From NCBI RefSeq assembly GCF_014170305.1, contig NZ_LZZT01000038.1, positions 1-64,000 on the forward strand: 64,000 bases of DNA, read 5' to 3'. The position numbers and the translations under genes are program-made. The stretch comes from Achromobacter sp. UMC71. Its GTDB lineage: Bacteria > Pseudomonadota > Gammaproteobacteria > Burkholderiales > Burkholderiaceae_B. Every line of letters starts with the position of its first letter. Within the stretch, counting starts at the first letter, position 1. Under the pieces are notes generated by a model that was given only the letters and a program-made list of their open reading frames with translations, was not told the origin of the DNA and searched no databases. Positions 1 through 64,000 of the stretch are shown here, one piece after another.

Positions 1-57
1 GCCTTTCACTTTTTCTTCCCCGGGCGGGGATCGCCCGGGGAAGAAAAAGTGAAAGGC
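1..57. repeat. Perfect 25-bp inverted repeat downstream of nrdD
   Basis: Positions 1-25 and 33-57 are exact reverse complements around a 7-base loop. The inner part is a GC-rich stem (CCCCGGGC / GCCCGGGG); the outer part is AT-rich. It lies 66 bases beyond the nrdD stop codon. It would form a very stable hairpin, but each strand has the T-rich run before the stem and the A-rich run after it, the reverse of a classical Rho-independent terminator. A transcript-end or processing hairpin is possible. The window edge cuts off its left context. Confidence 0.8.
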
Positions 58-122
58 GGTGGAGGGTTACGTGGCTTGGGCGACAGGCTTGACCCCGCCG
101 GCCCGCGTCAGCCGTGTTCGCC

Positions 123-2135
123 TCACGCCGGCGCGCAGCACGCGGACTGCTTGGCCAGCAGTTCGGCATCGCACTTCGGGCAGAACTCGTGATGCCCCGC
201 CAGATAGCCGTGGTTGGGGCAGATCGAGAACGTGGGTGTGACGGTGATGTAGGGCAGCCGGAAGTTCGACAGCGCGCGCCGCACCAGCGCCTTGCAGGCG
301 TCGGCGGACGACACCGCTTCGTTCATGTACAGGTGCAGCACGGTGCCGCCCGTGTACTTGCCTTGCAGCGTTTCCTGCAAGGACAAGGCCTCGAACGGGT
401 CGTCGGTATGGCCCACCGGCAACTGGCTGGAGTTGGTGTAGTAGGGCTGGGCGGCGGTGCCGGCCTGCAGAATGCCGGGCCAGCGCTTTTTGTCTTCGCG
501 GGCGAAACGGTAGGTGGTGCCTTCGGCCGGCGTGGCTTCCAGGTTGTACAGGTGGCCGGTCTCTTCCTGGAACTGCGTCATGCGGTCGCGCACCCGGTCC
601 AGCAGGCGCACGGCCAGCGCGTGGCCGGCGGGCGTCGTGACGTCGTCGGTGTCGCCCGTGAAGTTGCGGATCATCTCGTTGATGCCGTTCACGCCCAGCG
701 TGCTGAAGTGGTTGCGCAGGGTACCCAGGTAGCGCCGGGTGTAGGGGTACAGGCCCTGGTCGATGTAGCGCTGCACGACTTTGCGCTTGGTCTCCAGCAC
801 GTCGCGGCCCAGGCCTAGCAGGTGGTCCAGCCGGGCCATCAGCGCGGCCTCGTCGCCTTGGCAGGTGTGGCCCAGGCGCGCGCAATTCACGGTCACCACG
901 CCCACCGAGCCGGTCTGCTCGGCCGACCCGAACAGGCCATTGCCGCGCTTGAGCAGTTCGCGCAGGTCCAGCTGCAGGCGGCAGCACATGGACCGCACCA
1001 TATGCGGCTCCAGATCGGAATTCAGGAAGTTCTGGAAGTACGGCAGTCCATAGCGTGCCGTCATCTCGAACAGGCGCGTGGTGTTGGGATGGTCCCAATC
1101 GAAATCGGGCGTGATGTTGTAGGTAGGAATGGGGAAGGTGAAGACCCGCCCCTTGGCATCGCCGGCCATCATCACTTCGATGTAGGCGCGGTTGATCATG
1201 TCCATCTCGGCCTGCAGGTCGCCATAGGCGAACGGCATTTCCTCGCCACCCACGTAGGGGATCTGGTCCTTCAGGTCGGCCGGGCAGGTCCAGTCGAAGG
1301 TCAGGTTGGTGAAGGGCGTCTGCGTGCCCCAGCGGCTGGGCACGTTCAGGTTGTAGATCAGTTCCTGCATGGCCTGCTTGACCCCGCCGTAGGTCATCGC
1401 GTCGCGGCGGATGAAGGGCGCCATGTAGGTGTCGAACGAACTGAACGCCTGTGCGCCGGCCCATTCGTTCTGCAGGGTGCCCAGGAAGTTCACGATCTGG
1501 CCGATGGCCGCCGACATGTGGCGCGGCGGAGTGGCTTCGACCTTGCCGGGAATACCGTTGAAGCCTTCGGTCAGCAGCTGGCGCAGCGACCAGCCGGCGC
1601 AATAGCCGCTGAGCATGTCCAAGTCGTGGATGTGGATGTCGCCTTCGCGGTGGGCGCGGCCGGCTTCGGGGGTGAAGACGTTGGACAGCCAGTAGTTGGC
1701 CGTGACCTTGCCCGCCACGTTCAGGATCAGGCCGCCCAGGCTGTAGCCCTGGTTGGCGTTGGCGTTCACGCGCCAGTCGCGTTGTTCCAGGTATTCCTCC
1801 ATGGCGCTTTCCACGTCCACCAGCGTGTGACGCAGCGAGCGCAGGCGGGCGTGCTGTTCGCGGTACACGATGTAGGCGCGGGCGGTGCGCCAGTAGCCGG
1901 CCTGCACCAGCGTGTCTTCCACCTGGTTCTGGATGGTCTCCACGCCGGGGCAGACATTGCCGTCGGCGGCCAGCGCGTCGATCACTGCGCCGGTCAGCAC
2001 CTGCGCGATGTCATCGTCCAGCTCGCCGGTGCCGCGGCCGGCGGCGGCGATGGCCGCCGCGATCTTGGCGCGGTCGAAACCGACGACCCGGCCGTCGCGC
2101 TTGAGGATGTGTTGGAGTTGCATCGTCGACACCAT
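123..2135 (-). CDS. nrdD: Anaerobic (class III) ribonucleoside-triphosphate reductase
   Basis: Makes deoxyribonucleotides without oxygen, using a glycyl radical installed by the activase NrdG. The 670-residue product has an N-terminal ATP-cone (about residues 6-95), then the NrdD barrel with the GYCAGWS segment (Cys179) and an HIHDLD segment typical of the family. Near the C-terminus are a CPNH and a CPKC motif, the usual metal-site region, but the protein ends about 15 residues later with no RVxGY glycyl-radical motif. I translated the remaining 122 bases in all three frames and found no such motif. The radical domain may be lost, or carried by a separate small gene outside the window. ATG at 2135 gives the longest form; ATG at 2123 is equally possible because a NrdR box covers the first. 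Confidence 0.9.
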   Translation of the reverse strand: MVSTMQLQHILKRDGRVVGFDRAKIAAAIAAAGRGTGELDDDIAQVLTGAVIDALAADGNVCPGVETIQNQVEDTLVQAGYWRTARAYIVYREQHARLRSLRHTLVDVESAMEEYLEQRDWRVNANANQGYSLGGLILNVAGKVTANYWLSNVFTPEAGRAHREGDIHIHDLDMLSGYCAGWSLRQLLTEGFNGIPGKVEATPPRHMSAAIGQIVNFLGTLQNEWAGAQAFSSFDTYMAPFIRRDAMTYGGVKQAMQELIYNLNVPSRWGTQTPFTNLTFDWTCPADLKDQIPYVGGEEMPFAYGDLQAEMDMINRAYIEVMMAGDAKGRVFTFPIPTYNITPDFDWDHPNTTRLFEMTARYGLPYFQNFLNSDLEPHMVRSMCCRLQLDLRELLKRGNGLFGSAEQTGSVGVVTVNCARLGHTCQGDEAALMARLDHLLGLGRDVLETKRKVVQRYIDQGLYPYTRRYLGTLRNHFSTLGVNGINEMIRNFTGDTDDVTTPAGHALAVRLLDRVRDRMTQFQEETGHLYNLEATPAEGTTYRFAREDKKRWPGILQAGTAAQPYYTNSSQLPVGHTDDPFEALSLQETLQGKYTGGTVLHLYMNEAVSSADACKALVRRALSNFRLPYITVTPTFSICPNHGYLAGHHEFCPKCDAELLAKQSACCAPA

Positions 2136-2175
2136 ATGTTGTGGGGTAGAAAAACTCTACCACCACATATGGTGC
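2129..2175 (-). promoter_or_regulatory. Pair of NrdR boxes at the nrdD start
   Basis: Box 1 (2129-2144, ACACCATATGTTGTGG) matches the NrdR consensus ACACWATATATWGTGT at about 13 of 16 positions. Box 2 (2160-2175, read on the minus strand GCACCATATGTGGTGG) matches at about 11. Their centres are 31 bp apart, the three-helical-turn spacing normal for NrdR box pairs upstream of ribonucleotide reductase genes. The two boxes also form a large imperfect inverted repeat. NrdR would repress nrdD here when dATP is high. Confidence 0.75.
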
Positions 2176-2211
2176 CAAATGCGGAGGCGGCGAGGCGTTT
2201 GTCGGCCTGGC

Positions 2212-2225
2212 TTGATGCGGGTCAA
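2212..2225 (-). promoter_or_regulatory. FNR/ANR box upstream of nrdD
   Basis: TTGATGCGGGTCAA fits the FNR/ANR motif TTGAT-N4-ATCAA with one mismatch, and fits the TTGAT-N4-GTCAA variant exactly. It lies 77-90 bases upstream of the ATG at 2135, right for oxygen-responsive activation of an anaerobic reductase. I could not fit a good -10 hexamer at the class II distance; TAGAGT read on the minus strand at 2158-2153 would put the box near -72. Confidence 0.7.
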
Positions 2226-2270
2226 ATGCGGCCGGGCGGACCCACGCCGGCGCAATCTGGTGGCGCCGGC

Positions 2271-2621
2271 CTAGAAGCCGAAGCTGATGCCCGCGATGGA
2301 AATCACCACCGCCAGGGCCGCGGTGCGCATCGCCGGGCGCGGCGCCCAAGACAGCATGCCGACCCAGAGCAGGGCGCCGGCGGACAGCCAGCCCAGCCAC
2401 GCCACCACGCCGACGGTGTTGCCCCACAGGCCCACGCAAGGCAGCAGGGCGAGCAACAGCAGCAGGATGCCGGCGCCACGCAGCACGCGGGTGTGGCCGG
2501 CCTGCGGGTCGCGGCCCCAGACCTGATCGTAGTGGCGCGGCATGGCGAGACTCAGGCAGGCCATGCCGGAATAGGTCAACAACAGCGCCATGGCGATGCC
2601 GAATGCGTCGTTCAGATTCAT
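2271..2621 (-). CDS. DUF3325 domain-containing membrane protein
   Basis: A 116-residue, almost wholly hydrophobic protein with about four membrane segments. Its pattern (MALLLTYSGMACLSLAMPRH near the N-terminus, then a GILLLLLALL helix) is that of DUF3325 proteins. These are usually encoded beside PepSY-type inner-membrane proteins and siderophore receptors. The start ATG at 2621 overlaps the stop of the upstream PepSY gene (ATGA), so the two are translationally coupled. A biochemical function is not established; a role in iron handling is inferred from its partner and the Fur-like box. Confidence 0.8.
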   Translation of the reverse strand: MNLNDAFGIAMALLLTYSGMACLSLAMPRHYDQVWGRDPQAGHTRVLRGAGILLLLLALLPCVGLWGNTVGVVAWLGWLSAGALLWVGMLSWAPRPAMRTAALAVVISIAGISFGF

Positions 2622-4228
2622 GCTGCGGCTTCCTGTTGCGCGCGGGCCTTGCGCGGCGGGGGCGCGGACAAGGATTGATTGCGCAATCGTAGCGCAGCCC
2701 AGCCGGCCAGCAGGCCCGCGGCCAGGGATGTCAGCTCGACGCCGGCGCTTTCCCAGTCGCCGCGCGCGATCTGCGCCACGGGATGATCGCCCAGCGTCAG
2801 CAGCGACAGCACGGGTAGCAGCAGGCACAACGCCGATAGCAACCCCAGTTGCCAGATCCAGGCGCGCCGCGGCGTGCACAGCCAGGCATGCGCCAGCGTC
2901 ATGGCCCAGACGATGAAGAACACGCGGATTTCCCAGCCGGCGCGTTGCGGCAGCGACACGGGCAACAGGCGGTTGGCCCACAGATAGGCGATGCAGGCGA
3001 TAGCCAGCCCCGCCATGGCGGCCACGTTCAGGCCTTCGATCAGGCGATAGACGCGGACGGTGGCGGCGCCGAATTCGTTGCCCATCTTGACGCGGCGCTT
3101 GACCATGAACAGCACGGCGCCCGTGCCCATCATGGCCGCGCCGGCCACACCGCACAGGAAGTACAGCCATTTCATTGCCAGGCCGCCGAACTTGACCATG
3201 TGCAGGTCGGACATGACCTGGTGCGTCAGCGGCGCGGCGCCGCCGTGCACGCCGCCCGGCTGCCGCATGCGCAGCACCTCGCCGGTGGCGCCGGAAAACG
3301 CCACCATGCCGCTGGTGCTGCTGATCGAGGTGTGCTGGGTGGCCGGTTCGTTCCAGCCGTAGACGCCGATGCGCATGGCGCCGTCCTCGGGGTTGTGGAT
3401 GACGATGGCGCGGGCGCTCTGGCCGATCATCTGCTCGGCGCGGGCCACGAGCGGCTCCAGCGCCGGCACGGCCAGGGGCGTGCCGGTGGGCGCGGGCTTG
3501 TCTTCGCCCATCAGTTCGGCCAGGTACTGGCGCGACGCTTCCATGCCGGAACCGTAGGCGGCCACCATGGGGGCAGGCATCAGCGTCACGGCGGAAATCA
3601 CGAGGCCGGTGTAGACGATCATGAACTGGAAGGGCAGCGTCAGCACCGCGGTCGCGTTGTGCGCGTCCAGCCAGGACCGCTGGCCTTTCTTGGCGCGGAA
3701 GGTGAAGAAATCCTTGAAGATGCGCTTGTGCGTCACTACGCCCGAGACCATCGCCACCAGCATCGCCACGGCCGCGAAGGCTACGATCCACAGGCCTATC
3801 GGGTCTGCGTGCAGGGTGTAGTGGAAGTCCACGAAATGCGTGCCGCCCAGCGTGGCGCGGGCGCCGCCATGGGCGTCTTCGGCCAGTTCCTCGCCCGTTT
3901 CGGGGTCCAGTTCGGCATCGGCGTACTGGCCGTTCTTGTCGAACCAGTAGGCCACCAGGCCGTTGTCGTGGAAGCGGTCGACGGGCCAGATTTCCCACAT
4001 GCCGGCGCCGGGGTGATGGCGCGTCATGTATTGCACCGCCAGTTCAAGGCGGCGCTTGCGATCCACCTTGGCGGGCGTCTGCTGGGCGGCCTGGGCCTCG
4101 GCGGCCTGGTGCTCGGGCGTCATCCAATGCGTGATGGCTTCGGAAAACACGGCCAGCGAACCGGTGAGAAACACCGCGAACAGCAACCAGGAAAACCACA
4201 GGCCGACCCAGGTGTGCAGCCAGGCCAT
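2618..4228 (-). CDS. PepSY-associated TM helix protein, probably iron-related
   Basis: Inner-membrane protein of the PepSY-TM family; members often sit with TonB-dependent siderophore receptors and are thought to act in periplasmic ferric-siderophore reduction. The 536 residues carry an N-terminal membrane segment (HTWVGLWFSWLLFAVFLTG), a periplasmic region, a second helix near residue 150, and several C-terminal helices. The ATG at 4228 has no clear ribosome site. In-frame upstream codons read KSGFRLS, as in family members, after a CTG at 4252 that is preceded by AAGAGG at six bases, so translation may begin at that CTG (544 residues). No receptor gene lies within the window. Confidence 0.82.
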   Translation of the reverse strand: MAWLHTWVGLWFSWLLFAVFLTGSLAVFSEAITHWMTPEHQAAEAQAAQQTPAKVDRKRRLELAVQYMTRHHPGAGMWEIWPVDRFHDNGLVAYWFDKNGQYADAELDPETGEELAEDAHGGARATLGGTHFVDFHYTLHADPIGLWIVAFAAVAMLVAMVSGVVTHKRIFKDFFTFRAKKGQRSWLDAHNATAVLTLPFQFMIVYTGLVISAVTLMPAPMVAAYGSGMEASRQYLAELMGEDKPAPTGTPLAVPALEPLVARAEQMIGQSARAIVIHNPEDGAMRIGVYGWNEPATQHTSISSTSGMVAFSGATGEVLRMRQPGGVHGGAAPLTHQVMSDLHMVKFGGLAMKWLYFLCGVAGAAMMGTGAVLFMVKRRVKMGNEFGAATVRVYRLIEGLNVAAMAGLAIACIAYLWANRLLPVSLPQRAGWEIRVFFIVWAMTLAHAWLCTPRRAWIWQLGLLSALCLLLPVLSLLTLGDHPVAQIARGDWESAGVELTSLAAGLLAGWAALRLRNQSLSAPPPRKARAQQEAAA

Positions 4229-4305
4229 GGATAAGCGGAAACCGGATTTCAGAACGAGCCTCTTTATTGTCGACGCGGCCTTGGGGAGGGCGCGGGCATT
4301 TTATT

Positions 4306-4324
4306 GAGAATGGTTCTGATTCTA
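4306..4324 (-). promoter_or_regulatory. Fur-like box upstream of the PepSY operon
   Basis: GAGAATGGTTCTGATTCTA agrees with the 19-bp Fur consensus GATAATGATAATCATTATC at about 12 positions, including the central ATG-T--GATT pattern. It sits about 80 bases upstream of the PepSY start in a short AT-rich stretch. Iron-dependent repression is the likely role given the downstream gene family. Confidence 0.5.
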
Positions 4325-4401
4325 GTCTAAATGGGGTCGGAGTGGTTGTAGATGAGACGCCAACGCATGGGAGTGGGGCTGCCGGGCAAGGCCGTTGGGC
4401 T

Positions 4402-5427
4402 TCAATCGAGTTTGATATCCGCGCGCCGGCCGACTTCGCCGAAGACGCGCAGCTCGTCTTCCATGCGGGCTTTGAAGGCCGGGCCCGGCAGGTAGACCGG
4501 TTCCAGCGCCAGATCGTTGATGGCGCGGCGCACCTGCGGGTCCTGCATGATGTCCGCGACCGCGCGGTTCAGCGTGTCCAGCACCGGCGCGGGCGTGCGG
4601 GCCGGCGCCACCAGGCCGTACCAGCCCACCATCGACACGCCGGGCAAGCCGCTTTCGATGAAGGTGGGGACATCGGGCAATTGCGGCACGCGGTGTTCGC
4701 CGGTGACGGCCAACGCGCGCACCTTGCCCGCCTTGACCTGCGGCGCGGCCGAGGACACGGTGTCCACGCCCAAGGCGATCTCGCCGCCGATCAGCGCGGT
4801 GATGAACTGGGCGCTGCCCTTGTACGGGACCGGCGTCATCTTGGCGCCGGCCGCTTCGGCGAACATCTCGCCCACCAGGTGCGGGGCCGAGCCCGGGCCG
4901 AAGGTGCCGTACATCAGGCCGCCGCTGGCGGTCTGGCTGCGGGCCAGCTTGGCGGCTTCCTGGGCGGTGTTGGCCGCCAGGCTGTTCTGCACCAGCAGCA
5001 CCACCGGCGCCAGCGCCACGATGGCGATGTGCTCGAAGCTCGTGCGTGGATCGTAGGGCAGCGACGGCTTCAGCGCCGGCAATACCGTGTAGGTGGTGCT
5101 GCCCGACAGCAGCAGCGTGTAGCCGTCGGGCTGGGCCCGCGCCACGGCGTCGGCGCCGATGACGGTCGAGGCGCCGGGGCGGTTTTCCACGATGACGGCC
5201 TGGCCCAGCTTGCCCGACAGCTTGTTGGCCAGCAGGCGGGCCACGGCGTCGGTTGCGCCGCCGGGCGTGAAGGGCACCACCAGCTTGATGGCCTGTTCGG
5301 GGTAGGCGGCGCGGGCATCGGCGGCCCAGGCCGTGGTGAACGCGGTGGCCGCCAGCAGGGCGGCGGCGGACAGGCGGGACAGCGCGCGGTGGCGCGAGGG
5401 TGTGGTCATGGACGATCCGGAAGTCAT
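4402..5427 (-). CDS. Bug-family tripartite tricarboxylate transporter substrate-binding protein
   Basis: Periplasmic solute receptor of the TctC/Bug family, which binds small carboxylates or amides. It has a signal peptide (ALSRLSAAALLAATAFTTAWA) and the family landmarks: VPFTPGGATD near residue 52, VENRPGA, AQPDGYTLL, HIAIVAL, VPYKGS and LPDVPTFIESG. The length of 341 includes a few extra N-terminal residues; the second ATG at 5409 may be the true start. No TctA/TctB membrane genes are nearby. It follows the M20 peptidase gene by 11 bases and is probably co-transcribed with it. Confidence 0.9.
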   Translation of the reverse strand: MTSGSSMTTPSRHRALSRLSAAALLAATAFTTAWAADARAAYPEQAIKLVVPFTPGGATDAVARLLANKLSGKLGQAVIVENRPGASTVIGADAVARAQPDGYTLLLSGSTTYTVLPALKPSLPYDPRTSFEHIAIVALAPVVLLVQNSLAANTAQEAAKLARSQTASGGLMYGTFGPGSAPHLVGEMFAEAAGAKMTPVPYKGSAQFITALIGGEIALGVDTVSSAAPQVKAGKVRALAVTGEHRVPQLPDVPTFIESGLPGVSMVGWYGLVAPARTPAPVLDTLNRAVADIMQDPQVRRAINDLALEPVYLPGPAFKARMEDELRVFGEVGRRADIKLD

Positions 5428-5438
5428 GAGCTATCGCG

Positions 5439-6851
5439 TCAGGGGGTAGCGCAAGCGGTGCCTTGGCGCAGGGCGGGGCCCTGTTCACCCAGGTCCCAGA
5501 ACAGGCCCGCCATGATCGCCAGGCCCTCGCGCGCCACGCTGCCCAGCAGGTGTTCGTTGGGCGCGTGCTGCGCGCAGGCGGGGTAGGAGTGGGGCACCCA
5601 CAGCGTGGGCAGGCCAAGCTGGTCGGCGAAGATGTCGTTGGGCAGCGAACCGCCCAGGTTGGGCAAGAGCGCCGGGCGGCGGCCGGTGGTGCGCTCGAGC
5701 GAGGCGGCGGCCCAGCGCACCCAGGCGTTGTCCGGCGACAGGCGCGTGGCGCCGGTCTGCATGCCCACGCGGATTTTCACGTCGGCAAAACCCGCCTGGT
5801 CCAGGTGCGCGCGCACATGGCTTTCCAGCGCTTTCCAGTCGGTGCCCACCACGAAGCGCAACTGGCACCAGGCGACGGCCTCGGGCGGAATGGCGTTGAC
5901 CGGCTTGGCGGGGTCTCCGGCGCCGAAAGTCAGCACGTCCAGGCTGTTCCAGCCAAAGACCTTTTCGGGGGCGGACAGGCCCGGCTCGCCCCAATAGGCG
6001 TTGATCTCGGGATCGTCTGCGCCGCCGCCCACCTCGAGGTCGGCCAGCGCCGCGGCCACGGCGGCCGGAATGGGCGGCGGACGCAGGCCTTCCACCTGGA
6101 TGCGGCCCTGGGCGTCCACCAATGATGCGATGGCGTGCGACAGCACGATGGCGGGGTTGGCCAGCAGGCCGCCCCAGTTGCCCGAGTGATAGCCGCGTTC
6201 GCGCGCCCGCAGCGACAGTTCAAAATTGACCGCGCCGCGCGAGCCCATGAACAGCGTGGGGCGGGCGGCGTTCAGGCGCGGCCCGTCGCTGGCGATGAAG
6301 ACGTCGGCCGCCAGCGTGTCGCGTTGCGCTGCGCAGAAGGCCGCCAGCCCGGGCGAACCGGCTTCCTCGCCGGTCTCGATCAGCCAGGTGGTGTTGAAGC
6401 CCAGCTTGCCGCCGCGCGCCCGCAGCGTCTGGCGCAGGGCGGACAGATTGATGGTGTGCTGGCCCTTGTTGTCGGCCGTGCCGCGGCCATACCAGCGGTC
6501 GCCGTCGACCTGCAGGCGCCAGGGGTCGCGGCCCGCTGCCCACTTGGCCGCGTTGCCGCGCACCACGTCGCCGTGGCCGTACATCAGCACCGTCGGCAGC
6601 AGCGGGTCTTCGATGCGCCGCGCCACCAGGATGGGCAGGTCCATGCCGGCCGGATTGGGATGCACGCGACAGGAAAAACCCAGTTCCACCAATGCAGGCG
6701 CCAGGTCGTCATTCAGGTAGGCGTGCTGGCGAGGGGCCTGATCGGACACCTCGCTTTCGGTCTGGTAGGCGACGCGGCCGGCCAGTTCGGCCAGCAGGGA
6801 GCCGTCGTCGTAGGCGTGGATAGCACGCAGGATGGCTTGTTCGCGGGTCAT
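5439..6851 (-). CDS. M20-family metallopeptidase (dipeptidase/deacylase)
   Basis: Cytoplasmic zinc hydrolase of the ArgE/DapE/carnosinase class. Metal and catalytic residues are recognisable: His93 in YGHGDVV, Asp127 in GTADNKG, the Glu162-Glu163 pair in TGEEAGS, Asp189 in ASDGPR and the last His near 434 in HAPNEH. The dimerisation lid is inserted between about residues 200 and 330. At 470 residues it is full length. The adjacent Bug receptor suggests uptake and cleavage of a peptide or N-acyl compound, and the divergent LysR gene at 7072 is its probable regulator. The substrate cannot be read from sequence. Confidence 0.88.
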   Translation of the reverse strand: MTREQAILRAIHAYDDGSLLAELAGRVAYQTESEVSDQAPRQHAYLNDDLAPALVELGFSCRVHPNPAGMDLPILVARRIEDPLLPTVLMYGHGDVVRGNAAKWAAGRDPWRLQVDGDRWYGRGTADNKGQHTINLSALRQTLRARGGKLGFNTTWLIETGEEAGSPGLAAFCAAQRDTLAADVFIASDGPRLNAARPTLFMGSRGAVNFELSLRARERGYHSGNWGGLLANPAIVLSHAIASLVDAQGRIQVEGLRPPPIPAAVAAALADLEVGGGADDPEINAYWGEPGLSAPEKVFGWNSLDVLTFGAGDPAKPVNAIPPEAVAWCQLRFVVGTDWKALESHVRAHLDQAGFADVKIRVGMQTGATRLSPDNAWVRWAAASLERTTGRRPALLPNLGGSLPNDIFADQLGLPTLWVPHSYPACAQHAPNEHLLGSVAREGLAIMAGLFWDLGEQGPALRQGTACATP

Positions 6852-7029
6852 GGTGATCTCGGAATAGGCGGCGAAGGCACAAAGTTATTACGCTTGGTCG
6901 CGTGCCACAATTAGATATTTCGCACATGAGCGTTGCTATTTAGGCATGGTTTACGGCTTGTTCCGCGATGCCTGGGCATGACGAGGCGTTGTGCCCAGAC
7001 CGCGCGGGGATGCGCCTTGCGGGTATTCC

Positions 7030-7071
7030 ATGACGGGATTGCGATGACGGCGTTGCCATGACGAGGTTGCC
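7030..7071 (+). repeat. Three tandem 14-bp mini-ORFs before a LysR gene
   Basis: The copies are ATGACGGGATTGCG (7030-7043), ATGACGGCGTTGCC (7044-7057) and ATGACGAGGTTGCC (7058-7071). Each reads as a five-codon ORF whose TGA overlaps the next ATG (ATGA), and the last overlaps the LysR start at 7072. Only copy 3 carries a GAGG that spaces well as a ribosome site for the LysR gene. Confidence 0.75.
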
Positions 7072-7998
7072 ATGATTTCACTCGGTCTGAGATATTTCCT
7101 GGAAGTCGCCCGCAGCGGCTCCATCGCCGCCGCGGCCGCCGCGCAGCACGTGGCGGCCTCGGCCGTCAGCCGCCAGATTGCCAAGCTGGAAGACGAACTG
7201 GGCGTTGCGCTGTTCGAGCGCCAGGCGCGCGGCATGGCGCTCAGCGAAGCCGGCCGCCAACTGGCCGCCTACGCCAACGCCGCCGCGCTGGAAGCCGAGC
7301 GCGTCGCCACCGGCATCCGCCAGCGCAGCGCGGTGGGCGACGTGACCATCCGGGTGGCCTGCACCGAGGGCTTTGCCCATGGTTTCCTGCCCCTCTGCAT
7401 GGCCGACTTCAAGCGCAGCCGGCCCGAGGCGCGCTTTCACCTGCGGGTCGAGCACCCCGAAGAGGTCAATCGCCGTGTGCTGGAGGGCCTGTCGCAACTG
7501 GCCTTGCGCTACACGGTGGCGCAGGATGACCGCCTGAAGACCGAGCTGCTGAGCCGCGCGCCGGTGTACGCCATCATGTGCCGGCGTCATCCGCTGGCGA
7601 CGCGCCGCAGCATCGGCATGCGCGACCTGACCCAGGTGCCGCTGTCGCTGGGCGACCCGGGCACGACGGTGCGCCAGCTGTTCGACGCGGCCTGCGCCAA
7701 TGCCGGGCTGCATATCGAGCCGGCCTACGTGTCGAACCACTCGGCAGCCTTCTTGCCGATGCTGCCGGGCAGCCAGATCGTGGCCCTGTCGGGCTACCTG
7801 ACGCTGATGGGGCAGATGGAGAGCGCGGGGCTGGTGGCGGTGCCGTTCAGCAATCCTGAAATGCGCCAGCGCAGCATCCAGGTGGTGACACTGCAAGGCC
7901 ACACGCTGCCGCCGCTGGCGCGGGAGTTCGTGGGCTTGTTGGCGCAGCGGCTGAATGCGGCGCCGCGGGCGCCGGATGGGGAGCGCGGGGCGGACTGA
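7072..7998 (+). CDS. LysR-family transcriptional regulator
   Basis: A 308-residue LysR regulator: N-terminal winged HTH (residues 1-60, with the AVSRQIAKLEDELGVALFER helix-turn-helix core) and a C-terminal effector-binding domain. It is divergent from the M20 peptidase/Bug pair, its likely target. The start at 7072 is supported by GAGG five bases upstream and by the ATGA junction with the preceding mini-ORF. The first helix is unusually alanine-rich (IAAAAAAQHVAASAV). Confidence 0.9.
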   Translation: MISLGLRYFLEVARSGSIAAAAAAQHVAASAVSRQIAKLEDELGVALFERQARGMALSEAGRQLAAYANAAALEAERVATGIRQRSAVGDVTIRVACTEGFAHGFLPLCMADFKRSRPEARFHLRVEHPEEVNRRVLEGLSQLALRYTVAQDDRLKTELLSRAPVYAIMCRRHPLATRRSIGMRDLTQVPLSLGDPGTTVRQLFDAACANAGLHIEPAYVSNHSAAFLPMLPGSQIVALSGYLTLMGQMESAGLVAVPFSNPEMRQRSIQVVTLQGHTLPPLAREFVGLLAQRLNAAPRAPDGERGAD

Positions 7999-8093
7999 AA
8001 ATCAGAATTTTCCAATCCACTTTTGGCTACGGATTATTTAAGGTTGTTCCGTAGTTCCGGCCGCCTTCTGCATTGCATTGAAGAGAGGAAAGC

Positions 8094-8204
8094 ATGAAAT
8101 CTATGCGAGTGGATTCAGTGGCGCATGACTGCCCAGCCATGCGCGAGACGCGCGAACCCATTCGGTTGCGGGTCGGCGTCATCGTCGATATTGATTCGAA
8201 GTAG
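8094..8204 (+). CDS. Candidate 36-residue small protein or leader peptide
   Basis: An open frame begins at ATG 8094 after a strong ribosome site (GAGAGGAAAGC) and encodes MKSMRVDSVAHDCPAMRETR followed by 16 more residues, ending at TAG 8202-8204. It stops ten bases before the hydrolase start at 8215, so the two are likely on one mRNA. I recognise no family. It may be a leader peptide whose translation governs the hydrolase, or a real microprotein. Confidence 0.4.
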   Translation: MKSMRVDSVAHDCPAMRETREPIRLRVGVIVDIDSK

Positions 8205-8214
8205 GGCTACGGCA

Positions 8215-8994
8215 ATGGTGAAACGATGGAAGGCCTTGCCGCAGCCCAAGGCGCTGCCTGCACCGTGGCGCAGCGGACTGGCGCCCGTGAACGGCATTCA
8301 GATTTATTACTCGATCCACGGAACCGGTGATCCGGTGGTCATGCTGCATGGCGGCTTGGGCAGCGGCAACTGGTGGGGCAACCAGGTCCCGGCCTTGATG
8401 GAGCACGGCAAGCGCGTCATATTGATCGACAGCCGGGGCAATGGCCGCAGCACACGGTCGGATCAAGCCTACAGCTATGAATTGATGCTGGCGGATACGC
8501 TGGGCGTGCTCGACTACCTGGATATTGCCCGAGCGTCTTTTGTGGGTTGGAGCGATGGCGCGATCATCGGCCTGTTGGCCGCGGCGCATCAGGGCGAGCG
8601 GGTCGATCGGTTATTCGCCTTCGCGCCGAACGTCACGCTGAGCGGCGTGAGAAAGAATTTCCAAGATACGGTGACTTTCAAGCTGGCGGCACGGCGCGCG
8701 GCGGATGAGTACCGCGAGCTGTCCAGTACGCCGGATCAGTATGAGGAATTCCTCGCTCAAATTGAAACGTTGTGGGTCAACGACACTATCCTGATCCGGC
8801 GGCAACTGAAAGCAATTGCCACGCCGACTACGATCGCCTGCGGCGCGCATGATGAGGCCATCAAGCTTACGCATCTGAAGTATATCGCTCGCTCCATCCC
8901 GGGCTCGCACCTGGTGATATTGCCCGATGGCAGCCATTTTGCGCCCCTTCAGACGCCGCGTGAATTCAATGCTGCGTTGCTTGCGGGATTGTGA
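8215..8994 (+). CDS. Alpha/beta-fold hydrolase
   Basis: A 259-residue serine hydrolase. The oxyanion HGG segment (MLHGGLGSGNW), the nucleophile elbow GWSDG, an Asp in GAHDEAIK and a C-terminal His in PDGSHFAP make a complete catalytic triad in the usual order. ATG 8215 is preferred because TAGGG lies nine bases upstream; a longer frame from 8125 overlaps the 36-residue upstream ORF and has an implausible N-terminus. Codon usage is less GC3-biased than in neighbouring genes, which may reflect later acquisition. The substrate is unknown. Confidence 0.85.
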   Translation: MVKRWKALPQPKALPAPWRSGLAPVNGIQIYYSIHGTGDPVVMLHGGLGSGNWWGNQVPALMEHGKRVILIDSRGNGRSTRSDQAYSYELMLADTLGVLDYLDIARASFVGWSDGAIIGLLAAAHQGERVDRLFAFAPNVTLSGVRKNFQDTVTFKLAARRAADEYRELSSTPDQYEEFLAQIETLWVNDTILIRRQLKAIATPTTIACGAHDEAIKLTHLKYIARSIPGSHLVILPDGSHFAPLQTPREFNAALLAGL

Positions 8995-9072
8995 TCAGGG
9001 CAACAATGACTATCGCGGCCCTGGACAAGAAGTGCCATGCATGAAAGCCGGGCTTGCGACTGTCATTCAGTT

Positions 9073-9960
9073 TCAGGCGCCCAGGCGCGCCTGGATGAAC
9101 GCCAGCAAGGCACGTACGCGGGCGGTGACCGAGTGGCGGTGGGCGTAGACGCCCAGCAGCTGCAATGGCGCGGGCGGCAGGTCCAGCGGCACGTGCACCA
9201 GGCGGCCCGCTGCCAGGTCGTCCTGGCACGAGACCGCCGCCAGGATGGCGAAGCCGAGGCCCTGGCGGGCGCCGGCCAGGGCCAGTTCGCCGCTGTTGAC
9301 CCGGTAGCGGCTGCGTACCGGCACTTTGACGATGCCGCCCGCGCCGTCGTCGAATTGCCAGGGCTGGCCTTTCAAGGCGCTCAGGGTGGTGATGCAGGGC
9401 AATGACTTCAGTTGGCGCACCTGGCGGGGCGTGCCGGTCCTGGCGAGCAGGGCGGGGGCGGCGACCACGATGCTGGGCAGCGTCGCCAGGTCGCGAGTGA
9501 TGAAGGTGCTGTCTTCCTGCTTGCCGCGATGGAAAATGATGGACAGGTCCATGTCTTCGCGCAGCGCGTCCAGGCCCGTCAGGCGGGTATCGCATTCGAG
9601 TTCGATACCGGGATGCACGTCGCAGAATGCCGCCAGGATCGGGGCCAGCAGGCGGGGCGCTTCGCCGGGCATGCACATCTTCAGGGGGCCGCGCAGCTCG
9701 CGCTGCACCGCGCCCAGTTCTTCTTCCGTCGAGGCCAGCGCGTCCAGGAGCGGCTTGGCCCGCTGGTACAGCAATTGTCCGGCCTCGGTCATGCGCAAGT
9801 GGCGCGTGCTGCGTTCCAGCAAGCGGGCGCCCAGCCTTTTTTCCAACGCGGCGACGTGGCGGCTGACGTTGGATGACGGCATCGACAGCAGGCGCGCCGC
9901 GCCGGCAAAACTCTGTTCATCCACGACCGCTGCGTAGACGCGCACGGCATTCAGGTCCAT
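9073..9960 (-). CDS. LysR-family transcriptional regulator
   Basis: A 295-residue LysR regulator with an N-terminal HTH (MDLNAVRVYAAVVDEQSFAG, then MPSSNVSRHVAALEKRLGAR) and a substrate-binding domain. In-frame ATGs at 9972 and 10005 would add residues that do not look like the family; 9960 gives the standard N-terminus. It is divergent from the FAD monooxygenase at 10106, separated by 145 bases, and is its probable regulator. The closest general type is the AaeR/DmlR-like subgroup, judged by appearance only. Confidence 0.88.
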   Translation of the reverse strand: MDLNAVRVYAAVVDEQSFAGAARLLSMPSSNVSRHVAALEKRLGARLLERSTRHLRMTEAGQLLYQRAKPLLDALASTEEELGAVQRELRGPLKMCMPGEAPRLLAPILAAFCDVHPGIELECDTRLTGLDALREDMDLSIIFHRGKQEDSTFITRDLATLPSIVVAAPALLARTGTPRQVRQLKSLPCITTLSALKGQPWQFDDGAGGIVKVPVRSRYRVNSGELALAGARQGLGFAILAAVSCQDDLAAGRLVHVPLDLPPAPLQLLGVYAHRHSVTARVRALLAFIQARLGA

Positions 9961-10105
9961 CGCGGGGCGCATGATTATCCCGATTAAGGTATTAAACGAA
10001 CTCATTTTTGCATACTAGTTATCGCAGTCGGCGCAATCTACGATGCCGCCTTGCCTTGTCCCCCGCCGCCGGCGGAGGAAGGCGTGACAGGCAGGAGCTT
10101 TCAAC

Positions 10106-11293
10106 GTGGATATCGGAATCGTGGGCGGCGGCATCGCCGGCCTGAGCGTGGCATTGGCCCTGAGCCAACGAGGGCACCGGCCCCGGGTGTATGAGCGGGG
10201 GGCGGGCCCCACGACCATGGGGGCGGGCGTGACGCTCTGGCCCAACGCCGGCCTGGTGCTGGATGAACTCGGGCTGTTGCCAGACATCGCCGCCGTGGGC
10301 GGCCGGCCCATGGCGATGCGCCGTCTGGATCCGGCGGGCAACGCGCTGGGCGGCATCGACATCACGCTGCTGGATCGCCTGATGGGGTATCCCACCCACA
10401 CGATCCTGCGCCGCGACCTGCTGGCGGTACTGCTGGACCATGTGGCGCAGGCGGGCATCGAGGTCGTCTACGGCCACCGCGCGGTCGCGATCGACCTGGA
10501 CGATGCCGGCAGGGCCGTGGCCAGGTTCGACAACGGGGCAGCCATCCGTCCCGACCTGCTGATCGGCGCCGATGGCCGCATGGGCTCGGTGGCGCGCCAG
10601 TTCGTGGCGGGCGAGAACGCGCCGGTCTATCAAGGTTTCGTGAACTGGATCGGCGTGGCGTCGGGGGCGGGAGCGTTGGTGGACGACGTCGCCATCCAGG
10701 ACTACTGGGGGATAGGCGAGCGCTTCGGCTGCGTCGCGGTCCGGCCGGACCTGGTGTATTGGGCCGCCGCCGAGGCGCGACCCTTGTCCGCGGCGCAGCA
10801 AGGCGACACGGATTTGCGGGCCGAGCTGCTCGACCGCTTCGGTAGCTGGGCGGGGCCGGTTTCCCGGATCATCCAGGCCACGCCCGCGCAGGCCTTGCGC
10901 TTGATCGCCGTGCACGACCTGGAGCCGTTGCCCGTCTGGAGCCGGGCTAACGTGCTGCTGGTGGGCGATGCGGCGCATGCGCCGTTGCCGACGTCGGGCC
11001 AGGGCGCTTGCCAGGCGCTGGAAGACGCCTGGCATCTGGGACGTTGCCTGGATGAGGCCGGCGCCAGCCTCGAGGCCGCCTTGCAGCGGTTCACCAGGAT
11101 TCGTGCCCCCAAGACCGCGCAGCTGACGCAGCAGGCGCGCGGGTTTGCGCAGGGCCTGTTCGCCACGGACCCCGAGGTGTGCCGGATCCGCAACCAGCAG
11201 GCCCTGGCGGCCGACCCCGTGCAGCACGTGCGGGCCATGGCCGCGGGATGGGGGCAGGGGCTGGAAGCTGGCGGTGCGCGGCCGCAGGGATAA
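10106..11293 (+). CDS. FAD-dependent aromatic-type monooxygenase
   Basis: Class A flavoprotein hydroxylase of 395 residues. It shows the N-terminal dinucleotide motif GGGIAGLSVALAL, the DG motif around GADGRMGSVARQ (about residue 155) and the FAD-ribityl motif VGDAAHAPLPTSGQGACQAL (about 290). The start is GTG at 10106, preceded by AGGAG at nine bases. These enzymes hydroxylate phenolic or heteroaromatic acids with NAD(P)H and oxygen; the exact substrate is not evident. The divergent LysR gene at 9960 is a likely controller. Confidence 0.88.
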   Translation: MDIGIVGGGIAGLSVALALSQRGHRPRVYERGAGPTTMGAGVTLWPNAGLVLDELGLLPDIAAVGGRPMAMRRLDPAGNALGGIDITLLDRLMGYPTHTILRRDLLAVLLDHVAQAGIEVVYGHRAVAIDLDDAGRAVARFDNGAAIRPDLLIGADGRMGSVARQFVAGENAPVYQGFVNWIGVASGAGALVDDVAIQDYWGIGERFGCVAVRPDLVYWAAAEARPLSAAQQGDTDLRAELLDRFGSWAGPVSRIIQATPAQALRLIAVHDLEPLPVWSRANVLLVGDAAHAPLPTSGQGACQALEDAWHLGRCLDEAGASLEAALQRFTRIRAPKTAQLTQQARGFAQGLFATDPEVCRIRNQQALAADPVQHVRAMAAGWGQGLEAGGARPQG

Positions 11294-11354
11294 AATGCGG
11301 ATCGAATCATGCCGTGGCGCGCTGTGCGCCGCGCCCAGCGAACAGGTTTCAGCC

Positions 11355-12056
11355 ATGTCAGAACACACCCCCGAAGCGCTCGCGCTCCAACTGGATGCCG
11401 CACGCGCCAAGCTGCGTCTGTGGCGCGAGGTGGAACCCGCCTACCAGAAGCAGTTCGAGGACGTGCTGGCGCCGCTGGAGTCGACTGCCCTTGAGCTGAA
11501 GGCCAAGCTGGTGCTGTGCTTTGACCACGCCAGCAAGCAAAAGGAACTGACCAAGGGCGAGCGCGAACTGGCCTCGGAACTGGTACAGCAGCTGGGGCAA
11601 GAGACGCTGGCGGCCATCGTGCTGGACGGCACGCCAGCGGAATGCGACGTCGACCGGATCAAGGCCGTGTACCGCAAGCACAGCGGCTCGGACTTCGATG
11701 CCGAAGTGGCCGAAGAACTGGCGGAAATCCAGGCCCACGCGGTGACGCTGGCGCTGGCCGTGCCGGCGGAACCCGATCCCGGTCCCGACCCGGTGGCGCA
11801 ACTGGCCGCGGTCAAGCGGGAACTGGCGGCGGTCGAGGAGCACTTCGCGGCCCGCTTTCACTTCGATCCGGACCAGGACATCGATCCGGCCGACCTGATG
11901 GAAGACCTCGCCGCCGAGATCGAGGACGCCGAGGAATACATCGGCGAGCTGGAATTCGAGCTGACGCAGTTCGTGGACATGCAGCAGGTCAAGGCCTGGC
12001 TGAAGGCCATGAAGAAGCAGCTGGACGCGGACAAGCGGCGCGAAGGGCGGTCGTGA
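11355..12056 (+). CDS. Acidic helical protein of unknown function
   Basis: A 233-residue soluble protein, very rich in Glu, Asp, Leu and Ala, without cysteine clusters or membrane segments. The N-terminal half looks like long helices ([20 protein letters not shown]) and the C-terminal part is strongly acidic ([20 protein letters not shown]). I recognise no catalytic motif. The start at 11355 (MSEHTPEA) is chosen over ATG 11295, which directly follows the monooxygenase stop and has an AGGGA site but adds 20 residues of non-protein-like sequence. It lies between the monooxygenase and mobB with short gaps. Confidence 0.7.
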
Positions 12057-12123
12057 CGATACCGCAGCCGCTACGCGTGGATGCGTTCCTGTCCATTGCG
12101 TGTTCCTCGCCTTCGGAGCCAGC

Positions 12124-12621
12124 ATGACGTCAGTTTTTGGTATTGCGGGCCGCTCGGGCAGCGGCAAGACCACCTTGATCGAAGCGATGCTGCCGCTGCT
12201 GGGCGCGGCCGGGCTGAAGGTCAGCGTGATCAAGCACAGCCACCATGATTTCCAGCTCGAGCCGCCCGGCAAGGACAGCGCGCGCTTTCGACTGGCTGGG
12301 GCGCAGGAAGTCATGGTGGCGTCGCCGTTCCGCTATGCCATCGTGCACGAATTGCGCGGTGCGCCGGAACCCTCGCTTCAGGACCAGATCGCGCGCTTGG
12401 CGCCGGCCGATCTGGTGCTGGTCGAAGGCTTCAAGCATGCCGGGATCCCGCGGATCGAGGTCTACCGGCCCGCTCTGGGCAAGCCGCCACTGCACGAGGG
12501 TGACGCGGCATTTCTGGCGGTCGTGACCGATGCCGCGCTGAACACGGCATTGCCCTGCCTGCCGTTGAACCAGCCGGCCGTCGTGGCCGAGTTCATCCGG
12601 CGGGCGGTGGGGCGAGCTTGA
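12124..12621 (+). CDS. mobB: Molybdopterin-guanine dinucleotide biosynthesis adaptor MobB
   Basis: A GTP-binding protein that assists MobA in attaching GMP to molybdopterin, giving the cofactor of DMSO-reductase-family enzymes. The Walker A motif GRSGSGKT occupies residues 9-16, followed by the family signatures [10 protein letters not shown], a [12 protein letters not shown] segment and [17 protein letters not shown]. At 165 residues it has typical length. ATG 12124 has GGAG at a good distance. MobA is not adjacent. The ubi genes follow 125 bases downstream; many molybdoenzymes serve anaerobic respiration, which suits the company. Confidence 0.92.
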
Positions 12622-12697
12622 CCTGCAGGGGCTTGCGAACCGCCTCGCAGGCCCTCGTGGTTTCGATTGCCTACCGTCGCGCCGGCCGCCACGCCGT

Positions 12698-12739
12698 TTG
12701 ATCTGCGACAAGGCCGCGCCGCCGGCCGGCCCCTAGACT
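12698..12739 (+). promoter_or_regulatory. FNR-type class II promoter of ubiUVT
   Basis: TTGATCTGCGACAA (12698-12711) matches TTGAT-N4-GTCAA with one mismatch. A -10-like hexamer TAGACT lies at 12734-12739, its centre 32 bases from the centre of the box, the geometry of an FNR site at -41.5. Transcription would begin near 12746, so the ubiU mRNA would be almost leaderless with ATG at 12747. Confidence 0.65.
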
Positions 12740-12746
12740 GGCCGGC

Positions 12747-13763
12747 ATGCATATCCGAACCTCTCCCCTAGAGCTCGTCGCGCCGGCAGGCAGCCTGGCC
12801 GCGCTGAAGGCGGCGATCGAGGCAGGCGCCGATACCGTCTACCTGGGCCTGAAGAACGCCACCAACGCCCGCAACTTCGCCGGGCTCAATTTCACCGAAA
12901 AAGACATCCGCGCAGGCGTCGAACTGGCCCACGCCAGGGGCCGCCAGGTGCTGTTCGCGATCAATACCTTCGTGCAGCCCGGCCGCGGCCAGGAATGGCG
13001 CGAGGCGGTCGATGCCGCGCACGCCTTGGGCGCCGACGCCGTCATCATGGCCGATGCCGGGTTGCTGGGCTACGCCCGCGATCGCTACCCCGAGCTGCGC
13101 CTGCACCTGTCGGTGCAGGGCTCGGCCACGCACGCCGACGCCATCGAGTTGATGAAAGAACAGTTCGGCATCCGCCGCGTCGTGCTGCCGCGCGTGCTGA
13201 CCCTGGCCGAGATCGCGCGCATCTGCGCCAGCGTCAGCGTCGAGGTCGAGGTGTTCGGCTTCGGCAGTCTGTGCGTCATGGCCGAGGGGCGTTGCCTGCT
13301 GTCGTCCTATGCCACGGGCGCCTCGCCCAACAACCAGGGCGTCTGTTCGCCGGCCAGCGCGGTGCGCTGGGTGGAGCAGGACGGCCGCCTGGACGCGCGC
13401 CTGAACGGCATCCTGATAGACCGCTACGAACCCGGCGAGGCCGCTGCCTATCCCACGCTGTGCAAGGGCCGCTTCCAGGTCGACGGCCATGCCGACCACG
13501 CGCTGGAAGAGCCCACCAGCCTGAACGCCATTGGCCTGCTGCCGCGGCTGGCGCAGATGGGCGTGTCGGCCGTGAAGATAGAAGGGCGTCAACGCAGCCC
13601 GGCGTATGTGACGCAGGTGGTGTCCACGCTGCGCGCGGCGCTGGACAGCGCGCACGCCGGCCCTAGCCGCTATTCCCCCCGCCCCGAATGGAACGCCATG
13701 CTGGCGCGCCATGCCGAGGGTTCCCAAGTCACGCAAGGCGCATTCGAACGTCCATGGAAATGA
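12747..13763 (+). CDS. ubiU: Ubiquinone anaerobic biosynthesis protein UbiU (U32 family)
   Basis: Forms a heterodimer with UbiV that hydroxylates ubiquinone precursors without oxygen, using prephenate as oxygen donor in E. coli. The 338-residue protein is a peptidase-U32-family member. Four cysteines, 176, 183, 200 and 239, have the spacing 7-17-39 of the E. coli UbiU [4Fe-4S] ligands. The N-terminus LVAPAGSLAALKAAIEAGAD is typical. ATG 12747 sits almost at the inferred transcription start. It overlaps ubiV by four bases, and ubiT follows, the standard order in many proteobacteria. Confidence 0.93.
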   Translation: MHIRTSPLELVAPAGSLAALKAAIEAGADTVYLGLKNATNARNFAGLNFTEKDIRAGVELAHARGRQVLFAINTFVQPGRGQEWREAVDAAHALGADAVIMADAGLLGYARDRYPELRLHLSVQGSATHADAIELMKEQFGIRRVVLPRVLTLAEIARICASVSVEVEVFGFGSLCVMAEGRCLLSSYATGASPNNQGVCSPASAVRWVEQDGRLDARLNGILIDRYEPGEAAAYPTLCKGRFQVDGHADHALEEPTSLNAIGLLPRLAQMGVSAVKIEGRQRSPAYVTQVVSTLRAALDSAHAGPSRYSPRPEWNAMLARHAEGSQVTQGAFERPWK

Positions 13764-14650
13764 AACCCAAGGCTTTCCGCATTTCGGCCGGTCCGCTGCT
13801 GTATTACTGGCCGCGCCAGCGCACGCTGGATTTCTATGCGTCGCTGGCCGACAGCCCGGCCGATATCCTCTATGTGGGCGAAACGGTCTGTAGCCGGCGC
13901 CACGAGCTGCGCGCCGACGACTGGCTGGACCTGGCGCGCGACCTGCGGGCCGCGGGCAAGGACGTGGTGCTGTCGGCCCGCACGCTGATCGAAACCGGCG
14001 CCGAGGCTACGGCGCTGCGGCGCCTGTGCGAGCAGCAGGGCTTCATGGTGGAAACGGGCGAGGTCGGTGCGCTGCGTCACCTGGGCGGCCGGCCGTTCGT
14101 GGCGGGCCCGCACATGAACGCCTATCACGGCGGCACGCTGGAATGGCTGGCCGCAAGGGGCGCGGCGCGTTTCGTGGCGCCGTTGGAAATGCATGTGAAT
14201 GCGCTGGCCCGGTTGCTGGCCGAACGCCCGTCGGGCCTGCAGGCCGAGATCATGGTGTGGGGCCGCATGGCGCTGGCGTTCTCGGCGCGCTGCTTTACCG
14301 CCCGGCACTTCCGGCTGAACAAGGACGACTGCGGTTTTCGCTGCATCGAGCATCCGGACGGCCTGGACATGCGTACCCGCGAATCGCGCGAATTCCTGGC
14401 GATCAATGGCATACAGGTGCAATCGGCCGCCTGCCTGGACTTGCTGGACCAGGCCGCGTATCTGGCCGACCTGGGCGTGCAGGTATTGCGCGTCAGTCCG
14501 CAGTCGGCCGGCACGCTGGACGCGATCGCCGCGCTGGACGCGGTGCGGCGCGGCCAGGCGCCGGCCGATGTGGCGCCGCCCGTCGGCATCGGCCGCTGCA
14601 ACGGCTATTTCCATGGCCAATCGGGCATCGCCTGGCAGGAGCGCGCATGA
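13760..14650 (+). CDS. ubiV: Ubiquinone anaerobic biosynthesis protein UbiV (U32 family)
   Basis: Partner of UbiU in oxygen-independent ubiquinone hydroxylation. It is a shorter U32 protein of 296 residues. The Fe-S ligands are visible: a Cys in GETVCSRRHEL near residue 37 and the trio in ARCFTARHFRLNKDDCGFRC, whose 13 and 4 residue spacing equals that of E. coli UbiV. ATG 13760 forms an ATGA overlap with the ubiU stop; ATG 13754 in the same frame is an equal alternative. It ends in an ATGA overlap with ubiT, so all three genes are translationally coupled. Confidence 0.93.
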   Translation: MKPKAFRISAGPLLYYWPRQRTLDFYASLADSPADILYVGETVCSRRHELRADDWLDLARDLRAAGKDVVLSARTLIETGAEATALRRLCEQQGFMVETGEVGALRHLGGRPFVAGPHMNAYHGGTLEWLAARGAARFVAPLEMHVNALARLLAERPSGLQAEIMVWGRMALAFSARCFTARHFRLNKDDCGFRCIEHPDGLDMRTRESREFLAINGIQVQSAACLDLLDQAAYLADLGVQVLRVSPQSAGTLDAIAALDAVRRGQAPADVAPPVGIGRCNGYFHGQSGIAWQERA

Positions 14651-15078
14651 GCGGCGCTGGATGGAATGTTCCTGCGGCCGTGGTCCGCCTGGGCTGCCGG
14701 CTGCCCGCGCCGCTGCTGTCGTTGCATGCCGTGGCCGGGCTGGAATTGGCGCGGCGCCTGAAATGGCTGACTCCGCCGCCGGAGCTGGATGGGTACAGCT
14801 TCGCCATCACGCTGGAAGACCTGGGCTTGCGCAGCGGCTTTCAGGTCCGGCGCGGGGCGTTCCGGCCGCGCTGGGACCGGTCGCCTTGCGAACTGGAGCT
14901 GGGCGCACGTTCGGCGGACCTGCTGGCCCTGATGCGCGAAGAGACCGACGCGGATACGCTGTTTTTCCAGCGCCGGTTGCGCATATCGGGGGATACGGAG
15001 CTGGGCCTGATCGTGAAGAACTGGCTGGACGCGGCGCCGCGCCCGGCCTGGCTGCAACGGCTGGGGGCTGCGCGCTAG
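14647..15078 (+). CDS. ubiT: Ubiquinone anaerobic biosynthesis accessory factor UbiT (SCP2 domain)
   Basis: A lipid-binding SCP2-domain protein needed for oxygen-independent ubiquinone synthesis, the anaerobic counterpart of UbiJ. The 143 residues contain an N-terminal hydrophobic stretch and the SCP2 core ending in DTLFFQRRLRISGDTELGL, the conserved RRL-GDTELG segment of the family. It starts at an ATGA overlap with ubiV and closes the operon. The next genes converge on it from the other strand, with no obvious terminator in the 55-base gap. Confidence 0.9.
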   Translation: MSGAGWNVPAAVVRLGCRLPAPLLSLHAVAGLELARRLKWLTPPPELDGYSFAITLEDLGLRSGFQVRRGAFRPRWDRSPCELELGARSADLLALMREETDADTLFFQRRLRISGDTELGLIVKNWLDAAPRPAWLQRLGAAR

Positions 15079-15133
15079 GGCGCGCAGGCCGAGCGGGACG
15101 CCCCGCGCAGGCAAGCGTGCGCCGCTGACCGGA

Positions 15134-17371
15134 TCAGCCGCGACGGCTTTCCATGGCGCGCGCCACGCGCGACAGCGCCAGGCTGGCCGCGAAATACAGC
15201 AGCGCCACGGCCAGGTAGACCTCGACGTGATAGGGCCGCCAATCGGTGCCGGCCACCACCGCCTTGGCCGCGCCCAGCACGTCGAACACGCCGATGATGC
15301 TGACCAGCGACGTGTCTTTCACTGCACCGACGAATACGCCCAGCGCGGCCGGCGCGGCGATGCGGCGCGCTTGCGGCCAGATTACCGTCCAGTAGGCCAC
15401 GCTCGGGCGCATACCCAGCGCGCGCGCCGCCATCATCTGGCCGGCGGGAATAGCCTGCAGCGCCCCGCGCAGCACCTCGGCCAGCAGACAGGCGGTATGC
15501 AGCGTCAGCGCCGCGAGCGCCATGCTGAATTTGGACACGCCGCCGCCCAGCAGCAGCGGCAGCACGAACGAGGCGAACAGCAATTGGGTCACCAGCGGCA
15601 CGCCGCGCACGGCCTCGATCAGGGCCGCGGCCGCCAGCGAGCCGCCCCGGCTGCCGGAGCGGCGCAACAGCGCCAGGCCAAAAGCCAGCGGCACGGCCGC
15701 GAACAATGCCGCGATCGCCAGGATCAGCGTCACCAGCAGGCCGCCCCAACGCAACGGGCCGATGGCCGCGCCGCCCCAAGGCCAGCCGCTCAGCGCGCCC
15801 GCCGTCACGGCCAGGGCCAGCGCGATCAGCGCCAGGCGCGCACGGGCGGACAGGCGGCCGGCGCCCAGCGCCACCGCCACGCCCGCCAGCAGCGCGGCGC
15901 ATGCGACCAGGGCCTGGGGCCGGTCGCCCGGCGCCATGGCGCCGAACAGCAGCAGCGGCAGGTTGTCGCCCACCGCGGCCCAGCAGGCGCCGGCGGCGGC
16001 GGCGCATTCGGCCGGGCTGCCGTGCCACACCGCGCGCAGCACGGCCCAGTCCAGTACTGTCCAGCCGGCAGCGGCCAGCGCCAACACGGCCAGAACGGAT
16101 CCCAGCCCGCGCCGCCACGTCGCGGCGCGACGCGCATCGCCGCCCAGCACGGACGGGCCCGGCCGGTCACCCAGGCGGGCGCCGTGGCTGTCGCCGGGGC
16201 CGTGGCGCGCATGGCGCGCGTTCCAGGCCGACAACGCGCCGCCCAGCGCCAGCGCCAGGCCCAGGTACACGGCCACGGCCAGGGCGATGCCTTCCAGCGC
16301 CAACCCGGTCTGTGTGATCGCGGTGTTGATGACGGCCATCAGTTCCTGGTAGCCGATGGCAATGGCCAGCGTGCTGTTCTTGACCAGCGCCAGGCACTGG
16401 TTGGCGTAGGGCGGCAGCGCGACGCGCGCGGCGTAGGGCGCGATCACCCGGCGCAGCACGCTGACCGGCGTCAACGCCATCGCCTGGCCGGCTTCGACCA
16501 AGCCCACTGGCACCGCACGCACCGAGGCGCGCACGATGTCGGCGATATAGGCGGCATGGAAGACAATCAGGCCGATGGCCAGCGCGGCGAACTCAATGCT
16601 GGGTTGCCAGCCGCCTTGCAGGCCCAGCCCGCGCTTGACGGGCAGGTCGACCTGCACGGGCGGCAACAGCGACCAGGCCAGCAGGGCCAGTGCTGGCGGC
16701 AGCAGCCACGTGGCCCGGCGGGCGGCAGGGTGTTGCCCATGGTGCGAGCCAGGCGTGGAATAAGATCGCGGCCCGCGGCCGAAGCGGCGACTCTGCCTGC
16801 GATGCGCCAGCCACCCGATCAGCAGGGCGCCCAGCGCCACCGCCAGATACGGCAGCCAGCCATGCAGCGCGGGCAGGGCCAGCCCGCGGTTGGACAGCAG
16901 CACCGACGGCAACGGCGACCAGGCCTGGCGCGCATCGGGCAGGCGCAGCAACAGGCCGTACCAGACGAACAGCTGCAGCAGCACGGGCGTGTTGCGCAGC
17001 GGGGCAATGACGGCGGCGGCGCCGCGCGCGGCCAGCGGATTGGCCGACAGACGCAGCAATCCCAGTGCGATGCCCAGCAACGTCGCGATGGGAATGGCCA
17101 CCAGCGCCACGGTCAAGGTATTGACCAGCCCGGCGGCGATCGACATCCAGTACGGATCGTCGGGTGTGACGGGAAGCAGGCTTTCCGAAATGCGAAAGCC
17201 CGCCGGCTGGAACAGGAAGCCGAAGCCGCCATGGATCCCGCGGGCCGCCTGCACCGATTCGATATGCAGCAGCAACACGGCGGCCAGGCCGCCCAGCGCC
17301 AGCGTCCAGGCGAGGGCGGGCAGCCAGCGCCGCAGGGCGGGCCCCCAGGGCAGGGCAAGGGTGGCGATCAC
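15134..17371 (-). CDS. Fused amino-acid ABC transporter permease (AapQ-AapM)
   Basis: Inner-membrane permease of a general L-amino-acid importer. The 745 residues hold two complete HAAT-family permeases end to end. Residues 1 to about 385 resemble AapQ, with the EAA-loop EAGQAMALTPVSVLRRVIAP. From about 415 they resemble AapM, with WAVLRAVWHGSPAEC-A-GACW and the second EAA loop MAARALGMRPSVAYWTVIWP. The frame is open across the Gly/Arg/Asp-rich linker. AapQ and AapM are normally separate genes. The binding protein gene lies eight bases upstream, but no AapP ATPase gene is adjacent. Confidence 0.87.
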   Translation of the reverse strand: MIATLALPWGPALRRWLPALAWTLALGGLAAVLLLHIESVQAARGIHGGFGFLFQPAGFRISESLLPVTPDDPYWMSIAAGLVNTLTVALVAIPIATLLGIALGLLRLSANPLAARGAAAVIAPLRNTPVLLQLFVWYGLLLRLPDARQAWSPLPSVLLSNRGLALPALHGWLPYLAVALGALLIGWLAHRRQSRRFGRGPRSYSTPGSHHGQHPAARRATWLLPPALALLAWSLLPPVQVDLPVKRGLGLQGGWQPSIEFAALAIGLIVFHAAYIADIVRASVRAVPVGLVEAGQAMALTPVSVLRRVIAPYAARVALPPYANQCLALVKNSTLAIAIGYQELMAVINTAITQTGLALEGIALAVAVYLGLALALGGALSAWNARHARHGPGDSHGARLGDRPGPSVLGGDARRAATWRRGLGSVLAVLALAAAGWTVLDWAVLRAVWHGSPAECAAAAGACWAAVGDNLPLLLFGAMAPGDRPQALVACAALLAGVAVALGAGRLSARARLALIALALAVTAGALSGWPWGGAAIGPLRWGGLLVTLILAIAALFAAVPLAFGLALLRRSGSRGGSLAAAALIEAVRGVPLVTQLLFASFVLPLLLGGGVSKFSMALAALTLHTACLLAEVLRGALQAIPAGQMMAARALGMRPSVAYWTVIWPQARRIAAPAALGVFVGAVKDTSLVSIIGVFDVLGAAKAVVAGTDWRPYHVEVYLAVALLYFAASLALSRVARAMESRRG

Positions 17372-17378
17372 TTGTGAC

Positions 17379-18404
17379 TTACTGGAACGGCGGCGAATAC
17401 AGCAGCCCGCCCTTGTTCCATTGCGCGTTCAGGCCGCGTTCCAGTTTCAGCGGGGTGGCCGCGCCCAGGTTGCGATCCCACACTTCGCCGTAGTTGCCGA
17501 CGGCCTTGATGACGTTCCTGGCCCAGCGTTCGTCCAGGCCGAAGCTCTTGCCGATGCCCGCGTCCAGGCCGAGCAGGCGGCGCACCTGCGCGTCGGTGGT
17601 CTGCGTCTGGCTGTCGACGTTCCGGGACGTGATGCCCAGTTCTTCTGCGGCCACCAGCGCGTTCACCGTCCAGCGCACGATCGCGGTCCAGTTCGGATCG
17701 TCCTGGCGCACAAAGGGGCCCAGCGGCGATTTGTTGATGCGCTCGGGCAGGATGATGAAGTCATCCGGATTGGCGGCGCGCGCGGCGCGGCTGGCGGCCA
17801 GGGTCGATGCGTCGGACAGGTAGACGTCGCAACGGCCAGCGTAGAAAGCCTGTTCCAGTTCCACCAGGTTCTCGATCACCACCGGGCGGTAGGTGAGCTT
17901 GTTCTTCTTGAAGTAGTCGACGAGGTTCTGCTCGTTGACGGTGCCGGGCTGCACGCAGACCTGCGCGCCGTCCAGCTCGGTGGCGCTTTTCACGCCCAGC
18001 TTGCGCGGCACCAGGAAGCCCTGGCCGTCGTAGAAGACGATGCCGGCGGACACGATGCCCAGCCCGGCATCGCGGCCCGACGTGATGGTGGTATTGCGGT
18101 TCAGCACGTCGATCTCGCCGCCTTGCAGGGCGGGAAAGCGCTGCTGCGAACTGAGCGGCACGAAGCGGGTTTTCTCGGGATCGCCCAGCACCGCGGCGGC
18201 CAGTGCGCGGCACAGGTCGGCGTCCAGGCCGGTCCAGCGGCCTTGCTTGTCGGCGATGGACAGGCCCGCCGAACCCTGGCTGACGCCGCACACCAATTCG
18301 CCGCGCTTCTTGATGGCGTCGACTGTGACGCCTGCCGTGGACGCGCTCGCATAAGCCAGCGCCGCCGCCACGCCGGCGGTCTTGAGGATAGAGATCAACC
18401 GCAT
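17379..18404 (-). CDS. aapJ: General L-amino-acid ABC transporter substrate-binding protein
   Basis: Periplasmic receptor of the SBP_bac_3 (AapJ/BztA) type, 341 residues. It begins with a signal peptide (MRLISILKTAGVAAALAYAS) and contains the AapJ landmarks RGELVCGVSQGSAGLSI, GLDADLCRALAAAVLGD, VLNRNTTITSGRD and a C-terminal GKSFGLDERWARNVIKAVGN-YGE. ATG 18404 is chosen because the longer frame to 18623 would run into the divergent promoter and lacks a signal-like start. It heads a two-gene operon with the fused permease. Confidence 0.9.
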   Translation of the reverse strand: MRLISILKTAGVAAALAYASASTAGVTVDAIKKRGELVCGVSQGSAGLSIADKQGRWTGLDADLCRALAAAVLGDPEKTRFVPLSSQQRFPALQGGEIDVLNRNTTITSGRDAGLGIVSAGIVFYDGQGFLVPRKLGVKSATELDGAQVCVQPGTVNEQNLVDYFKKNKLTYRPVVIENLVELEQAFYAGRCDVYLSDASTLAASRAARAANPDDFIILPERINKSPLGPFVRQDDPNWTAIVRWTVNALVAAEELGITSRNVDSQTQTTDAQVRRLLGLDAGIGKSFGLDERWARNVIKAVGNYGEVWDRNLGAATPLKLERGLNAQWNKGGLLYSPPFQ

Positions 18405-18573
18405 GCCATTCCCGTATTCGTTGTATGCAAGAAAGGCATGAATTCTATGGCTGCGCCCCTGTGCGGCGAGCGACTGTATGGTCATATGGTTATGAGAACT
18501 TAGCCTTATCCAGATTCGCGTCATATACCTAGAATCCGTCCATACCAAGTTGGATTGACGAAGAAGGTCGCGC

Positions 18574-19713
18574 ATGAGCTGGCAGGACGAATTCAGGCAG
18601 TTGTTTCCCATCACACGCGACAAGGCCTACGCCAACATCGCCTACACCAGCCCGCTGGCGCCCAAGGTGGCCGGCGCGATCGCCGGCTTTTTTGACAGCA
18701 TCACGCATGCCCGCAGCGACAAGCCGCAATGGCTGCGCGACGCCAGCGCGCTGCGTGTGCGCCTGGCCCGCCTGATCGGCGGCGACGCGCATCGGCTGGC
18801 CTTCACCAAGAACACCACTGAAGGTTTGAACACCGTGGCGCAGGGCCTGGCCTGGCAAGACGGCGACAACCTCATCGTTGACGACCAGGAGCATCCCACC
18901 AACGCCTTGCCCTGGCTGAACCTGCGCCGCCGCGGCGTGCAGGTGCGCGTGCCGCCATCGCGGTCGCATCGCTACACGGTCGATGACCTGTGGCAGCACG
19001 TCGATGCCCGCACGCGGCTCATTGCCGTGTCGTGGGTGCAGTACGGCACCGGCCTGCGCACCGACATCGCCGAGCTCGGCCGGCGTTGCGCCGAACGCGG
19101 TATCTGGCTGGTGGTCGACGGCATCCAGGGCGCGGGGCTGCTGCGCGCGCAAGTGGACGCCTGGGGCGTGGATGCGTTCGCCTGCGGCGCGCACAAAGGC
19201 CTGCTGGGCCCGCTGGGCGTGGGCTTTCTGCACGTCTCGCCGCGCCTGCTGGACGCGCTGGACCCGCTGTATATAGGCCCGTCCGAAGTGACCACGCTGG
19301 ACAAGGCCGGCCTGCAATGGCAGGTGAGTGTGGCGGATGCGGGCGATGCGCGCCGCCTGGAAACGGGCAACCTGAACTATCCGGGCATCGCCGGCCTGGC
19401 CGGCGCGCTGGACCTGATCGAATGGGCGCAGCCCGATCGCATCGAACCCTGGGTGTTGGAACTGTCCACGGCATTGAGCGACGGTTTACGCGCCCAGGGC
19501 CTGCAGGTAGTATCCCCTGCCGACGCCGCGCTGCGCAGCACCACCACGGCATTGCGCGTGGCCGATCCGGCCGCCGCGCTGGCCCACCTGACCCGCGAGG
19601 GCGTGGTGGCCAGCCTGGTGGAGCATGGTTACCTGCGCCTGTCCGTCGGCGCCTACAACAATCACGGGGACATCGAACGCATCCTGCGCGCCGCGCGCGG
19701 GTTCGCCGCCTGA
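18574..19713 (+). CDS. Class V aminotransferase-fold PLP enzyme (cysteine-desulfurase-like)
   Basis: A fold-type I PLP enzyme of the NifS/CsdA superfamily, 379 residues. Visible cofactor residues are His108 in DDQEHPTN, Asp182 and Gln185 in VVDGIQGAG and the Schiff-base Lys208 in CGAHKGLLGPLG. No conserved active-site cysteine loop of true desulfurases is evident, so it may act on another amino acid. ATG 18574 has AGAAGG upstream. It is followed 35 bases later by the sulfhydrylase gene and diverges from aapJ. Confidence 0.82.
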   Translation: MSWQDEFRQLFPITRDKAYANIAYTSPLAPKVAGAIAGFFDSITHARSDKPQWLRDASALRVRLARLIGGDAHRLAFTKNTTEGLNTVAQGLAWQDGDNLIVDDQEHPTNALPWLNLRRRGVQVRVPPSRSHRYTVDDLWQHVDARTRLIAVSWVQYGTGLRTDIAELGRRCAERGIWLVVDGIQGAGLLRAQVDAWGVDAFACGAHKGLLGPLGVGFLHVSPRLLDALDPLYIGPSEVTTLDKAGLQWQVSVADAGDARRLETGNLNYPGIAGLAGALDLIEWAQPDRIEPWVLELSTALSDGLRAQGLQVVSPADAALRSTTTALRVADPAAALAHLTREGVVASLVEHGYLRLSVGAYNNHGDIERILRAARGFAA

Positions 19714-19748
19714 TCCCCCCATCGATAACGCATCTCAAGGAGAGACAC

Positions 19749-21044
19749 ATGACTGAAGCGAAAAAGCCCGATTGGCGGCTGGAAACCATAGCCGTGCACG
19801 GCGGCTACCGTCCCGACCCGACCACGCGCGCCGTGGCCGTGCCGATCTACCAGACCGTGGCCTATGCCTTTGACGACACCCAGCACGGCGCGGACCTGTT
19901 CGACCTGAAAGTCCCGGGCAACATCTACACCCGCATCATGAACCCGACCACCGACGTGCTGGAGCAGCGCGTGGCGGCCCTGGAAGGCGGCATCGCCGCG
20001 CTGGCGCTGGCCTCGGGCCAGGCCGCGGTGACCTACGCGATCCTGACCATCGCCGAAGCCGGCGACAACATCATCTCGTCCAGCACGCTGTATGGCGGCA
20101 CCTACAACCTGTTCGCCCACACGCTGCCGCAGTACGGCATTACCACGCGCTTTGCCAACCCCAGCGACCTGGCCGCCTTCGAAGCGCAGATCGATGACCG
20201 CACCAAAGCCATCTTCGCCGAGTCCGTGGGCAACCCGCTGGGCAATATCACCGACATCGCCGCGCTGGCCGAACTGGCCCACCGCCATGGCCTGCCGCTG
20301 ATCGTCGACAACACCGTGCCCTCGCCGTACCTGCTGCGTCCCATCGAGCACGGCGCCGACATTGTGGTGCAGTCGCTGACCAAGTACCTGGGTGGCCACG
20401 GCACCAGCCTGGGCGGCGCCATCATCGACTCGGGCAAGTTCCCCTGGGCCGAGCACAAGGCCCGCTTCAAGCGCCTGAACGAACCGGACATCAGCTACCA
20501 CGGCGTGGTGTACACGGAGGCCTTCGGCCCGGCCGCGTACATCGGCCGCGCCCGCGTGGTGCCGCTGCGCAATACGGGCGCCGCGATTTCCCCGTTCAAC
20601 TCGTTCCAGATCCTGCAAGGCATCGAGACGCTGGCGCTGCGCGTGGACCGCATCGTCGAAAACGCCGTCAAGGTGGCCCGCTACCTGCGCGAGCACGCTA
20701 AGGTGGAATGGGTCAACTACGCCGGCCTGCCGGACCATCCCGACCACGCACTGGTGCAAAAGTACCTGGGCGGCAAGGCGCCGGGCCTGTTCACGTTTGG
20801 CGTGAAGGGCGGCCGCGAGGCCGGCGCGCGCTTCCAGGACGCGCTGCAACTGTTCACCCGCCTGGTCAACATCGGCGACGCCAAGTCGCTGGCGACCCAT
20901 CCGGCGTCCACCACCCACCGCCAGCTCAACCCCGAAGAGCTGCAAAAGGCCGGCGTGCGCGAAGAAACGGTGCGCCTGTCCATCGGCATCGAGCATATCG
21001 ACGACCTGCTGGCGGATCTGGACCAGGCCCTGGCGCAGGTGTAA
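19749..21044 (+). CDS. metY: O-acetylhomoserine sulfhydrylase / aminocarboxypropyltransferase
   Basis: A Cys/Met-metabolism PLP enzyme of 431 residues that makes homocysteine from O-acetylhomoserine and sulfide (or a thiol). Diagnostic segments are ETIAVHGGYRPDPTTRAVAV, YTRIMNPTTDVLEQRVAALE, the PLP lysine Lys212 in QSLTKYLGGHGTSLGG and the C-terminal SLATHPASTTH. The length and the long GNPLGNITDI insertion favour the OAH sulfhydrylase branch over cystathionine synthase. AAGGAG lies eight bases before ATG 19749. The same-strand hydrolase follows six bases after the stop. Confidence 0.88.
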   Translation: MTEAKKPDWRLETIAVHGGYRPDPTTRAVAVPIYQTVAYAFDDTQHGADLFDLKVPGNIYTRIMNPTTDVLEQRVAALEGGIAALALASGQAAVTYAILTIAEAGDNIISSSTLYGGTYNLFAHTLPQYGITTRFANPSDLAAFEAQIDDRTKAIFAESVGNPLGNITDIAALAELAHRHGLPLIVDNTVPSPYLLRPIEHGADIVVQSLTKYLGGHGTSLGGAIIDSGKFPWAEHKARFKRLNEPDISYHGVVYTEAFGPAAYIGRARVVPLRNTGAAISPFNSFQILQGIETLALRVDRIVENAVKVARYLREHAKVEWVNYAGLPDHPDHALVQKYLGGKAPGLFTFGVKGGREAGARFQDALQLFTRLVNIGDAKSLATHPASTTHRQLNPEELQKAGVREETVRLSIGIEHIDDLLADLDQALAQV

Positions 21045-21049
21045 TCGGC

Positions 21050-21868
21050 ATGACGATGCTTCACCGCAGAACCTTGTTGAAGCTGGCCGCGGGCTTGCCC
21101 GCGCTGGCGGCCGCGCCCGCCATCGCGGCGGCGCCGTCCGCCGCCCGCGCCAAGACCTACGTGCTAGCGCACGGCTCCTGGCACGGCGGCTGGTGCTGGC
21201 GTCCCGTGGCCGACCGGCTGCAGGCGGCCGGCCACCGCGTCCATGCACCCAGCTTCACCGGCATGGGCGACCGGGCGCACCTGCTCAATCCGGCCATCAC
21301 CATCGACACCTTCGTCGAAGACCTGGTGCAGGTGATCCAGTCCGAAGAACTGAACGACGTGATCCTGGTCGGCCACAGCTTCGGCGGCATTCCGATCTCG
21401 GGCGTGGCCGATCGCATTCCCGAGCGCTTGGCGCACCTGGTGTATTTCGATTCCATCGTGCTGCAAAGCGGCCAGAATGCGTTTTCGGTGTATCCCAAGG
21501 CGGATGCCGATGCCCGCATCGCGGCGGCATCCAAGGCCACCAACGGCCTGGCCGTGCCGATCCCCGATCCGCTGCCCGCAGCCTGGGGATTCAAACCCGG
21601 CAGCGCCGACGAGGCCTGGGTCAAGCGGCGCCTGACGGCGCATCCGCTGGCCAGCTACACCACGCCGCTGACACTCAAGCATCCCATCGGCAACGGCCGT
21701 CCGCGCACCTACATCCACTGCACGCAGCCCGAACTGCCGGTGCTGGAAGAATCGCGCAAGCTGGTGAAGTCGCAGCAGGGCTGGAACTGGATCGACATCG
21801 CCGCCCCGCACGAAGCCCACATCACCCATCCCGCGCTGCTGGCGGATCTGCTGCTGGGCTTGTCGTGA
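21050..21868 (+). CDS. Tat-exported alpha/beta hydrolase (esterase-like)
   Basis: A 272-residue hydrolase with an N-terminal twin-arginine signal (HRRTLLKLAAGLPALAAAPA), so a periplasmic enzyme. The oxyanion segment LAHGSWHGGWCW, nucleophile Ser110 in GHSFGG and the C-terminal His near 257 in HEAHITHP resemble the plant-esterase/hydroxynitrile-lyase branch of the superfamily. The gene follows metY by five bases and may share its transcript. The substrate is unknown; an ester or thioester feeding the sulfhydrylase is only a guess. Confidence 0.83.
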   Translation: MTMLHRRTLLKLAAGLPALAAAPAIAAAPSAARAKTYVLAHGSWHGGWCWRPVADRLQAAGHRVHAPSFTGMGDRAHLLNPAITIDTFVEDLVQVIQSEELNDVILVGHSFGGIPISGVADRIPERLAHLVYFDSIVLQSGQNAFSVYPKADADARIAAASKATNGLAVPIPDPLPAAWGFKPGSADEAWVKRRLTAHPLASYTTPLTLKHPIGNGRPRTYIHCTQPELPVLEESRKLVKSQQGWNWIDIAAPHEAHITHPALLADLLLGLS

Positions 21869-21896
21869 CCGGGCGGGCGCTCGCTCGATAGCGGGT

Positions 21897-22838
21897 TCAG
21901 GCAAGGGCGCCCGGCAACGGGCGCCCTTTGCGCCAGGACGACGGCGCCATGCCTTCGGTGCGCTGGAACACTCGGCTGAACGCGGCCTGCGAGCGGTAGC
22001 CCACCTGTTCGGCCGTATCCTGGATGCCCACGCCCTGCGACAGCAGGCGCCGCGCCACCCGCATGCGCAGCAATTGCAGCAATTGCGCGGGTGTGGTGCC
22101 GCTGTGCAGCGTGAAGCGGCGGTGGAAGGTCGCCTTGGACATGTGCACGTGGCGCGCCATGTCGTCCATGCTCCAGGGGGCCGCCGGCCGCGCCAGGATC
22201 GCCTGCAACAAACCCGCCATGGCGGGGTCTCGCGCCAGCACGAACAGGCCGTAGGCGTGGCGGTCGTGGATGGCCAGATGGCGCAGCATGAAGAAGATCA
22301 GCATGTCCGTCAGGCGCTCCAGCACCACGGGCGACGCGCCGCCGTCGCGCGCGGTCTCGCCCAGGATCAGGTCGAACACGCCGCGCGCGCTGGCGTAGCG
22401 GGCATCCTGGGCGCGCAGCAGCAGCACGTCGGGCAGGGTGTCGGCCAGCAGATCGGCCAGACCCGGGCGAAACTGGAAAAAGCCGCAGGCCAGTCCCGTG
22501 CCGTCGGGCTGCGGGGGCGACAGCGGCTGCATCGCCGTGCAGGCCGGCGCGCCCGGTTCGGGCGGGTCCAGCGGCGTCAGCGCATGCGGCAGGTCGCGCA
22601 GGAAGAACACGCCGTCGCCGGCCGACAGCGTCAGCGCTTCGTGCGCGCCGCCCAGGTCGACCCGGCAGCGCCCGTGCAGGATCAGGTGAAAGCTGGCGCG
22701 CGCCCGGCCGCTGGTGCTGGCGGACCAATTGCCGCAATACTGGCCCAGGTGATACAAGCTGGATTGGACTTCCAGGCTGGACAGCAGCAGGGCGTCGACG
22801 GCGGCTTGATCGGTGTTCGGGGCGGAAAGAGGCTGCAT
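21897..22838 (-). CDS. AraC-family transcriptional regulator with cupin domain
   Basis: A 313-residue regulator. Residues about 1-190 form the AraC-binding cupin (RASFHLILHGRCRVDLGG, LSAGDGVFFLRDLPHAL), and the C-terminal 100 residues are the double HTH (MSKATFHRRFTLHSGTTPAQ and VGYRSQAAFSRVFQRTEGMA). ATG 22838 is preferred; the frame extends to 23006 but the added residues do not look like the family. It is divergent from the AhpD/flavoprotein/ABC operon starting at 23049, its probable target, with a 210-base gap. Confidence 0.87.
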   Translation of the reverse strand: MQPLSAPNTDQAAVDALLLSSLEVQSSLYHLGQYCGNWSASTSGRARASFHLILHGRCRVDLGGAHEALTLSAGDGVFFLRDLPHALTPLDPPEPGAPACTAMQPLSPPQPDGTGLACGFFQFRPGLADLLADTLPDVLLLRAQDARYASARGVFDLILGETARDGGASPVVLERLTDMLIFFMLRHLAIHDRHAYGLFVLARDPAMAGLLQAILARPAAPWSMDDMARHVHMSKATFHRRFTLHSGTTPAQLLQLLRMRVARRLLSQGVGIQDTAEQVGYRSQAAFSRVFQRTEGMAPSSWRKGRPLPGALA

Positions 22839-23048
22839 GGTGGCGTCAGGACAGGGCGTTGGCCGCGCGGTCTGATACGGCGCGACGACCGGAGCAGTTT
22901 GGCGGGATGATGCGGCAGGCGCCTGGTTATATAGGCATAGCTGAAAGTCGATAAGATCGAGCATCAGCTTGCGATCCCCGTGCATTGTCGCGCGGGCCAG
23001 GGCCACCGCACAATCGTGTTTTCATTGAACGCCCTGCAGGAGACTCTC

Positions 23049-23606
23049 ATGGCCCGTCTGCCCATCCACACCGCGCAAAGCGCGCCCGAACCCACCCGCG
23101 CGGCGCTTGCCGCCGCGGAGCAGGGCGCCGGTTATCTGTCGAACCTGCTGGGCGTGCTGGCCAGTGCGCCGGCGGCGCTCGAAGCCTACCAGACGCTGTC
23201 GCAGATCAACGCCCGCGCCGGGCTGACGTTGCAAGAGCGTGAAGTGGTGCAACTGGTCGCCGGCGCCCGCCACGGTTGCACCTTCTGCGTGGCGGGGCAC
23301 ACCGCGCTGGCGCGCAACAAGGCCAAGCTGCCGCCCGCAGTCGTCGATGCGCTGCGCGCCCAGGGCGTGCTGCCCGATGCCCGGCTGCAGGCGCTGGCGG
23401 CCTTTACCGAAGCCGTCATCCAGACGCGCGGTCGCGTCAGCGACGAGGCGCTGCAAGCCTTGCGCGGGGCCGGCTACACCGACGGCAACGCGCTGGAAGT
23501 GATCCTGGGCGTGGGGCTGGCCACGATCTGCAACTTCGCCAACAACCTGGCGCAGACGCCGCTGAACGAACAACTGAGCGCCTACGCCTGGAGCGGCGCC
23601 CAATGA
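23049..23606 (+). CDS. Carboxymuconolactone-decarboxylase / AhpD-like protein
   Basis: A 185-residue all-helical protein of the AhpD superfamily. The redox signature CTFCVAGHT puts cysteines 77 and 80 and His84 in the order of the AhpD CxxC-x3-H active site, so a thiol-dependent peroxidase or reductase role is plausible. CAGGAG precedes ATG 23049. Its stop overlaps the next start (ATGA), tying it to the flavoprotein and ABC genes. In such operons it may deal with peroxide or thiol by-products of the oxygenase; that is inference. Confidence 0.85.
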   Translation: MARLPIHTAQSAPEPTRAALAAAEQGAGYLSNLLGVLASAPAALEAYQTLSQINARAGLTLQEREVVQLVAGARHGCTFCVAGHTALARNKAKLPPAVVDALRAQGVLPDARLQALAAFTEAVIQTRGRVSDEALQALRGAGYTDGNALEVILGVGLATICNFANNLAQTPLNEQLSAYAWSGAQ

Positions 23607-24712
23607 CGGCGCGGCAATCCGATCTGCTGACGCCCGACCTGACCGCCTGGCTGGACCAGCACGCCGGCGCGCTGGACGATGGCAGCCAGGACCCGGCCAG
23701 CGTGCTGCCGCGCCTGGCCGCGGCGGGCGTGTTCCGCCAGGGCGTGCCGCAGGCGCTGGGCGGTCTGCCGGGCACCGATATCGGCGACGCCATCGAAGCC
23801 GTCTCCCAAGTGGCCGAGCACTCCGTGGCCGGCGCCTTCGTCGCCTGGGGCCAGCGGGTCTTCATCGAATACCTGCTGCGCAGCCCCAACGCCGCGCTGG
23901 CGCAGGCCTGGCTGGCGCCGCTGCTGGCGGGCGAACAGGCCGGCGCCACCGCGCTGTCCAACGCCATGAAGTTCCTCAGCGGCATCGAATCGCTGCAGAT
24001 CAGCGCGCGCCAGGACGGCGCGCAATGGGTGCTGGATGGCCGCATGCCGTGGGTCACCAACCTGCGCAAGCAAGGCTTCCTGGTGGCCGCGGCGGTCTCG
24101 GCGCCGGATGGCACGCCGGCCGTGGTTGCCTTGCCGCATGATATCGACGGCCTGGCGCGCAGCGCCGACCTGGACCTGCTGGCGTTGCAATCGAGCAATA
24201 CCGCGGCGCTGGACGTGCGCGGCGTGCGCATCGGCCCCGAGTGGCTGATCCATCCCGATGCGCGCCAGTACCTGCCGCAGGCGCGGCCGGCCTTCGCCGG
24301 CCTGCAATGCGGCCTGTCCATCGGCCTGGCGCGGCGCGCGTTGCGGGCGGCCATCGAAGTGGGGCAGGGCCAGGCCTCGCGCGGTATCCTGGGCCAGCCC
24401 TTGCAAGCGCTGGCGGGGCAGTTGGATGACCTGACCGCGCGGCTGATCGCCGGCGTGCGCAGCGAGCGCTTCGTGGCCGAGCCCTGGGCTTTGTTCGAAC
24501 TGCGCATCGGGCTGGCCGAGATCGCCAGCCAGGCGGTGCAGCTGGAGCTGCAGGCCAGCGGCGGCGCGGCCTACCTGAAGCCCGCGGGCAATGGCTTCGC
24601 GCGGCGCTGGCGCGAGGCCGCCTTCCTGCCCATCGTCACGCCCAGCCTGGTGCAGCTGAAAACCGAACTGGCCAAGCGCCAGGCCCGGCTGGCGGCCGAG
24701 GGCGCCGCATGA
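23603..24712 (+). CDS. Acyl-CoA-dehydrogenase-like flavoprotein
   Basis: A 369-residue member of the acyl-CoA dehydrogenase fold. The N-terminal helical region (FRQGVPQALGGLPGTDIGDA), the central beta-barrel (MPWVTNLRKQGFLVAAAVSA) and C-terminal helices (GLSIGLARRALRAAIEVGQG) are recognisable. It is encoded with a sulfonate/nitrate-type importer rather than with CoA genes. Known relatives in such settings (SfnB, DszC type) are two-component flavin monooxygenases acting on organosulfur compounds, so desulfurisation is a reasonable guess. Both ends overlap neighbours by four bases (ATGA). Confidence 0.78.
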   Translation: MTARQSDLLTPDLTAWLDQHAGALDDGSQDPASVLPRLAAAGVFRQGVPQALGGLPGTDIGDAIEAVSQVAEHSVAGAFVAWGQRVFIEYLLRSPNAALAQAWLAPLLAGEQAGATALSNAMKFLSGIESLQISARQDGAQWVLDGRMPWVTNLRKQGFLVAAAVSAPDGTPAVVALPHDIDGLARSADLDLLALQSSNTAALDVRGVRIGPEWLIHPDARQYLPQARPAFAGLQCGLSIGLARRALRAAIEVGQGQASRGILGQPLQALAGQLDDLTARLIAGVRSERFVAEPWALFELRIGLAEIASQAVQLELQASGGAAYLKPAGNGFARRWREAAFLPIVTPSLVQLKTELAKRQARLAAEGAA

Positions 24713-25521
24713 GCGCGCCGCCGCGCCCCGTATTGCAGGCCAGCGGCTTGGCGCTGCGCTACCCCGGCGCGCCGGCCGACGTGTTCCAGGGCGTGGATCT
24801 GGCGCTGGACCGCGGCGAAGTGGTGGCGGTGCTGGGCGCCAGCGGGGCGGGCAAGTCCAGCCTGCTGCGCGTGCTGGCGGGGTTGCAGCCGGCGAGTGCC
24901 GGATCGCTGCTGATGGAAGGCGCGCCGCTGACCGGCGTGCACCCGCGCGTGGCGGTGGCGTTCCAGGACCCCAGCCTGCTGCCGTGGCTGTCGCTGGAAC
25001 GCAATGTGGCGTTCGGGCTGGATTTCAAGCATCAGCCGGCGCTGACCGCCGCGCAACGCCGCTTGCGCGTGGATCAGGCCATCGACGAGGTCGGGCTGTC
25101 GCACGCACGGCAATTGCGTCCGGAGCAGCTGTCCGGCGGCATGGCCCAACGCACCGCGTTGGCGCGCTGCCTGGCGCGCCAGCCGTCGGTGCTGCTGCTG
25201 GACGAACCCTTCGGCGCGCTGGACGAAGTCACCCGGGGCGAGATGCAGGCCCTGCTGCGCAAGGTGGTGGCCGACTTCCATACCGCCGCGGTGCTGATCA
25301 CCCACGATATCGACGAAGCGCTGCTGCTGGCCGACCGCATCGTGCTGCTGGGCGGCGCGCCGGGACGCATCCTGGGCGTGTGGCCGGTGGACCTGCCACA
25401 GCCGCGCGCCGACCTGTTGCCGGAAATGGGCGCGCGGCGCCTGGAAATCCTGACCCGTCTGCGCAGCGCGCTACGGGCTGTTCGCGGTCAAACCTCTCTG
25501 GAGCCTATCGATGTGCCTTGA
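24709..25521 (+). CDS. ABC importer ATP-binding protein (SsuB/TauB type)
   Basis: A 270-residue ATPase of the nitrate/sulfonate/taurine importer class. Walker A GASGAGKSS is near residue 43, the Q-loop is AFQDPSLLPWL, the signature LSGGMAQR, and Walker B VLLLDEPFGALDE with the switch His in LITHD. It begins at an ATGA overlap with the flavoprotein and overlaps the receptor gene by 11 bases. The substrate is not decided by the ATPase. Confidence 0.9.
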   Translation: MSAPPRPVLQASGLALRYPGAPADVFQGVDLALDRGEVVAVLGASGAGKSSLLRVLAGLQPASAGSLLMEGAPLTGVHPRVAVAFQDPSLLPWLSLERNVAFGLDFKHQPALTAAQRRLRVDQAIDEVGLSHARQLRPEQLSGGMAQRTALARCLARQPSVLLLDEPFGALDEVTRGEMQALLRKVVADFHTAAVLITHDIDEALLLADRIVLLGGAPGRILGVWPVDLPQPRADLLPEMGARRLEILTRLRSALRAVRGQTSLEPIDVP

Positions 25522-26701
25522 ACACATGTCGCGTCGCGACTGGTTGAAACTCTCGGCCCTGCTGACCGTTGGCGGCGCGGCCCCCTTGCTGTCCGCCTTC
25601 GATGCGCGGGCGCAAAGCGAGCCCGATGCCCCCGTGCGCATCGGCTACCTGCCCATCACCGACGCCGCGCCACTGCTGGTGGCGCACAACAACGGCCTGT
25701 TCGACAAAGCCGGCGTCAAGGCCGAAAAGCCCACGCTGCTGCGCAGCTGGGCGCAGGTAATCGAAGCCTTCATTTCCGGCCAGGTGAACGTAGTGCACCT
25801 GCTGTCGCCCATGACGGTGTGGGCGCGCTTCGGCAGTCAGGTGCCGGCCAAGGTGGTGGCCTGGAACCACGTGGGCGGCTCCGGCCTGACCGTGGCCCCG
25901 GCCATCAACAGCGTCAAGGAACTGGGCGGCAAGACCGTCGCGATTCCGTTCTGGTATTCCATCCACAACGTCATGCTGCAGTACCTGCTGCGCGAGAACG
26001 GCCTGACGCCCGTGTCGCGCAAGGACGCGGGCGTGGCGACCAACGAGGTCAACCTGGTCGTCATGGCGCCGGCCGACATGCCGCCGGCCCTGGCGCAGAA
26101 CCGCATTGCCGGCTATATCGTGGCCGAGCCCTTCAACGCCGTGGCCGAGACGCTGGGCGTGGGCAAGGTGCTGCGCTTTACCGGCGACATCTGGCGCAAC
26201 CATGCGTGCTGCGTCGTCTTCATGCACGAGCGCGACCTGCAACAGCGCCCCGAGTGGTCGCAAAAGGTGGTGGACGCCATCGTCCAGGCCCAGCTGTGGA
26301 TTCGCGGCAACCGCGAAGAAACCGCCAAGCTGCTGTCCAAGGAAGGTATCAACCGCTACACGCCCCATGCCTTGCCCGCCCTGAGCAAGGTGCTGGCGCC
26401 GCCGCCGTCCGACCGCGAGCAATACCTGGCCAGCGGCGCGATTCGCCACGCCGCCTGGGACGAGCGCCGCATCGACTTCCAGCCGTATCCGTTCCCCAGC
26501 TACACCGAGGAACTGGTGCGCCGGTTGCGCGACACGCTGATCGAGGCGGACCGGGGCTTTCTGGCCAGCCTGGATCCGGCGCGCGCCGCGGCCGAGCTGG
26601 TCGACGACCGTTTCGTCAAACGCGCCATCGAGGCGACGGGCGGCTTGCAGCGCTTCGGCTTTCCGGGTGCCTACCAGCGGACCGAGACGGTGCAGGCGTG
26701 A
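25511..26701 (+). CDS. ABC importer substrate-binding protein (NMT1/SsuA/NrtA-like), Tat signal
   Basis: A 396-residue periplasmic receptor. The N-terminus MSRRDWLKLSALLTVGGAA (from the second Met at 25526) is a twin-arginine signal. The mature part starts VRIGYLPITDAAPLLVAHNN, as in nitrate, sulfonate and pyrimidine-precursor receptors, and continues with VIEAFISGQVNVVHLLSPMT and FWYSIHNVMLQYLLRENG. The last resembles the CmpA/NrtA branch. Ligand not identified. GTG of the permease overlaps its stop, so production is coupled. Confidence 0.87.
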   Translation: MCLEHMSRRDWLKLSALLTVGGAAPLLSAFDARAQSEPDAPVRIGYLPITDAAPLLVAHNNGLFDKAGVKAEKPTLLRSWAQVIEAFISGQVNVVHLLSPMTVWARFGSQVPAKVVAWNHVGGSGLTVAPAINSVKELGGKTVAIPFWYSIHNVMLQYLLRENGLTPVSRKDAGVATNEVNLVVMAPADMPPALAQNRIAGYIVAEPFNAVAETLGVGKVLRFTGDIWRNHACCVVFMHERDLQQRPEWSQKVVDAIVQAQLWIRGNREETAKLLSKEGINRYTPHALPALSKVLAPPPSDREQYLASGAIRHAAWDERRIDFQPYPFPSYTEELVRRLRDTLIEADRGFLASLDPARAAAELVDDRFVKRAIEATGGLQRFGFPGAYQRTETVQA

Positions 26702-27552
26702 CGGCGCGCGAGTCCTTGAGCGCGATGCACGGGGAACCGTCGACCGCGCAGCACGCCGCCGCGAGCACTGCAGGTTCCAACGCAGCCGCGCCGCGCTGGC
26801 AAGGGTATGCCGCGCGCTTCGGCCTGGGCTTGGGCGGCCTGACGGCGGTGCTGGCGCTGTGGTGGCTGGGCACCGAGGTGTTGGCCCCGGCCGGCGGCAT
26901 GGCGCGGCGCTTTGCGCCGGGCGCCACGTTCGTCAGCCTGGGCCAGTTGCTGACCGCGTCCGACCTGCCGATGCACGTGGCCGTGAGCCTGCGCCGCATC
27001 GCGGTGGGCCTGGGGCTGGCGTTGGCTATCGGCGTGCCGCTCGGCCTGGCCATCGGCAGCTACCGGCGCCTGGAGGCCGCCTTGTCGCCCGCCATGCAGT
27101 TTCTGCGCATGATTTCGCCGCTGTCCTGGATGCCGATTGCCGTGATGGTGTTCGGGGTGGGCGACGATCCGGTCTATTTCCTGCTGACCTTCGCCGCCGT
27201 CTGGCCCATCGTACTGAACACGGCGGCCGGCGTGCAGCAGCTGGACGCGCGCTGGCTGCAACTGGCGCAAAGCGTGGCCGCGACCCGCTGGGAGACGCTG
27301 CACCACGTGATCCTGCCGGGCGTGCTGGGCCACATCCTGACCGGCGTGCGGCTGGCTATCGGCATTTTGTGGATCGTGTTGGTGCCGTGCGAGATGCTGG
27401 GCGTTTCGGCCGGGATGGGCTATTTCATCCTGGATACGCGGGATCGCCTGGCGTATTCCGAGCTGATGGCGATGGTGCTGCTGATCGGCGTGCTGGGCTT
27501 CCTGCTGGACGCCGCGGCGCGCGGGCTGTATCGCTATTGGCGAGGCGGGTAG
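26698..27552 (+). CDS. ABC importer permease (SsuC/TauC type)
   Basis: A 284-residue inner-membrane permease with about six helices and the binding-protein-dependent transport signature region ATRWETLHHVILPGVLGHIL. The start is GTG 26698 in a GTGA overlap with the receptor stop. The N-terminal 35 residues are hydrophilic (Ala, Ser, Thr) before the first helix. It closes the five-gene operon from 23049; a convergent gene begins 49 bases further. Confidence 0.88.
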   Translation: MTARESLSAMHGEPSTAQHAAASTAGSNAAAPRWQGYAARFGLGLGGLTAVLALWWLGTEVLAPAGGMARRFAPGATFVSLGQLLTASDLPMHVAVSLRRIAVGLGLALAIGVPLGLAIGSYRRLEAALSPAMQFLRMISPLSWMPIAVMVFGVGDDPVYFLLTFAAVWPIVLNTAAGVQQLDARWLQLAQSVAATRWETLHHVILPGVLGHILTGVRLAIGILWIVLVPCEMLGVSAGMGYFILDTRDRLAYSELMAMVLLIGVLGFLLDAAARGLYRYWRGG

Positions 27553-27600
27553 GGCGGGCCGGCGGATAGGCGGCCCCGTCGGGACACTGCGGTGCAGTGC

Positions 27601-28176
27601 CTACTTGCGCGCGCTCTTGCCGCTGGTGGGGCAGATCACGCCGCGCAGCTTGCGTTGCACCGGGTCGCGCGCCACGGGCGCGTTGGATATGCCGGCCACC
27701 GGGATCGATTCCACCAGGCCGCCCGTGGCGTTGGCGCCGGCGTAATGCTGGGTCTCGGTCACGGTGTAGGTGTTGTTGCTGCAGTTCATGACCACGGGCT
27801 GCGTTACCGAGCCATAGGGCTGGCCGTTGGCTTCGGACACGCGCGGCTGCGCATAGAACCAGGCCACCGTCACCCGCATCACCACGGGCCGCTCGGACAT
27901 CTGCGCGACCGATTCCTTGTCGTAGAACACGCCCGGCATGGCTTGGGAATCGACGGGCTGCCAGTCGGGTCCGGAGCCGAACACGATGCCCGCCACGCTG
28001 GGGTCGCGCGGCACGATATTGACGGCGCAGGCGTTGGCCGGAATCGGGTCTCCCTCGCGCACCGTCACCGCCTCGCACACGTCGGCCGGCTGGGCCGGTT
28101 CGGCAGTGGCCTGGGCCCAGGCCGGCCCCGCCAGCATGGCCAGTACCAGTGTGAGATGCGCTTGCCTTGCTGTCAT
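27601..28176 (-). CDS. Exported protein of unknown function, surface-adhesin-E-like
   Basis: A 191-residue protein with a cleavable signal peptide (HLTLVLAMLAGPAWAQA). The rest is predicted soluble, with four cysteines in the mature part that may form two disulfides. The stretch VVMNCSNNTYTVTETQHYAG and the following GLVESIP recall the surface-adhesin protein E family, but the match is weak and by eye. ATG 28176 has AGGGA eight bases upstream. It diverges from the BNR-repeat gene across a repeat element. Confidence 0.6.
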   Translation of the reverse strand: MTARQAHLTLVLAMLAGPAWAQATAEPAQPADVCEAVTVREGDPIPANACAVNIVPRDPSVAGIVFGSGPDWQPVDSQAMPGVFYDKESVAQMSERPVVMRVTVAWFYAQPRVSEANGQPYGSVTQPVVMNCSNNTYTVTETQHYAGANATGGLVESIPVAGISNAPVARDPVQRKLRGVICPTSGKSARK

Positions 28177-28231
28177 GGAGCATTCCCTATGCAACGTCAA
28201 TGGAATTGATCAGCCAGTATAGAGAAGAGTA

Positions 28232-28305
28232 CGCCCGGCCGCCCGAAGGCCGGGCAGCCCCCTCGGGGGCAGCAAGCACGCAGTGCGTCGCGGGGGGGGG
28301 CACCC
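28232..28305. repeat. Intergenic hairpin repeat element with a G9 tract
   Basis: Two hairpins follow each other: GCCCGGCC (28233-28240) with GGCCGGGC (28248-28255), and GCCCCC (28257-28262) with GGGGGC (28265-28270). Then comes AGCAAGCACGCAGTGCGTCG and a run of nine G at 28292-28300. The arrangement is like multi-copy palindromic elements I recall from Achromobacter and Bordetella intergenic regions. The other copies lie outside this window, so I cannot confirm this. Confidence 0.6.
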
Positions 28306-28392
28306 ATTCTTCTCTTGTTATAGTCACGTCCGTTCATGACAAGACGTGGCGCGGCCGGGCGCCGACCGGGTTCGGGGGAGAAGGCGATAGCA

Positions 28393-29757
28393 ATGAACAT
28401 CAGGGTGCTCGCCGGCGCGGCTGCCATTGCCGTGACGGGCGTGCTGGCCTACGGCTTCTATCAATGGGTCCCCGAGGGGCAGCCCTTGAACCGCAGCGAG
28501 GTCATCGGCGAACTCGACGGCCCGCCGCTGGCCGGCTATTCGCGCACGCGCCTGTACCGCTACGACTCCCGCCAGTTCCTGGTCGGCCAGCTGATCACGA
28601 GCCCTCGCGATGTGGGCGGGCTGCTCCAGGCGCCCGTGCTGGACGCCTTGCCGCCCGCGCAAGGCGACCGCCTGTTGCTGGCCGCCGCGGCTGCGGGCGA
28701 GGTGCGCAACGTGGTCTACGGCGGCCGCGACAACGGCCGCTACGCGCTGTTGGGGTCCAACGGCGGCGATACCGGCGTGACCCTGATCTCCACGCCGCAC
28801 GGCCAGACGCTGTACCTGGTTGCCGCGTCGTCGCGTACAGGGGGATCGCCCGCCGACGGCACCGTCAGCGCAGGCCCGGCTGCCACGGTCCCTCCCGTCA
28901 TCACCAACACCCTGCGCTCCGATGACCAAGGCGCCACCTGGCATCACGAGCCCGACGTGACGCTGGGCGCGCCGCTGCGCCATGCCGCGTTCCTGACCGA
29001 GCAGCGCGTCGTGGCGCTGGAGGACGGTCCCGATGGCGCGCGCCTGCTGCACAGCGAAGACGGTGCGCGCCATTGGTCCGGGGTCTCGCTGCTGCAGCAG
29101 GTCTGGCCCGACGCCGATCGCTATGGCAAGGCCTTGCGCGAGCAGGCGGCCAAGGCGCAAGGCCAGGGCGAGACGCTGGCCTACCGCTGGTCGCTGTATC
29201 CGCTGGCGCCCGACCAGGCGGTCGGCTGGAGCTGGCGCGAACGCGGCGGTCCGGCCTTGACCCAGCGCATTGAAACCCGGCGTTTTGAAGTCCGGTTCCA
29301 GGACGGCGCGCCGCCCGCGTTCCGCGTCGCGCCGGTGCCGCCGCCGGTGCCCGCCCAGGCTTCCGACGGCCAGGCGGTGTTGGGCCAACCCGTCTTCGAG
29401 ACCGCCGGCAGCCGCATCTACCGGCTGGACCCGGCAAACCGGAACTGGCATGCCCTGGGCGCCATGCCGACCGTGCGCGGGGAGCGCACCTGGATCGGCC
29501 AGGCCTGGTTCGGCCGCAACGGCTGGGTGGTCCAGACCTATGCCGACCACCTGTTCTCGTTCGGCGACTACACCCGCACCTACTTCCATACGCCTGACCA
29601 GGGCCGCAGCTGGCGCCCGTTCCAGTTGTCGCCGGACCAGGAGCGCGGTCTGTTGGGCCTGGACGCGGCGGGCGAGGGCTTGCTGGTGCATACCGAACGC
29701 AACGGCAAGACGGTCATCCTGCGCTATGCGCTGGACGAAGCGGGGCGCGGGCGTTGA
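28393..29757 (+). CDS. Membrane-anchored beta-propeller-like protein with Asp-box (BNR) repeats
   Basis: A 454-residue protein with one N-terminal membrane helix or uncleaved signal (RVLAGAAAIAVTGVLAYGFY) and a large extracytoplasmic region. Three Asp-box motifs S/T-x-D-x-G-x-x-W are visible: RSDDQGATWHHE, HSEDGARHWSG and HTPDQGRSWRP. Such repeats occur in sialidase-type and Ycf48-type propellers. No sialidase catalytic residues are evident, so the role is unknown. ATG 28393 is used. The last codons overlap the TTG start of the GNAT gene. Confidence 0.72.
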   Translation: MNIRVLAGAAAIAVTGVLAYGFYQWVPEGQPLNRSEVIGELDGPPLAGYSRTRLYRYDSRQFLVGQLITSPRDVGGLLQAPVLDALPPAQGDRLLLAAAAAGEVRNVVYGGRDNGRYALLGSNGGDTGVTLISTPHGQTLYLVAASSRTGGSPADGTVSAGPAATVPPVITNTLRSDDQGATWHHEPDVTLGAPLRHAAFLTEQRVVALEDGPDGARLLHSEDGARHWSGVSLLQQVWPDADRYGKALREQAAKAQGQGETLAYRWSLYPLAPDQAVGWSWRERGGPALTQRIETRRFEVRFQDGAPPAFRVAPVPPPVPAQASDGQAVLGQPVFETAGSRIYRLDPANRNWHALGAMPTVRGERTWIGQAWFGRNGWVVQTYADHLFSFGDYTRTYFHTPDQGRSWRPFQLSPDQERGLLGLDAAGEGLLVHTERNGKTVILRYALDEAGRGR

Positions 29758-30197
29758 CGCTGAACCTGCGCCTGGCCGAGGAATCCGACCGGCCCGCGCT
29801 GCGCGCCCTGTTCCTGGCCGTGCGCCGCGATACCTATATCTGGCAGGCGCCCGCCAGCTTCGAGCTGGCGGATTTCGATGCGCAAACCGAAGGCGAGCGG
29901 CTGTTCGCCGCGTTCGATGGCAACGGGCGCGTGGCCGGTTTCCTGTCGCTGTGGGAGCCCGACAGATTTATTCATCATCTGTATGTGGGCCGGCCGTGGC
30001 AGCGGCGCGGGGTGGGGCAGGCGCTGCTGCGCGCCTTGCCGGGCTGGCCCGCCACGCGCTACCGGCTAAAGTGCCTGCGCCTGAATGCAGGCGCGCTGGC
30101 GTTCTACCGCACCTGCGGCTTTGCCGCCATCGGCTCGGGCGTGTCCGAAGACGGCGAATACGTGCTGCTGGAATCGGGCCTGGCGCCAGCAGCCTGA
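29754..30197 (+). CDS. GNAT-family N-acetyltransferase
   Basis: A 147-residue GCN5-type acetyltransferase. The acetyl-CoA binding motif A is HHLYVGRPWQRRGVGQALL, with the R-x-x-G-x-G loop, and motif B is LKCLRLNAGALAFYRTCGFA. It starts at TTG 29754 in a TTGA overlap with the BNR-protein gene, so it depends on translation of that gene. The substrate cannot be predicted. Confidence 0.87.
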   Translation: MTLNLRLAEESDRPALRALFLAVRRDTYIWQAPASFELADFDAQTEGERLFAAFDGNGRVAGFLSLWEPDRFIHHLYVGRPWQRRGVGQALLRALPGWPATRYRLKCLRLNAGALAFYRTCGFAAIGSGVSEDGEYVLLESGLAPAA

Positions 30198-30240
30198 CCG
30201 CAGATGCGGCGCAGGGGCGTCGCGGCAACTGTGGCCGGCC

Positions 30241-30930
30241 TCACTCGGGCAGCACGTAGTCCGGATAGCGCTTGCAGATCTCTGCCACCTGGCTGAGCGT
30301 GCCCGACAGGTGTTCGCGCAGCGCCTGCTGGGCACGCGGCGCGTCCTGCGCGGCAATTGCGTCCAGCACCCGCTGGTGGTCGTCCATGATGCGTTCGGCC
30401 TTGCCGGCTTCCGGCAGGTGCAGGCGCCGCAGGCGGTCCAGGTGGCCGCTGTAGCGCTGCGCCATGTGCCACAACCCGATCATGCCCGCAGCCTCGTGCA
30501 TGTCGCGGTGGAAGGCCTGGTCGGCATCCATGAACGGCTGCGGCTGGCCGTTGGCGTGGCTGACGCGCTGGCGGTCGATGCTGGCCTGCAGCCGCTGGAT
30601 CAGCAGCGGATCGGGCCGCTGCGCCAGGATGTGCGCGATCTCCAGCTCCAGCGAGCGGCGCAGGAAGTGGGCCTGGCGCGCCGCCGCGATGTCGATGCGG
30701 CTGACTACGGTGGTGTGTTGCGGATAGATCTCGACCAGCGCTTCCTCGGCCAGCTTCATCAGCGCGTCGCGGATCGGCGTCTGGCTCAGGCCATAGGCCT
30801 CGGCCAGCGTCACGCGCGACAGCGGCGCGCCCGGCGCCAGCTCCAGCGAGACGATCTGTTCGCGGAGATGTTCGAAGACCTGCGGCGCGGCGTGCCGCGA
30901 GCGATCCAGTCTGAGCTTTTGGCTGTGCAT
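30241..30930 (-). CDS. GntR-family regulator, FCD (FadR-type) subgroup
   Basis: A 229-residue regulator with an N-terminal winged HTH (LREQIVSLELAPGAPLSRVT and GLSQTPIRDALMKLAEEALV) and a C-terminal FCD helical domain whose metal-binding Asp/His residues appear in DADQAFHRDMH and later histidines. It is divergent from the dehydratase operon at 31059, the likely target. A perfect palindrome at 30992-31007 is its likely operator; the inducer is probably a sugar acid or its breakdown product. Confidence 0.9.
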   Translation of the reverse strand: MHSQKLRLDRSRHAAPQVFEHLREQIVSLELAPGAPLSRVTLAEAYGLSQTPIRDALMKLAEEALVEIYPQHTTVVSRIDIAAARQAHFLRRSLELEIAHILAQRPDPLLIQRLQASIDRQRVSHANGQPQPFMDADQAFHRDMHEAAGMIGLWHMAQRYSGHLDRLRRLHLPEAGKAERIMDDHQRVLDAIAAQDAPRAQQALREHLSGTLSQVAEICKRYPDYVLPE

Positions 30931-30991
30931 CGAAGCGCAATTCGGTAAGGGCGGTGGAACGGGAGTGTAGCGGGTTTCTCCCTAGCTGACG

Positions 30992-31007
30992 CACTAATGT
31001 ATTAGTG
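30992..31007. promoter_or_regulatory. Palindromic GntR/FCD operator
   Basis: CACTAAT and ATTAGTG are perfect 7-bp arms around a 2-bp centre, in the 128-base gap between the divergent GntR gene and the dehydratase gene. Position, size and AT-rich centre suit an FCD-type operator controlling both directions. Confidence 0.65.
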
Positions 31008-31058
31008 TTTAAATGACTTGTCCACGATTCCGCTTTCTCTCTTTTCCTCTACCTGCCC

Positions 31059-32789
31059 ATGAAACGCACCTACGAAAGCCTGCGCAGCGCCGCCTGGATG
31101 GCCAAAGACGACCTGCGCTCGTTCGGCCACCGCTCCCGCATGATGCAAATGGGCTATGCGCCCGACGACTGGGTCGGCCGCCCCATCATCGCCATCATCA
31201 ATACCTGGTCCGACCTCAATCCCTGTCACAGCCACTTCAAGCAGCGGGTCGAAGACGTCAAGCGCGGCGTCTTCCAGGCCGGCGGTTTTCCGGTGGAACT
31301 GCCCGCCATCTCGGTGTCGGAATCGTTCGTCAAGCCCACCACCATGCTCTACCGCAACATGCTGGCCATGGAAGCCGAAGAGCTGCTGCGCAGCCATCCG
31401 GTGGACGGCGCCGTGCTGCTGGGCGGTTGCGACAAGACCACGCCGGGCCTGCTCATGGGCGCCATCAGCGCCGGGTTGCCCTGCGTCTACGTGCCCGCCG
31501 GTCCCATGCTGCGCGGCAACTGGAAGGGCAAGATCCTGGGCTCCGGGTCCGACGCCTGGAAACTCTGGGACGAACGCCGCGCCGGCAAGATCACGCAAGA
31601 ACAATGGACCGAAGTCGAGGGCGGCATCGCCCGCAGCTACGGCACCTGCATGACAATGGGCACGGCCAGCACCATGACCGCCATCGCCGAAGCCATCGGC
31701 ATGACGCTGCCGGGCGCCTCGTCCATTCCCGCGGCCGACGTCGGCCACATGCGCATGTCGGCCGAATGCGGCCGCCGCATCGTCGACATGGTCTGGGAAG
31801 ACCTGACGCCGCAGCGCATCCTGACGCTGGCCTCGTTCAAGAACGCCATCAACGTGGCCATGGCCATGGGCTGCTCCACCAACGCCATCGTGCACCTGGT
31901 AGCCATGTCGCGCCGCGCCGGCCATCCGGTGGGGCTGGACGACTTCGACGCCGCCAGCCGCAAAGTGCCCGTCATCGCCAATATCCGGCCCAGCGGCGAC
32001 AAGTACCTGATGGAAGACTTCTACTACGCCGGCGGCCTGCCGGCGCTGATGTCGCGCCTGGAAGGCCACCTGGACCTGTCCGCCCTGACCGTCACCGGCA
32101 AGACGCTGGGCGAGAACATCGCCGGCGCCGAGGTCTACAACGACGACGTCATCCGCAAGCTGGACACCGCCATCTACGACGAAGGCGCCCTGGCCGTGCT
32201 GCGCGGCAATATCGCGCCCGATGGCTGCGTCATCAAGCCCAGCGCCTGCGCGCCGCAATATCTGCAGCACACCGGCCCCGCGCTGGTGTTCGACGACTAC
32301 CCCAGCATGAAGGCCGCGGTCGACGACGAAAACCTGGATGTCACCGCCGACCACATCATGATCCTGCGCAACGCCGGGCCGCAGGGCGGGCCGGGCATGC
32401 CGGAATGGGGCATGCTGCCCATCCCCACCAAGCTGGTCAAGCAGGGCGTGCGCGACATGCTGCGCCTGTCCGATGCCCGCATGAGCGGCACCAGCTACGG
32501 CGCCTGCATCCTGCATGCCGCGCCCGAGGCCTATATCGGCGGTCCGCTGGCGCTGGTCAAGACCGGCGACCTGATCACCGTCGACGTGCCGGCCCGCAGC
32601 ATCCACCTGAACGTCAGCGACGAAGAGCTGGCCGCGCGCCGCGCCGCCTGGACCCCGCCGCCCAAGCGCTACGAGCGCGGCTACGGCTGGATGTACTCGC
32701 AACACATCCTGCAGGCCAACGAGGGTTGCGACTTCGACTTCCTGGAAACCAGCTTCGGCGCGCCCGTGCCCGAACCCGAAATCTTCTGA
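31059..32789 (+). CDS. IlvD/Edd-family dehydratase (sugar-acid dehydratase type)
   Basis: A 576-residue Fe-S dehydratase. Cys56 (NPCHSH), Cys124 (GGCDKTTPG) and Cys197 (SYGTCMTMGTAS) match the [2Fe-2S] ligands of L-arabinonate and D-xylonate dehydratases, and the nearly identical positions favour that branch over branched-chain IlvD. The active-site region LSDARMSGTSYG is present. It would turn an aldonic acid into a 2-keto-3-deoxy acid. With the RraA-like and Bug genes downstream and the divergent GntR, it forms a sugar-acid uptake and breakdown unit. Confidence 0.88.
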   Translation: MKRTYESLRSAAWMAKDDLRSFGHRSRMMQMGYAPDDWVGRPIIAIINTWSDLNPCHSHFKQRVEDVKRGVFQAGGFPVELPAISVSESFVKPTTMLYRNMLAMEAEELLRSHPVDGAVLLGGCDKTTPGLLMGAISAGLPCVYVPAGPMLRGNWKGKILGSGSDAWKLWDERRAGKITQEQWTEVEGGIARSYGTCMTMGTASTMTAIAEAIGMTLPGASSIPAADVGHMRMSAECGRRIVDMVWEDLTPQRILTLASFKNAINVAMAMGCSTNAIVHLVAMSRRAGHPVGLDDFDAASRKVPVIANIRPSGDKYLMEDFYYAGGLPALMSRLEGHLDLSALTVTGKTLGENIAGAEVYNDDVIRKLDTAIYDEGALAVLRGNIAPDGCVIKPSACAPQYLQHTGPALVFDDYPSMKAAVDDENLDVTADHIMILRNAGPQGGPGMPEWGMLPIPTKLVKQGVRDMLRLSDARMSGTSYGACILHAAPEAYIGGPLALVKTGDLITVDVPARSIHLNVSDEELAARRAAWTPPPKRYERGYGWMYSQHILQANEGCDFDFLETSFGAPVPEPEIF

Positions 32790-32824
32790 ACCCTGTTTCC
32801 GCCTCGATCCCTGGAGCTTCCGAC

Positions 32825-33544
32825 GTGTCCGACATGAATCCCGAAACCCGCGCCCGGCTGGCCGGCATCAGCACCGCCACGCTGTGCACCGCCTTGTTCA
32901 AGCGCGGCCTGCGCAACCAGTTCATCCAGGACGTGCGTCCGCTGAACGCCACGCTGCCCAACATGGTCGGCCCCGCCTTCACGCTGCGCTACATCCCCGC
33001 GCGTGAAGACCTGAACACCATCAAGGTGTTCGAAGACCGCGCCCACCCGCAGCGCGCCGCCGTCGAAACCTGCCCGCCGGGCGCGGTGCTGGTCATGGAC
33101 AGCCGCAAGGATCCGCGCGCGGCCTCGGCCGGCTCGATCCTGGTGACCCGCTTGATGAAGCGCGGCGTGGCCGGCGTGGTCACCGACGGCGGCTTTCGCG
33201 ATTCGCCCGAGATCGCCGAACTCGGCTATCCGGCCTATCACAACCGCCCGTCGGCGCCCACCAACCTGACCCTGCACCAGGCGCTGGACATCAACGCGCC
33301 CATCGGCTGCGGCGACGTGGCCGTGTTCCCTGGCGACATCGTCGTGGGCGACCGCGAGGGTGTCGTGATCATTCCGGCGCACCTGGCCGACGAGATTGCC
33401 GTCGAAGCGGTGGAAATGACCGCGTTCGAAGACTTCGTCACCAGCCAGGTACAGGCTGGCGCGTCCATCCTGGGCCTGTATCCGCCCACCGATCCGGGCA
33501 CCAAGGACAAATTCGCCGCCTGGCGCACGCAGCACGGCCGCTAA
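32825..33544 (+). CDS. RraA-family protein (HMG/CHA-aldolase-like)
   Basis: A 239-residue member of the RraA/4-hydroxy-4-methyl-2-oxoglutarate aldolase fold. Conserved features are STATLCTALFKRGL, VGPAFTLRYIP, the GVVTDGGFRDSPEI loop with the Arg-Asp pair that binds metal and pyruvate, and the VGDREGVVIIP loop. GTG 32825 has GGAG eight bases upstream. Despite common naming as a ribonuclease regulator, the operon context with an aldonate dehydratase argues for an aldolase or decarboxylase on a keto-acid. Confidence 0.83.
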   Translation: MSDMNPETRARLAGISTATLCTALFKRGLRNQFIQDVRPLNATLPNMVGPAFTLRYIPAREDLNTIKVFEDRAHPQRAAVETCPPGAVLVMDSRKDPRAASAGSILVTRLMKRGVAGVVTDGGFRDSPEIAELGYPAYHNRPSAPTNLTLHQALDINAPIGCGDVAVFPGDIVVGDREGVVIIPAHLADEIAVEAVEMTAFEDFVTSQVQAGASILGLYPPTDPGTKDKFAAWRTQHGR

Positions 33545-33687
33545 GGCCCGGCCGAGCATTCGCCGCCTGGCATCCCCAACAAGGCCGTCGAGCCTTGGCC
33601 GGGCGGCGCTGAAAACGGGCCATGCACGCGCCGGCAATCCCGCCGGCGGTGCATGCGCCCGCACATAGACAAGGCAGGAGACAAACC

Positions 33688-34677
33688 ATGAACACGCAAC
33701 GTCGCAGCGCGCTCGCCGCGCTGCTGGCAGGACCGCTGCTGGGCGCGCTGGCGCTGCCGGCCCTGGCCGCGGATTGGCCCGCGCAGAAGCCCATTTCCTA
33801 TGTGGTGCCGTTCACCGTGGGCGGCTCCACCGACGTGGTCGGCCGCGTGCTGGCGCAAAAGCTGGGCGACCGGCTGCACCAGAACGTCATCGTCGAGAAT
33901 AAGCCGGGCGCCGCTGGCGGCATCGGCGCCACCTATGTGGCCAAGGCCGCGCCCGACGGTTACACGCTGTTCGGCGGCACCATCAGCACGCATGCCATCA
34001 ACGCCAGCCTGTACAAGAACCTGAAGTACGACCCGGTCAAGGACTTCGAGCCCGTCTCGCTGATTGCCTACCTGCCCAACGTGCTGCTGGTCGATCCCAA
34101 TCTGGGCGTGAACTCGGTGGCCGACCTGATCGCACTGCTCAAGCGCGACCCGTCCAAGCGCACCTTCGCTTCGTCAGGCGCCGGCACGTCCACCCACCTG
34201 GCCGGCGAGCTGTTCGCCAGCATGATCGGCGTGCCGCTGACGCATGTGCCCTACAAGGGCACGCCGCCCGCCATGGTCGACGTGTCCTCGGGCTCGGTCA
34301 CCTTCATGTTCGACCAGATGACCGCGGCGCTGCCGCTGTTGCAGACCGGCAAGCTCAAGCTCCTGGCCGTCACCACCCGCGACCGCATCTCGCTGGCGCC
34401 CGAGGTGCCCACCATGCAGGAAGCGGGCGTGCCCGGCTTCCAGATGGCCTCGTGGCAAGCCGTCTACGCGCCCAAGGGCACGCCCAAGCCCATCCTGGAC
34501 AAGCTCGCCGCCGAGATCGCCGTCATCCTGAAAGAACCCGACGTGCAGGAAAAGCTGGGCAAGACCATGGGCATGGAACTGGTCGGCAGCACCCCCGACG
34601 AACTGCGCGCCCTGATGGCCACCGAGATTCCGCGCTGGGCGGAAGTGGTGAAGACGTCGGGGGCGACGGTGGAGTAG
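33688..34677 (+). CDS. Bug-family substrate-binding protein
   Basis: Periplasmic TctC/Bug receptor, 329 residues. It has a signal peptide ending ALALPALAA, then ISYVVPFTVGGSTDVVGRVL, VENKPGAAGGIGA, AKAAPDGYTLFGG, THVPYKGTPPAM and LAPEVPTMQEAGVPGF. AGGAG precedes ATG 33688. Last gene of the GntR-controlled dehydratase operon; a terminator follows at 34836. It probably brings in the sugar acid used by the dehydratase. No TctAB genes nearby. Confidence 0.92.
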   Translation: MNTQRRSALAALLAGPLLGALALPALAADWPAQKPISYVVPFTVGGSTDVVGRVLAQKLGDRLHQNVIVENKPGAAGGIGATYVAKAAPDGYTLFGGTISTHAINASLYKNLKYDPVKDFEPVSLIAYLPNVLLVDPNLGVNSVADLIALLKRDPSKRTFASSGAGTSTHLAGELFASMIGVPLTHVPYKGTPPAMVDVSSGSVTFMFDQMTAALPLLQTGKLKLLAVTTRDRISLAPEVPTMQEAGVPGFQMASWQAVYAPKGTPKPILDKLAAEIAVILKEPDVQEKLGKTMGMELVGSTPDELRALMATEIPRWAEVVKTSGATVE

Positions 34678-34835
34678 AGGAGGGGGCGTGCCGAGCCGCC
34701 TGAAAGGTGTAGCCGTCTACGAAGCAGACTGATTCACCGATGACGACGGTTCAGGGCTGGCGTAGCCTAGTGGCCAGGTTGGTGATGGCTCGCAATGGAT
34801 TTTTATCTGCGCCCCATCATGTAAGACCTCCTCCT

Positions 34836-34863
34836 TACCCCGGCCTTGAGCCGGGGTATTTTT
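34836..34863 (+). terminator. Rho-independent terminator of the dehydratase operon
   Basis: TACCCCGGC (34836-34844) pairs perfectly with GCCGGGGTA (34850-34858) around CTTGA and is followed by TTTTTG. It lies 159 bases after the Bug stop. The 237 bases between that stop and the next gene otherwise hold nothing I can recognise. Confidence 0.8.
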
Positions 34864-34914
34864 GCAGTAGATCTGGTAATGCTGCTCGGATGGTAGTGCC
34901 AGGACTCGCGTCGC

Positions 34915-35454
34915 ATGATCGATCGTACGCTGGCACGCCAAGACTACTGGCACATCCTGTTTGGAAGGAAGGATCCTCACGCTCGTCAGTTCTACGAGGC
35001 AGAAGCCCTGCGCGGAGGCTGGATCGTACGCCAACTGGATCGACAGATCGATAGCCAGTTCTACGAGCGCACAGCGTTGTCCAAGGACAAGGCCGGCATG
35101 CTGCTTAAAGGCGCAATGCCAACGCCCCAAGATACTGTCACGCCCGGCGATGCGATCAAAGATCCCTATGTATTGGAGTTTCTCGACCATGCCGACGTGG
35201 GGCAGATGCACATGTACTGCAACTATGCCAAGGAGCACTGGGTATACGCTCAGGAGAATCCACCCGTGGGTTTGATCTTGTGTGCCGACAAGGGACAGGC
35301 GTTGGCGCGGTACGCGCTGGATGGCTTGCCGACCCAGGTCATGGCAGCCAATTACCGCACGGTGCTGCCGGATGCCGAGTTGCTGCAGAAGGAGTTGGAT
35401 ACCGCGCGGCGCCAGCTCGAATCCGGCGGGTCGCTTGCCCTATCGAAGACTTGA
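34915..35454 (+). pseudogene. Internally deleted DUF1016/YhcG PD-(D/E)XK nuclease remnant
   Basis: The 179-residue frame resembles the DUF1016 (YhcG) nuclease family: ALRGGWIVRQLDRQIDSQFY early, IKDPYVLEFL in the middle and NPPVGLILCADKGQALARYA near the end. Between EFLD (residue 91) and HADVGQM the nuclease core of roughly 70 residues is missing, although frame is kept at about 35187. The N-terminal DUF1016 domain is also largely absent. The catalytic Asp and Glu/Lys would be lost, so it is probably dead. Codon use is less GC-rich than around it. It sits between two similar hairpins, suggesting an old insertion that has decayed. Confidence 0.78.
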
Positions 35455-35462
35455 ATGATATT

Positions 35463-35482
35463 GCCCCGGCCAAGGCCGGGGC
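35463..35482. terminator. GC-rich hairpin, possible bidirectional terminator
   Basis: GCCCCGGCC and GGCCGGGGC form a near-perfect stem, followed on the plus strand by ATTCCTT. It lies between the DUF1016 remnant and the convergent Bug gene. The stem resembles that of the terminator at 34836. The T-run is weak, so function is less certain. Confidence 0.5.
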
Positions 35483-35497
35483 ATTCCTTCAGCCCCC

Positions 35498-36469
35498 TCA
35501 AGGCTTCAAATTCAGCTTCGGCACCAGCGCGTTGAACGCCTGCTCCTGCCGGGCTACGTCTGCGGCGAATTGCGGTTGGTCGGCGTACGATGGCGTCAGG
35601 TTCTGTTTACGCATCAAGGCCTGGAAGTCCTTCGATTGCGCCACCTGGCGGGCGGCGGCGCGCCACTTTTCGGCGACCTCGGCGGGCGCCGCCTTCGGCA
35701 GGCCGATGCCGCGCCACACGCTGAACTGCAAATCGGCGCCGCGCTCCTTCATGGTCGGCACATCCGGCAGGGTGTCCAGCCGCTTGGGCGCCATCACCGC
35801 CAGCGTGCGCAGCTTGCCGGTGTCCACGTGCTGCTGCAATTCGGCGTAGGCCACCGTGGTGGCCTGCACGTCGCCCGACAGCAGCCCCATGATGGCCGGG
35901 GCCGAGCCCTGGTAGGGCACATGCACGAACTTCACGCCGGTCTGCTCGCCCAACGCGGCCGCGGCCATGTGCGGCACGGTGCCGATGCCGGCGTTGGACA
36001 CCGCCACGCGCTCGGGATTCTTCTTGGCGTAGTCCAGGAATTCCTCCACGGTCTTCCAGGGCGCGTCGGCGCGCACCGTGACCGATGACGGATCGTCGGT
36101 GAAGCGCGCGATTGGCTGGAAGTCATTGACCGTCGTCTTGCCGATGCCCATCAGCGGCACCACTAGCATTTCGGGCGTCATCAGCACCAGCTTGTAGCCG
36201 TCGGGCTGCGCGTTGGCGACGTAGGCCCAGCCGATCGAGCCGCTGGCGCCGGGCTTGTTGATCACCACCGTGGGCTGCGCCAGCAGGGGCGGGCGCACGG
36301 CCTCGGCGATGGCGCGGGCGGTATTGTCGCTGCCGCCGCCCGGCTGGTAGGCCACCACCAGTTCCATCGAGCGGGTCGGATAGTCGGCGGCGGCCGCCGG
36401 GGCGGCGCCCAGGGCGAACAGGAAGGACAGGGCGCTGAAGGCCAGCGCGGGCAGGCGTAAGGGTGTCAT
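35498..36469 (-). CDS. Bug-family substrate-binding protein
   Basis: Periplasmic TctC/Bug receptor, 323 residues. Signal peptide LSFLFALGAAPAAAA, then MELVVAYQPGGGSDNTARAI, VINKPGASGSIG, ANAQPDGYKLVLM, VHVPYQGSAPAIMG and LPDVPTMKERG. ATG 36469 fits the signal peptide; the longer frame to 36532 overlaps the DapA-like gene. Thirteen bases separate it from that gene, so one operon is likely. Its ligand is probably the aldolase pathway substrate; no membrane components are nearby. Confidence 0.91.
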   Translation of the reverse strand: MTPLRLPALAFSALSFLFALGAAPAAAADYPTRSMELVVAYQPGGGSDNTARAIAEAVRPPLLAQPTVVINKPGASGSIGWAYVANAQPDGYKLVLMTPEMLVVPLMGIGKTTVNDFQPIARFTDDPSSVTVRADAPWKTVEEFLDYAKKNPERVAVSNAGIGTVPHMAAAALGEQTGVKFVHVPYQGSAPAIMGLLSGDVQATTVAYAELQQHVDTGKLRTLAVMAPKRLDTLPDVPTMKERGADLQFSVWRGIGLPKAAPAEVAEKWRAAARQVAQSKDFQALMRKQNLTPSYADQPQFAADVARQEQAFNALVPKLNLKP

Positions 36470-36482
36470 GGCGGTTCCGGTA

Positions 36483-37385
36483 TCAATAGCCCAGGGCGGA
36501 CAGGTCGGCCAGCGTCTGGCGGGTGATGGCAAGGGTGCGTTCGCGCTCGGCGCCGGCCAGGTCCAGGCGCGGCGGCTTGACGGTTTCGGCGCTGCCGGTG
36601 ATCAGGTGTTCGGCCAGCTTGATGTGCTGCACCAGCTTGACCACCGTGTCCAGGTGGAACAGCGGCGTCAGCGCGGCGTACAGCTTGCGGGCGCGCACAA
36701 AGTCGCCTTCCGCGGCCAGCCGCAGCAGGTCCACCGACGCCTTGGGCACGGCGTTGGCCATGCCCGAGACCCAGGCCGTGACGCCCAGCGCGGCGCTTTC
36801 CAGCACCAGGTCGTCGACTCCGCAGACCACCGCCAGCCGGTCGCCAAAGCGCGTGATCAGATCGGTGACGCGGGTCGTGTCGTACGACTCTTCCTTGATC
36901 GCGACGATGGTGGGTTCCCGCAGCAGCTCGGCCACCACATCGGGCGTCAGGTCCACGCCGTAGCCGCGCGGGTTGTTGTACAGCAGGATGGGCAGCGGGC
37001 TGGCCTGCGCCACGCTGCGGTAGAAGGCGATGGTTTCCCGGTCATCCGACTTGTACGTCAGGCCGGGGAACACCATCAGGCCGTCCACGCCGATCTTGGC
37101 CGCTTCCTGCGCGAAGACGGCGGCGCGGGCCGTGCCGGTCTCGGCCACGCCGGACACCACCGGTACGCGGCCGCGCACCGTCTCCACCGCCGTGCGCAGC
37201 ACCGTCAGCTTTTCATCGGGTGACAACTGGGCGTTCTCGCCCACCATGCCCATCATCACCACGCCGCCCACGCCGTTGGCGATGAGCCGCTCCAGCCCTT
37301 GGCGGATGGCGTCCACGTCCAGCGAGAAATCGGGTTTCAGCTTGGTGGTGACCGCGGGGAATACGCCTTTCCATTGAATGCTCAT
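36483..37385 (-). CDS. DapA-family lyase (dihydrodipicolinate synthase/NAL-like)
   Basis: A 300-residue Schiff-base aldolase or dehydratase of the DapA superfamily. Tyr136 in LLYNNPRGYG and the Schiff-base Lys164 in VAIKEESYD are in place, and the N-terminal GVFPAVTTKLKPDFSLDVDA is typical. AGGAG precedes ATG 37385. A Bug receptor lies downstream and a GntR/FCD regulator upstream on the other strand, so it is catabolic, likely acting on a 2-keto-3-deoxy sugar acid, rather than the lysine-pathway DapA. Confidence 0.87.
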   Translation of the reverse strand: MSIQWKGVFPAVTTKLKPDFSLDVDAIRQGLERLIANGVGGVVMMGMVGENAQLSPDEKLTVLRTAVETVRGRVPVVSGVAETGTARAAVFAQEAAKIGVDGLMVFPGLTYKSDDRETIAFYRSVAQASPLPILLYNNPRGYGVDLTPDVVAELLREPTIVAIKEESYDTTRVTDLITRFGDRLAVVCGVDDLVLESAALGVTAWVSGMANAVPKASVDLLRLAAEGDFVRARKLYAALTPLFHLDTVVKLVQHIKLAEHLITGSAETVKPPRLDLAGAERERTLAITRQTLADLSALGY

Positions 37386-37442
37386 GCTGCCGCTCCTGAT
37401 GCGTGGTCCGCCGGGCCATTCCCGCCGGATAGTTATGATTGG

Positions 37443-37543
37443 ATATTGGATCCAAAATAAAGGGGCTAGAAAAAACAGGCTCGCGGCCTGTCGCAACGGG
37501 CAGCCAGGGGCTGCCGGTTTCAACTGGATCATGGATCCAATAT
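37443..37543. promoter_or_regulatory. Two palindromic operators between dapA-like and gntR genes
   Basis: ATATTGGATCCAA (37443-37455) contains the perfect palindrome TTGGATCCAA. TGGATCCAATAT (37532-37543) is an inverted copy with one mismatch in the palindrome. Their centres are 85 bp apart. Both lie in the AT-richer stretch between divergent genes, a likely autoregulatory arrangement for the FCD-type GntR at 37678. The rest of the 292-base gap shows no gene. Confidence 0.68.
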
Positions 37544-37677
37544 ACTTCGCATTAAACGGGCTGCAGGCGCCCGCTGTCTCTCGGGGTTTTCCTGGGCATG
37601 GCGGTCGCGGCAGGCTTCCCTGCCAGTCCCTCTTGCCGCGCGGCGCAAGCCGGGCGGCTTCACGCATCAGGTATCAC

Positions 37678-38388
37678 GTGACCCGCAATTCCACCGCTGT
37701 TTCCGCCTCTTCCTCTTCCGGCCCGGCTGGCCGCCTTGTGCGCAAGACCGCCGTCGACCTGGTGGTCGACGAACTGCGCGACCGCATCCTGTCGGGGGCG
37801 ATGCCGCCCGGTTCCGCGCTGCGCCAGGAGCTGCTGGCCGACGAGTTGGGGGTGAGCCGACTGCCGGTGCGCGAAGCCATCCGCCAGCTCAGCGCAGAAG
37901 GGCTGGTGGACATGATCGCGCACCGCGGCGCCTATGTGTCGATGCTGTCGCGCGCCGAAGTGCAGGAATTCTTCGACATCCGCCTGCGGCTGGAACCCTG
38001 GCTGTTCCGCCTGGCCGTGCAGCAGCACGACGCCGGTGATCTGGACCGCGCCGCGCAGGTAGTGGCGCAGATGGACAGCGCCGAACCCGAGCAATGGGGC
38101 CGGCTCAACTGGCAATTGCACGAGTTGCTGTACCGCGCCGCCCAGCGGCCCGCCGCCCTGGCCATGGTGCGCGCGCTGCATGAAAAATCCGAGCGCTATT
38201 TCCGCTTCCAGATCGTCAACGCACCCATCCGCCAGCAGGCGCATGACGAGCACACCGAACTCATCGCGCTCAGTCGCCAGGGTCAGGCCGACAAGGCAGA
38301 GGCCGCGTTGGCGCGCCACATTGGCCAGGCTGCCGACCAGATCCTGCTCATCGTCGATCATCTGCTGGATGCGACGGCGCCAGCGTAA
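37678..38388 (+). CDS. GntR-family regulator, FCD subgroup
   Basis: A 236-residue regulator: winged HTH (VVDELRDRILSGAMPPGSAL and ELGVSRLPVREAIRQLSAEG) followed by an FCD domain (FFDIRLRLEPWLFRLAVQQH, with later His-containing LHELLY and HDEHTELI segments). GTG 37678 is taken as start (CAGG seven bases upstream); the frame is open far upstream but that part looks non-coding. It is divergent from the DapA-like/Bug operon, which it should control via the palindromes at 37443-37543. Confidence 0.87.
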   Translation: MTRNSTAVSASSSSGPAGRLVRKTAVDLVVDELRDRILSGAMPPGSALRQELLADELGVSRLPVREAIRQLSAEGLVDMIAHRGAYVSMLSRAEVQEFFDIRLRLEPWLFRLAVQQHDAGDLDRAAQVVAQMDSAEPEQWGRLNWQLHELLYRAAQRPAALAMVRALHEKSERYFRFQIVNAPIRQQAHDEHTELIALSRQGQADKAEAALARHIGQAADQILLIVDHLLDATAPA

Positions 38389-38477
38389 GGGGGGCGGCGC
38401 AGTGCGCAATGTTGCATCAATACGCTTGCGCGCCGCAAACCACAGCGCCGGCGCGGAACAGGCCCGGCCGGCGCGTC

Positions 38478-38503
38478 GAAGAAAGCCCGCGGGCCTTCTT
38501 TCT
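38478..38503. terminator. Terminator between convergent gntR and Bug genes
   Basis: AAGAAAGCCCG and CGGGCCTTCTTT can pair with one bulge, giving a stem with A-rich 5' and T-rich 3' sides on either strand, the form of a bidirectional terminator. It lies in the 129-base gap between the two converging genes. Confidence 0.65.
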
Positions 38504-38517
38504 GGTCGTCAATCGAC

Positions 38518-39504
38518 TCAGTTGATCTTGATGTTGCGTTCCTTGACCAGCACCTTCCACTGCGCCGTTTCCTTGGCCAGGTGGTCACGCAGCTCGTCGG
38601 GCGAACCGCCGATCGATTCCGCGCCGATCGAATCCAGCGTTGCCCGGACCTTGGGCTCGTTCAGCGCCTGGCGCATGGCGGCGTTCAGCTTGGCCACGAC
38701 TTCCGGCGGCGTGCCGGCCGGGGCGAAGGCCGCGAACCAGGGCATCAATTCATAGCCGGGCAGACCGCTTTCCGCCACGGTGGGCACGTTGGGCAAGGCG
38801 GCCGAGCGCTTGCTGGTCGTCACCGCCAGCGCGCGCAGCTTGCCGGCTTCGATATGCGGCTTGGCCGACGTGACGCTGTCGAACATGTAGTCGACCTGGC
38901 CGCCCAGCAGATCGGCGATCGCCGGGCCGCTGCCCTTGTACGGCACGTGCAGCATGTCGATCTTGGCCATCGACACGAACAGCTCGCCCGCCAGGTGGAT
39001 CGAGGTGCCCACGCCGGCCGAGGCGTAGGTGTAGTGGTTGGGCTGCGCCTTCGCCTTGGCGATCACGTCGTCCACGCTCTTGACATCGTTGCGCGCCGGG
39101 TTGGTGACCAGCACGTTCGGCACCACCGCCAGCAGCGAGATCGGCGCGAAGTCCTTGATCGGGTCGTAGTTCAGGTCGGCGTACAGCGCCGGGTTCACGG
39201 CCATGCCGTTGGCCACGATCAGGATCGTGTAGCCGTCCGGCTTGGAACGCGCCACGCTGGCCGCGCCGATGTTGCCGCCCGCGCCCGCGCGGTTCTCGAC
39301 GATGAACGAGGTATTGAGCTGCTTGCCCATCGACTCGCCCAGCGTGCGGGCGATGCTGTCCATCGCGCCGCCCGGCGGGAACGGCACGATCCATTTCACC
39401 GGACGGTCCGGATAGCCGTCGGCCAGGGCGCCGCCGGCGGCGCCCAGCAGGGCCAGGCCCAGGCAGGCCCGGGCGAGATGTTTGTAGGCGTGGCGAAATT
39501 GCAT
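38518..39504 (-). CDS. Bug-family substrate-binding protein
   Basis: Periplasmic TctC/Bug receptor, 328 residues: signal peptide LGLALLGAAGGALA, then VKWIVPFPPGGAMDSIARTL, VENRAGAGGNIGA, SKPDGYTILIV, DMLHVPYKGSGPAI and LPNVPTVAESGLPGYEL. It lies downstream of catB with an 85-base gap and is probably in the same transcript, so muconate, catechol-derived lactones or an aromatic acid are candidate ligands. No TctAB genes nearby. Confidence 0.92.
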   Translation of the reverse strand: MQFRHAYKHLARACLGLALLGAAGGALADGYPDRPVKWIVPFPPGGAMDSIARTLGESMGKQLNTSFIVENRAGAGGNIGAASVARSKPDGYTILIVANGMAVNPALYADLNYDPIKDFAPISLLAVVPNVLVTNPARNDVKSVDDVIAKAKAQPNHYTYASAGVGTSIHLAGELFVSMAKIDMLHVPYKGSGPAIADLLGGQVDYMFDSVTSAKPHIEAGKLRALAVTTSKRSAALPNVPTVAESGLPGYELMPWFAAFAPAGTPPEVVAKLNAAMRQALNEPKVRATLDSIGAESIGGSPDELRDHLAKETAQWKVLVKERNIKIN

Positions 39505-39589
39505 GCTGTCTCCGTGGTGCTTGATTTATTGTTGCCGGCGCGCGCCGCGCCAAGCCGTGCGCGCCGGATAGATTGGGGGGCAGGGGCGT

Positions 39590-40714
39590 TCAGCGATCCC
39601 TGCGGTAGAAAGCCAGCTTTTCTTCGTCCAGTTCCAGCCCCAGGCCCGGGCCGGTCGGAATGTCCATTTCAAAATCCGTGTAGCGCGGCGGGTTGGCGAC
39701 GATGTCGTCTTTCAGCAGCAGCGGGCCGAACAGCTCCGTGCCCCACGACAGGCGCGGCAGGCAGGCAAAGCCGTGCGCCGACGCGATCGATCCCACCGAG
39801 CCTTCCAGCATCGTGCCGCCATACAGCGACATGCCGGCCGCATCACCCACCGCCGCGGTGCGCAGCATTTCATGGATGCCACCGGCCTTGGCGATCTTCA
39901 GCGCCAGCACGTCGGCTGCGCCCAGGCGGGCGATCGCCAGCGCGTCCTCGGGGCCGTTGACGGCCTCGTCCGCCATGATCGGCACCACGAAGCGCGCCGC
40001 CAGGCGTGCCATGCCGGCCAGGTTGGCCCGCGGAATCGGTTGTTCGATCAGGTCTACGCCGGCCGCTTCCAGCCGCGCGATCGCGCCGGCCGCGTCGGCT
40101 TCGTTCCAGGCCTGGTTCACGTCTACGGTCACGCGCGCGCGGTCACCCAGCGCCTGCTTGATGCGCGACACGTGCGCCACGTCGTCGGCCACCGCGCGGC
40201 GGCCGACCTTCAGCTTGAAGGTATTGTGGCGGCGGCTGGCGAGCAGCGACTCGGCTTCCTCGATGTCGCGCGCGGTATCGCCGCTGGCCAGGGTCCACAG
40301 CACCGGCAAGCGGGCGCGCACCGCGCCGCCCAGCAGGGTCGACACCGGCACGCCCAGGCGCTTGCCCTGCGCATCCAGCAGCGCGCTTTCCAGCGCCGAT
40401 TTGGCAAAGCGGTTGCCGCGGGCCACTGTCTCCAGGCGCCGCATCGCGCCATGGATATTGGCCGCGTCCAGGCCGGCCAGCGCCGGTGCCAGGTAGGTGT
40501 CGATCGCCAGCTTCATGCCTTCCGGGCTTTCCTCGCCATACGACAGGCCGCCAATGGTGGTGGCTTCGCCGATGCCCTCGATGCCGTCGCTGCAGCGCAG
40601 CCGCACGATCACCAGCGTCTGGCGCTGCATCACCGCCATGGCCAGCTGATGGGCGCGGATGGTCGGCAGGTCCACCAGGATTGCTTCGACCGAGACTATG
40701 CTTACCGGATTCAT
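39590..40714 (-). CDS. catB: Muconate cycloisomerase (enolase superfamily)
   Basis: Converts cis,cis-muconate to muconolactone in the catechol ortho-cleavage branch. The 374-residue protein has every functional residue at the position I recall for Pseudomonas CatB: Lys167 and Lys169 (FKLKVG), Asp198 and Asn200 (VDVNQAW), Glu224 (IEQPI), Asp249 (ADEAV) and Lys273 (LKIAKAGG). ATG 40714 has no strong ribosome site. The divergent CatR-like LysR and its box support the call. catC and catA are not in the window. Confidence 0.88.
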   Translation of the reverse strand: MNPVSIVSVEAILVDLPTIRAHQLAMAVMQRQTLVIVRLRCSDGIEGIGEATTIGGLSYGEESPEGMKLAIDTYLAPALAGLDAANIHGAMRRLETVARGNRFAKSALESALLDAQGKRLGVPVSTLLGGAVRARLPVLWTLASGDTARDIEEAESLLASRRHNTFKLKVGRRAVADDVAHVSRIKQALGDRARVTVDVNQAWNEADAAGAIARLEAAGVDLIEQPIPRANLAGMARLAARFVVPIMADEAVNGPEDALAIARLGAADVLALKIAKAGGIHEMLRTAAVGDAAGMSLYGGTMLEGSVGSIASAHGFACLPRLSWGTELFGPLLLKDDIVANPPRYTDFEMDIPTGPGLGLELDEEKLAFYRRDR

Positions 40715-40797
40715 ACTTTTTACAGCCAGATTGAACAATAGGGCGCAGTATCGCTTGCGCGTAGAGGCGAAGTCCAAGACTATATGGGTCTCTATTG

Positions 40798-40812
40798 ATA
40801 CCTTTAAGGTCT
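40798..40812. promoter_or_regulatory. CatR/BenM-type operator between catB and catR
   Basis: ATAC-CTTTAAG-GTCT fits the ATAC-N7-GTAT site of BenM/CatM-type LysR proteins with one mismatch. Inside it ACCTTTAAGGT is a perfect palindrome. It is only nine bases upstream of the catR start, the place expected for autoregulation and divergent activation of catB. Confidence 0.6.
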
Positions 40813-40821
40813 GAATAAGCC

Positions 40822-41706
40822 ATGCAACTCAGACACCTGCGGTACTTCCAGGCGGTCGCGCAAGAGGGCAGCTTTACCCGCGCCGCCGAAAAACTGCATA
40901 TGGCCCAGCCGCCGCTCAGCCGCCAGATCCGCCAGTTCGAGGAAGAACTGGGCGTGGCGCTGTTCGAACGCACCACCCGCGCGCTGCGCCTGACCGAAGC
41001 GGGCCGCTTCCTGCTGGAGCAGTCGAGCCTGTTGACTGCGCGGCTCGATGAGGTGCTGGAAGCCACGCGCCGGCTGGGCCAGACCCAGCGCCGCTGGTTT
41101 GGCATCGGCTTCGTGCCGTCCACCTTGTATGGCTTTGTGCCCGAACTGATCCGGCAACTGCGCGGCGCCGACGCCCAGGTGGAGGTCGGGCTGGCCGAAA
41201 TGACCACGCTGCCTCAGCTGGAGGCCCTGAAGGCCGGCCGCATCGACCTGGGCATCGGCCGCATCCTGCTGGACGATCCGGCGATCGAGCGGCGGATACT
41301 GATGACCGAACCGCTGATGGCCGCCGTGCCGCTGCAGCATGCGCTGGCCGGCCAGGCCCGTGTCGGCGTCGACCGGCTGGCCCGGGAGCCTTTCGTGCTG
41401 TATCCCGCCCGTCCGCGCCCCAACTTCGCAGACCATGTGCTGGGCCTGTTCCGGGCTGCTGGCCATGCGCCCCAGGTGGTGCAGGAGGCCAATGAATTGC
41501 AGACGGCCATCGGCCTGGTGGCCGCCGGCTTGGGGGTCACCGTGGTGCCGGCTTCCGTGCAGCGCCTGCAGCGGCGCGATGTGGCCCACGTGGCCATCGA
41601 CGCCGACGCCTTCGTATCGCCCGTTATCGCCAGCTATCGCAAGGACGACCGCTCGCCGTTCCTGGCGCAGGCCCTGGCCTTGGCCGAGGCGCTGGCCAAG
41701 GGGTAA
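40822..41706 (+). CDS. catR: LysR-family regulator, CatR/BenM-like
   Basis: A 294-residue LysR protein. The N-terminus MQLRHLRYFQAVAQEGSFTR and the HTH AEKLHMAQPPLSRQIRQFEE are close to CatR/BenM, and FGIGFVPSTLYGFVPELIRQ is typical of the effector domain of muconate-responsive members. It is divergent from catB with a 107-base gap holding a matching operator. It should activate catB and the downstream Bug gene in response to muconate. Confidence 0.85.
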   Translation: MQLRHLRYFQAVAQEGSFTRAAEKLHMAQPPLSRQIRQFEEELGVALFERTTRALRLTEAGRFLLEQSSLLTARLDEVLEATRRLGQTQRRWFGIGFVPSTLYGFVPELIRQLRGADAQVEVGLAEMTTLPQLEALKAGRIDLGIGRILLDDPAIERRILMTEPLMAAVPLQHALAGQARVGVDRLAREPFVLYPARPRPNFADHVLGLFRAAGHAPQVVQEANELQTAIGLVAAGLGVTVVPASVQRLQRRDVAHVAIDADAFVSPVIASYRKDDRSPFLAQALALAEALAKG

Positions 41707-41820
41707 CAAACCGTTTTAGACGCGGTCATGATGCACCGGCTTGGGGCAAACTACGGCCGGCGCGAAATCCCGCGTGCGCCTGTCGGTATCCCAACGGTGA
41801 CATACCCCGCAGAGAGGTCA

Positions 41821-42318
41821 ATGATGATCGTCAATATCGAGAACAAACCCAAATGGCTGTTTGCCCAATTGGGTCAATTGGTTATCGCCGTCGGTCTGCT
41901 TTCCCTGGTCTTCAACTACGCGTACCGCTACACCGTCGATCGCGATATCAATACGCCGGTCTTCTATGTGGCCACCGTGGTGCTGGGCCTGATCGTTTTT
42001 CTCGTCATTCGCAAGGACTACGTCTTCGTGAACCGCTATGAATTCAGCGACGCCGACATTACGATCAACACGCTGCTGGGCGTGAAGAAAACCTATCCGA
42101 CCGCGCAATATGAATTCGTGCCCGCCCTGCACAAAGCAGTAAACGTGCCCGAGAAAAAGGCGTCCTTGTCTTTCTACGTGCGTGACGCCAAGAGCAAACG
42201 CAATATCCGCAATTACTCATGGACGGGATTTTCTGCCGAGGATTTTCAGAAAGTGTCCCAGATGTATGGCTTTCGCGGCGAGACCGACTTCAAGCAACGG
42301 GATTTCGGCAAGCGCTAG
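41821..42318 (+). CDS. Two-helix membrane protein of unknown function
   Basis: A 165-residue protein with two adjacent membrane segments (LGQLVIAVGLLSLVFNYAY and VFYVATVVLGLIVFLVI) and a cytoplasmic C-terminal domain of about 95 residues rich in Tyr, Lys and Phe, similar in layout to PH-like bacterial domains. GAGAGG lies upstream of both ATG 41821 and 41824. Codon use is less GC-biased than in nearby catabolic genes. No family recognised. A short gap separates it from the Cys-rich protein downstream, possibly its partner. Confidence 0.7.
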   Translation: MMIVNIENKPKWLFAQLGQLVIAVGLLSLVFNYAYRYTVDRDINTPVFYVATVVLGLIVFLVIRKDYVFVNRYEFSDADITINTLLGVKKTYPTAQYEFVPALHKAVNVPEKKASLSFYVRDAKSKRNIRNYSWTGFSAEDFQKVSQMYGFRGETDFKQRDFGKR

Positions 42319-42376
42319 GGCAGGCTGTGCTTTCAATCAATCGGATCGCGAGATCCCGTAATTTTCCTGGAATCCC

Positions 42377-42817
42377 ATGACACTGACGAAAAAAGGCGAT
42401 TATTCCTACGGCACTTCGGCCAAGGATATCCAGACCGAGATGGCCGAATTCAGCGAAGACAACGGCTACCCTACTGTCCGCTACGCGCAATCGGTCTGTG
42501 CCTGCGGCAACCGGTCGTTCAATCTCGAGTCCGACGAAGACGCGGGCGTAGCACAGCGCACCTGCGCAGAATGCGGCGTCGTCCACTTCATGGGCGACAG
42601 CGCCGAATTCGCCGATGACGCCGACCTGGGCGGGCATGTCTGCGTATGCGGCGAGGACGTCTTCGAACTGATGTCGGGCGTCGCCCTCTACCCGGACAGC
42701 AACGACGTGCGCTGGTACTACATCGGCTGCCGCTGCGCCGGTTGCGACCTGGTCGGCGTCTTTGCCGAATGGAAGTGCGAGGCTGGCAACGCGGATGCGT
42801 TCCTGGCCAAGGTCTAG
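42377..42817 (+). CDS. Cysteine-rich putative zinc-ribbon protein
   Basis: A 146-residue acidic protein with ten cysteines, mostly in metal-ligand-like pairs: C41-A-C43, C63-AE-C66, C89-V-C91, and C118-R-C120-AG-C123. This suggests two zinc ribbons arranged as a repeat (CACGNRSF and CVCGEDVF are parallel). No family recognised. TGGA lies before ATG 42377. The gene follows the two-helix protein by 58 bases and shares its less biased base composition. Confidence 0.68.
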   Translation: MTLTKKGDYSYGTSAKDIQTEMAEFSEDNGYPTVRYAQSVCACGNRSFNLESDEDAGVAQRTCAECGVVHFMGDSAEFADDADLGGHVCVCGEDVFELMSGVALYPDSNDVRWYYIGCRCAGCDLVGVFAEWKCEAGNADAFLAKV

Positions 42818-42903
42818 GGCCCGTTCCCACTGGAAGGCGCCGGCGCACGAAGCAGAAAGGTGCCGCAGGCCCGGCGGGGCCGCGGCTGGCGTTCGGCCGG
42901 AGA

Positions 42904-45900
42904 TCAGGCCTTGCCGTTCGGCGCCGTGGCGCCGTCGTCATTGCCCAGCGGCACATCAATATGGCAGGCGATGCCGTCCTGCCTGAATTCCAGCGCCGTC
43001 TTGGCGCGCAGGGTAAAGACCAGTGCGTGTTCGATCAGCTCGCGGCCATAACCGCGATGGGTCGCATCCGGGGGCTTTGGCAGCCCGGTTTCCAGCCAGT
43101 CGATGAGCAGGTGATCTTTTTCCTCCTGGCGCTGCACGCGCCAGGTGATGTCCAGGCGTCCCGATGCCAGGCTCAAGGCGCCGTATTTCACCGCGTTGGT
43201 GGCCAGTTCGTGAATGGCCAGCGCCAGCGTCTGGATGCGGTCGGGAAGCAACTGTACGGGCGGCCCGGCCAGCGTGATCTGGTGCTCGCAGCCGACGGCT
43301 TCCAACTCGCGTTGCAACATACCGCCGAAATCGATTTTGTCATTGCCGCTTTCGCCCAGCAGGCCCTGTACCCGGTCCAGCGCCGTCAGGCGGGTGTCCA
43401 GGCGCTTGAACGGTTCGCCCTCGCCCAGGGTGCGCCGCGCCACATTTTTCACCAACGCAAGCAGATTGCGGGTGCGATGCTGCAATTCGGATATCAGGAT
43501 GCGGTGACGCCGCTCGGCGCGGGTGATCTGGGTGACGTCGATGAATGTCACCACCACGCCGTCCACCCGGCTGTCGCTGCCGCGATAGGGAACCAGCCGC
43601 AGCAGGTAGTGCTTACCGTCAAGCGTGCCGGCGATGCGGCGTTCAATCGGCTGATAGCGGCTGTAGACCTGCTGGATGTCGTGGGCGAACGAGGGCAGGT
43701 CGAAGCGGCTGGCCAGGTCGGTGATCGGACGGCCGCAGTCGCTGGGCAAGATATTGAACACGTCGCTGACCGCCGGAGTGAAGCTGCGGATGATCAGGTC
43801 CTGATCCAGGAATAGTGTGGCGATGGCGGTGCTTTCGAACAGGTTGTGCAGATCGCTGTTGCTGCGGTCCAGTTCGTCGACCTTGCCATGCAGCTCGGCA
43901 TTGACGGTATGCAGTTCCTCGTTGAGCGAGACCAGCTCTTCCTTGGATGCTTCCAGTTCCTCGTTGGTCGATTGCAGTTCTTCGTTGACCGACAGCAACT
44001 CTTCGTTCGAGGACTTCAGCTCTTCGAGCGCGGTCTCGTATTCCTCGATCATGGATTGCAGCCGCTCGCGGGTGTCGCGCAGCTCGGTTTCCATTTGCTG
44101 CGCCGCACCCTGGCGGGCTGCCTTCGCGTGGGCCTGGGCGTCCTCGCGGGGCAGCAGCGGCCCTTGATCGACGAACAACACCAGGTAAAGCGGTTCGGTC
44201 TCGTGGCGCGCGGCCAAGGGTTCGACCGTGAGCGATACGCGCTGCACGCGTCCGTCGTCATCTTCCACCACGACGTCGTTGCGCACTGCGGCCAGGCCTG
44301 TCTCCACGGCGTCGTGCAGCAGCGTGCGCAGATCCAGCCGCAGCCCTTTGCGGGCCAGCGTCAGCACCTGGCGGGTAGGCACGCCCGCCGCAGCCTCCAG
44401 GTATTTCCCCGTGCGGCCGGAGTAATACACGATGTCGCCTTCGCGATTGACCAGCACATGCGCCGGCGCGTGCTGCGCCAGCACCTGGGTGTCGACGGCC
44501 TGGCGCAGCGCCGCGGTACCGGCGTGCGCGCGCGGTGCGCCAGCGTTGGGTTGTCCGCGAGATTGCAACGACGCCAGCGGCAACGAGGGGCGTGGCGGGG
44601 CGGCAATGTCGGCGCGGCGCTGGAAGATGCGGTGTTTTTTCTCGATGGGGCTGAACAGTTCGCTGAATTGGCTGACGTTTTCGGACATGCCCAGGAACAG
44701 ATAGCCGCCGACGCGCAATGAATAATGGAACGTCGGGATGACCTGTTTTTGGATCTCGCCGCCGAAATAGATCAGCAGGTTGCGGCAGGAAATCAGGTCG
44801 ATGCGGGAAAAGGGCGGATCGCGCAGCACGTTGTGGGGCGAGAAAATGCATAGTTCGCGCACTTGCTTGCTGACCACGTAGCCGTCGCCGTCGGCAAAGA
44901 AATAGCGATCGCGCCGTTCTTGCGACATGCCTTCGAGCAACTGGCCCGGATAGCGTGCGGCCCGGGCCACGGCCAGCGCACGGTCGTCGATATCCGTTGC
45001 GAACAACTGCACTTGCGGCGCGGCGGCCATGCCGTCCATATGCTCGCGCAGCAGGATAGCCAGGGAATAGACTTCTTCGCCCGTTGCGCAGCCCGGCACC
45101 CAGATGCGCACGGATTCGGCCGCGCCGCGGCCGTCCAGCAGCTTGGGGATGACCTGGCGCCGCAGCGACTCGAACGCGTCCGCGTCGCGGAAGAAATTGG
45201 TCACGCTGATCAGCAAGTCGCGGAACAACGCACCCGCTTCTTTAGGGTCCTGTTTCAGAAAATCGATATAGGCGTCGATGGTGTCGATCTGGTTCACATG
45301 CATGCGGCGCTGCACGCGGCGCATGAAGGTCTTGTTCTTGTATCCGCTGAAATCGTGGCCGATGCGGGTGCGCAGCAGGTTGCAGATTGCAAGGCCGGCG
45401 GCGTCCAGGCGGACCGTGCCACTGGACTGCAGATCGGCGCCCGGATCGTTCAGCGCCGGCAGTCCTTGGGCAAATTCCACCAGCCGGGGCCCCATCTGGT
45501 CCGCCGGCAGGGCAAAGTCGATCAAGCCGCTGGCGATGGCGCTGTCGGGCATTTCCGAGTTGTTCGGCCCATACCCGTCGGCTGCTTGCGCCAGGGTCAG
45601 GCCGCCGTGTTCCTTGATGGCCTTGATTCCCAAGGTGCCGTCGGAATTGCCGCCCGACAGAATCACGCCGGCCGCGAAATCGCCGCAATCGCGTGCCAGG
45701 GCGGAAAAGAACAGGTCGATGGGGCGGCGGCCGGGCAGGTCCGGCGGGCGCTTGAGCACGCGCAGGCGGCGGTGGCTGATGGACATGAGCGCGTCGCGCG
45801 GCAGCACGTAGACGCTGTTGATCTCGACTTGCTGATTGTCCACGGCGGCCACGACTGGCAATGCGGTGTAGCGCGACAGGACTTCGGGCAGGTGGCTTTC

Positions 45901-46041
45901 GCGGGAAGGGCTCAGATGCGTGACCACCACGAAGGCCACGCCTGGCGTGGCGGGCAGCCCGCGAAAAAACCCTTCAAGCGCTTCAACACCGCCAGCGGAT
46001 GCGCCGACGCCGACGATAGGAAATTCCAGGGGCAGCGTCAT
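42904..46041 (-). CDS. CheB-CheR-PAS hybrid with HWE histidine kinase
   Basis: A 1045-residue signalling hybrid. Order: CheB-type methylesterase domain without receiver (residues about 8-185; catalytic Ser15 in GASAGG, His42 in THLSP, Asp134 in GGNSDGT); CheR methyltransferase (about 210-475, with WVPGCATGEEVYSLAILL and CRNLLIYF); a PAS-like region; a long coiled coil full of Glu-Glu-Leu repeats (about 640-715); a PAS domain (about 725-840); and a C-terminal HWE kinase with phospho-His in LQHRTRNLLA and N-box IHELATNAVKYG. No partner response regulator or chemoreceptor is nearby. Confidence 0.9.
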   Translation of the reverse strand: MTLPLEFPIVGVGASAGGVEALEGFFRGLPATPGVAFVVVTHLSPSRESHLPEVLSRYTALPVVAAVDNQQVEINSVYVLPRDALMSISHRRLRVLKRPPDLPGRRPIDLFFSALARDCGDFAAGVILSGGNSDGTLGIKAIKEHGGLTLAQAADGYGPNNSEMPDSAIASGLIDFALPADQMGPRLVEFAQGLPALNDPGADLQSSGTVRLDAAGLAICNLLRTRIGHDFSGYKNKTFMRRVQRRMHVNQIDTIDAYIDFLKQDPKEAGALFRDLLISVTNFFRDADAFESLRRQVIPKLLDGRGAAESVRIWVPGCATGEEVYSLAILLREHMDGMAAAPQVQLFATDIDDRALAVARAARYPGQLLEGMSQERRDRYFFADGDGYVVSKQVRELCIFSPHNVLRDPPFSRIDLISCRNLLIYFGGEIQKQVIPTFHYSLRVGGYLFLGMSENVSQFSELFSPIEKKHRIFQRRADIAAPPRPSLPLASLQSRGQPNAGAPRAHAGTAALRQAVDTQVLAQHAPAHVLVNREGDIVYYSGRTGKYLEAAAGVPTRQVLTLARKGLRLDLRTLLHDAVETGLAAVRNDVVVEDDDGRVQRVSLTVEPLAARHETEPLYLVLFVDQGPLLPREDAQAHAKAARQGAAQQMETELRDTRERLQSMIEEYETALEELKSSNEELLSVNEELQSTNEELEASKEELVSLNEELHTVNAELHGKVDELDRSNSDLHNLFESTAIATLFLDQDLIIRSFTPAVSDVFNILPSDCGRPITDLASRFDLPSFAHDIQQVYSRYQPIERRIAGTLDGKHYLLRLVPYRGSDSRVDGVVVTFIDVTQITRAERRHRILISELQHRTRNLLALVKNVARRTLGEGEPFKRLDTRLTALDRVQGLLGESGNDKIDFGGMLQRELEAVGCEHQITLAGPPVQLLPDRIQTLALAIHELATNAVKYGALSLASGRLDITWRVQRQEEKDHLLIDWLETGLPKPPDATHRGYGRELIEHALVFTLRAKTALEFRQDGIACHIDVPLGNDDGATAPNGKA

Positions 46042-46233
46042 GGCGCGGCGCGCCAGCCCGGTCGGGCGAACAAGTGATTTGGCAGCATGATGATGGCGAC
46101 GCCGCGGGCTACCGGTACCGGCAAGCGGGTCGTATCGGCCCGTGGGCGCCAGCGTACGGATGTGCCCAAAGATAGGGTTATGAGAGGGAATGCGCCGACA
46201 TTAACACGGACCTATCGCATTTGTAATAAGACA

Positions 46234-46908
46234 CTAACTATTGGCCTTGAGGCAGATCCAGCCTTTGAACGTGAACGCCGCGTAGAACAGTTCGATATCG
46301 GTAAATCCCGCGTCGCGCAGCACGGCTTCGTCGGTATCCGGGGCCAGCACGGGCAGCTTTTCCTTCATGGTCTGGATACTGTTTTGCGCTTGCTCGGCCG
46401 GCACGCCCGCCGCGACGACGAAAGCGGCATTGCGGGCCAGCCACGCGTCCTGCCGGTCCAAGGGAAAACTGTGATGCACGGCGATGAACGGGGCGCCCGG
46501 TTTCAGCCGGCTCGCGATTTCGCGCACGGTTCTCAGCCGTTCTTCGCGCGGCAGGAAGTGCAGCGTCAGCAGGCACGTCGCGCCATCGAACGGCCCGCCG
46601 GGCGCGTCATCGATATAGCCCTGGTGCAGGGCCGCGCGCGGCGCCAGCGCGCCCAGCGTGGCTGTTGCCTGGCGCAGCATCTCGGCGGACGGGTCCACGC
46701 CATCGAGCCGCCAGCCTGGCCGCGCTTCGGCCAGCGCTTTCAGCTCCAGCCCGCCGCCCGCGCCCAGCACCAGGATGCGGCCATCGGCAGGCACGTGTTC
46801 CGCCATCAGCAGGCCCACCATGCGGTGCAGGTCGCGCAGCCCGGGGACATGGCGGGCGACGCGTTCGGCGTAGTCTTCCGAAGCGCCGGGGGTATGGGAA
46901 AAGGACAT
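46234..46908 (-). CDS. Class I SAM-dependent methyltransferase
   Basis: A 224-residue small-molecule methyltransferase. SAM-binding motif I is ILVLGAGGGLELKALAEARP, followed by the acidic end of strand 2 (LDGVDPSAEM), motif GATCLLTLHFLP and a late MIKEKLP-like segment (MKEKLPVLAPD). The overall layout is that of UbiE-like stand-alone enzymes. An AT-rich stretch with a short inverted repeat (CATATGATGTTG region, near 46951-46965) lies upstream. The substrate is unknown. The 192 bases after the gene contain no further gene. Confidence 0.82.
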   Translation of the reverse strand: MSFSHTPGASEDYAERVARHVPGLRDLHRMVGLLMAEHVPADGRILVLGAGGGLELKALAEARPGWRLDGVDPSAEMLRQATATLGALAPRAALHQGYIDDAPGGPFDGATCLLTLHFLPREERLRTVREIASRLKPGAPFIAVHHSFPLDRQDAWLARNAAFVVAAGVPAEQAQNSIQTMKEKLPVLAPDTDEAVLRDAGFTDIELFYAAFTFKGWICLKANS

Positions 46909-47005
46909 GGAAACTCCGGAAAGGACGGCAGCGAGCTATCGGGCCAAATCATATAACATATGATGTTGCGTGATAGGCCGAACGTCAAGCGGCAGGTTTG
47001 CCGCT

Positions 47006-47040
47006 GGCCCCCCGCGCGGTCATTGTTTGCCGCGGGGGCC
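47006..47040. terminator. Strong GC hairpin downstream of the Tgl-like gene
   Basis: GGCCCCCCGCG and CGCGGGGGCC pair with a single bulge around a 14-base loop, 56 bases beyond the stop of the minus-strand gene at 47096. No clean T-run follows on that strand, so termination is plausible but unproven. Confidence 0.4.
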
Positions 47041-47095
47041 CGCTATAACCGGAATCGAAGGGCGGCTCGTCAAGCCGTCCGGCGGCAGGCAGTGA

Positions 47096-48277
47096 TCACG
47101 CCGCGATGGACATCGGCTGCGCCGAGCCGGGGAAATCGGGCAACACGATGTCGGTATGGCCGGGCCGTACCCAGCGCACGCGTTCGCGCGTGGCGTCGAT
47201 GCAGCCGCCTTCGGCGTAGACGCCTTGCGGATCGCGGATGCGCATCATGCGTGCCAGGATGGCGGCCGTGGCCTCGGGGTCGGCCAGCGTGTCGTGCACG
47301 CGCGCCTTGACCACGTCTTCATCCATGTAGCGCTTGCCCGCCGCGTCGGTGCGCACGCCGTCGCGCCAGTGATAGATCTCGACGCACTTGGACGTCAGCG
47401 TGTAGGGCACGCCGCGCTCCCAGAAATTATTGAAATGGCCCCCGCCCAGGTAGAACACCCAGGATCCTTCGTAGCCTTCGATGTCCGACGATTCGGCGTC
47501 CGGGTTGCGGAACCACAGCCGGTCGCCCGGCACATAGAAGCGCTGCGGCAAGGGCTCGGCCAGCGAGCCGTATTCGTGCAGGAACGTTTCGTGGAAGCTG
47601 CCCGACATGACCGCGCGGGTTTCCCACTGGCGTTGCAGGCGGCGCGCCAGGTCGGGGTTGGCGCTGTGCAATTCCTGGGCGATACCCAGCACCGTCACGT
47701 ATTCCGTCGCCCGGTAGCACGAGAACGAATACAGCTGGCCAGAGGCGTCGGGCTGCGTCGCCTTGCGCAGGCCGTCGATCAGCGAACGTCCCGGCAGTAC
47801 CGTAAAGCCGCGGTCTTCGTCATAGGTCCAGTAGTCGTCGGGCCGTTCGGCGTGTTCCGTATCGAAGGCCAGCGCCGTCTTGCTGGCCGCCTGCACGATA
47901 TGGCGGCGGATGCGCACGGCGCTGGCGAGTTCGGCCACGGTCGGGAAGGTGAAGGCGACGGGACTGGCCAGCATGGTCAGCAAGATCTCGCGATCCAGGT
48001 CCGCGTCGTTGGCGTCTGTCCGCAGGCTGAGCGCCCGGGCGACGCCCGTGGTGTCATGGCCGGGCAGGTAGGTGGCGGCAAATCCCGGGTTCAACTCGGC
48101 GTGCACGCCGGCCACGGGGCCGGTCAGCGCAGCGCAGCGGGAGGCGGCGCGCAAGCCCAGGCCGGACAGGGTTTGTTCCATCGCGCTTTGGGCGGCGGCT
48201 GTCAGGCGTGAATCGGCGACTTCAATGCGAATCCCGCCTGGGGCAGGGTGGTTCGGCGACTGCGAGTAAGACGGCAT
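47096..48277 (-). CDS. Protein-glutamine gamma-glutamyltransferase-like (Tgl family)
   Basis: A 393-residue protein without signal peptide. The region LYSFSCYRATEYVTVLGIAQ resembles the catalytic Cys segment of Bacillus Tgl (YAFECATA...), and PGDRLWFRNPDAESSDIEGY with VFYLGGGHFNNFWE resembles the downstream strand carrying the catalytic acidic/His residues. These are the family's most conserved parts, but similarity is judged by eye. It would crosslink proteins through Gln and Lys. The ATG at 48277 has no strong ribosome site. No sporulation or secretion gene is adjacent. Confidence 0.5.
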   Translation of the reverse strand: MPSYSQSPNHPAPGGIRIEVADSRLTAAAQSAMEQTLSGLGLRAASRCAALTGPVAGVHAELNPGFAATYLPGHDTTGVARALSLRTDANDADLDREILLTMLASPVAFTFPTVAELASAVRIRRHIVQAASKTALAFDTEHAERPDDYWTYDEDRGFTVLPGRSLIDGLRKATQPDASGQLYSFSCYRATEYVTVLGIAQELHSANPDLARRLQRQWETRAVMSGSFHETFLHEYGSLAEPLPQRFYVPGDRLWFRNPDAESSDIEGYEGSWVFYLGGGHFNNFWERGVPYTLTSKCVEIYHWRDGVRTDAAGKRYMDEDVVKARVHDTLADPEATAAILARMMRIRDPQGVYAEGGCIDATRERVRWVRPGHTDIVLPDFPGSAQPMSIAA

Positions 48278-48797
48278 GAAATACGACCGGGAAAGCGGCA
48301 GGAATGAATATGGATCGGCGCCGCGCGGGCAGAGTTCCCATCAAGCTGAAAAAGGGGGTGAATAACTATTTCAGCTACGGCGTCCAGCGTCGGTCTCCAT
48401 AGGGAAGGCGCGGTTTACAAGCCCGTAAATTGTAGTGACGCGGCCTTAATAACAGCTTTAAACCCTTGGTCGGGTTCGCGGCAAAATGGTCATTTTTTTG
48501 TCATGGCGCCGCTCAGTGCGACGACACGTACGCCGACGCCGCGAAGGCTGGCGGCACCCCTGGCACACGATGACGATGCCCGGGGCGTACGGCACCGGCA
48601 TGGACGTGAGCGGACGATTGAACCGCAGGCAGCTATTACGGCATCGAGGAATATGTCGAAGTGAAGTATGTGCTGATGGCAGGGTTGGACAAGTAGGCGG
48701 ACAGGGAGCGTGGGTTCCCGAGCTTGGAGGTCCATGGATTTTTCAGCAAGTATCATTGGCGGATTGACGCGTGCCTGACGGCCTTCGGAGCAATCCC
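48278..48797. other. 520-base intergenic stretch without a convincing gene
   Basis: The left 210 bases are AT-richer than the surroundings and hold a possible divergent promoter, with an inverted repeat TTTAC/GTAAA near 48412-48428 and a T7 run near 48493. From about 48560 to 48696 two overlapping frames look faintly coding; one ends GSYYGIEEYVEVKYVLMAGL just before TAG at 48694. Neither has a start and ribosome site consistent with an intact gene, so a decayed remnant is the best reading. Confidence 0.4.
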
Positions 48798-49232
48798 ATG
48801 ACCCCGCTGAAACAACCCGAGGACATCCCCCACGCCTTCCAGGCCGCCTGGAACCGCCACGACATGCAGGCATTCGGCGCGCTGTTCCAGGCCGATGCGA
48901 CCTTCGTGAACCGGTTCGGCCACTACGTGCGCGGCGTCGATGAGATTGTCGAGCTGCATGCCCCCATCCACGCCACGATCTATCGCGATTCCACGCTGGA
49001 GAACGAATTGATCGACGTGGTTCCCATCGGACCGGACGCGGTGATCATGCATTTCTGGAGCCGCCTGGCCGCCGGCGCCGCCCATCCGGCCGGCGCGCAC
49101 TCGGTCGATACGCTGATTCTGGCCGTGCTGACGCGGCGAGGGAGCGAGTGGCGGATCCAGGCGCTGGAAAATGTCACGCTGACGAATCCGCGTACTGGGG
49201 AAACCGTGTTGCGGGGCGAGGGCCATCCCTGA
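48798..49232 (+). CDS. SnoaL-like / SgcJ-EcaC-family protein
   Basis: A 144-residue single-domain NTF2-fold protein. The pattern HAFQAAWNRHDMQAFGALFQ-DATFVNRFG followed by a VIMHFWSRL strand and SEWRIQALENVTL is characteristic of SgcJ/EcaC proteins. GGAG lies eight bases before ATG 48798, which is preferred to the in-frame start at 48771. It converges with the LysR gene at 49260. No enzymatic role can be assigned. Confidence 0.82.
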   Translation: MTPLKQPEDIPHAFQAAWNRHDMQAFGALFQADATFVNRFGHYVRGVDEIVELHAPIHATIYRDSTLENELIDVVPIGPDAVIMHFWSRLAAGAAHPAGAHSVDTLILAVLTRRGSEWRIQALENVTLTNPRTGETVLRGEGHP

Positions 49233-49259
49233 CCCAGGCGTACCCGGTTCAATGGCCGT

Positions 49260-50150
49260 TCATACGGTCTTGAGCTGCTCGAGAAACCATCGCCCGGCCG
49301 GCCCCGGCGGGGTGTCCTTGCGGTAAATGGCGAACATCGCGATGGGCGGTGTGCGGGGCTGGAAATGCTCGATCCGCAACGGGACCAGTTGGCCGCCCTT
49401 GAGGTCGTCCTGCACCATCTCGGCCGGCATATGGCCCCAGCCGAAACCGGCGCGCAGGAATGCATGCTTGGCGCCCAGATCGGCCAGGCGCCAGATCTGC
49501 GGCGAGAAGACCCCGAAGGTAGTGCCATCGGTCAGCGTGCTGCGGTCAGTCAGGACCAGCTGCACGTGGTCTTGCAAGGCGCCCGCGCGGATGATGCCCT
49601 TGCGCCGCGCCAGGGGGTGTGACGGCGCGGCGACAGTGACCATTTGCACGTCCAGCAGTTTTTCCGCATCGAGTACCTCGGGCACGGCCGGCATCGAGCC
49701 GCTGATGCCCAGGCGGCACGCCTGGCCGATGACGGGCTGCATGACCGCGCCCAGCGCTTCGACGTAAAGCCGCAGTGGCGTGTGCGCAAACGCCTTGCGA
49801 AAGGCATCGACCGCCGCGGTCAATGACGCCATGGGGTACATCACATCCACCACGACCGAGAGTTCGGGCTCCAGGCCGCCCGCGATGGCGCGCGCCTTGG
49901 ATTTGAAGCCATCCATGCCGCTGACGACCTGGCGGGCCTGCGCCAGTAGCGCCGCGCCGGCTTCGGTCAGGCGAGGGTAGCGGCCGCTGCGATCGAACAG
50001 GCGGACGTCGAGCTGGTTCTCCAGATTGGCCAGTGTCTGGCTGACGACCGACTGCGCGCGCCGCAGCTTGCGCCCGGCTGCGGAGAAGCTGCCCTCGTCG
50101 GCGGCGGCAATGAAGGTGCGGAGCTGGTCCAGCGACAGGGCGTCGAGCAT
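49260..50150 (-). CDS. LysR-family transcriptional regulator
   Basis: A 296-residue LysR regulator (HTH LDQLRTFIAAADEGSFSAAG and LRRAQSVVSQTLANLENQLD; effector domain from about residue 90). It is divergent from the SnoaL-like/MDR oxidoreductase pair at 50251, its probable target. The inverted repeat at 50163-50179 directly in front of its start suggests autoregulation. Confidence 0.9.
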   Translation of the reverse strand: MLDALSLDQLRTFIAAADEGSFSAAGRKLRRAQSVVSQTLANLENQLDVRLFDRSGRYPRLTEAGAALLAQARQVVSGMDGFKSKARAIAGGLEPELSVVVDVMYPMASLTAAVDAFRKAFAHTPLRLYVEALGAVMQPVIGQACRLGISGSMPAVPEVLDAEKLLDVQMVTVAAPSHPLARRKGIIRAGALQDHVQLVLTDRSTLTDGTTFGVFSPQIWRLADLGAKHAFLRAGFGWGHMPAEMVQDDLKGGQLVPLRIEHFQPRTPPIAMFAIYRKDTPPGPAGRWFLEQLKTV

Positions 50151-50162
50151 GTATCGGTCCTT

Positions 50163-50179
50163 TAGATGGATTGAATCTA
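50163..50179. promoter_or_regulatory. LysR-type inverted repeat
   Basis: TAGAT and ATCTA are perfect arms around GGATTGA, 13 bases upstream of the LysR start at 50150 and within the divergent gap to 50251. It is a plausible binding site for that regulator. Confidence 0.5.
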
Positions 50180-50250
50180 GAAATATAGGCTACCAAGATA
50201 CATGTCAAGCGCCTAATCTGTCTCCATCGCATCCTTTCCAAGGACTTTTC

Positions 50251-50679
50251 ATGACCACGGCAACCGAACTTCTGCAGCGCCACTTGCAATGGCTGATTGA
50301 TGACAACGCGCAATGGCAAAGCCTGATCGCCGACGACATTGTCTGGGATCTGCCCTATGCCCCAAGCCTGGGGCATCCCCTCAAGCTCGAGGGGCGGCAG
50401 GCCGTGCTGGAACACGTGGGCTGGTTCATCGGCGCGGTGAAGGACTTTCGCTTCTTCGATGCGCTGATCACGGCGGCGGGCGATACGCAACATGCCGTGG
50501 CGCGCGTCCGCGCCCAAGGGCTTGTTCCGGCCACGGGCCGCACGTATCAACAAGAGTATGTCGTCTTCCTGGCTGCGCGTGATGGACGGATCCGTCATCT
50601 GCGCGAGTATTTCGATCCTGTCCGGGCCGCACTGGCCTTTGACGCCGCGATAGTCGGCGTGCCTTCAAGGAGCATTTGA
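50251..50679 (+). CDS. SnoaL-like NTF2-fold protein
   Basis: A 142-residue SnoaL/ketosteroid-isomerase-fold protein. ELLQRHLQWLIDDNAQWQSL and IVWDLPYAP at the N-terminus and YVVFLAARDGRIRHLREYFD at the C-terminus are typical. CCAAGGAC precedes ATG 50251. The stop overlaps the ATG of the oxidoreductase gene (TGATG), so the two are coupled; such pairs often belong to small detoxification or catabolic units. Confidence 0.86.
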   Translation: MTTATELLQRHLQWLIDDNAQWQSLIADDIVWDLPYAPSLGHPLKLEGRQAVLEHVGWFIGAVKDFRFFDALITAAGDTQHAVARVRAQGLVPATGRTYQQEYVVFLAARDGRIRHLREYFDPVRAALAFDAAIVGVPSRSI

Positions 50680-51605
50680 TGAAAGCCATCCGTGTTGCTG
50701 CGTACGGCAGTCCCGAAGCCCTGCGCCTGGTCGAGATTGACGACCCTGTTCCTGGGGATGACCAGGTCTTGATCGACGTCGCTGCCGCGTCGGTCAATCC
50801 GATCGACTGGAAGATCGTCAGCGGCGCCATGCAAGCGTTCATTCCGCTGCCTTTGCCGTTCACGCCCGGCGTGGATGCCGCCGGTACCGTGGTGGCGGTT
50901 GGGCGCAATGTCACCGCTTGGTCGCCTGGCGACGAAGTCCTGGGATTCATCGGCATCGTCGGCGCCTATGCCAGCAAGATCGTCGCTGATGCCAGCCGGC
51001 TGGCCCGCAGGCCAAGCCGTTTGAGTTTTCACGAGGCTGCGGCAATTCCCGCGGCTACCTTGACCGCGTGGCAGGCCCTGTATGAGCACGGTGACCTGCG
51101 CCCCGGCCAGAAAGTCCTGATCCATGCCGCCGCGGGCGGCGTGGGAAGCGCGGCGGTGCAACTGGCCAGGCTGGCGGGCGCCCATGTGATTGCGACGGCG
51201 TCCGCCGCCAATCACGACTATGTGCGTGACCTGGGAGCGAAACAGGTGATCGACTACCGCGCCGGGGATTTTGCGCGGCAGGTGTCGGACGTCGATCTGG
51301 TGCTTGATCTGATGGGAGGCGATACGCAGGCCCGCTCCTGGCAGGTCTTGAAGCCCGGCGGTCTGCTGGTGTCGACGGTCAGCAATCCGGCCGCGACGCG
51401 CGGCGCCGAAGCGAAGGGCGAGGGCAGGCATTTCGCCACCCGCTCGGACGGCACGCAACTTGCCGCGTTGGCGGCGTTGTACGCCCGGGGAGACTTGCGG
51501 GTTCGGATCGATGAGGCTGTACCGTTGGCGCAGGCGGGTCAAGCCTTGGCCCGCAGCATGGACGGTCATGCCCGGGGAAAGCGGGTCCTGGACGTGACCG
51601 CGTAA
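50679..51605 (+). CDS. MDR-family NADP-dependent oxidoreductase (quinone-oxidoreductase-like)
   Basis: A 308-residue zinc-free medium-chain dehydrogenase. The GroES-like half (VNPIDWKIVSGAM, LPFTPGVDAAGTVVAVG, GDEVLGF) and the Rossmann half (VLIHAAAGGVGSAAVQLARL) match quinone oxidoreductase-type MDRs; the zinc-ligand cysteines are absent. ATG 50679 has AAGGAG seven bases upstream and overlaps the preceding stop. The divergent LysR probably controls it in response to an electrophile. Confidence 0.89.
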   Translation: MKAIRVAAYGSPEALRLVEIDDPVPGDDQVLIDVAAASVNPIDWKIVSGAMQAFIPLPLPFTPGVDAAGTVVAVGRNVTAWSPGDEVLGFIGIVGAYASKIVADASRLARRPSRLSFHEAAAIPAATLTAWQALYEHGDLRPGQKVLIHAAAGGVGSAAVQLARLAGAHVIATASAANHDYVRDLGAKQVIDYRAGDFARQVSDVDLVLDLMGGDTQARSWQVLKPGGLLVSTVSNPAATRGAEAKGEGRHFATRSDGTQLAALAALYARGDLRVRIDEAVPLAQAGQALARSMDGHARGKRVLDVTA

Positions 51606-51820
51606 GGCGCTGCCATCCGCAGCAGGTCAGCGCGTGCACCTGCGGCAGGTTGAAGGTGCCGGCGCCGGGCGCCTGGCGGAAATCTTCGATGCTGGCGGGC
51701 CGGCGCTCCGCGGTGATCCACTGCATCGGTCTTGTCGTCCCACCGCATCATGGCGCTGCTTTGCTGCGTGAACCGGACCCGCGTCGCGCGGTCATGAAAA
51801 TCGCGCTTGCCCAGGGCGTC

Positions 51821-52237
51821 TTACCGTGCGCGGGTCGCGGCGACCGCTTTGATTTCAATCGCCAGTTCCGGGCGCGCCAAAGCCGCGACGCCGAGTATCG
51901 TCCAGGCCGGAAAATCCGAGCGGATGTATTTTTCCTTCACGGCGCGAAAGTCCTTCAGGTCCGCGCCGACATCCACGTGATAGGTCACCAGCTCGACCAG
52001 GTCGGTGAAGTCCAGGCCCAGGTGCGCGAGGATGGACTGAATACGCTGGAATGCCAGGTCCGCCTGTTCCGATGGAGATTCGGGAATCGTGCCGTCGGCG
52101 CGCAGGCCGATCTGCCCGGCAATGAAAACCATGCCGTTGGCCGTGACGGCCGGCGAATACTGGAACAGGTCGAAAATGCGGTTGCCGCCGAAGGTCGGGT
52201 CATCGTCGGGCAGGCGCAGGCGGTCGATCTGGCTCAT
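51821..52237 (-). CDS. RidA-family protein
   Basis: A 138-residue YjgF/YER057c/UK114 protein. The segment YSPAVTANGMVFIAGQIG and C-terminal IEIKAVAAT are typical. The Arg that marks true RidA deaminases is not present in the standard RVQVE-type position, so it may be an Rid1-7 group member of other function. AAGGA precedes ATG 52237. About 215 bases between it and the convergent MDR gene have GC3-biased minus-strand frames but no identifiable gene. Confidence 0.86.
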   Translation of the reverse strand: MSQIDRLRLPDDDPTFGGNRIFDLFQYSPAVTANGMVFIAGQIGLRADGTIPESPSEQADLAFQRIQSILAHLGLDFTDLVELVTYHVDVGADLKDFRAVKEKYIRSDFPAWTILGVAALARPELAIEIKAVAATRAR

Positions 52238-52479
52238 GGGAGTCCTTGTGGTCGAATCGTGGGCTAGGCATCCCGCGGCCGGATTGACCGGCGAGTGCGC
52301 AACTGTGCGCAATGCTAGCCAATTTCAGGGCAAGGCATGTGGGGCCGGCCGCTGTTTCGGAAGGCAGCGGCCAGGGGCAGGCCGGAGCGGGATGGCTTGA
52401 ATCTGTCCGCAGGTTCTATATTCCCTGATGCGGGCCTGGCCATTCGGGGGTAGGCCAATCCATATCCGGGAGACAAGTC

Positions 52480-52929
52480 TTGGCCAATAAAAAGACGACC
52501 GCAACATCGGTGTCCGCCGCTACGACGGCCCCCCGCCTGCTGTCCGGCGGCAATCCGCAAATTCCCAAAGGCGAGGGCGATGCGCCGGTGCAGGCGTATA
52601 TCGATGCCATGCCCGGTTGGAAAAGCGAGGTTGGGCGCCGCCTGGATGTCCTGATCAGTCAGGCCGTGCCCGGCGTGCATAAAGCGGTGAAGTGGAATTC
52701 GCCCTTGTACGGCATGGCGGGCCAGGGCTGGTTTCTGGGCGTGCATTGCTTCACCAAGTACATCAAGGTAGCGTTCTTTCGCGGCACGTCATTGCAGCCG
52801 GTGCCGCCGGGAACGTCCAAGAGCCAGGACACCCGCTATCTGGATATCCGCGAAGGCGATGCGCTGGACGAGGCCCGGTTCCTGGCCTGGGTGAAGCAGG
52901 CCAGCGAGCTACCGGGCGAACGCATGTAG
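52480..52929 (+). CDS. DUF1801 domain-containing protein
   Basis: A 149-residue protein of the YdhG/DUF1801 fold: VQAYIDAMPGWKSEVGRRLD, HKAVKWNSPLYG and YIKVAFFRG are the family core. The start is TTG 52480, supported by GGGAGAC eight bases upstream; no ATG is available. The family is of uncertain function, with proposed ligand-binding. The 242 bases upstream hold no gene. Confidence 0.82.
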   Translation: MANKKTTATSVSAATTAPRLLSGGNPQIPKGEGDAPVQAYIDAMPGWKSEVGRRLDVLISQAVPGVHKAVKWNSPLYGMAGQGWFLGVHCFTKYIKVAFFRGTSLQPVPPGTSKSQDTRYLDIREGDALDEARFLAWVKQASELPGERM

Positions 52930-53037
52930 CGCGGCAGCTTGCGGTTGGCGCGGCACGCAAGGGAAATCCGTGCAGGAGCCTGACCTCGCGCGATCGGCAT
53001 GCCCACGTGGACGAACATTGCGGGCGGGTTGGCCGGC

Positions 53038-53964
53038 CTATCCGCCCGGATGCCTTTCCACCGGGGCATGTTCCTCCATCAATTCCGCCACCCACTCAAT
53101 GAACACCCGCAGCTTGGCGCTGACGTGCCGGTTGGGCGGGTAGGCGATGTAGAGGGGCATGGGGTCCAGCCGCCAGTCTTCGAACAGCGGCGTCAGTTCG
53201 CCGCGCGCCGCGTGCTCGCGCGCCATGTAGTCGGGCAGCCACAGCACGCCCATGCCGGCCAGGCCAGCCGCCAGGTAGGCGTTGCCGTCGTCCATCGCTA
53301 CGATGTAGCGGCCCTGCGCGTGCACGCTTTCGTCGCCGCGGCGCATGGCGTAGGGCAGCGGCTTGCCGGTGCGCGACCAGAGAAAGCCGACGATGCGGTG
53401 GTGGGAGTCTTCCAGGTCGGCCGGGTGGGCGGGCGTGCCAGCGTGTCGCAGGTAGCTGGGCGCGGCGTAGACGCGCAGTTGCAGGTCGCCGATACGGCGG
53501 GCGATGAGGGACTGGTCGGTCAGTTCGCCGCCGCGCACGACGCAGTCGACGTTCTCGCCGATGATGTCCACGATCCGGTCGCTGACGCCCATGTCCAGCT
53601 GAATGTCGGGGTAGCGCGCATGGAAGGCGGGCAAGGCAGGGGCCAGGATCATGCGCGCCAGCGGGCTGGGCACGTCGACCCGCAGCCGGCCGCGCGGCAC
53701 GGCCGCGGCGCTGGACAGGCTGGTCTCGGCGTCGTCCATGTCGGCCAACAGGCGCAGCACGCGTTCGTAGTAGACGGCGCCGTCGGCGGTGACGTTGACC
53801 TTGCGGGTTGTGCGGTTCAACAGCCGCACGCGCAGCCGCGCTTCCAACTGCTGTACCAACTGGGTAACGCTGGTCTTGCTCATGTGCAGGGTGTCGGCCG
53901 CCTTGGTGAAACTGCCGGTTTCCACGACGCGGGCAAATGCCTGCATGGCATCGAAACGGTCCAT
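53038..53964 (-). CDS. LysR-family transcriptional regulator
   Basis: A 308-residue LysR protein of the AaeR/DmlR-like type (MDRFDAMQAFARVVETGSFT, DTLHMSKTSVTQLVQQLEAR; RPLLNRTTRKV-like segment LLNRTTRKVNVTADG). ATG 53964 has GGAG six bases upstream. It is divergent from the RidA-family gene at 54099, with a perfect inverted repeat in the gap. Confidence 0.91.
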   Translation of the reverse strand: MDRFDAMQAFARVVETGSFTKAADTLHMSKTSVTQLVQQLEARLRVRLLNRTTRKVNVTADGAVYYERVLRLLADMDDAETSLSSAAAVPRGRLRVDVPSPLARMILAPALPAFHARYPDIQLDMGVSDRIVDIIGENVDCVVRGGELTDQSLIARRIGDLQLRVYAAPSYLRHAGTPAHPADLEDSHHRIVGFLWSRTGKPLPYAMRRGDESVHAQGRYIVAMDDGNAYLAAGLAGMGVLWLPDYMAREHAARGELTPLFEDWRLDPMPLYIAYPPNRHVSAKLRVFIEWVAELMEEHAPVERHPGG

Positions 53965-53987
53965 CGCCACTCCAGGATCTTGGGGAT

Positions 53988-54006
53988 TGTTTGTATTTTA
54001 CAAACA
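53988..54006. promoter_or_regulatory. Perfect 8-bp inverted repeat, LysR operator candidate
   Basis: TGTTTGTA and TACAAACA flank TTT. The site lies 24 bases upstream of the LysR start and in the divergent gap to the RidA-family gene, so it can serve both promoters. Confidence 0.65.
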
Positions 54007-54098
54007 GTGATGGGCAGTATTACCCGTTTATCGCCCGCCGAGGGGGCCGTAGAGTGCCTGCATGATCAATGCGGGCCCACGCCCATAGGAGAGATGGA

Positions 54099-54497
54099 AT
54101 GACAACGCGTGACGTGGTATTCCCGGCGGGACGCCAGGCGCTGTACGAGCGCAACCGGTATTCCCCGGCGATCCGGTCCAATGGTTTCCTGTTCGTGTCG
54201 GGCCAGGTGGGCAGCCGCGAGGACGGTTCAAAGGAGCCCGATCTGCAAACCCAGGTACGCCGGGCGTTCGACAACCTGAACGCGATCCTGAAGGCAGCGG
54301 GCAGCACGTTCGATGACGTGGTGGACGTGACGGTGTTCATGGTGGATCCGGCGTCCAGGTTCGAAACCATCTGGAAGATCGTGCCCGAATACTGGGGCCA
54401 GGCGCCGCATCCGACGCTGACGGCGGTGGGGGTGACGTGGCTGTACGGTTTTGACTTCGAGATCAAAGTCATCGCGAAGGTGCCCGACGGCGGGTAG
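54099..54497 (+). CDS. RidA-family protein
   Basis: A 132-residue Rid-family protein (ALYERNRYSPAIRSNGFLFV, SGQVGSREDGS, NLNAILKAAGSTFDDVVDVT). Members of this subgroup often accompany a LysR regulator of the type encoded next door. TAGGAGAG precedes ATG 54099. A bidirectional terminator follows. A deaminase or thiol-adduct role is possible but unproven. Confidence 0.88.
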   Translation: MTTRDVVFPAGRQALYERNRYSPAIRSNGFLFVSGQVGSREDGSKEPDLQTQVRRAFDNLNAILKAAGSTFDDVVDVTVFMVDPASRFETIWKIVPEYWGQAPHPTLTAVGVTWLYGFDFEIKVIAKVPDGG

Positions 54498-54524
54498 CCG
54501 TTAGCGGACAAGGGCGGACAAGAC

Positions 54525-54552
54525 AAAGGCGCCCCGAGGGGCGCCTTTGCCG
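54525..54552. terminator. Bidirectional terminator between RidA and 54571 genes
   Basis: AAAGGCGCCCC (54525-54535) pairs perfectly with GGGGCGCCTTT (54538-54548) around GA. The T-run side exists on both strands, serving the plus-strand RidA gene and the converging minus-strand gene at 54571. Confidence 0.8.
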
Positions 54553-54570
54553 TTGCGCGGGAAGCGGGGA

Positions 54571-56109
54571 TTAACCGCGGGCGCGGGCTACGGCCTGGGC
54601 CAGGTCTTCCTGCTTGCGGATCAAGGCGGCCTCGATCTGGTCGCGCGGGGTCTTGGTGTCCTTGAGCGGGGCATCCAGGTCCGCGGCGCGCAGCAGTTCC
54701 ATCAGGTCACGGCTGCGGGTCTGGGTGGACGGAATCGCGCTTTGGTCGACCAGCTTTCCCTTGACGAACTTGGAGACCGTGGTGGACAGCGTGCTGGTCT
54801 CGGTGAACGAGGCGCGGGCCAGCTTGCCGTCTTCGTAGCCGATGTCGGTCTTGTTCTCGTAGTTGTCGCGGATTTGGTAGAAGGCGTAGTTCTGCGAATC
54901 CGGGTCCGTGGTCAGGTTCAGCTTCTGATCCAGCGACAGCGCGCGATGGAAGCTGGCGCTCAGCGACGACTGCTGCTGTTGCGTGATGGCCAGGTCGAAC
55001 TGCGGGCGGCCGCTGCTGCGGGTGTTCTGCGAAGTCTGGTACGAGAACGTGTCCAGTTCGCGCGGCTGAGCCGGGTTGGACGCGATGGGCGCCTGGTTGA
55101 CCGAGGCGGAGAAGTCGGCCAGACCGGACAGCATGGTGCGGTGAACGTCGGCGGGCGCGCCCAGGCGGTTGGTGGTGCCCTGGGGCGACCAGGCGCCATA
55201 GCTGCGATGCAGGTCCGAGAAACCTTGCTTGAAGTACGACATCAGGGCGGCATCGCCTTCGCCGCGCTTCTGGGCGCTGTCGAATTTGCCGAGGTAGCTG
55301 TCGATGGCCGCGGATTGCTGCTGGGCGCTGCCGAATTGGCTGGGCTTGCTGACGTCGACGTTGATCTGGGCGGAACCGGCCAGGGTCTTGACGGTCAGCG
55401 CGCGCTGGCCGGCATCGGCCTGGAACTTGAAGCTGACCTGGTCCGGGCCTTCGGCGCCGACGGTGGCTTCCAGCGATACCGACGACAGGACATTGGTGTC
55501 GATCTTGGACAACGCGCTCAGGGCCAGCTTGGGCGGCACCGACGCCAGGCCGTCAACGGCGTCCTGGAACGATTTGGACAAGCCGGCGATGGCATTGCGC
55601 TCGGCCTCGGTGAGCTTGGCATCGCCCACGTCGATCTGCACGGCCAGGCCCTTTGCATTGCTGTCGAGCGTGACGTTGACCTTGGCGCCGCTGGCGGTGG
55701 TGATGCGCAGCGCCACCGAGTTGTCCGCCTGGGCTTGGGCCTGGGGGCCATCCACGCCGTCCACGGCCGCGGCCGAGCGCGTCGCCGGGACCGATTGCGA
55801 GTAGTTGCCGCCATCGGTCTGCAAGCGCGACAGCAGCGCGGCGGCAAGACCCTTGAACTGACCGGTCAGGGACGACGAGCGGACGTTGTCCGACATCAGC
55901 GGCGACAGGGCGTCGGGTTCCTGCACCGGGTTGGCGGACAGCGTGTTGGGCGAATAGGTCAGCACGCCGGCCGATTGCTGGCCCAGCGTGACCGAGGTTG
56001 ATGCGGGCGGTTCGGGGCTGCGGTTGACGTTGGTAACGCGGGACACGCCGCTCGCCGGCGCTTGCGGCGCGATGACGAGCGGGGGCAGTGAAGAGGAGAT
56101 CGTAGTCAT
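54571..56109 (-). CDS. Large protein of unknown function, no domain recognised
   Basis: A 512-residue protein with no signal peptide, membrane segment or cysteine. The first 75 residues are Pro/Ser/Thr-rich and probably disordered (SSSLPPLVIAPQAPASGVSR). Next comes a beta-rich region (ALRITTASGAKVNVTLDSNA) followed by a long helical part, Ser/Gln-rich, ending in RKQEDLAQAVARARG. The composition (low Cys, disordered N-terminus, many Ser/Gln/Asn) is like secreted or surface-associated proteins, but no secretion locus is adjacent. ATG 56109 is used; the upstream 24 bases in frame add no support. Confidence 0.7.
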   Translation of the reverse strand: MTTISSSLPPLVIAPQAPASGVSRVTNVNRSPEPPASTSVTLGQQSAGVLTYSPNTLSANPVQEPDALSPLMSDNVRSSSLTGQFKGLAAALLSRLQTDGGNYSQSVPATRSAAAVDGVDGPQAQAQADNSVALRITTASGAKVNVTLDSNAKGLAVQIDVGDAKLTEAERNAIAGLSKSFQDAVDGLASVPPKLALSALSKIDTNVLSSVSLEATVGAEGPDQVSFKFQADAGQRALTVKTLAGSAQINVDVSKPSQFGSAQQQSAAIDSYLGKFDSAQKRGEGDAALMSYFKQGFSDLHRSYGAWSPQGTTNRLGAPADVHRTMLSGLADFSASVNQAPIASNPAQPRELDTFSYQTSQNTRSSGRPQFDLAITQQQQSSLSASFHRALSLDQKLNLTTDPDSQNYAFYQIRDNYENKTDIGYEDGKLARASFTETSTLSTTVSKFVKGKLVDQSAIPSTQTRSRDLMELLRAADLDAPLKDTKTPRDQIEAALIRKQEDLAQAVARARG

Positions 56110-56204
56110 GTCTGCGGTATTCCAGGCGGGCAACAGCTGCCCAGTGATCGTGCCGGGGATATTCAGAATGACTAACGGCAGGCGCGGTGGAAAATTAATG
56201 GGCC

Positions 56205-56360
56205 GCGCGATTTATTATTTGCCGCCGCGATTATCTTTGGCGGGGAAATAATGTCGACAAAACGATGGCTGTGCCGAAACTGAATGCCGTGGATGCAAGC
56301 GCATGAATTACGCCGGTTCCGCGGTTATTTTGCCGGGCACGCCCGCGCGATTATTTGACG
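56205..56360. repeat. Four related short motifs in an AT-richer intergenic region
   Basis: Motifs with the form CGCG(A/G)TTAT-(T/C)TTTG-(C/G)CGG recur at 56205-56222, 56227-56241, 56320-56335 and 56346-56360, the last overlapping the lipoprotein stop. They lie in the 241-base gap between the unknown 54571 gene and the lipoprotein gene, the likely promoter of the former. The function is unknown; a regulator site is possible. Confidence 0.35.
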
Positions 56361-56911
56361 GCGTAATTGCGCGCTTCGTTTTCGCCGGCCCATTTGCGCA
56401 GCGCACCGATGAATTCCGGGCAGACGTTGCCGTCCACGGTGGACCCGACGATGACGCTGTCTTTCATGCGCATCAGCACCTTGCACTCATAGACGCGCGA
56501 ACGGTTCTGCATGTAGCCGGTGCTGCTTTGCTGGAAGACCGGCGTGGCCGCGGTGGTGTTGGTGGCGGGAATCATGCCCACGACCTGCTGGTTGGTGCCG
56601 GTGACGACCCATTCCTGGTAGGGCGCGGTCTGATAGTCGGACCATTCCAATTCCATCGTGTTGCCGATGGCGCGCTTCCTGGACGGTTCGCCCAGCGCGG
56701 CGATGGCGTCGTTGATGCTGCGGCCTTCCATGTTGCGGGCGACGTTGACGCTGGGCGAAAACGACAGGCCTTCGGAGAAGACTTTGCCCAGCGAGGGCAG
56801 GGCCGAGCTGCCCCCGGTGGGCATCGGGGCGCAACCGGCCAGACTGGCGGCGGCCAGGATGGCGGTCAGCAACAGTGGCCGGCGAACGTAAGGGTGCAAT
56901 AGCGGCGTCAT
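56351..56911 (-). CDS. Putative outer-membrane lipoprotein
   Basis: A 186-residue lipoprotein: type II signal peptide with lipobox LAGC (Cys near residue 27) after LLLTAILAAAS. The mature part contains SINDAIAALGEPSRKRAIGN followed by MELEWSDYQT, which recalls the SmpA/OmlA-type fold seen in BamE, by eye only, then a C-terminal part with two cysteines. ATG 56911 fits the signal. Upstream to 57207, 296 bases hold no gene. Confidence 0.75.
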   Translation of the reverse strand: MTPLLHPYVRRPLLLTAILAAASLAGCAPMPTGGSSALPSLGKVFSEGLSFSPSVNVARNMEGRSINDAIAALGEPSRKRAIGNTMELEWSDYQTAPYQEWVVTGTNQQVVGMIPATNTTAATPVFQQSSTGYMQNRSRVYECKVLMRMKDSVIVGSTVDGNVCPEFIGALRKWAGENEARNYAVK

Positions 56912-57207
56912 GGTGTGCAGTCGGTGCTCCGTGGCGGTGGACCCCTGTAAGGGCAAGCGGGCGCTCAACGCGTTTGTTTCTCTTCGTGACAGGTGCGTTG
57001 CCTGGCGGAATGCGCGAGCGTTGCCAAGGGCTGACAGCTCGCTTAAGAAAAGTCCGCCATTTTTACCGGAAAACGGGGTCGGCTTCGTGCTGAGAGGTGT
57101 GAAATTTGTTACTCAATATGCCTGCGCGGGCTTTGCTAGGGGACGGAGCGGGTTGATTGCTTTGCTAAGATCGTGCCCGCTAAATCCCTTCGATCCGGAA
57201 ACCGACG

Positions 57208-58044
57208 ATGATGCCTGCCCGATTCATGCCGATAATCCGCACCGTATTCGCCGCCCTGGCGTTGATGACGGGTTTGTTTTCCGCGGCCGCGCACGCCGAC
57301 ACGCTGTATGGCGGTATCGCCACAGATGGTAAACACGCCAAGATCTACTGGGCGCTGCCCGAGGACTCGGGCAAAGAGGCCGAGGCGGCGGGGGTGGCCG
57401 AATGCCGGCGCGCCGGCGGCAAGGACTGCAAGTCCCTGAGCTGGTTTTCGGACAGCTGCATGGTGTATGCGCGCGGCCTCACGTCCAATGACCTGTTCCC
57501 CGGCAACAGCGTGTCGCCTGAGATGGCGGCCAAGAAGGCCATGCGCCGCTGCACGGCGGGCAGCCCGGACGGCAAGTGCCGCCTGGCGACGATGCCGCTA
57601 TGCGTGGGCCCGGGCTACAGCGCCGAGGACCTGCAGGCGCCCAAGACCGCGACGCCTGCCCAGCTGGAAGCGTTGTCGGCCAAGCTGAACGATCGCGAAT
57701 ACTGGGGCGCCATCGCCGAGCAGGACTCCGGCGGTTTGAGCTATGCCGACGGCTATCCCAACGAAAAGGACGCGATCGGCAAACTGCTGGACTGGGAAGA
57801 CTGCAAGGGCTGCACCAAGGTGCTGACCTACAAGGACAGCTGCGTCGGCCTGGCCTGGGCCAAGGGCAGCGAGGGCCGCGGCACCGGCTTCACGGCGCTG
57901 GACCCGGACCCGAAGCGCGCGCGCGATGCGGCCCGCAATACCTGCAGCGCCAAGACCGGCGCACCGAACTGCGTAGCGATGGTGCGCTGCTCGGGCCGCG
58001 CCTATATCGACGGCTATGCCGGCATGGACGAAAAGCCCAACTGA
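57208..58044 (+). CDS. Exported protein with two DUF4189 repeats
   Basis: A 278-residue exported protein with signal peptide (FAALALMTGLFSAAAHA). Two similar domains follow: YGGIATDGKHAKIYWALPED (from about residue 34) and WGAIAEQDSGGLSYADGYPN (from about residue 169). Each carries the DUF4189 pattern of AE--GV-EC followed by a Cys-rich turn and conserved aromatic residues. Eleven or so cysteines suggest disulfides. The ligand is unknown. The start may be either of two adjacent ATGs at 57208. Confidence 0.83.
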   Translation: MMPARFMPIIRTVFAALALMTGLFSAAAHADTLYGGIATDGKHAKIYWALPEDSGKEAEAAGVAECRRAGGKDCKSLSWFSDSCMVYARGLTSNDLFPGNSVSPEMAAKKAMRRCTAGSPDGKCRLATMPLCVGPGYSAEDLQAPKTATPAQLEALSAKLNDREYWGAIAEQDSGGLSYADGYPNEKDAIGKLLDWEDCKGCTKVLTYKDSCVGLAWAKGSEGRGTGFTALDPDPKRARDAARNTCSAKTGAPNCVAMVRCSGRAYIDGYAGMDEKPN

Positions 58045-58182
58045 GACGGCTTGAGGTAGCCGGCGCGGCAAGTCATGCGCGCGCCTGCCGGGCCGAGTTC
58101 GCGGCCGGCCCTTTCCGCGTCAATACCCCCTGGCCAGGTCCGCCCCTTCGGCGCCACCAACGCCTGACCAGGTCTTTCCCGC

Positions 58183-59175
58183 CTACTTGTCCAGCCAGGG
58201 CGCCTGCTGCCACAGCTGCTGGAATTCCGCTTCTCCCGCCGCGAGTTCCTTGGCGTATTCGGGCGGCGCCAGATAGCGTAGCGGCGCGAACATGGCCTTG
58301 GCTTTGGTCTGGAACTCCGGGTCGTCCACGCTGCGCCTGACGGCTTGCACGAGCTTGTCGCGCACGTCGGCGGGCAGGCCCTTGGGCGCAGCCAGGCCGC
58401 GCAATGACGCCAGTTCGAAGTCGTAGCCCTGTTCCTTGAAGGTGGGGACGTCGGGCAGCGCGGCCGAACGGGTTTTGCCCATCTGACCCAGGAAGCGCAG
58501 CGGCGTGCCGCCTTTCTGGTACTGCAACGCCTCGCCCACATTGATCGCGCCGATGGTGATTTCGCCGCCGGCGAGCGCGCCGCGCACTTCGCCGGCTCCC
58601 TTGTACGGAATATGGCTCAACTGCGTCGACGAGGCCCGCTCGAATTTCAGCATGGCCAAGTGGTCGTCGGAGCCCGTGCCGGTGGTGCCGACCGTGACCT
58701 TGCCCGGGTTCTGCTTGGCGTAGGCCGACAGATCGGCCAGCGTCTTCATCGGATTGTCCTTGAGCACGCTGAACGCACCCGGATCGTCGATCAAATTACC
58801 CAGCAGATCGTAGCTCTGCCAGGTGAAGCTGGACTTGCGCTCGATCGGGATGGTCAGCAGGTTGGGCGTGTTGATGAAGCCGATGGTGTAGCCGTCAGGT
58901 TGGGCCCGCGCCAGTTCGGTGAAGCCGATGGCGCCGCCCGCGCCGGGGCGGTTCAGCACCACGATGCGGGCGTCGTTGCCCAGATATTTCTGCAGATACG
59001 GCGCCATCATCCGCGCCACCAGGTCGGTGCCGCCGCCGGGTCCATAGGACACGATCAGGTTGATGGGGCGTTCCGGGTAGCCGGCGGCCGGGACAGCGGC
59101 GGCGTAAAGGCTGGCGCAAGCCAGGGCGGCGCCCGCCAGCCTGCGCAGGGCTTGGCGTGTGTTGCGGTGTTGCAT
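58183..59175 (-). CDS. Bug-family substrate-binding protein
   Basis: Periplasmic TctC/Bug receptor, 330 residues: signal peptide LAGAALACASLYAAAVPAAG, then INLIVSYGPGGGTDLVARMM, VLNRPGAGGAIG, AQPDGYTIGFI, LSHIPYKGAGEVRG and LPDVPTFKEQGYDF. It is the last gene of an operon with the D-2-hydroxyacid dehydrogenase and RraA-like genes (51 bases from the former), so its ligand is probably the hydroxyacid or keto-acid they process. Confidence 0.92.
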   Translation of the reverse strand: MQHRNTRQALRRLAGAALACASLYAAAVPAAGYPERPINLIVSYGPGGGTDLVARMMAPYLQKYLGNDARIVVLNRPGAGGAIGFTELARAQPDGYTIGFINTPNLLTIPIERKSSFTWQSYDLLGNLIDDPGAFSVLKDNPMKTLADLSAYAKQNPGKVTVGTTGTGSDDHLAMLKFERASSTQLSHIPYKGAGEVRGALAGGEITIGAINVGEALQYQKGGTPLRFLGQMGKTRSAALPDVPTFKEQGYDFELASLRGLAAPKGLPADVRDKLVQAVRRSVDDPEFQTKAKAMFAPLRYLAPPEYAKELAAGEAEFQQLWQQAPWLDK

Positions 59176-59226
59176 GGTTGTCTCCTCGCGGTGCGTATCG
59201 TCGGCGGGGTCGCCGCGATTTTTTTT

Positions 59227-60258
59227 CTATGTCAGGGCGGCGATGCGTGCTGCGGCGATCGGCCAGACTTCAGGGTTGATCAGTTGCGGCGGCCGTTCGC
59301 CGCGCAGCATCGCCAGCAGCTGGTTGGCCGATGAACGCGCCACATTGCGGCGGGCTTCGTGGGTGACGCCGGCGGTGTGAAAGGTCGCCACCACGTTAGG
59401 CAGCGCCAGCAGCGGTGCGTCGTGCGGGGGCGGTTCGTGTTGCCACACGTCCAGCCCGGCGCCGCGCAGATGGCCGCCGCGCAGGGCGTCCAGCAGGGCG
59501 TCTTCGTCGTGAATGCCGCCGCGCGCGGTGGACACAAACACCGCGCCCGCTTTCATGGCGGCGAAGGCGCGGGCATCGAACAGGCCGCGGGTCGAGGCGT
59601 CCAGCGGGCAATGCAGCGACACGATGTCGGATTGCGCCAGTAAATCGGCCAGGGTAGCGGGCTGCGCGCCGCGGCTGCGTATCGTGTCGTCGTCCAATAG
59701 CGGATCGTGGGCCAGCACGCGCAGGCCGAAGCCATGAGCGATCTGCGCCACGCGGGTACCGATCTGCCCCAGGCCCACCAGGCCGAGGGTGCCGCCGTGG
59801 ATTTCGTGGCCCATCAGGTCTTCGCGCGAGAAGCCCGTGTCGTGCCGCAGGCGCTGGTGCGACTCGACCACGCGGCGCTGCACGGCCAGCAGCAGGGCGT
59901 AGGTGTGCTCGGCCACCGACGCCGCGTTGGCGCCGGCCTGGTTGACCACGGCGATGCCGGCGCGGGTGCAGGCGGCCACATCCACCGTGTCATAACCCGC
60001 GCCGCCCGAGGACACGACCATCAATTCCGGGCATTGCGCGATCAGTTCAGGTCCCACGAACCATTGCCGCGGCAGTTCATCTTTGGCGGCGGACACGTGA
60101 TAGGCATGGGCGGTGCGCAGGCCTGCCCGCGTGCGGGCGTCGTCGCCGCGGACGGGCAGCACCGACAGCGCGACGCCGGGAGCCGCGCCGATGATCTGGT
60201 CGAACGCCGGATCCAGCCATAGGTCCAGACGGCAAAGCCGGGCGCGGCGCGCGTTCAC
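59227..60258 (-). CDS. D-2-hydroxyacid dehydrogenase family protein
   Basis: A 343-residue NAD(P)-dependent dehydrogenase that interconverts a 2-hydroxyacid and a 2-keto-acid. The nucleotide-binding motif GLVGLGQIGTRVAQIA is near residue 160. The catalytic Arg lies in STARGGIHDEDAL, the Glu in DVWQHEPPP and the His in TFHTAGVTHEA. The start overlaps the RraA-like gene by four bases. The co-encoded Bug receptor and LysR gene indicate catabolic use. Confidence 0.89.
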   Translation of the reverse strand: MNARRARLCRLDLWLDPAFDQIIGAAPGVALSVLPVRGDDARTRAGLRTAHAYHVSAAKDELPRQWFVGPELIAQCPELMVVSSGGAGYDTVDVAACTRAGIAVVNQAGANAASVAEHTYALLLAVQRRVVESHQRLRHDTGFSREDLMGHEIHGGTLGLVGLGQIGTRVAQIAHGFGLRVLAHDPLLDDDTIRSRGAQPATLADLLAQSDIVSLHCPLDASTRGLFDARAFAAMKAGAVFVSTARGGIHDEDALLDALRGGHLRGAGLDVWQHEPPPHDAPLLALPNVVATFHTAGVTHEARRNVARSSANQLLAMLRGERPPQLINPEVWPIAAARIAALT

Positions 60259-60923
60259 AGCACGCCTCGGGCTTTGAGCGCGGCATCGACCCAGCGGCGG
60301 TCCAGGGCGCCGCGTTCGATGTCCTGCAGGATGGCGGCTTCGGCGGCGGCGATGGCGCGCACCCGTTCGGCGATGGCGGGCGCCTGGTCCGGCCGGATGG
60401 CCAACAGGCCATCGGCGTCGCCGATCAGCAGGTCGCCGGGCAACACCACCATGCCGTCGACGCTGACGGGCACGTTGATCGCGCCGGGGCCGTCCTTGTA
60501 GGGGCCGCGGTGCGCGACGCCCCGGGCGAAGACGGGCAGGTCGCCGGCCGCCAAGGTGTCGCTGTCACGGACCGCGCCGTCGATGACGAAGCCCGCCAGC
60601 CCGCGCTTGGCGGCCCAGCCGGCCATGATCTCGCCGATGATGGCGTTGTGGGTATCGCCGCCGGCGTCCACCACGATGACGTCGCCGGGTGCGGCCATGT
60701 CGATGGCCTTGTGCACCATCAGGTTGTCGCCCGGCCGGGTCTGCACGGTGAAGGCTCGACCCAGAATGCGGCGCGAGCGGTGCAGCGGGCGTAGCGCGGA
60801 TGTGCCGACCGTGCGGCTCATGGCGTCGCTGATGTTGGCGACCGCCAGGTCGCGGTAGGCGAGCAGCGTGTCGCGGTCGGGCCCGGGCGGGCAGTCGTGC
60901 AGGGTGAAGCCAAAGTCCGGCAT
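60255..60923 (-). CDS. RraA-family protein (HMG/CHA-aldolase-like)
   Basis: A 222-residue member of the RraA/HMG-aldolase fold: AVANISDAMSRTVGT, GRAFTVQTRPGDNL, GEIMAGWAAKRGLAGFVIDG followed by AVRDSDTL (the Arg-Asp active-site pair) and DADGLLAIRP. It is the first gene of the operon with the dehydrogenase and the Bug receptor. A retro-aldol or decarboxylase reaction yielding pyruvate from a 4-carboxy-2-oxo acid is the expected chemistry. Confidence 0.85.
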   Translation of the reverse strand: MPDFGFTLHDCPPGPDRDTLLAYRDLAVANISDAMSRTVGTSALRPLHRSRRILGRAFTVQTRPGDNLMVHKAIDMAAPGDVIVVDAGGDTHNAIIGEIMAGWAAKRGLAGFVIDGAVRDSDTLAAGDLPVFARGVAHRGPYKDGPGAINVPVSVDGMVVLPGDLLIGDADGLLAIRPDQAPAIAERVRAIAAAEAAILQDIERGALDRRWVDAALKARGVL

Positions 60924-60984
60924 GTCGCGAAGGTCTCCGTCAGGGGTGAGTGCCAGGGGCGACTCTACCCAGCGGCTATCGCGA

Positions 60985-60998
60985 GATAAAGCGAATAA
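60985..60998 (-). promoter_or_regulatory. Half-site similar to the LysR box in front of the RraA operon
   Basis: GATAAAGCGAATAA shares the ATAAAG half-site and the CGCTTTAT core (opposite strand) with the perfect box at 62011-62025, and lies in the AT-richer stretch upstream of the RraA-like gene. It may be a second target of the LysR protein encoded at 61050, which would then control both sides. Confidence 0.4.
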
Positions 60999-61049
60999 TT
61001 TGACTGCTTATAAAACGCTTTTTGGAAAGTTTTGGGGTCCGCGGCGACA

Positions 61050-61949
61050 TCAGGCGAGCCCGGTGGGCGCATGGAAATCCAGGGCGTCTTGCGCCAGGGT
61101 TCGCAGCGTTTTCAGCAGGGGCCGGGTGTCGTCGCGCCGCCATTGAAAGGTGTAGGGCAAGGGCCGCAAAGGCGGAAAGCCCGGCAAAGGCAGCAGGTCG
61201 CCGCGCGCGATCAGGATCTGTGCCCAGGCCCGAGGCAGAAAGCCCAGCCCCAGCCCCTGGCGCAGCAGGCCTGCGATGCCGCCCCAACTGTTGCAGCACA
61301 GATTGCGGCCCGGCGAAACGTGTTGGGCAGTCAGCCAGTCGTCCAGCATGCGGATGGCGCCCGAACTCTGCGGCAGGGTGATCAGCGTCTGGCCGGGCAG
61401 ATCGGCCGGCGTGAGCGCGGCGGGATCCGGCACGGCGCGCGCGGTGGCGACCCATTCGAAGTCGGCGCTGCCGATCAGGCTGGATGCGATCGAGGCGCGC
61501 GAGGACGGACCGGCGATCACGGCGAAGTCGAGTTCGCCGTCTTCCAGGCCGCGTTCGACCAGCTCGCCGACCCCCACGAAGGGTTCGACCAGCAGGTTGG
61601 GATGGGCCTGCTGGATCGCGTCGATCAACTGCGGCATCCAGGTCAGTGCAGTCAGTTCGCCGGCGCCGAAGCGGCAGCGGCCGGAATAGGCCAGGTTGTC
61701 GCTGGCCTGCTGCATGAACTGGTCGGCGTTGCGCAGCAGGTCCTTGGCGTGCGGCACCAGTTGTTCGCCCAGCGCCGTCAGCGCCGCGCTGCGCGCCGTG
61801 CGGCTGAACAGGTCGGCGCCGATCGCGGATTCGAGTTCGCCGATGCGCTTGGACAGTGACGATACCGAGATGTTGAGCCGGTTGGCCGCGATGGCAAAGT
61901 TCTTGCAGGTGGCGGCCCAGTAGAACGCTTCGAGTTGTTTGAGTGTCAT
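61050..61949 (-). CDS. LysR-family transcriptional regulator
   Basis: A 299-residue LysR protein (MTLKQLEAFYWAATCKNFAI, NRLNISVSSLSKRIGELESA). It is divergent from the FMN-dependent hydroxyacid oxidase gene and immediately upstream of the RraA/dehydrogenase/Bug operon on its own strand, so it probably controls both. The T-N11-A box at 62011-62025 lies in the divergent gap. Confidence 0.9.
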   Translation of the reverse strand: MTLKQLEAFYWAATCKNFAIAANRLNISVSSLSKRIGELESAIGADLFSRTARSAALTALGEQLVPHAKDLLRNADQFMQQASDNLAYSGRCRFGAGELTALTWMPQLIDAIQQAHPNLLVEPFVGVGELVERGLEDGELDFAVIAGPSSRASIASSLIGSADFEWVATARAVPDPAALTPADLPGQTLITLPQSSGAIRMLDDWLTAQHVSPGRNLCCNSWGGIAGLLRQGLGLGFLPRAWAQILIARGDLLPLPGFPPLRPLPYTFQWRRDDTRPLLKTLRTLAQDALDFHAPTGLA

Positions 61950-62010
61950 GGCGCGTCCGGCGGGGTTGCCGCGAAATCGAGAGTGAACAAAAGAGTAATA
62001 AAGAATATCG

Positions 62011-62025
62011 ATAAAGTCGCTTTAT
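62011..62025. promoter_or_regulatory. Perfect LysR T-N11-A box
   Basis: ATAAAGTCGCTTTAT is a palindrome with a single-base centre and contains T-N11-A as TAAAGTCGCTTTA. It lies 62 bases upstream of the LysR start and 90 upstream of the oxidase start. Confidence 0.65.
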
Positions 62026-62114
62026 TCAAAGCATCGCCGCGCCTATAGTCGTGCGCCATTGCCCACGACACCCGGCGGCCCCCGATGGCCGCCCGCGCCA
62101 GGAGCCCGTCCCGC

Positions 62115-63275
62115 ATGTCCAAACGCCTGCGCCATCTGCTCAGCCTGCACGATTTCGAGGCCGCAGCCCGCCGCGTGCTGCCCAAACCCCTGTTCGCCTA
62201 CGTTTCCGGCGCGGTAGAGGACGGCGTGTCCGAACGCGCTAACCGCCGCAGTTTCGAGCGTTACGCGTTTCGCCCCAGGGTGCTGGTGGACGTGTCCGCG
62301 TGCAGCACGCAGGCCACGGTGTTGGGGACCTCCTACGCCGCGCCGGTCGGCATCGCGCCCATGGGCATTTCGGCGTTGTCGAGTTATCGCGGCGACCTGG
62401 TGCTGGCACGGGCCGCGCAGGCGGCGCAGGTGCCTTGCATCATGAGCGGTTCGTCGTTGATGCGCCTGGAAGAGGTGGTGAGCGAGGCGCCCGGCACCTG
62501 GTTCCAGGCCTATCTGCCCGGCGATGGCGCGCAGATCGACGCCTTGATCGACCGGGTGGCGGCGGCGGGCGTGGGCACGCTGGTGCTGACGGTGGATACG
62601 CCGGTGGCCGCCAACCGCGAAAACAACGTGCGCGCCGGCTTTTCGACGCCGCTGCGGCCCAGCCTGGGCCTGGCGTGGCAGGGCGCGACGCATCCGCGCT
62701 GGCTGTTCGGCACCTTCCTGCGTACGCTCTGGCGCCATGGCATGCCGCATTTCGAGAACAATTACGCCACCCGGGGCGCGCCGATCCTGTCGGCACGCGT
62801 GTTGCGCGATTTTTCCGACCGGGGGCATCTGAACTGGGACCATGCGGCGGCGATCCGGCGGCGCTGGGCCGGGCGCATGGTGATCAAGGGCGTGCTGCAT
62901 CCCGATGATGCGCGGCGCGCCCGCGCGTTGGGCATGGACGGCGTGATCGTGTCCAACCACGGCGGGCGGCAGCTGGACGGCTGCATGACGCCGTTGCAGG
63001 CCTTGCCGGACGTGGTGGACGCGGCGGGCGGCATGGAGGTGATGCTCGACAGCGGCGTGCGGCGCGGCTCGGACGTGCTCAAGGCGCTGGCGTTGGGCGC
63101 GCGCTGCGTGTTCGTGGGCCGGCCGTTCAACTATGCGGCCGCGGTCGCGGGCCAGGCGGGCGTGGCGCACGCGGTCCACCTGATCGTGGCAGAGGTGCGC
63201 CGCAACATGGGGCTATTGGGCGCCGTGGATCTGGCGGCGGTGCAGGCCGACCATCTGGTGCAGGCCGTGCCGTAA
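62115..63275 (+). CDS. FMN-dependent alpha-hydroxy-acid oxidase/dehydrogenase
   Basis: A 386-residue enzyme of the lactate/mandelate dehydrogenase family that oxidises an L-2-hydroxyacid to a 2-keto-acid. Key features: Tyr29 in FAYVSGAVEDG, VGIAPMGISALSSYRGDL, FQAYLPGD, TVDTPVAANRENN, the Lys in VIKGVLHPDDA and the catalytic His and Arg of VSNHGGRQLDG. Mandelate dehydrogenases show the same layout, but no membrane-binding insertion is obvious. ATG 62115 has GGAG ten bases upstream; a longer start at 62085 exists. Confidence 0.9.
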   Translation: MSKRLRHLLSLHDFEAAARRVLPKPLFAYVSGAVEDGVSERANRRSFERYAFRPRVLVDVSACSTQATVLGTSYAAPVGIAPMGISALSSYRGDLVLARAAQAAQVPCIMSGSSLMRLEEVVSEAPGTWFQAYLPGDGAQIDALIDRVAAAGVGTLVLTVDTPVAANRENNVRAGFSTPLRPSLGLAWQGATHPRWLFGTFLRTLWRHGMPHFENNYATRGAPILSARVLRDFSDRGHLNWDHAAAIRRRWAGRMVIKGVLHPDDARRARALGMDGVIVSNHGGRQLDGCMTPLQALPDVVDAAGGMEVMLDSGVRRGSDVLKALALGARCVFVGRPFNYAAAVAGQAGVAHAVHLIVAEVRRNMGLLGAVDLAAVQADHLVQAVP

Positions 63276-63300
63276 CGCCTTCGGCGGATCCGCGCACGCG

Positions 63301-64000
63301 TCAGCCCTGCGCCTGGACCTGCCGGGCGGCATTGCGCACCACCTCCTGCAACCACGCCAACGCTGCATCGCCGGGGGCGCGGCGGCTGCACACCATGTCG
63401 ATGTCGAACGGCCCAGGGTCCACCTCGGGGGGGAGCGGCCGCAGGGTCAGGCCAGCGCCTGCCAGCCGCAACGCCGCGCGGCGCGCCAGCGTGGCGATCA
63501 GGTCCGTGCCCTGTACCGCATGGGGCAGCGCCACGATGTGGGCAAAGGTGCAGGCCACCCGGCGCCGATGCCCCAGCCGCGCCAGGGCCGTGTCCACCAC
63601 GCCGCGCGACGAGCCGTCGTCGCTGGGGGTGAACAGGGCGTGGGGCAGGGCCACGTAGCGCGCCAGGTCCAGCTTGCGGCTGCGCAACGCGGGATGACGC
63701 TGGTCGGCGATGCAGACGAAGTGCTCTTGATAGAGGCGTTCCTGCAGCATGCGCTTCGGCGGCGTCAGATGCCCGCCGATGGCCAGATCCACGCTGCCGT
63801 TGTCCAATTGTTCGTAGAGGGCGGCGCGGTCCAGCCGCGCCACGCGCAGGTCGACCCCGGGGGCTTCCTGCCGCAGGGCGGCGACGATGTGAGGCACGAT
63901 GACAACGTCGGCGTAGTCGCTGGCGGCCACGGTGTAGCGCCGCCCCGTAGCGGCCTTGGGGTCAAAGCCCGTGCCTTGCGTCAGCGCCTGGCGGATCTGG
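63301..64000 (-). CDS. LysR-family transcriptional regulator, 5' end outside the window
   Basis: The frame stays open to the window end and lacks its N-terminal HTH. The visible 233 codons are a LysR effector domain of the NodD/NagR-like kind (ALTQGTGFDPKAATGRRYTV, YADVVIVPHIVAAL, GHLTPPKRMLQERLYQEHFV). It converges with the hydroxyacid oxidase gene, 25 bases apart. Its target is not visible. Confidence 0.87.
   Translation of the reverse strand, partial: QIRQALTQGTGFDPKAATGRRYTVAASDYADVVIVPHIVAALRQEAPGVDLRVARLDRAALYEQLDNGSVDLAIGGHLTPPKRMLQERLYQEHFVCIADQRHPALRSRKLDLARYVALPHALFTPSDDGSSRGVVDTALARLGHRRRVACTFAHIVALPHAVQGTDLIATLARRAALRLAGAGLTLRPLPPEVDPGPFDIDMVCSRRAPGDAALAWLQEVVRNAARQVQAQG

Follow-up and report, generated by a model that had tools for sequence, protein, structure and literature searches.

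A predicted FNR-type class II promoter placed directly before the ubiU start codon in Achromobacter sp. UMC71

The ubiUVT locus of Achromobacter sp. UMC71 raises the question of whether an FNR-activated promoter can lie so close to ubiU that the mRNA begins at the start codon itself. We examined this using the window, the whole stretch of 64,000 nucleotides that was analysed, together with the rest of the genome (6.34 Mb in 60 contigs, rated 100% complete) and related loci.

The ubiUVT genes and the sequence upstream of ubiU

The products of ubiU, ubiV, and ubiT scored above the cut-offs of their NCBIfam models (Table 1). The identity of the window UbiU was 54% to E. coli UbiU and 96% to that of Achromobacter sp. 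ASV32, and the identity of UbiV to its E. coli counterpart was 37%. Cysteines 176, 183, 200, and 239 of UbiU aligned with E. coli 169, 176, 193, and 232 at identical spacing, and cysteines 46, 180, 193, and 197 of UbiV aligned with E. coli 39, 180, 193, and 197. The earlier note had held that both proteins keep the E. coli spacing, which was borne out for UbiU and failed for the first spacing in UbiV (134 vs 141 in E. coli). We take the aligned cysteines, UbiU C176 set apart, to be cluster ligands. UbiU C176 is reported as a cluster ligand in the text of PMC10470549. Family scores and cysteines thus support the view, also put forward earlier, that the O2-independent ubiquinone pathway looks intact. 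No match was obtained when UbiU was used in a search of solved structures. The reading frames overlap by 10 nt (ubiU/ubiV) and 4 nt (ubiV/ubiT), which suggests that translation of ubiU, ubiV, and ubiT may be coupled.

Table 1 Features of the ubiUVT locus and of other genes discussed in the text.
Feature	Position	Strand	Remarks
NrdD (anaerobic ribonucleotide reductase)	123-2135	minus	456.6 bits, cut-off 326
mobB	12127..12621	+	TIGR00176, 144.9 bits, cut-off 76.2; upstream neighbour, outside the promoter
FNR-like box TTGATctgcGACAA	12698..12711	+	centre 12704.5; 8/10 vs TTGATN4ATCAA
-10-like element TAGACT	12734..12739	+	centre 12736.5; 4/6 vs TATAAT, with T1, A2, and T6 kept
Predicted transcription start	12746..12747	+	placed by geometry, upstream of or at the ubiU ATG
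ubiU	12747..13763	+	338 aa, stop included; NF047963, 532 bits, cut-off 440
ubiV	13754..14650	+	298 aa; NF047965, 350 bits, cut-off 275
ubiT	14647..15078	+	143 aa; NF047962, 101 bits, cut-off 46.9
Shortened ccoI/FixI-like ATPase	G000:C59:5996-6967	minus	window's genome; loci L096 and L168

The spacer between mobB and ubiU is 125 nt long. Within it, the centres of the FNR-like box and the -10-like element are 32 nt apart, in agreement with the earlier note, leaving 22 nt between the two elements, and a further 7 nt separate the -10 from the ATG. With the -10 placed at -12 to -7, transcription would start at base 12746, giving a leader of 1 nt and a box at -41.5; when the A of the ATG was taken as +1, the box would lie at -42.5, so the predicted leader is 0-1 nt. 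The box is thus located near -41.5 and overlaps the place of the -35, as expected of a class II promoter, and the -10 stands directly before the start codon, as expected of a leaderless gene. The second half-site of the box, GACAA, departs from ATCAA. A scan for -35 plus -10 pairs found none, which has no bearing on a promoter with a -10 only. The Shine-Dalgarno (SD) pairing value of ubiU was weak (-3.4), with values of -7.3 for ubiT and -3.0 for ubiV. A GC-rich inverted repeat encloses the -10; it was rejected as a working element because it is absent from L012.

Conservation of the layout and position of the start codon

For comparison, the best 80 of 554 loci encoding a relative of UbiU were used, all of which were examined. 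Because this sample comprises the nearest 80 loci and is rich in Achromobacter, its fractions are not natural frequencies: 29 of the 80 had the leaderless layout (5-8 nt from the -10 to the ATG), 35 had a promoter fitting class II but with a leader, 13 had no site that fits, and three were put in neither class (L032, with 10 nt from the -10 to the ATG, L036, and L042), 51 of these wider loci thus being without a clear leaderless layout. The leaderless loci were from Achromobacter (13), Undibacterium (6), Ralstonia (3), Bordetella (3), Chitinimonas (1), and metagenome genomes (L020, L028, and L071), where L020 was labelled by eye from its sequence, with the result in view, because the script had picked another box. 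The distance from the box to the ATG was identical in the 13 Achromobacter loci. In the leaderless relatives the gap between box and -10 was 22 or 23 nt, L032 excepted, and the -10 read TAGACT, CAGACT, TACACT, TACCAT, TAACAT, TAGTCT, or CACCAT. Most of the loci with a leader belonged to Cupriavidus and Neisseriales-type genera, the others to Massilia and a few more. In these, the first start codon, GTG in three and otherwise ATG, lay 27-53 nt from the -10, as measured by the script in 33 loci; the leader label of L048 and L050 was given by eye or from close kin, with the result in view, because the script had picked another box. The boxes before Cupriavidus ubiU were weaker and of the TTGCG type.

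In Achromobacter, Bordetella, and Ralstonia, 12 codons separate the ATG from the PAG motif of the protein, compared with 8 codons in Undibacterium, and the distance from the -10 to the ATG stayed at 5-8 nt despite this variation. Across these loci, the ubiU ATG is held at a near-constant spacing relative to the -10 and not to the protein core. Among 14 Achromobacter sequences, all 6 columns of the -10 and 9 of the 14 columns of the box were invariant, compared with none of the 60 columns from -110 to -51. Mean SD pairing was -1.0 in the 29 leaderless loci and -4.9 in the leadered group (27 of its 35 loci), with overlapping ranges. The comparison across loci makes it well supported that ubiU is nearly leaderless, and the earlier placement of the start codon at the first transcribed base agrees with the predicted start and with the 29 similar loci. 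We consider it probable that ubiU is transcribed from an FNR-activated class II promoter with an mRNA starting at the AUG or one base before it.

The main alternative is that the promoter is activated by FNR but the working mRNA has a leader, owing to a start farther upstream, read-through from mobB, or initiation at a later codon, for example codon 8. Such an arrangement is seen in the 35 relatives with a class II promoter and a leader, and a second ATG occurs at codon 8 in L010, L011, and L023. Furthermore, E. coli ubiUV is activated by FNR through the site F1, which is of the TTGAT type and is stated to lie 36 nt upstream of the start, according to the text of Arias-Cartin et al. 2023 (PMC10470549). 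The centre of F1 is 87 nt from the E. coli ubiU ATG, and the E. coli mRNA therefore has a leader. In the window, however, codon 8 is CTA, and no start codon other than the first ATG was found from the -10 to the core. Codons 2-12 in Achromobacter, codons 8-12 included, vary mostly at third positions (10 of 11 codons, vs 5 at first and 2 at second positions), the SD pairing at the ATG is weak, and the distance from the -10 to the ATG is shared by several genera. We regard a leadered working mRNA as unlikely on this evidence.

A tree of UbiU proteins, made by a quick method with no bootstrap, with one row 23% filled and long branches flagged, had one part of 53 rows that contained 30 of the 31 leaderless rows, along with 18 leadered and five other rows. 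The leaderless label requires six changes on this tree, gain and loss being indistinguishable. The three Ralstonia UbiU proteins (L013-L015) grouped with those of Alcaligenaceae and not with those of Cupriavidus (L033-L047), and their loci share the leaderless layout; a transfer of the ubiUVT operon possibly lies behind this placement.

The window's family was taken to be Alcaligenaceae from the NCBI names of close loci, and 61 of its genomes were sampled. UbiU was encoded in 18 of them (E<=1e-80), and the leaderless layout was present in four of the 18 loci (L198, L199, L200, and L203), the other 14 having a leader, a different site, or none fitting; the layout therefore marks one UbiU lineage and not the family. 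Twelve family genomes (L204-L215) carry another UbiU lineage, with 59-64% identity to the window UbiU. These proteins were placed elsewhere in the tree, and their FNR sites were leadered, other, or not fitting.

The regulator, chance expectation, and a second gene

The locus L107 encodes an FNR with 40% identity to E. coli FNR. Its cysteines 14, 17, 23, and 116 aligned with E. coli 20, 23, 29, and 122 and are presumably the cluster ligands. The protein scored 225.2 bits against the NCBIfam Fnr subfamily model NF008365, just under the cut-off of 228, the next best model giving 89.8. The FNR of this genome looks intact, and geometry, conservation, and the FNR cysteines together strongly support an FNR-type class II promoter before ubiU. 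Another regulator of the CRP/FNR family, for example one responding to NO or redox state, might use the site instead of the oxygen-sensing FNR, since five Crp-type HTH matches in the genome exceeded the Pfam cut-off and the half-site GACAA is atypical. We hold this to be quite improbable: L107 was the best HTH match among the proteins examined and has all four cysteines, ubiUV of E. coli is under FNR control (PMC10470549), and the survey of Pseudomonadota in PMC11707229, in the section available, predicts an FNR motif upstream of 1180 of 1566 ubiU genes.

The chance expectation was estimated by simulating the 125-nt spacer with a first-order model. Of the runs, 0.24% gave a fitting -10 at the required distance and 0.3% an 8/10 box at any position, and none of 400,000 gave the joint layout. 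The box alone is common, with 28 matches of at least 8/10 in the window (both strands, palindrome-like sites counted twice), and the box with a class II -10 occurred there only once. A chance resemblance in a GC-rich spacer, with the true promoter elsewhere, is scarcely credible: it could draw on these 28 boxes and on a -10 of only 4/6 inside a GC-rich inverted repeat, but it is opposed by the simulated joint layout, the conservation footprint in the 14 Achromobacter sequences, the recurrence of the layout in five named genera, and the loss of the repeat in L012.

Genome-wide, the box followed by 21-23 nt and TANNNT gave 10 matches vs 0 for a reversed control. A long frame began with an ATG 6-7 nt past the -10 in two of the ten, namely ubiU and a ccoI-like gene. 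When the ATG was included in the pattern, three matches vs 0 in the control were obtained, these two and L105. The latter locus (L095/L105, G000:C45:293910-293963) has a class II-like FNR site before a gene for a universal-stress-type protein. It was rejected as a leaderless case, as its ATG is 9 nt on and a likelier start is 45 nt later, about 54 nt past the -10. A general leaderless habit of the genome was likewise rejected, none being seen in 458 kb (394 kb of the 6.34 Mb genome plus the window), where, with a crude gene caller and first ATGs only, a -10 at offsets 12-14 preceded 7 of 233 first ATGs vs an expectation of about 5.5 based on the average over other offsets, with no excess.

The leaderless pattern gave 70 matches vs 13 in the control among the 61 family genomes. 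Of 29 such loci examined, 15 preceded the same gene, one preceded ubiU, two preceded other frames of more than 100 aa, and 11 preceded short frames only; chance matches are therefore common. The recurrent gene, a shortened ccoI that is also the ccoI-like gene of the window's genome (Table 1), encodes a P-type ATPase-like protein about 320 aa long, and it was present in 39 of the 61 genomes. In loci from 30 of these 39 genomes (L168, L169, and L216-L243), box and -10 preceded the gene in 26, and four had no fitting site. The ATG was 6-8 nt past the -10 in 23 loci and 10-11 nt past it in three, and the box was a perfect palindrome in 23 of the 26 promoters. All 30 proteins lacked DKTG and had CPC, the membrane part being kept, and a ccoN-like motif was found within 1.4 kb downstream in 28 loci; by eye, ccoS- and ccoN-like genes were identified after the shortened ccoI of the window's genome. 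Elsewhere in the order, frames were 476-1181 aa long among the matches listed, and DKTGT was present in all four checked. The shortened ccoI looks like an ATPase minus its catalytic domains, kept beside ccoS/ccoN. As an independent case, it gives the best support for real leaderless class II FNR promoters in this group. It is a tentative, even doubtful, extension that a few deliberately leaderless low-oxygen genes (ubiUVT and the shortened ccoI of the cbb3 cluster) are driven by FNR in the family and in related groups, selection having locked their ATG to the transcription start. On this doubtful reading, oxygen control would work at two levels, with FNR producing the mRNA and leaderless initiation allowing its translation when growth and ordinary initiation slow.

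Proposed mechanism, known systems, and physiology

The layout with its conservation, the gene identities, and the FNR cysteines are observed here, and from them we infer FNR binding and activation, the exact start, the mode of initiation, and the physiology. In the proposed mechanism, a drop in oxygen would allow the FNR of this genome, with its presumed [4Fe-4S] cluster, to bind the box near -41.5. Bound FNR would activate RNA polymerase at a class II promoter consisting of a -10 without a good -35, and transcription would begin one base before the ubiU AUG or at its A. The resulting mRNA would have no Shine-Dalgarno leader, and ribosomes would initiate directly on the 5' AUG, with ubiV and ubiT following via the overlapping frames. 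UbiU-UbiV, assisted by UbiT as an accessory factor, would then carry out the O2-independent hydroxylation of ubiquinone precursors, so as to keep ubiquinone available for low-oxygen or anaerobic electron transport. Such a mechanism would connect FNR-mediated oxygen control with leaderless translation, fields usually considered separately, in an operon kept in several genera whose leadered relatives would serve as natural controls.

FNR control is established for ubiUV in E. coli and widely predicted in Pseudomonadota, and leaderless mRNAs have been described in Burkholderiales. The E. coli system, as described in PMC10470549, resembles the one predicted here in its FNR activation and in a box of the TTGAT type immediately upstream of the promoter, but its ubiUV mRNA has a leader and its ubiT is transcribed divergently from promoters of its own, whereas ubiUVT lie on the same strand in the window. 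Same-strand ubiUVT is among the main gene orders in the Pseudomonadota survey, the relevant section of which presents median distances in a figure and mentions neither a -10 element nor leaderless starts (PMC11707229). In Burkholderia cenocepacia, a TA-rich promoter motif is described directly before start codons, transcription of 72 genes beginning at the start codon and that of a further 42 within 10 nt, among them 24 tRNAs (PMC4603805), and 4.67% of the primary starts of Cupriavidus metallidurans are given as leaderless (PMC7563307). The available text of these two studies describes no FNR-linked or low-oxygen group of leaderless genes, and that of PMC4603805 contains neither FNR nor anaerobic. 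Among the literature titles listed, with most subscription journals outside the scope, none concerned a leaderless ubiUVT FNR promoter or the shortened ccoI. What may be new is the conserved combination of the leaderless and class II FNR layouts.

The earlier note had assigned the operon to ubiquinone-based anaerobic respiration and had considered mobB and nrdD as fitting an anaerobic life style. Both genes are present, although neither decides the type of respiration, and the first claim has weakened. In profile searches of the genome, all matches to NarG, NapA, and NirK fell below the cut-offs, and MenA had no match. Nitrate respiration as the partner pathway is thus not supported, and low-oxygen respiration or S/N-oxide reduction becomes likelier. 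The same direction is indicated by a TorA/BisC-type reductase (L245; 978 bits vs a cut-off of 1018, its frame being taken from the first ATG and perhaps too short) and by the shortened ccoI beside ccoS/ccoN, which has the same promoter layout; both point to S/N-oxide or micro-oxic respiration. Ubiquinone may be the sole quinone of this organism. The likely role of UbiUVT here would accordingly move from nitrate respiration to low-oxygen respiration, with use in respiration via cbb3, or in S/N-oxide reduction, appearing the likelier.
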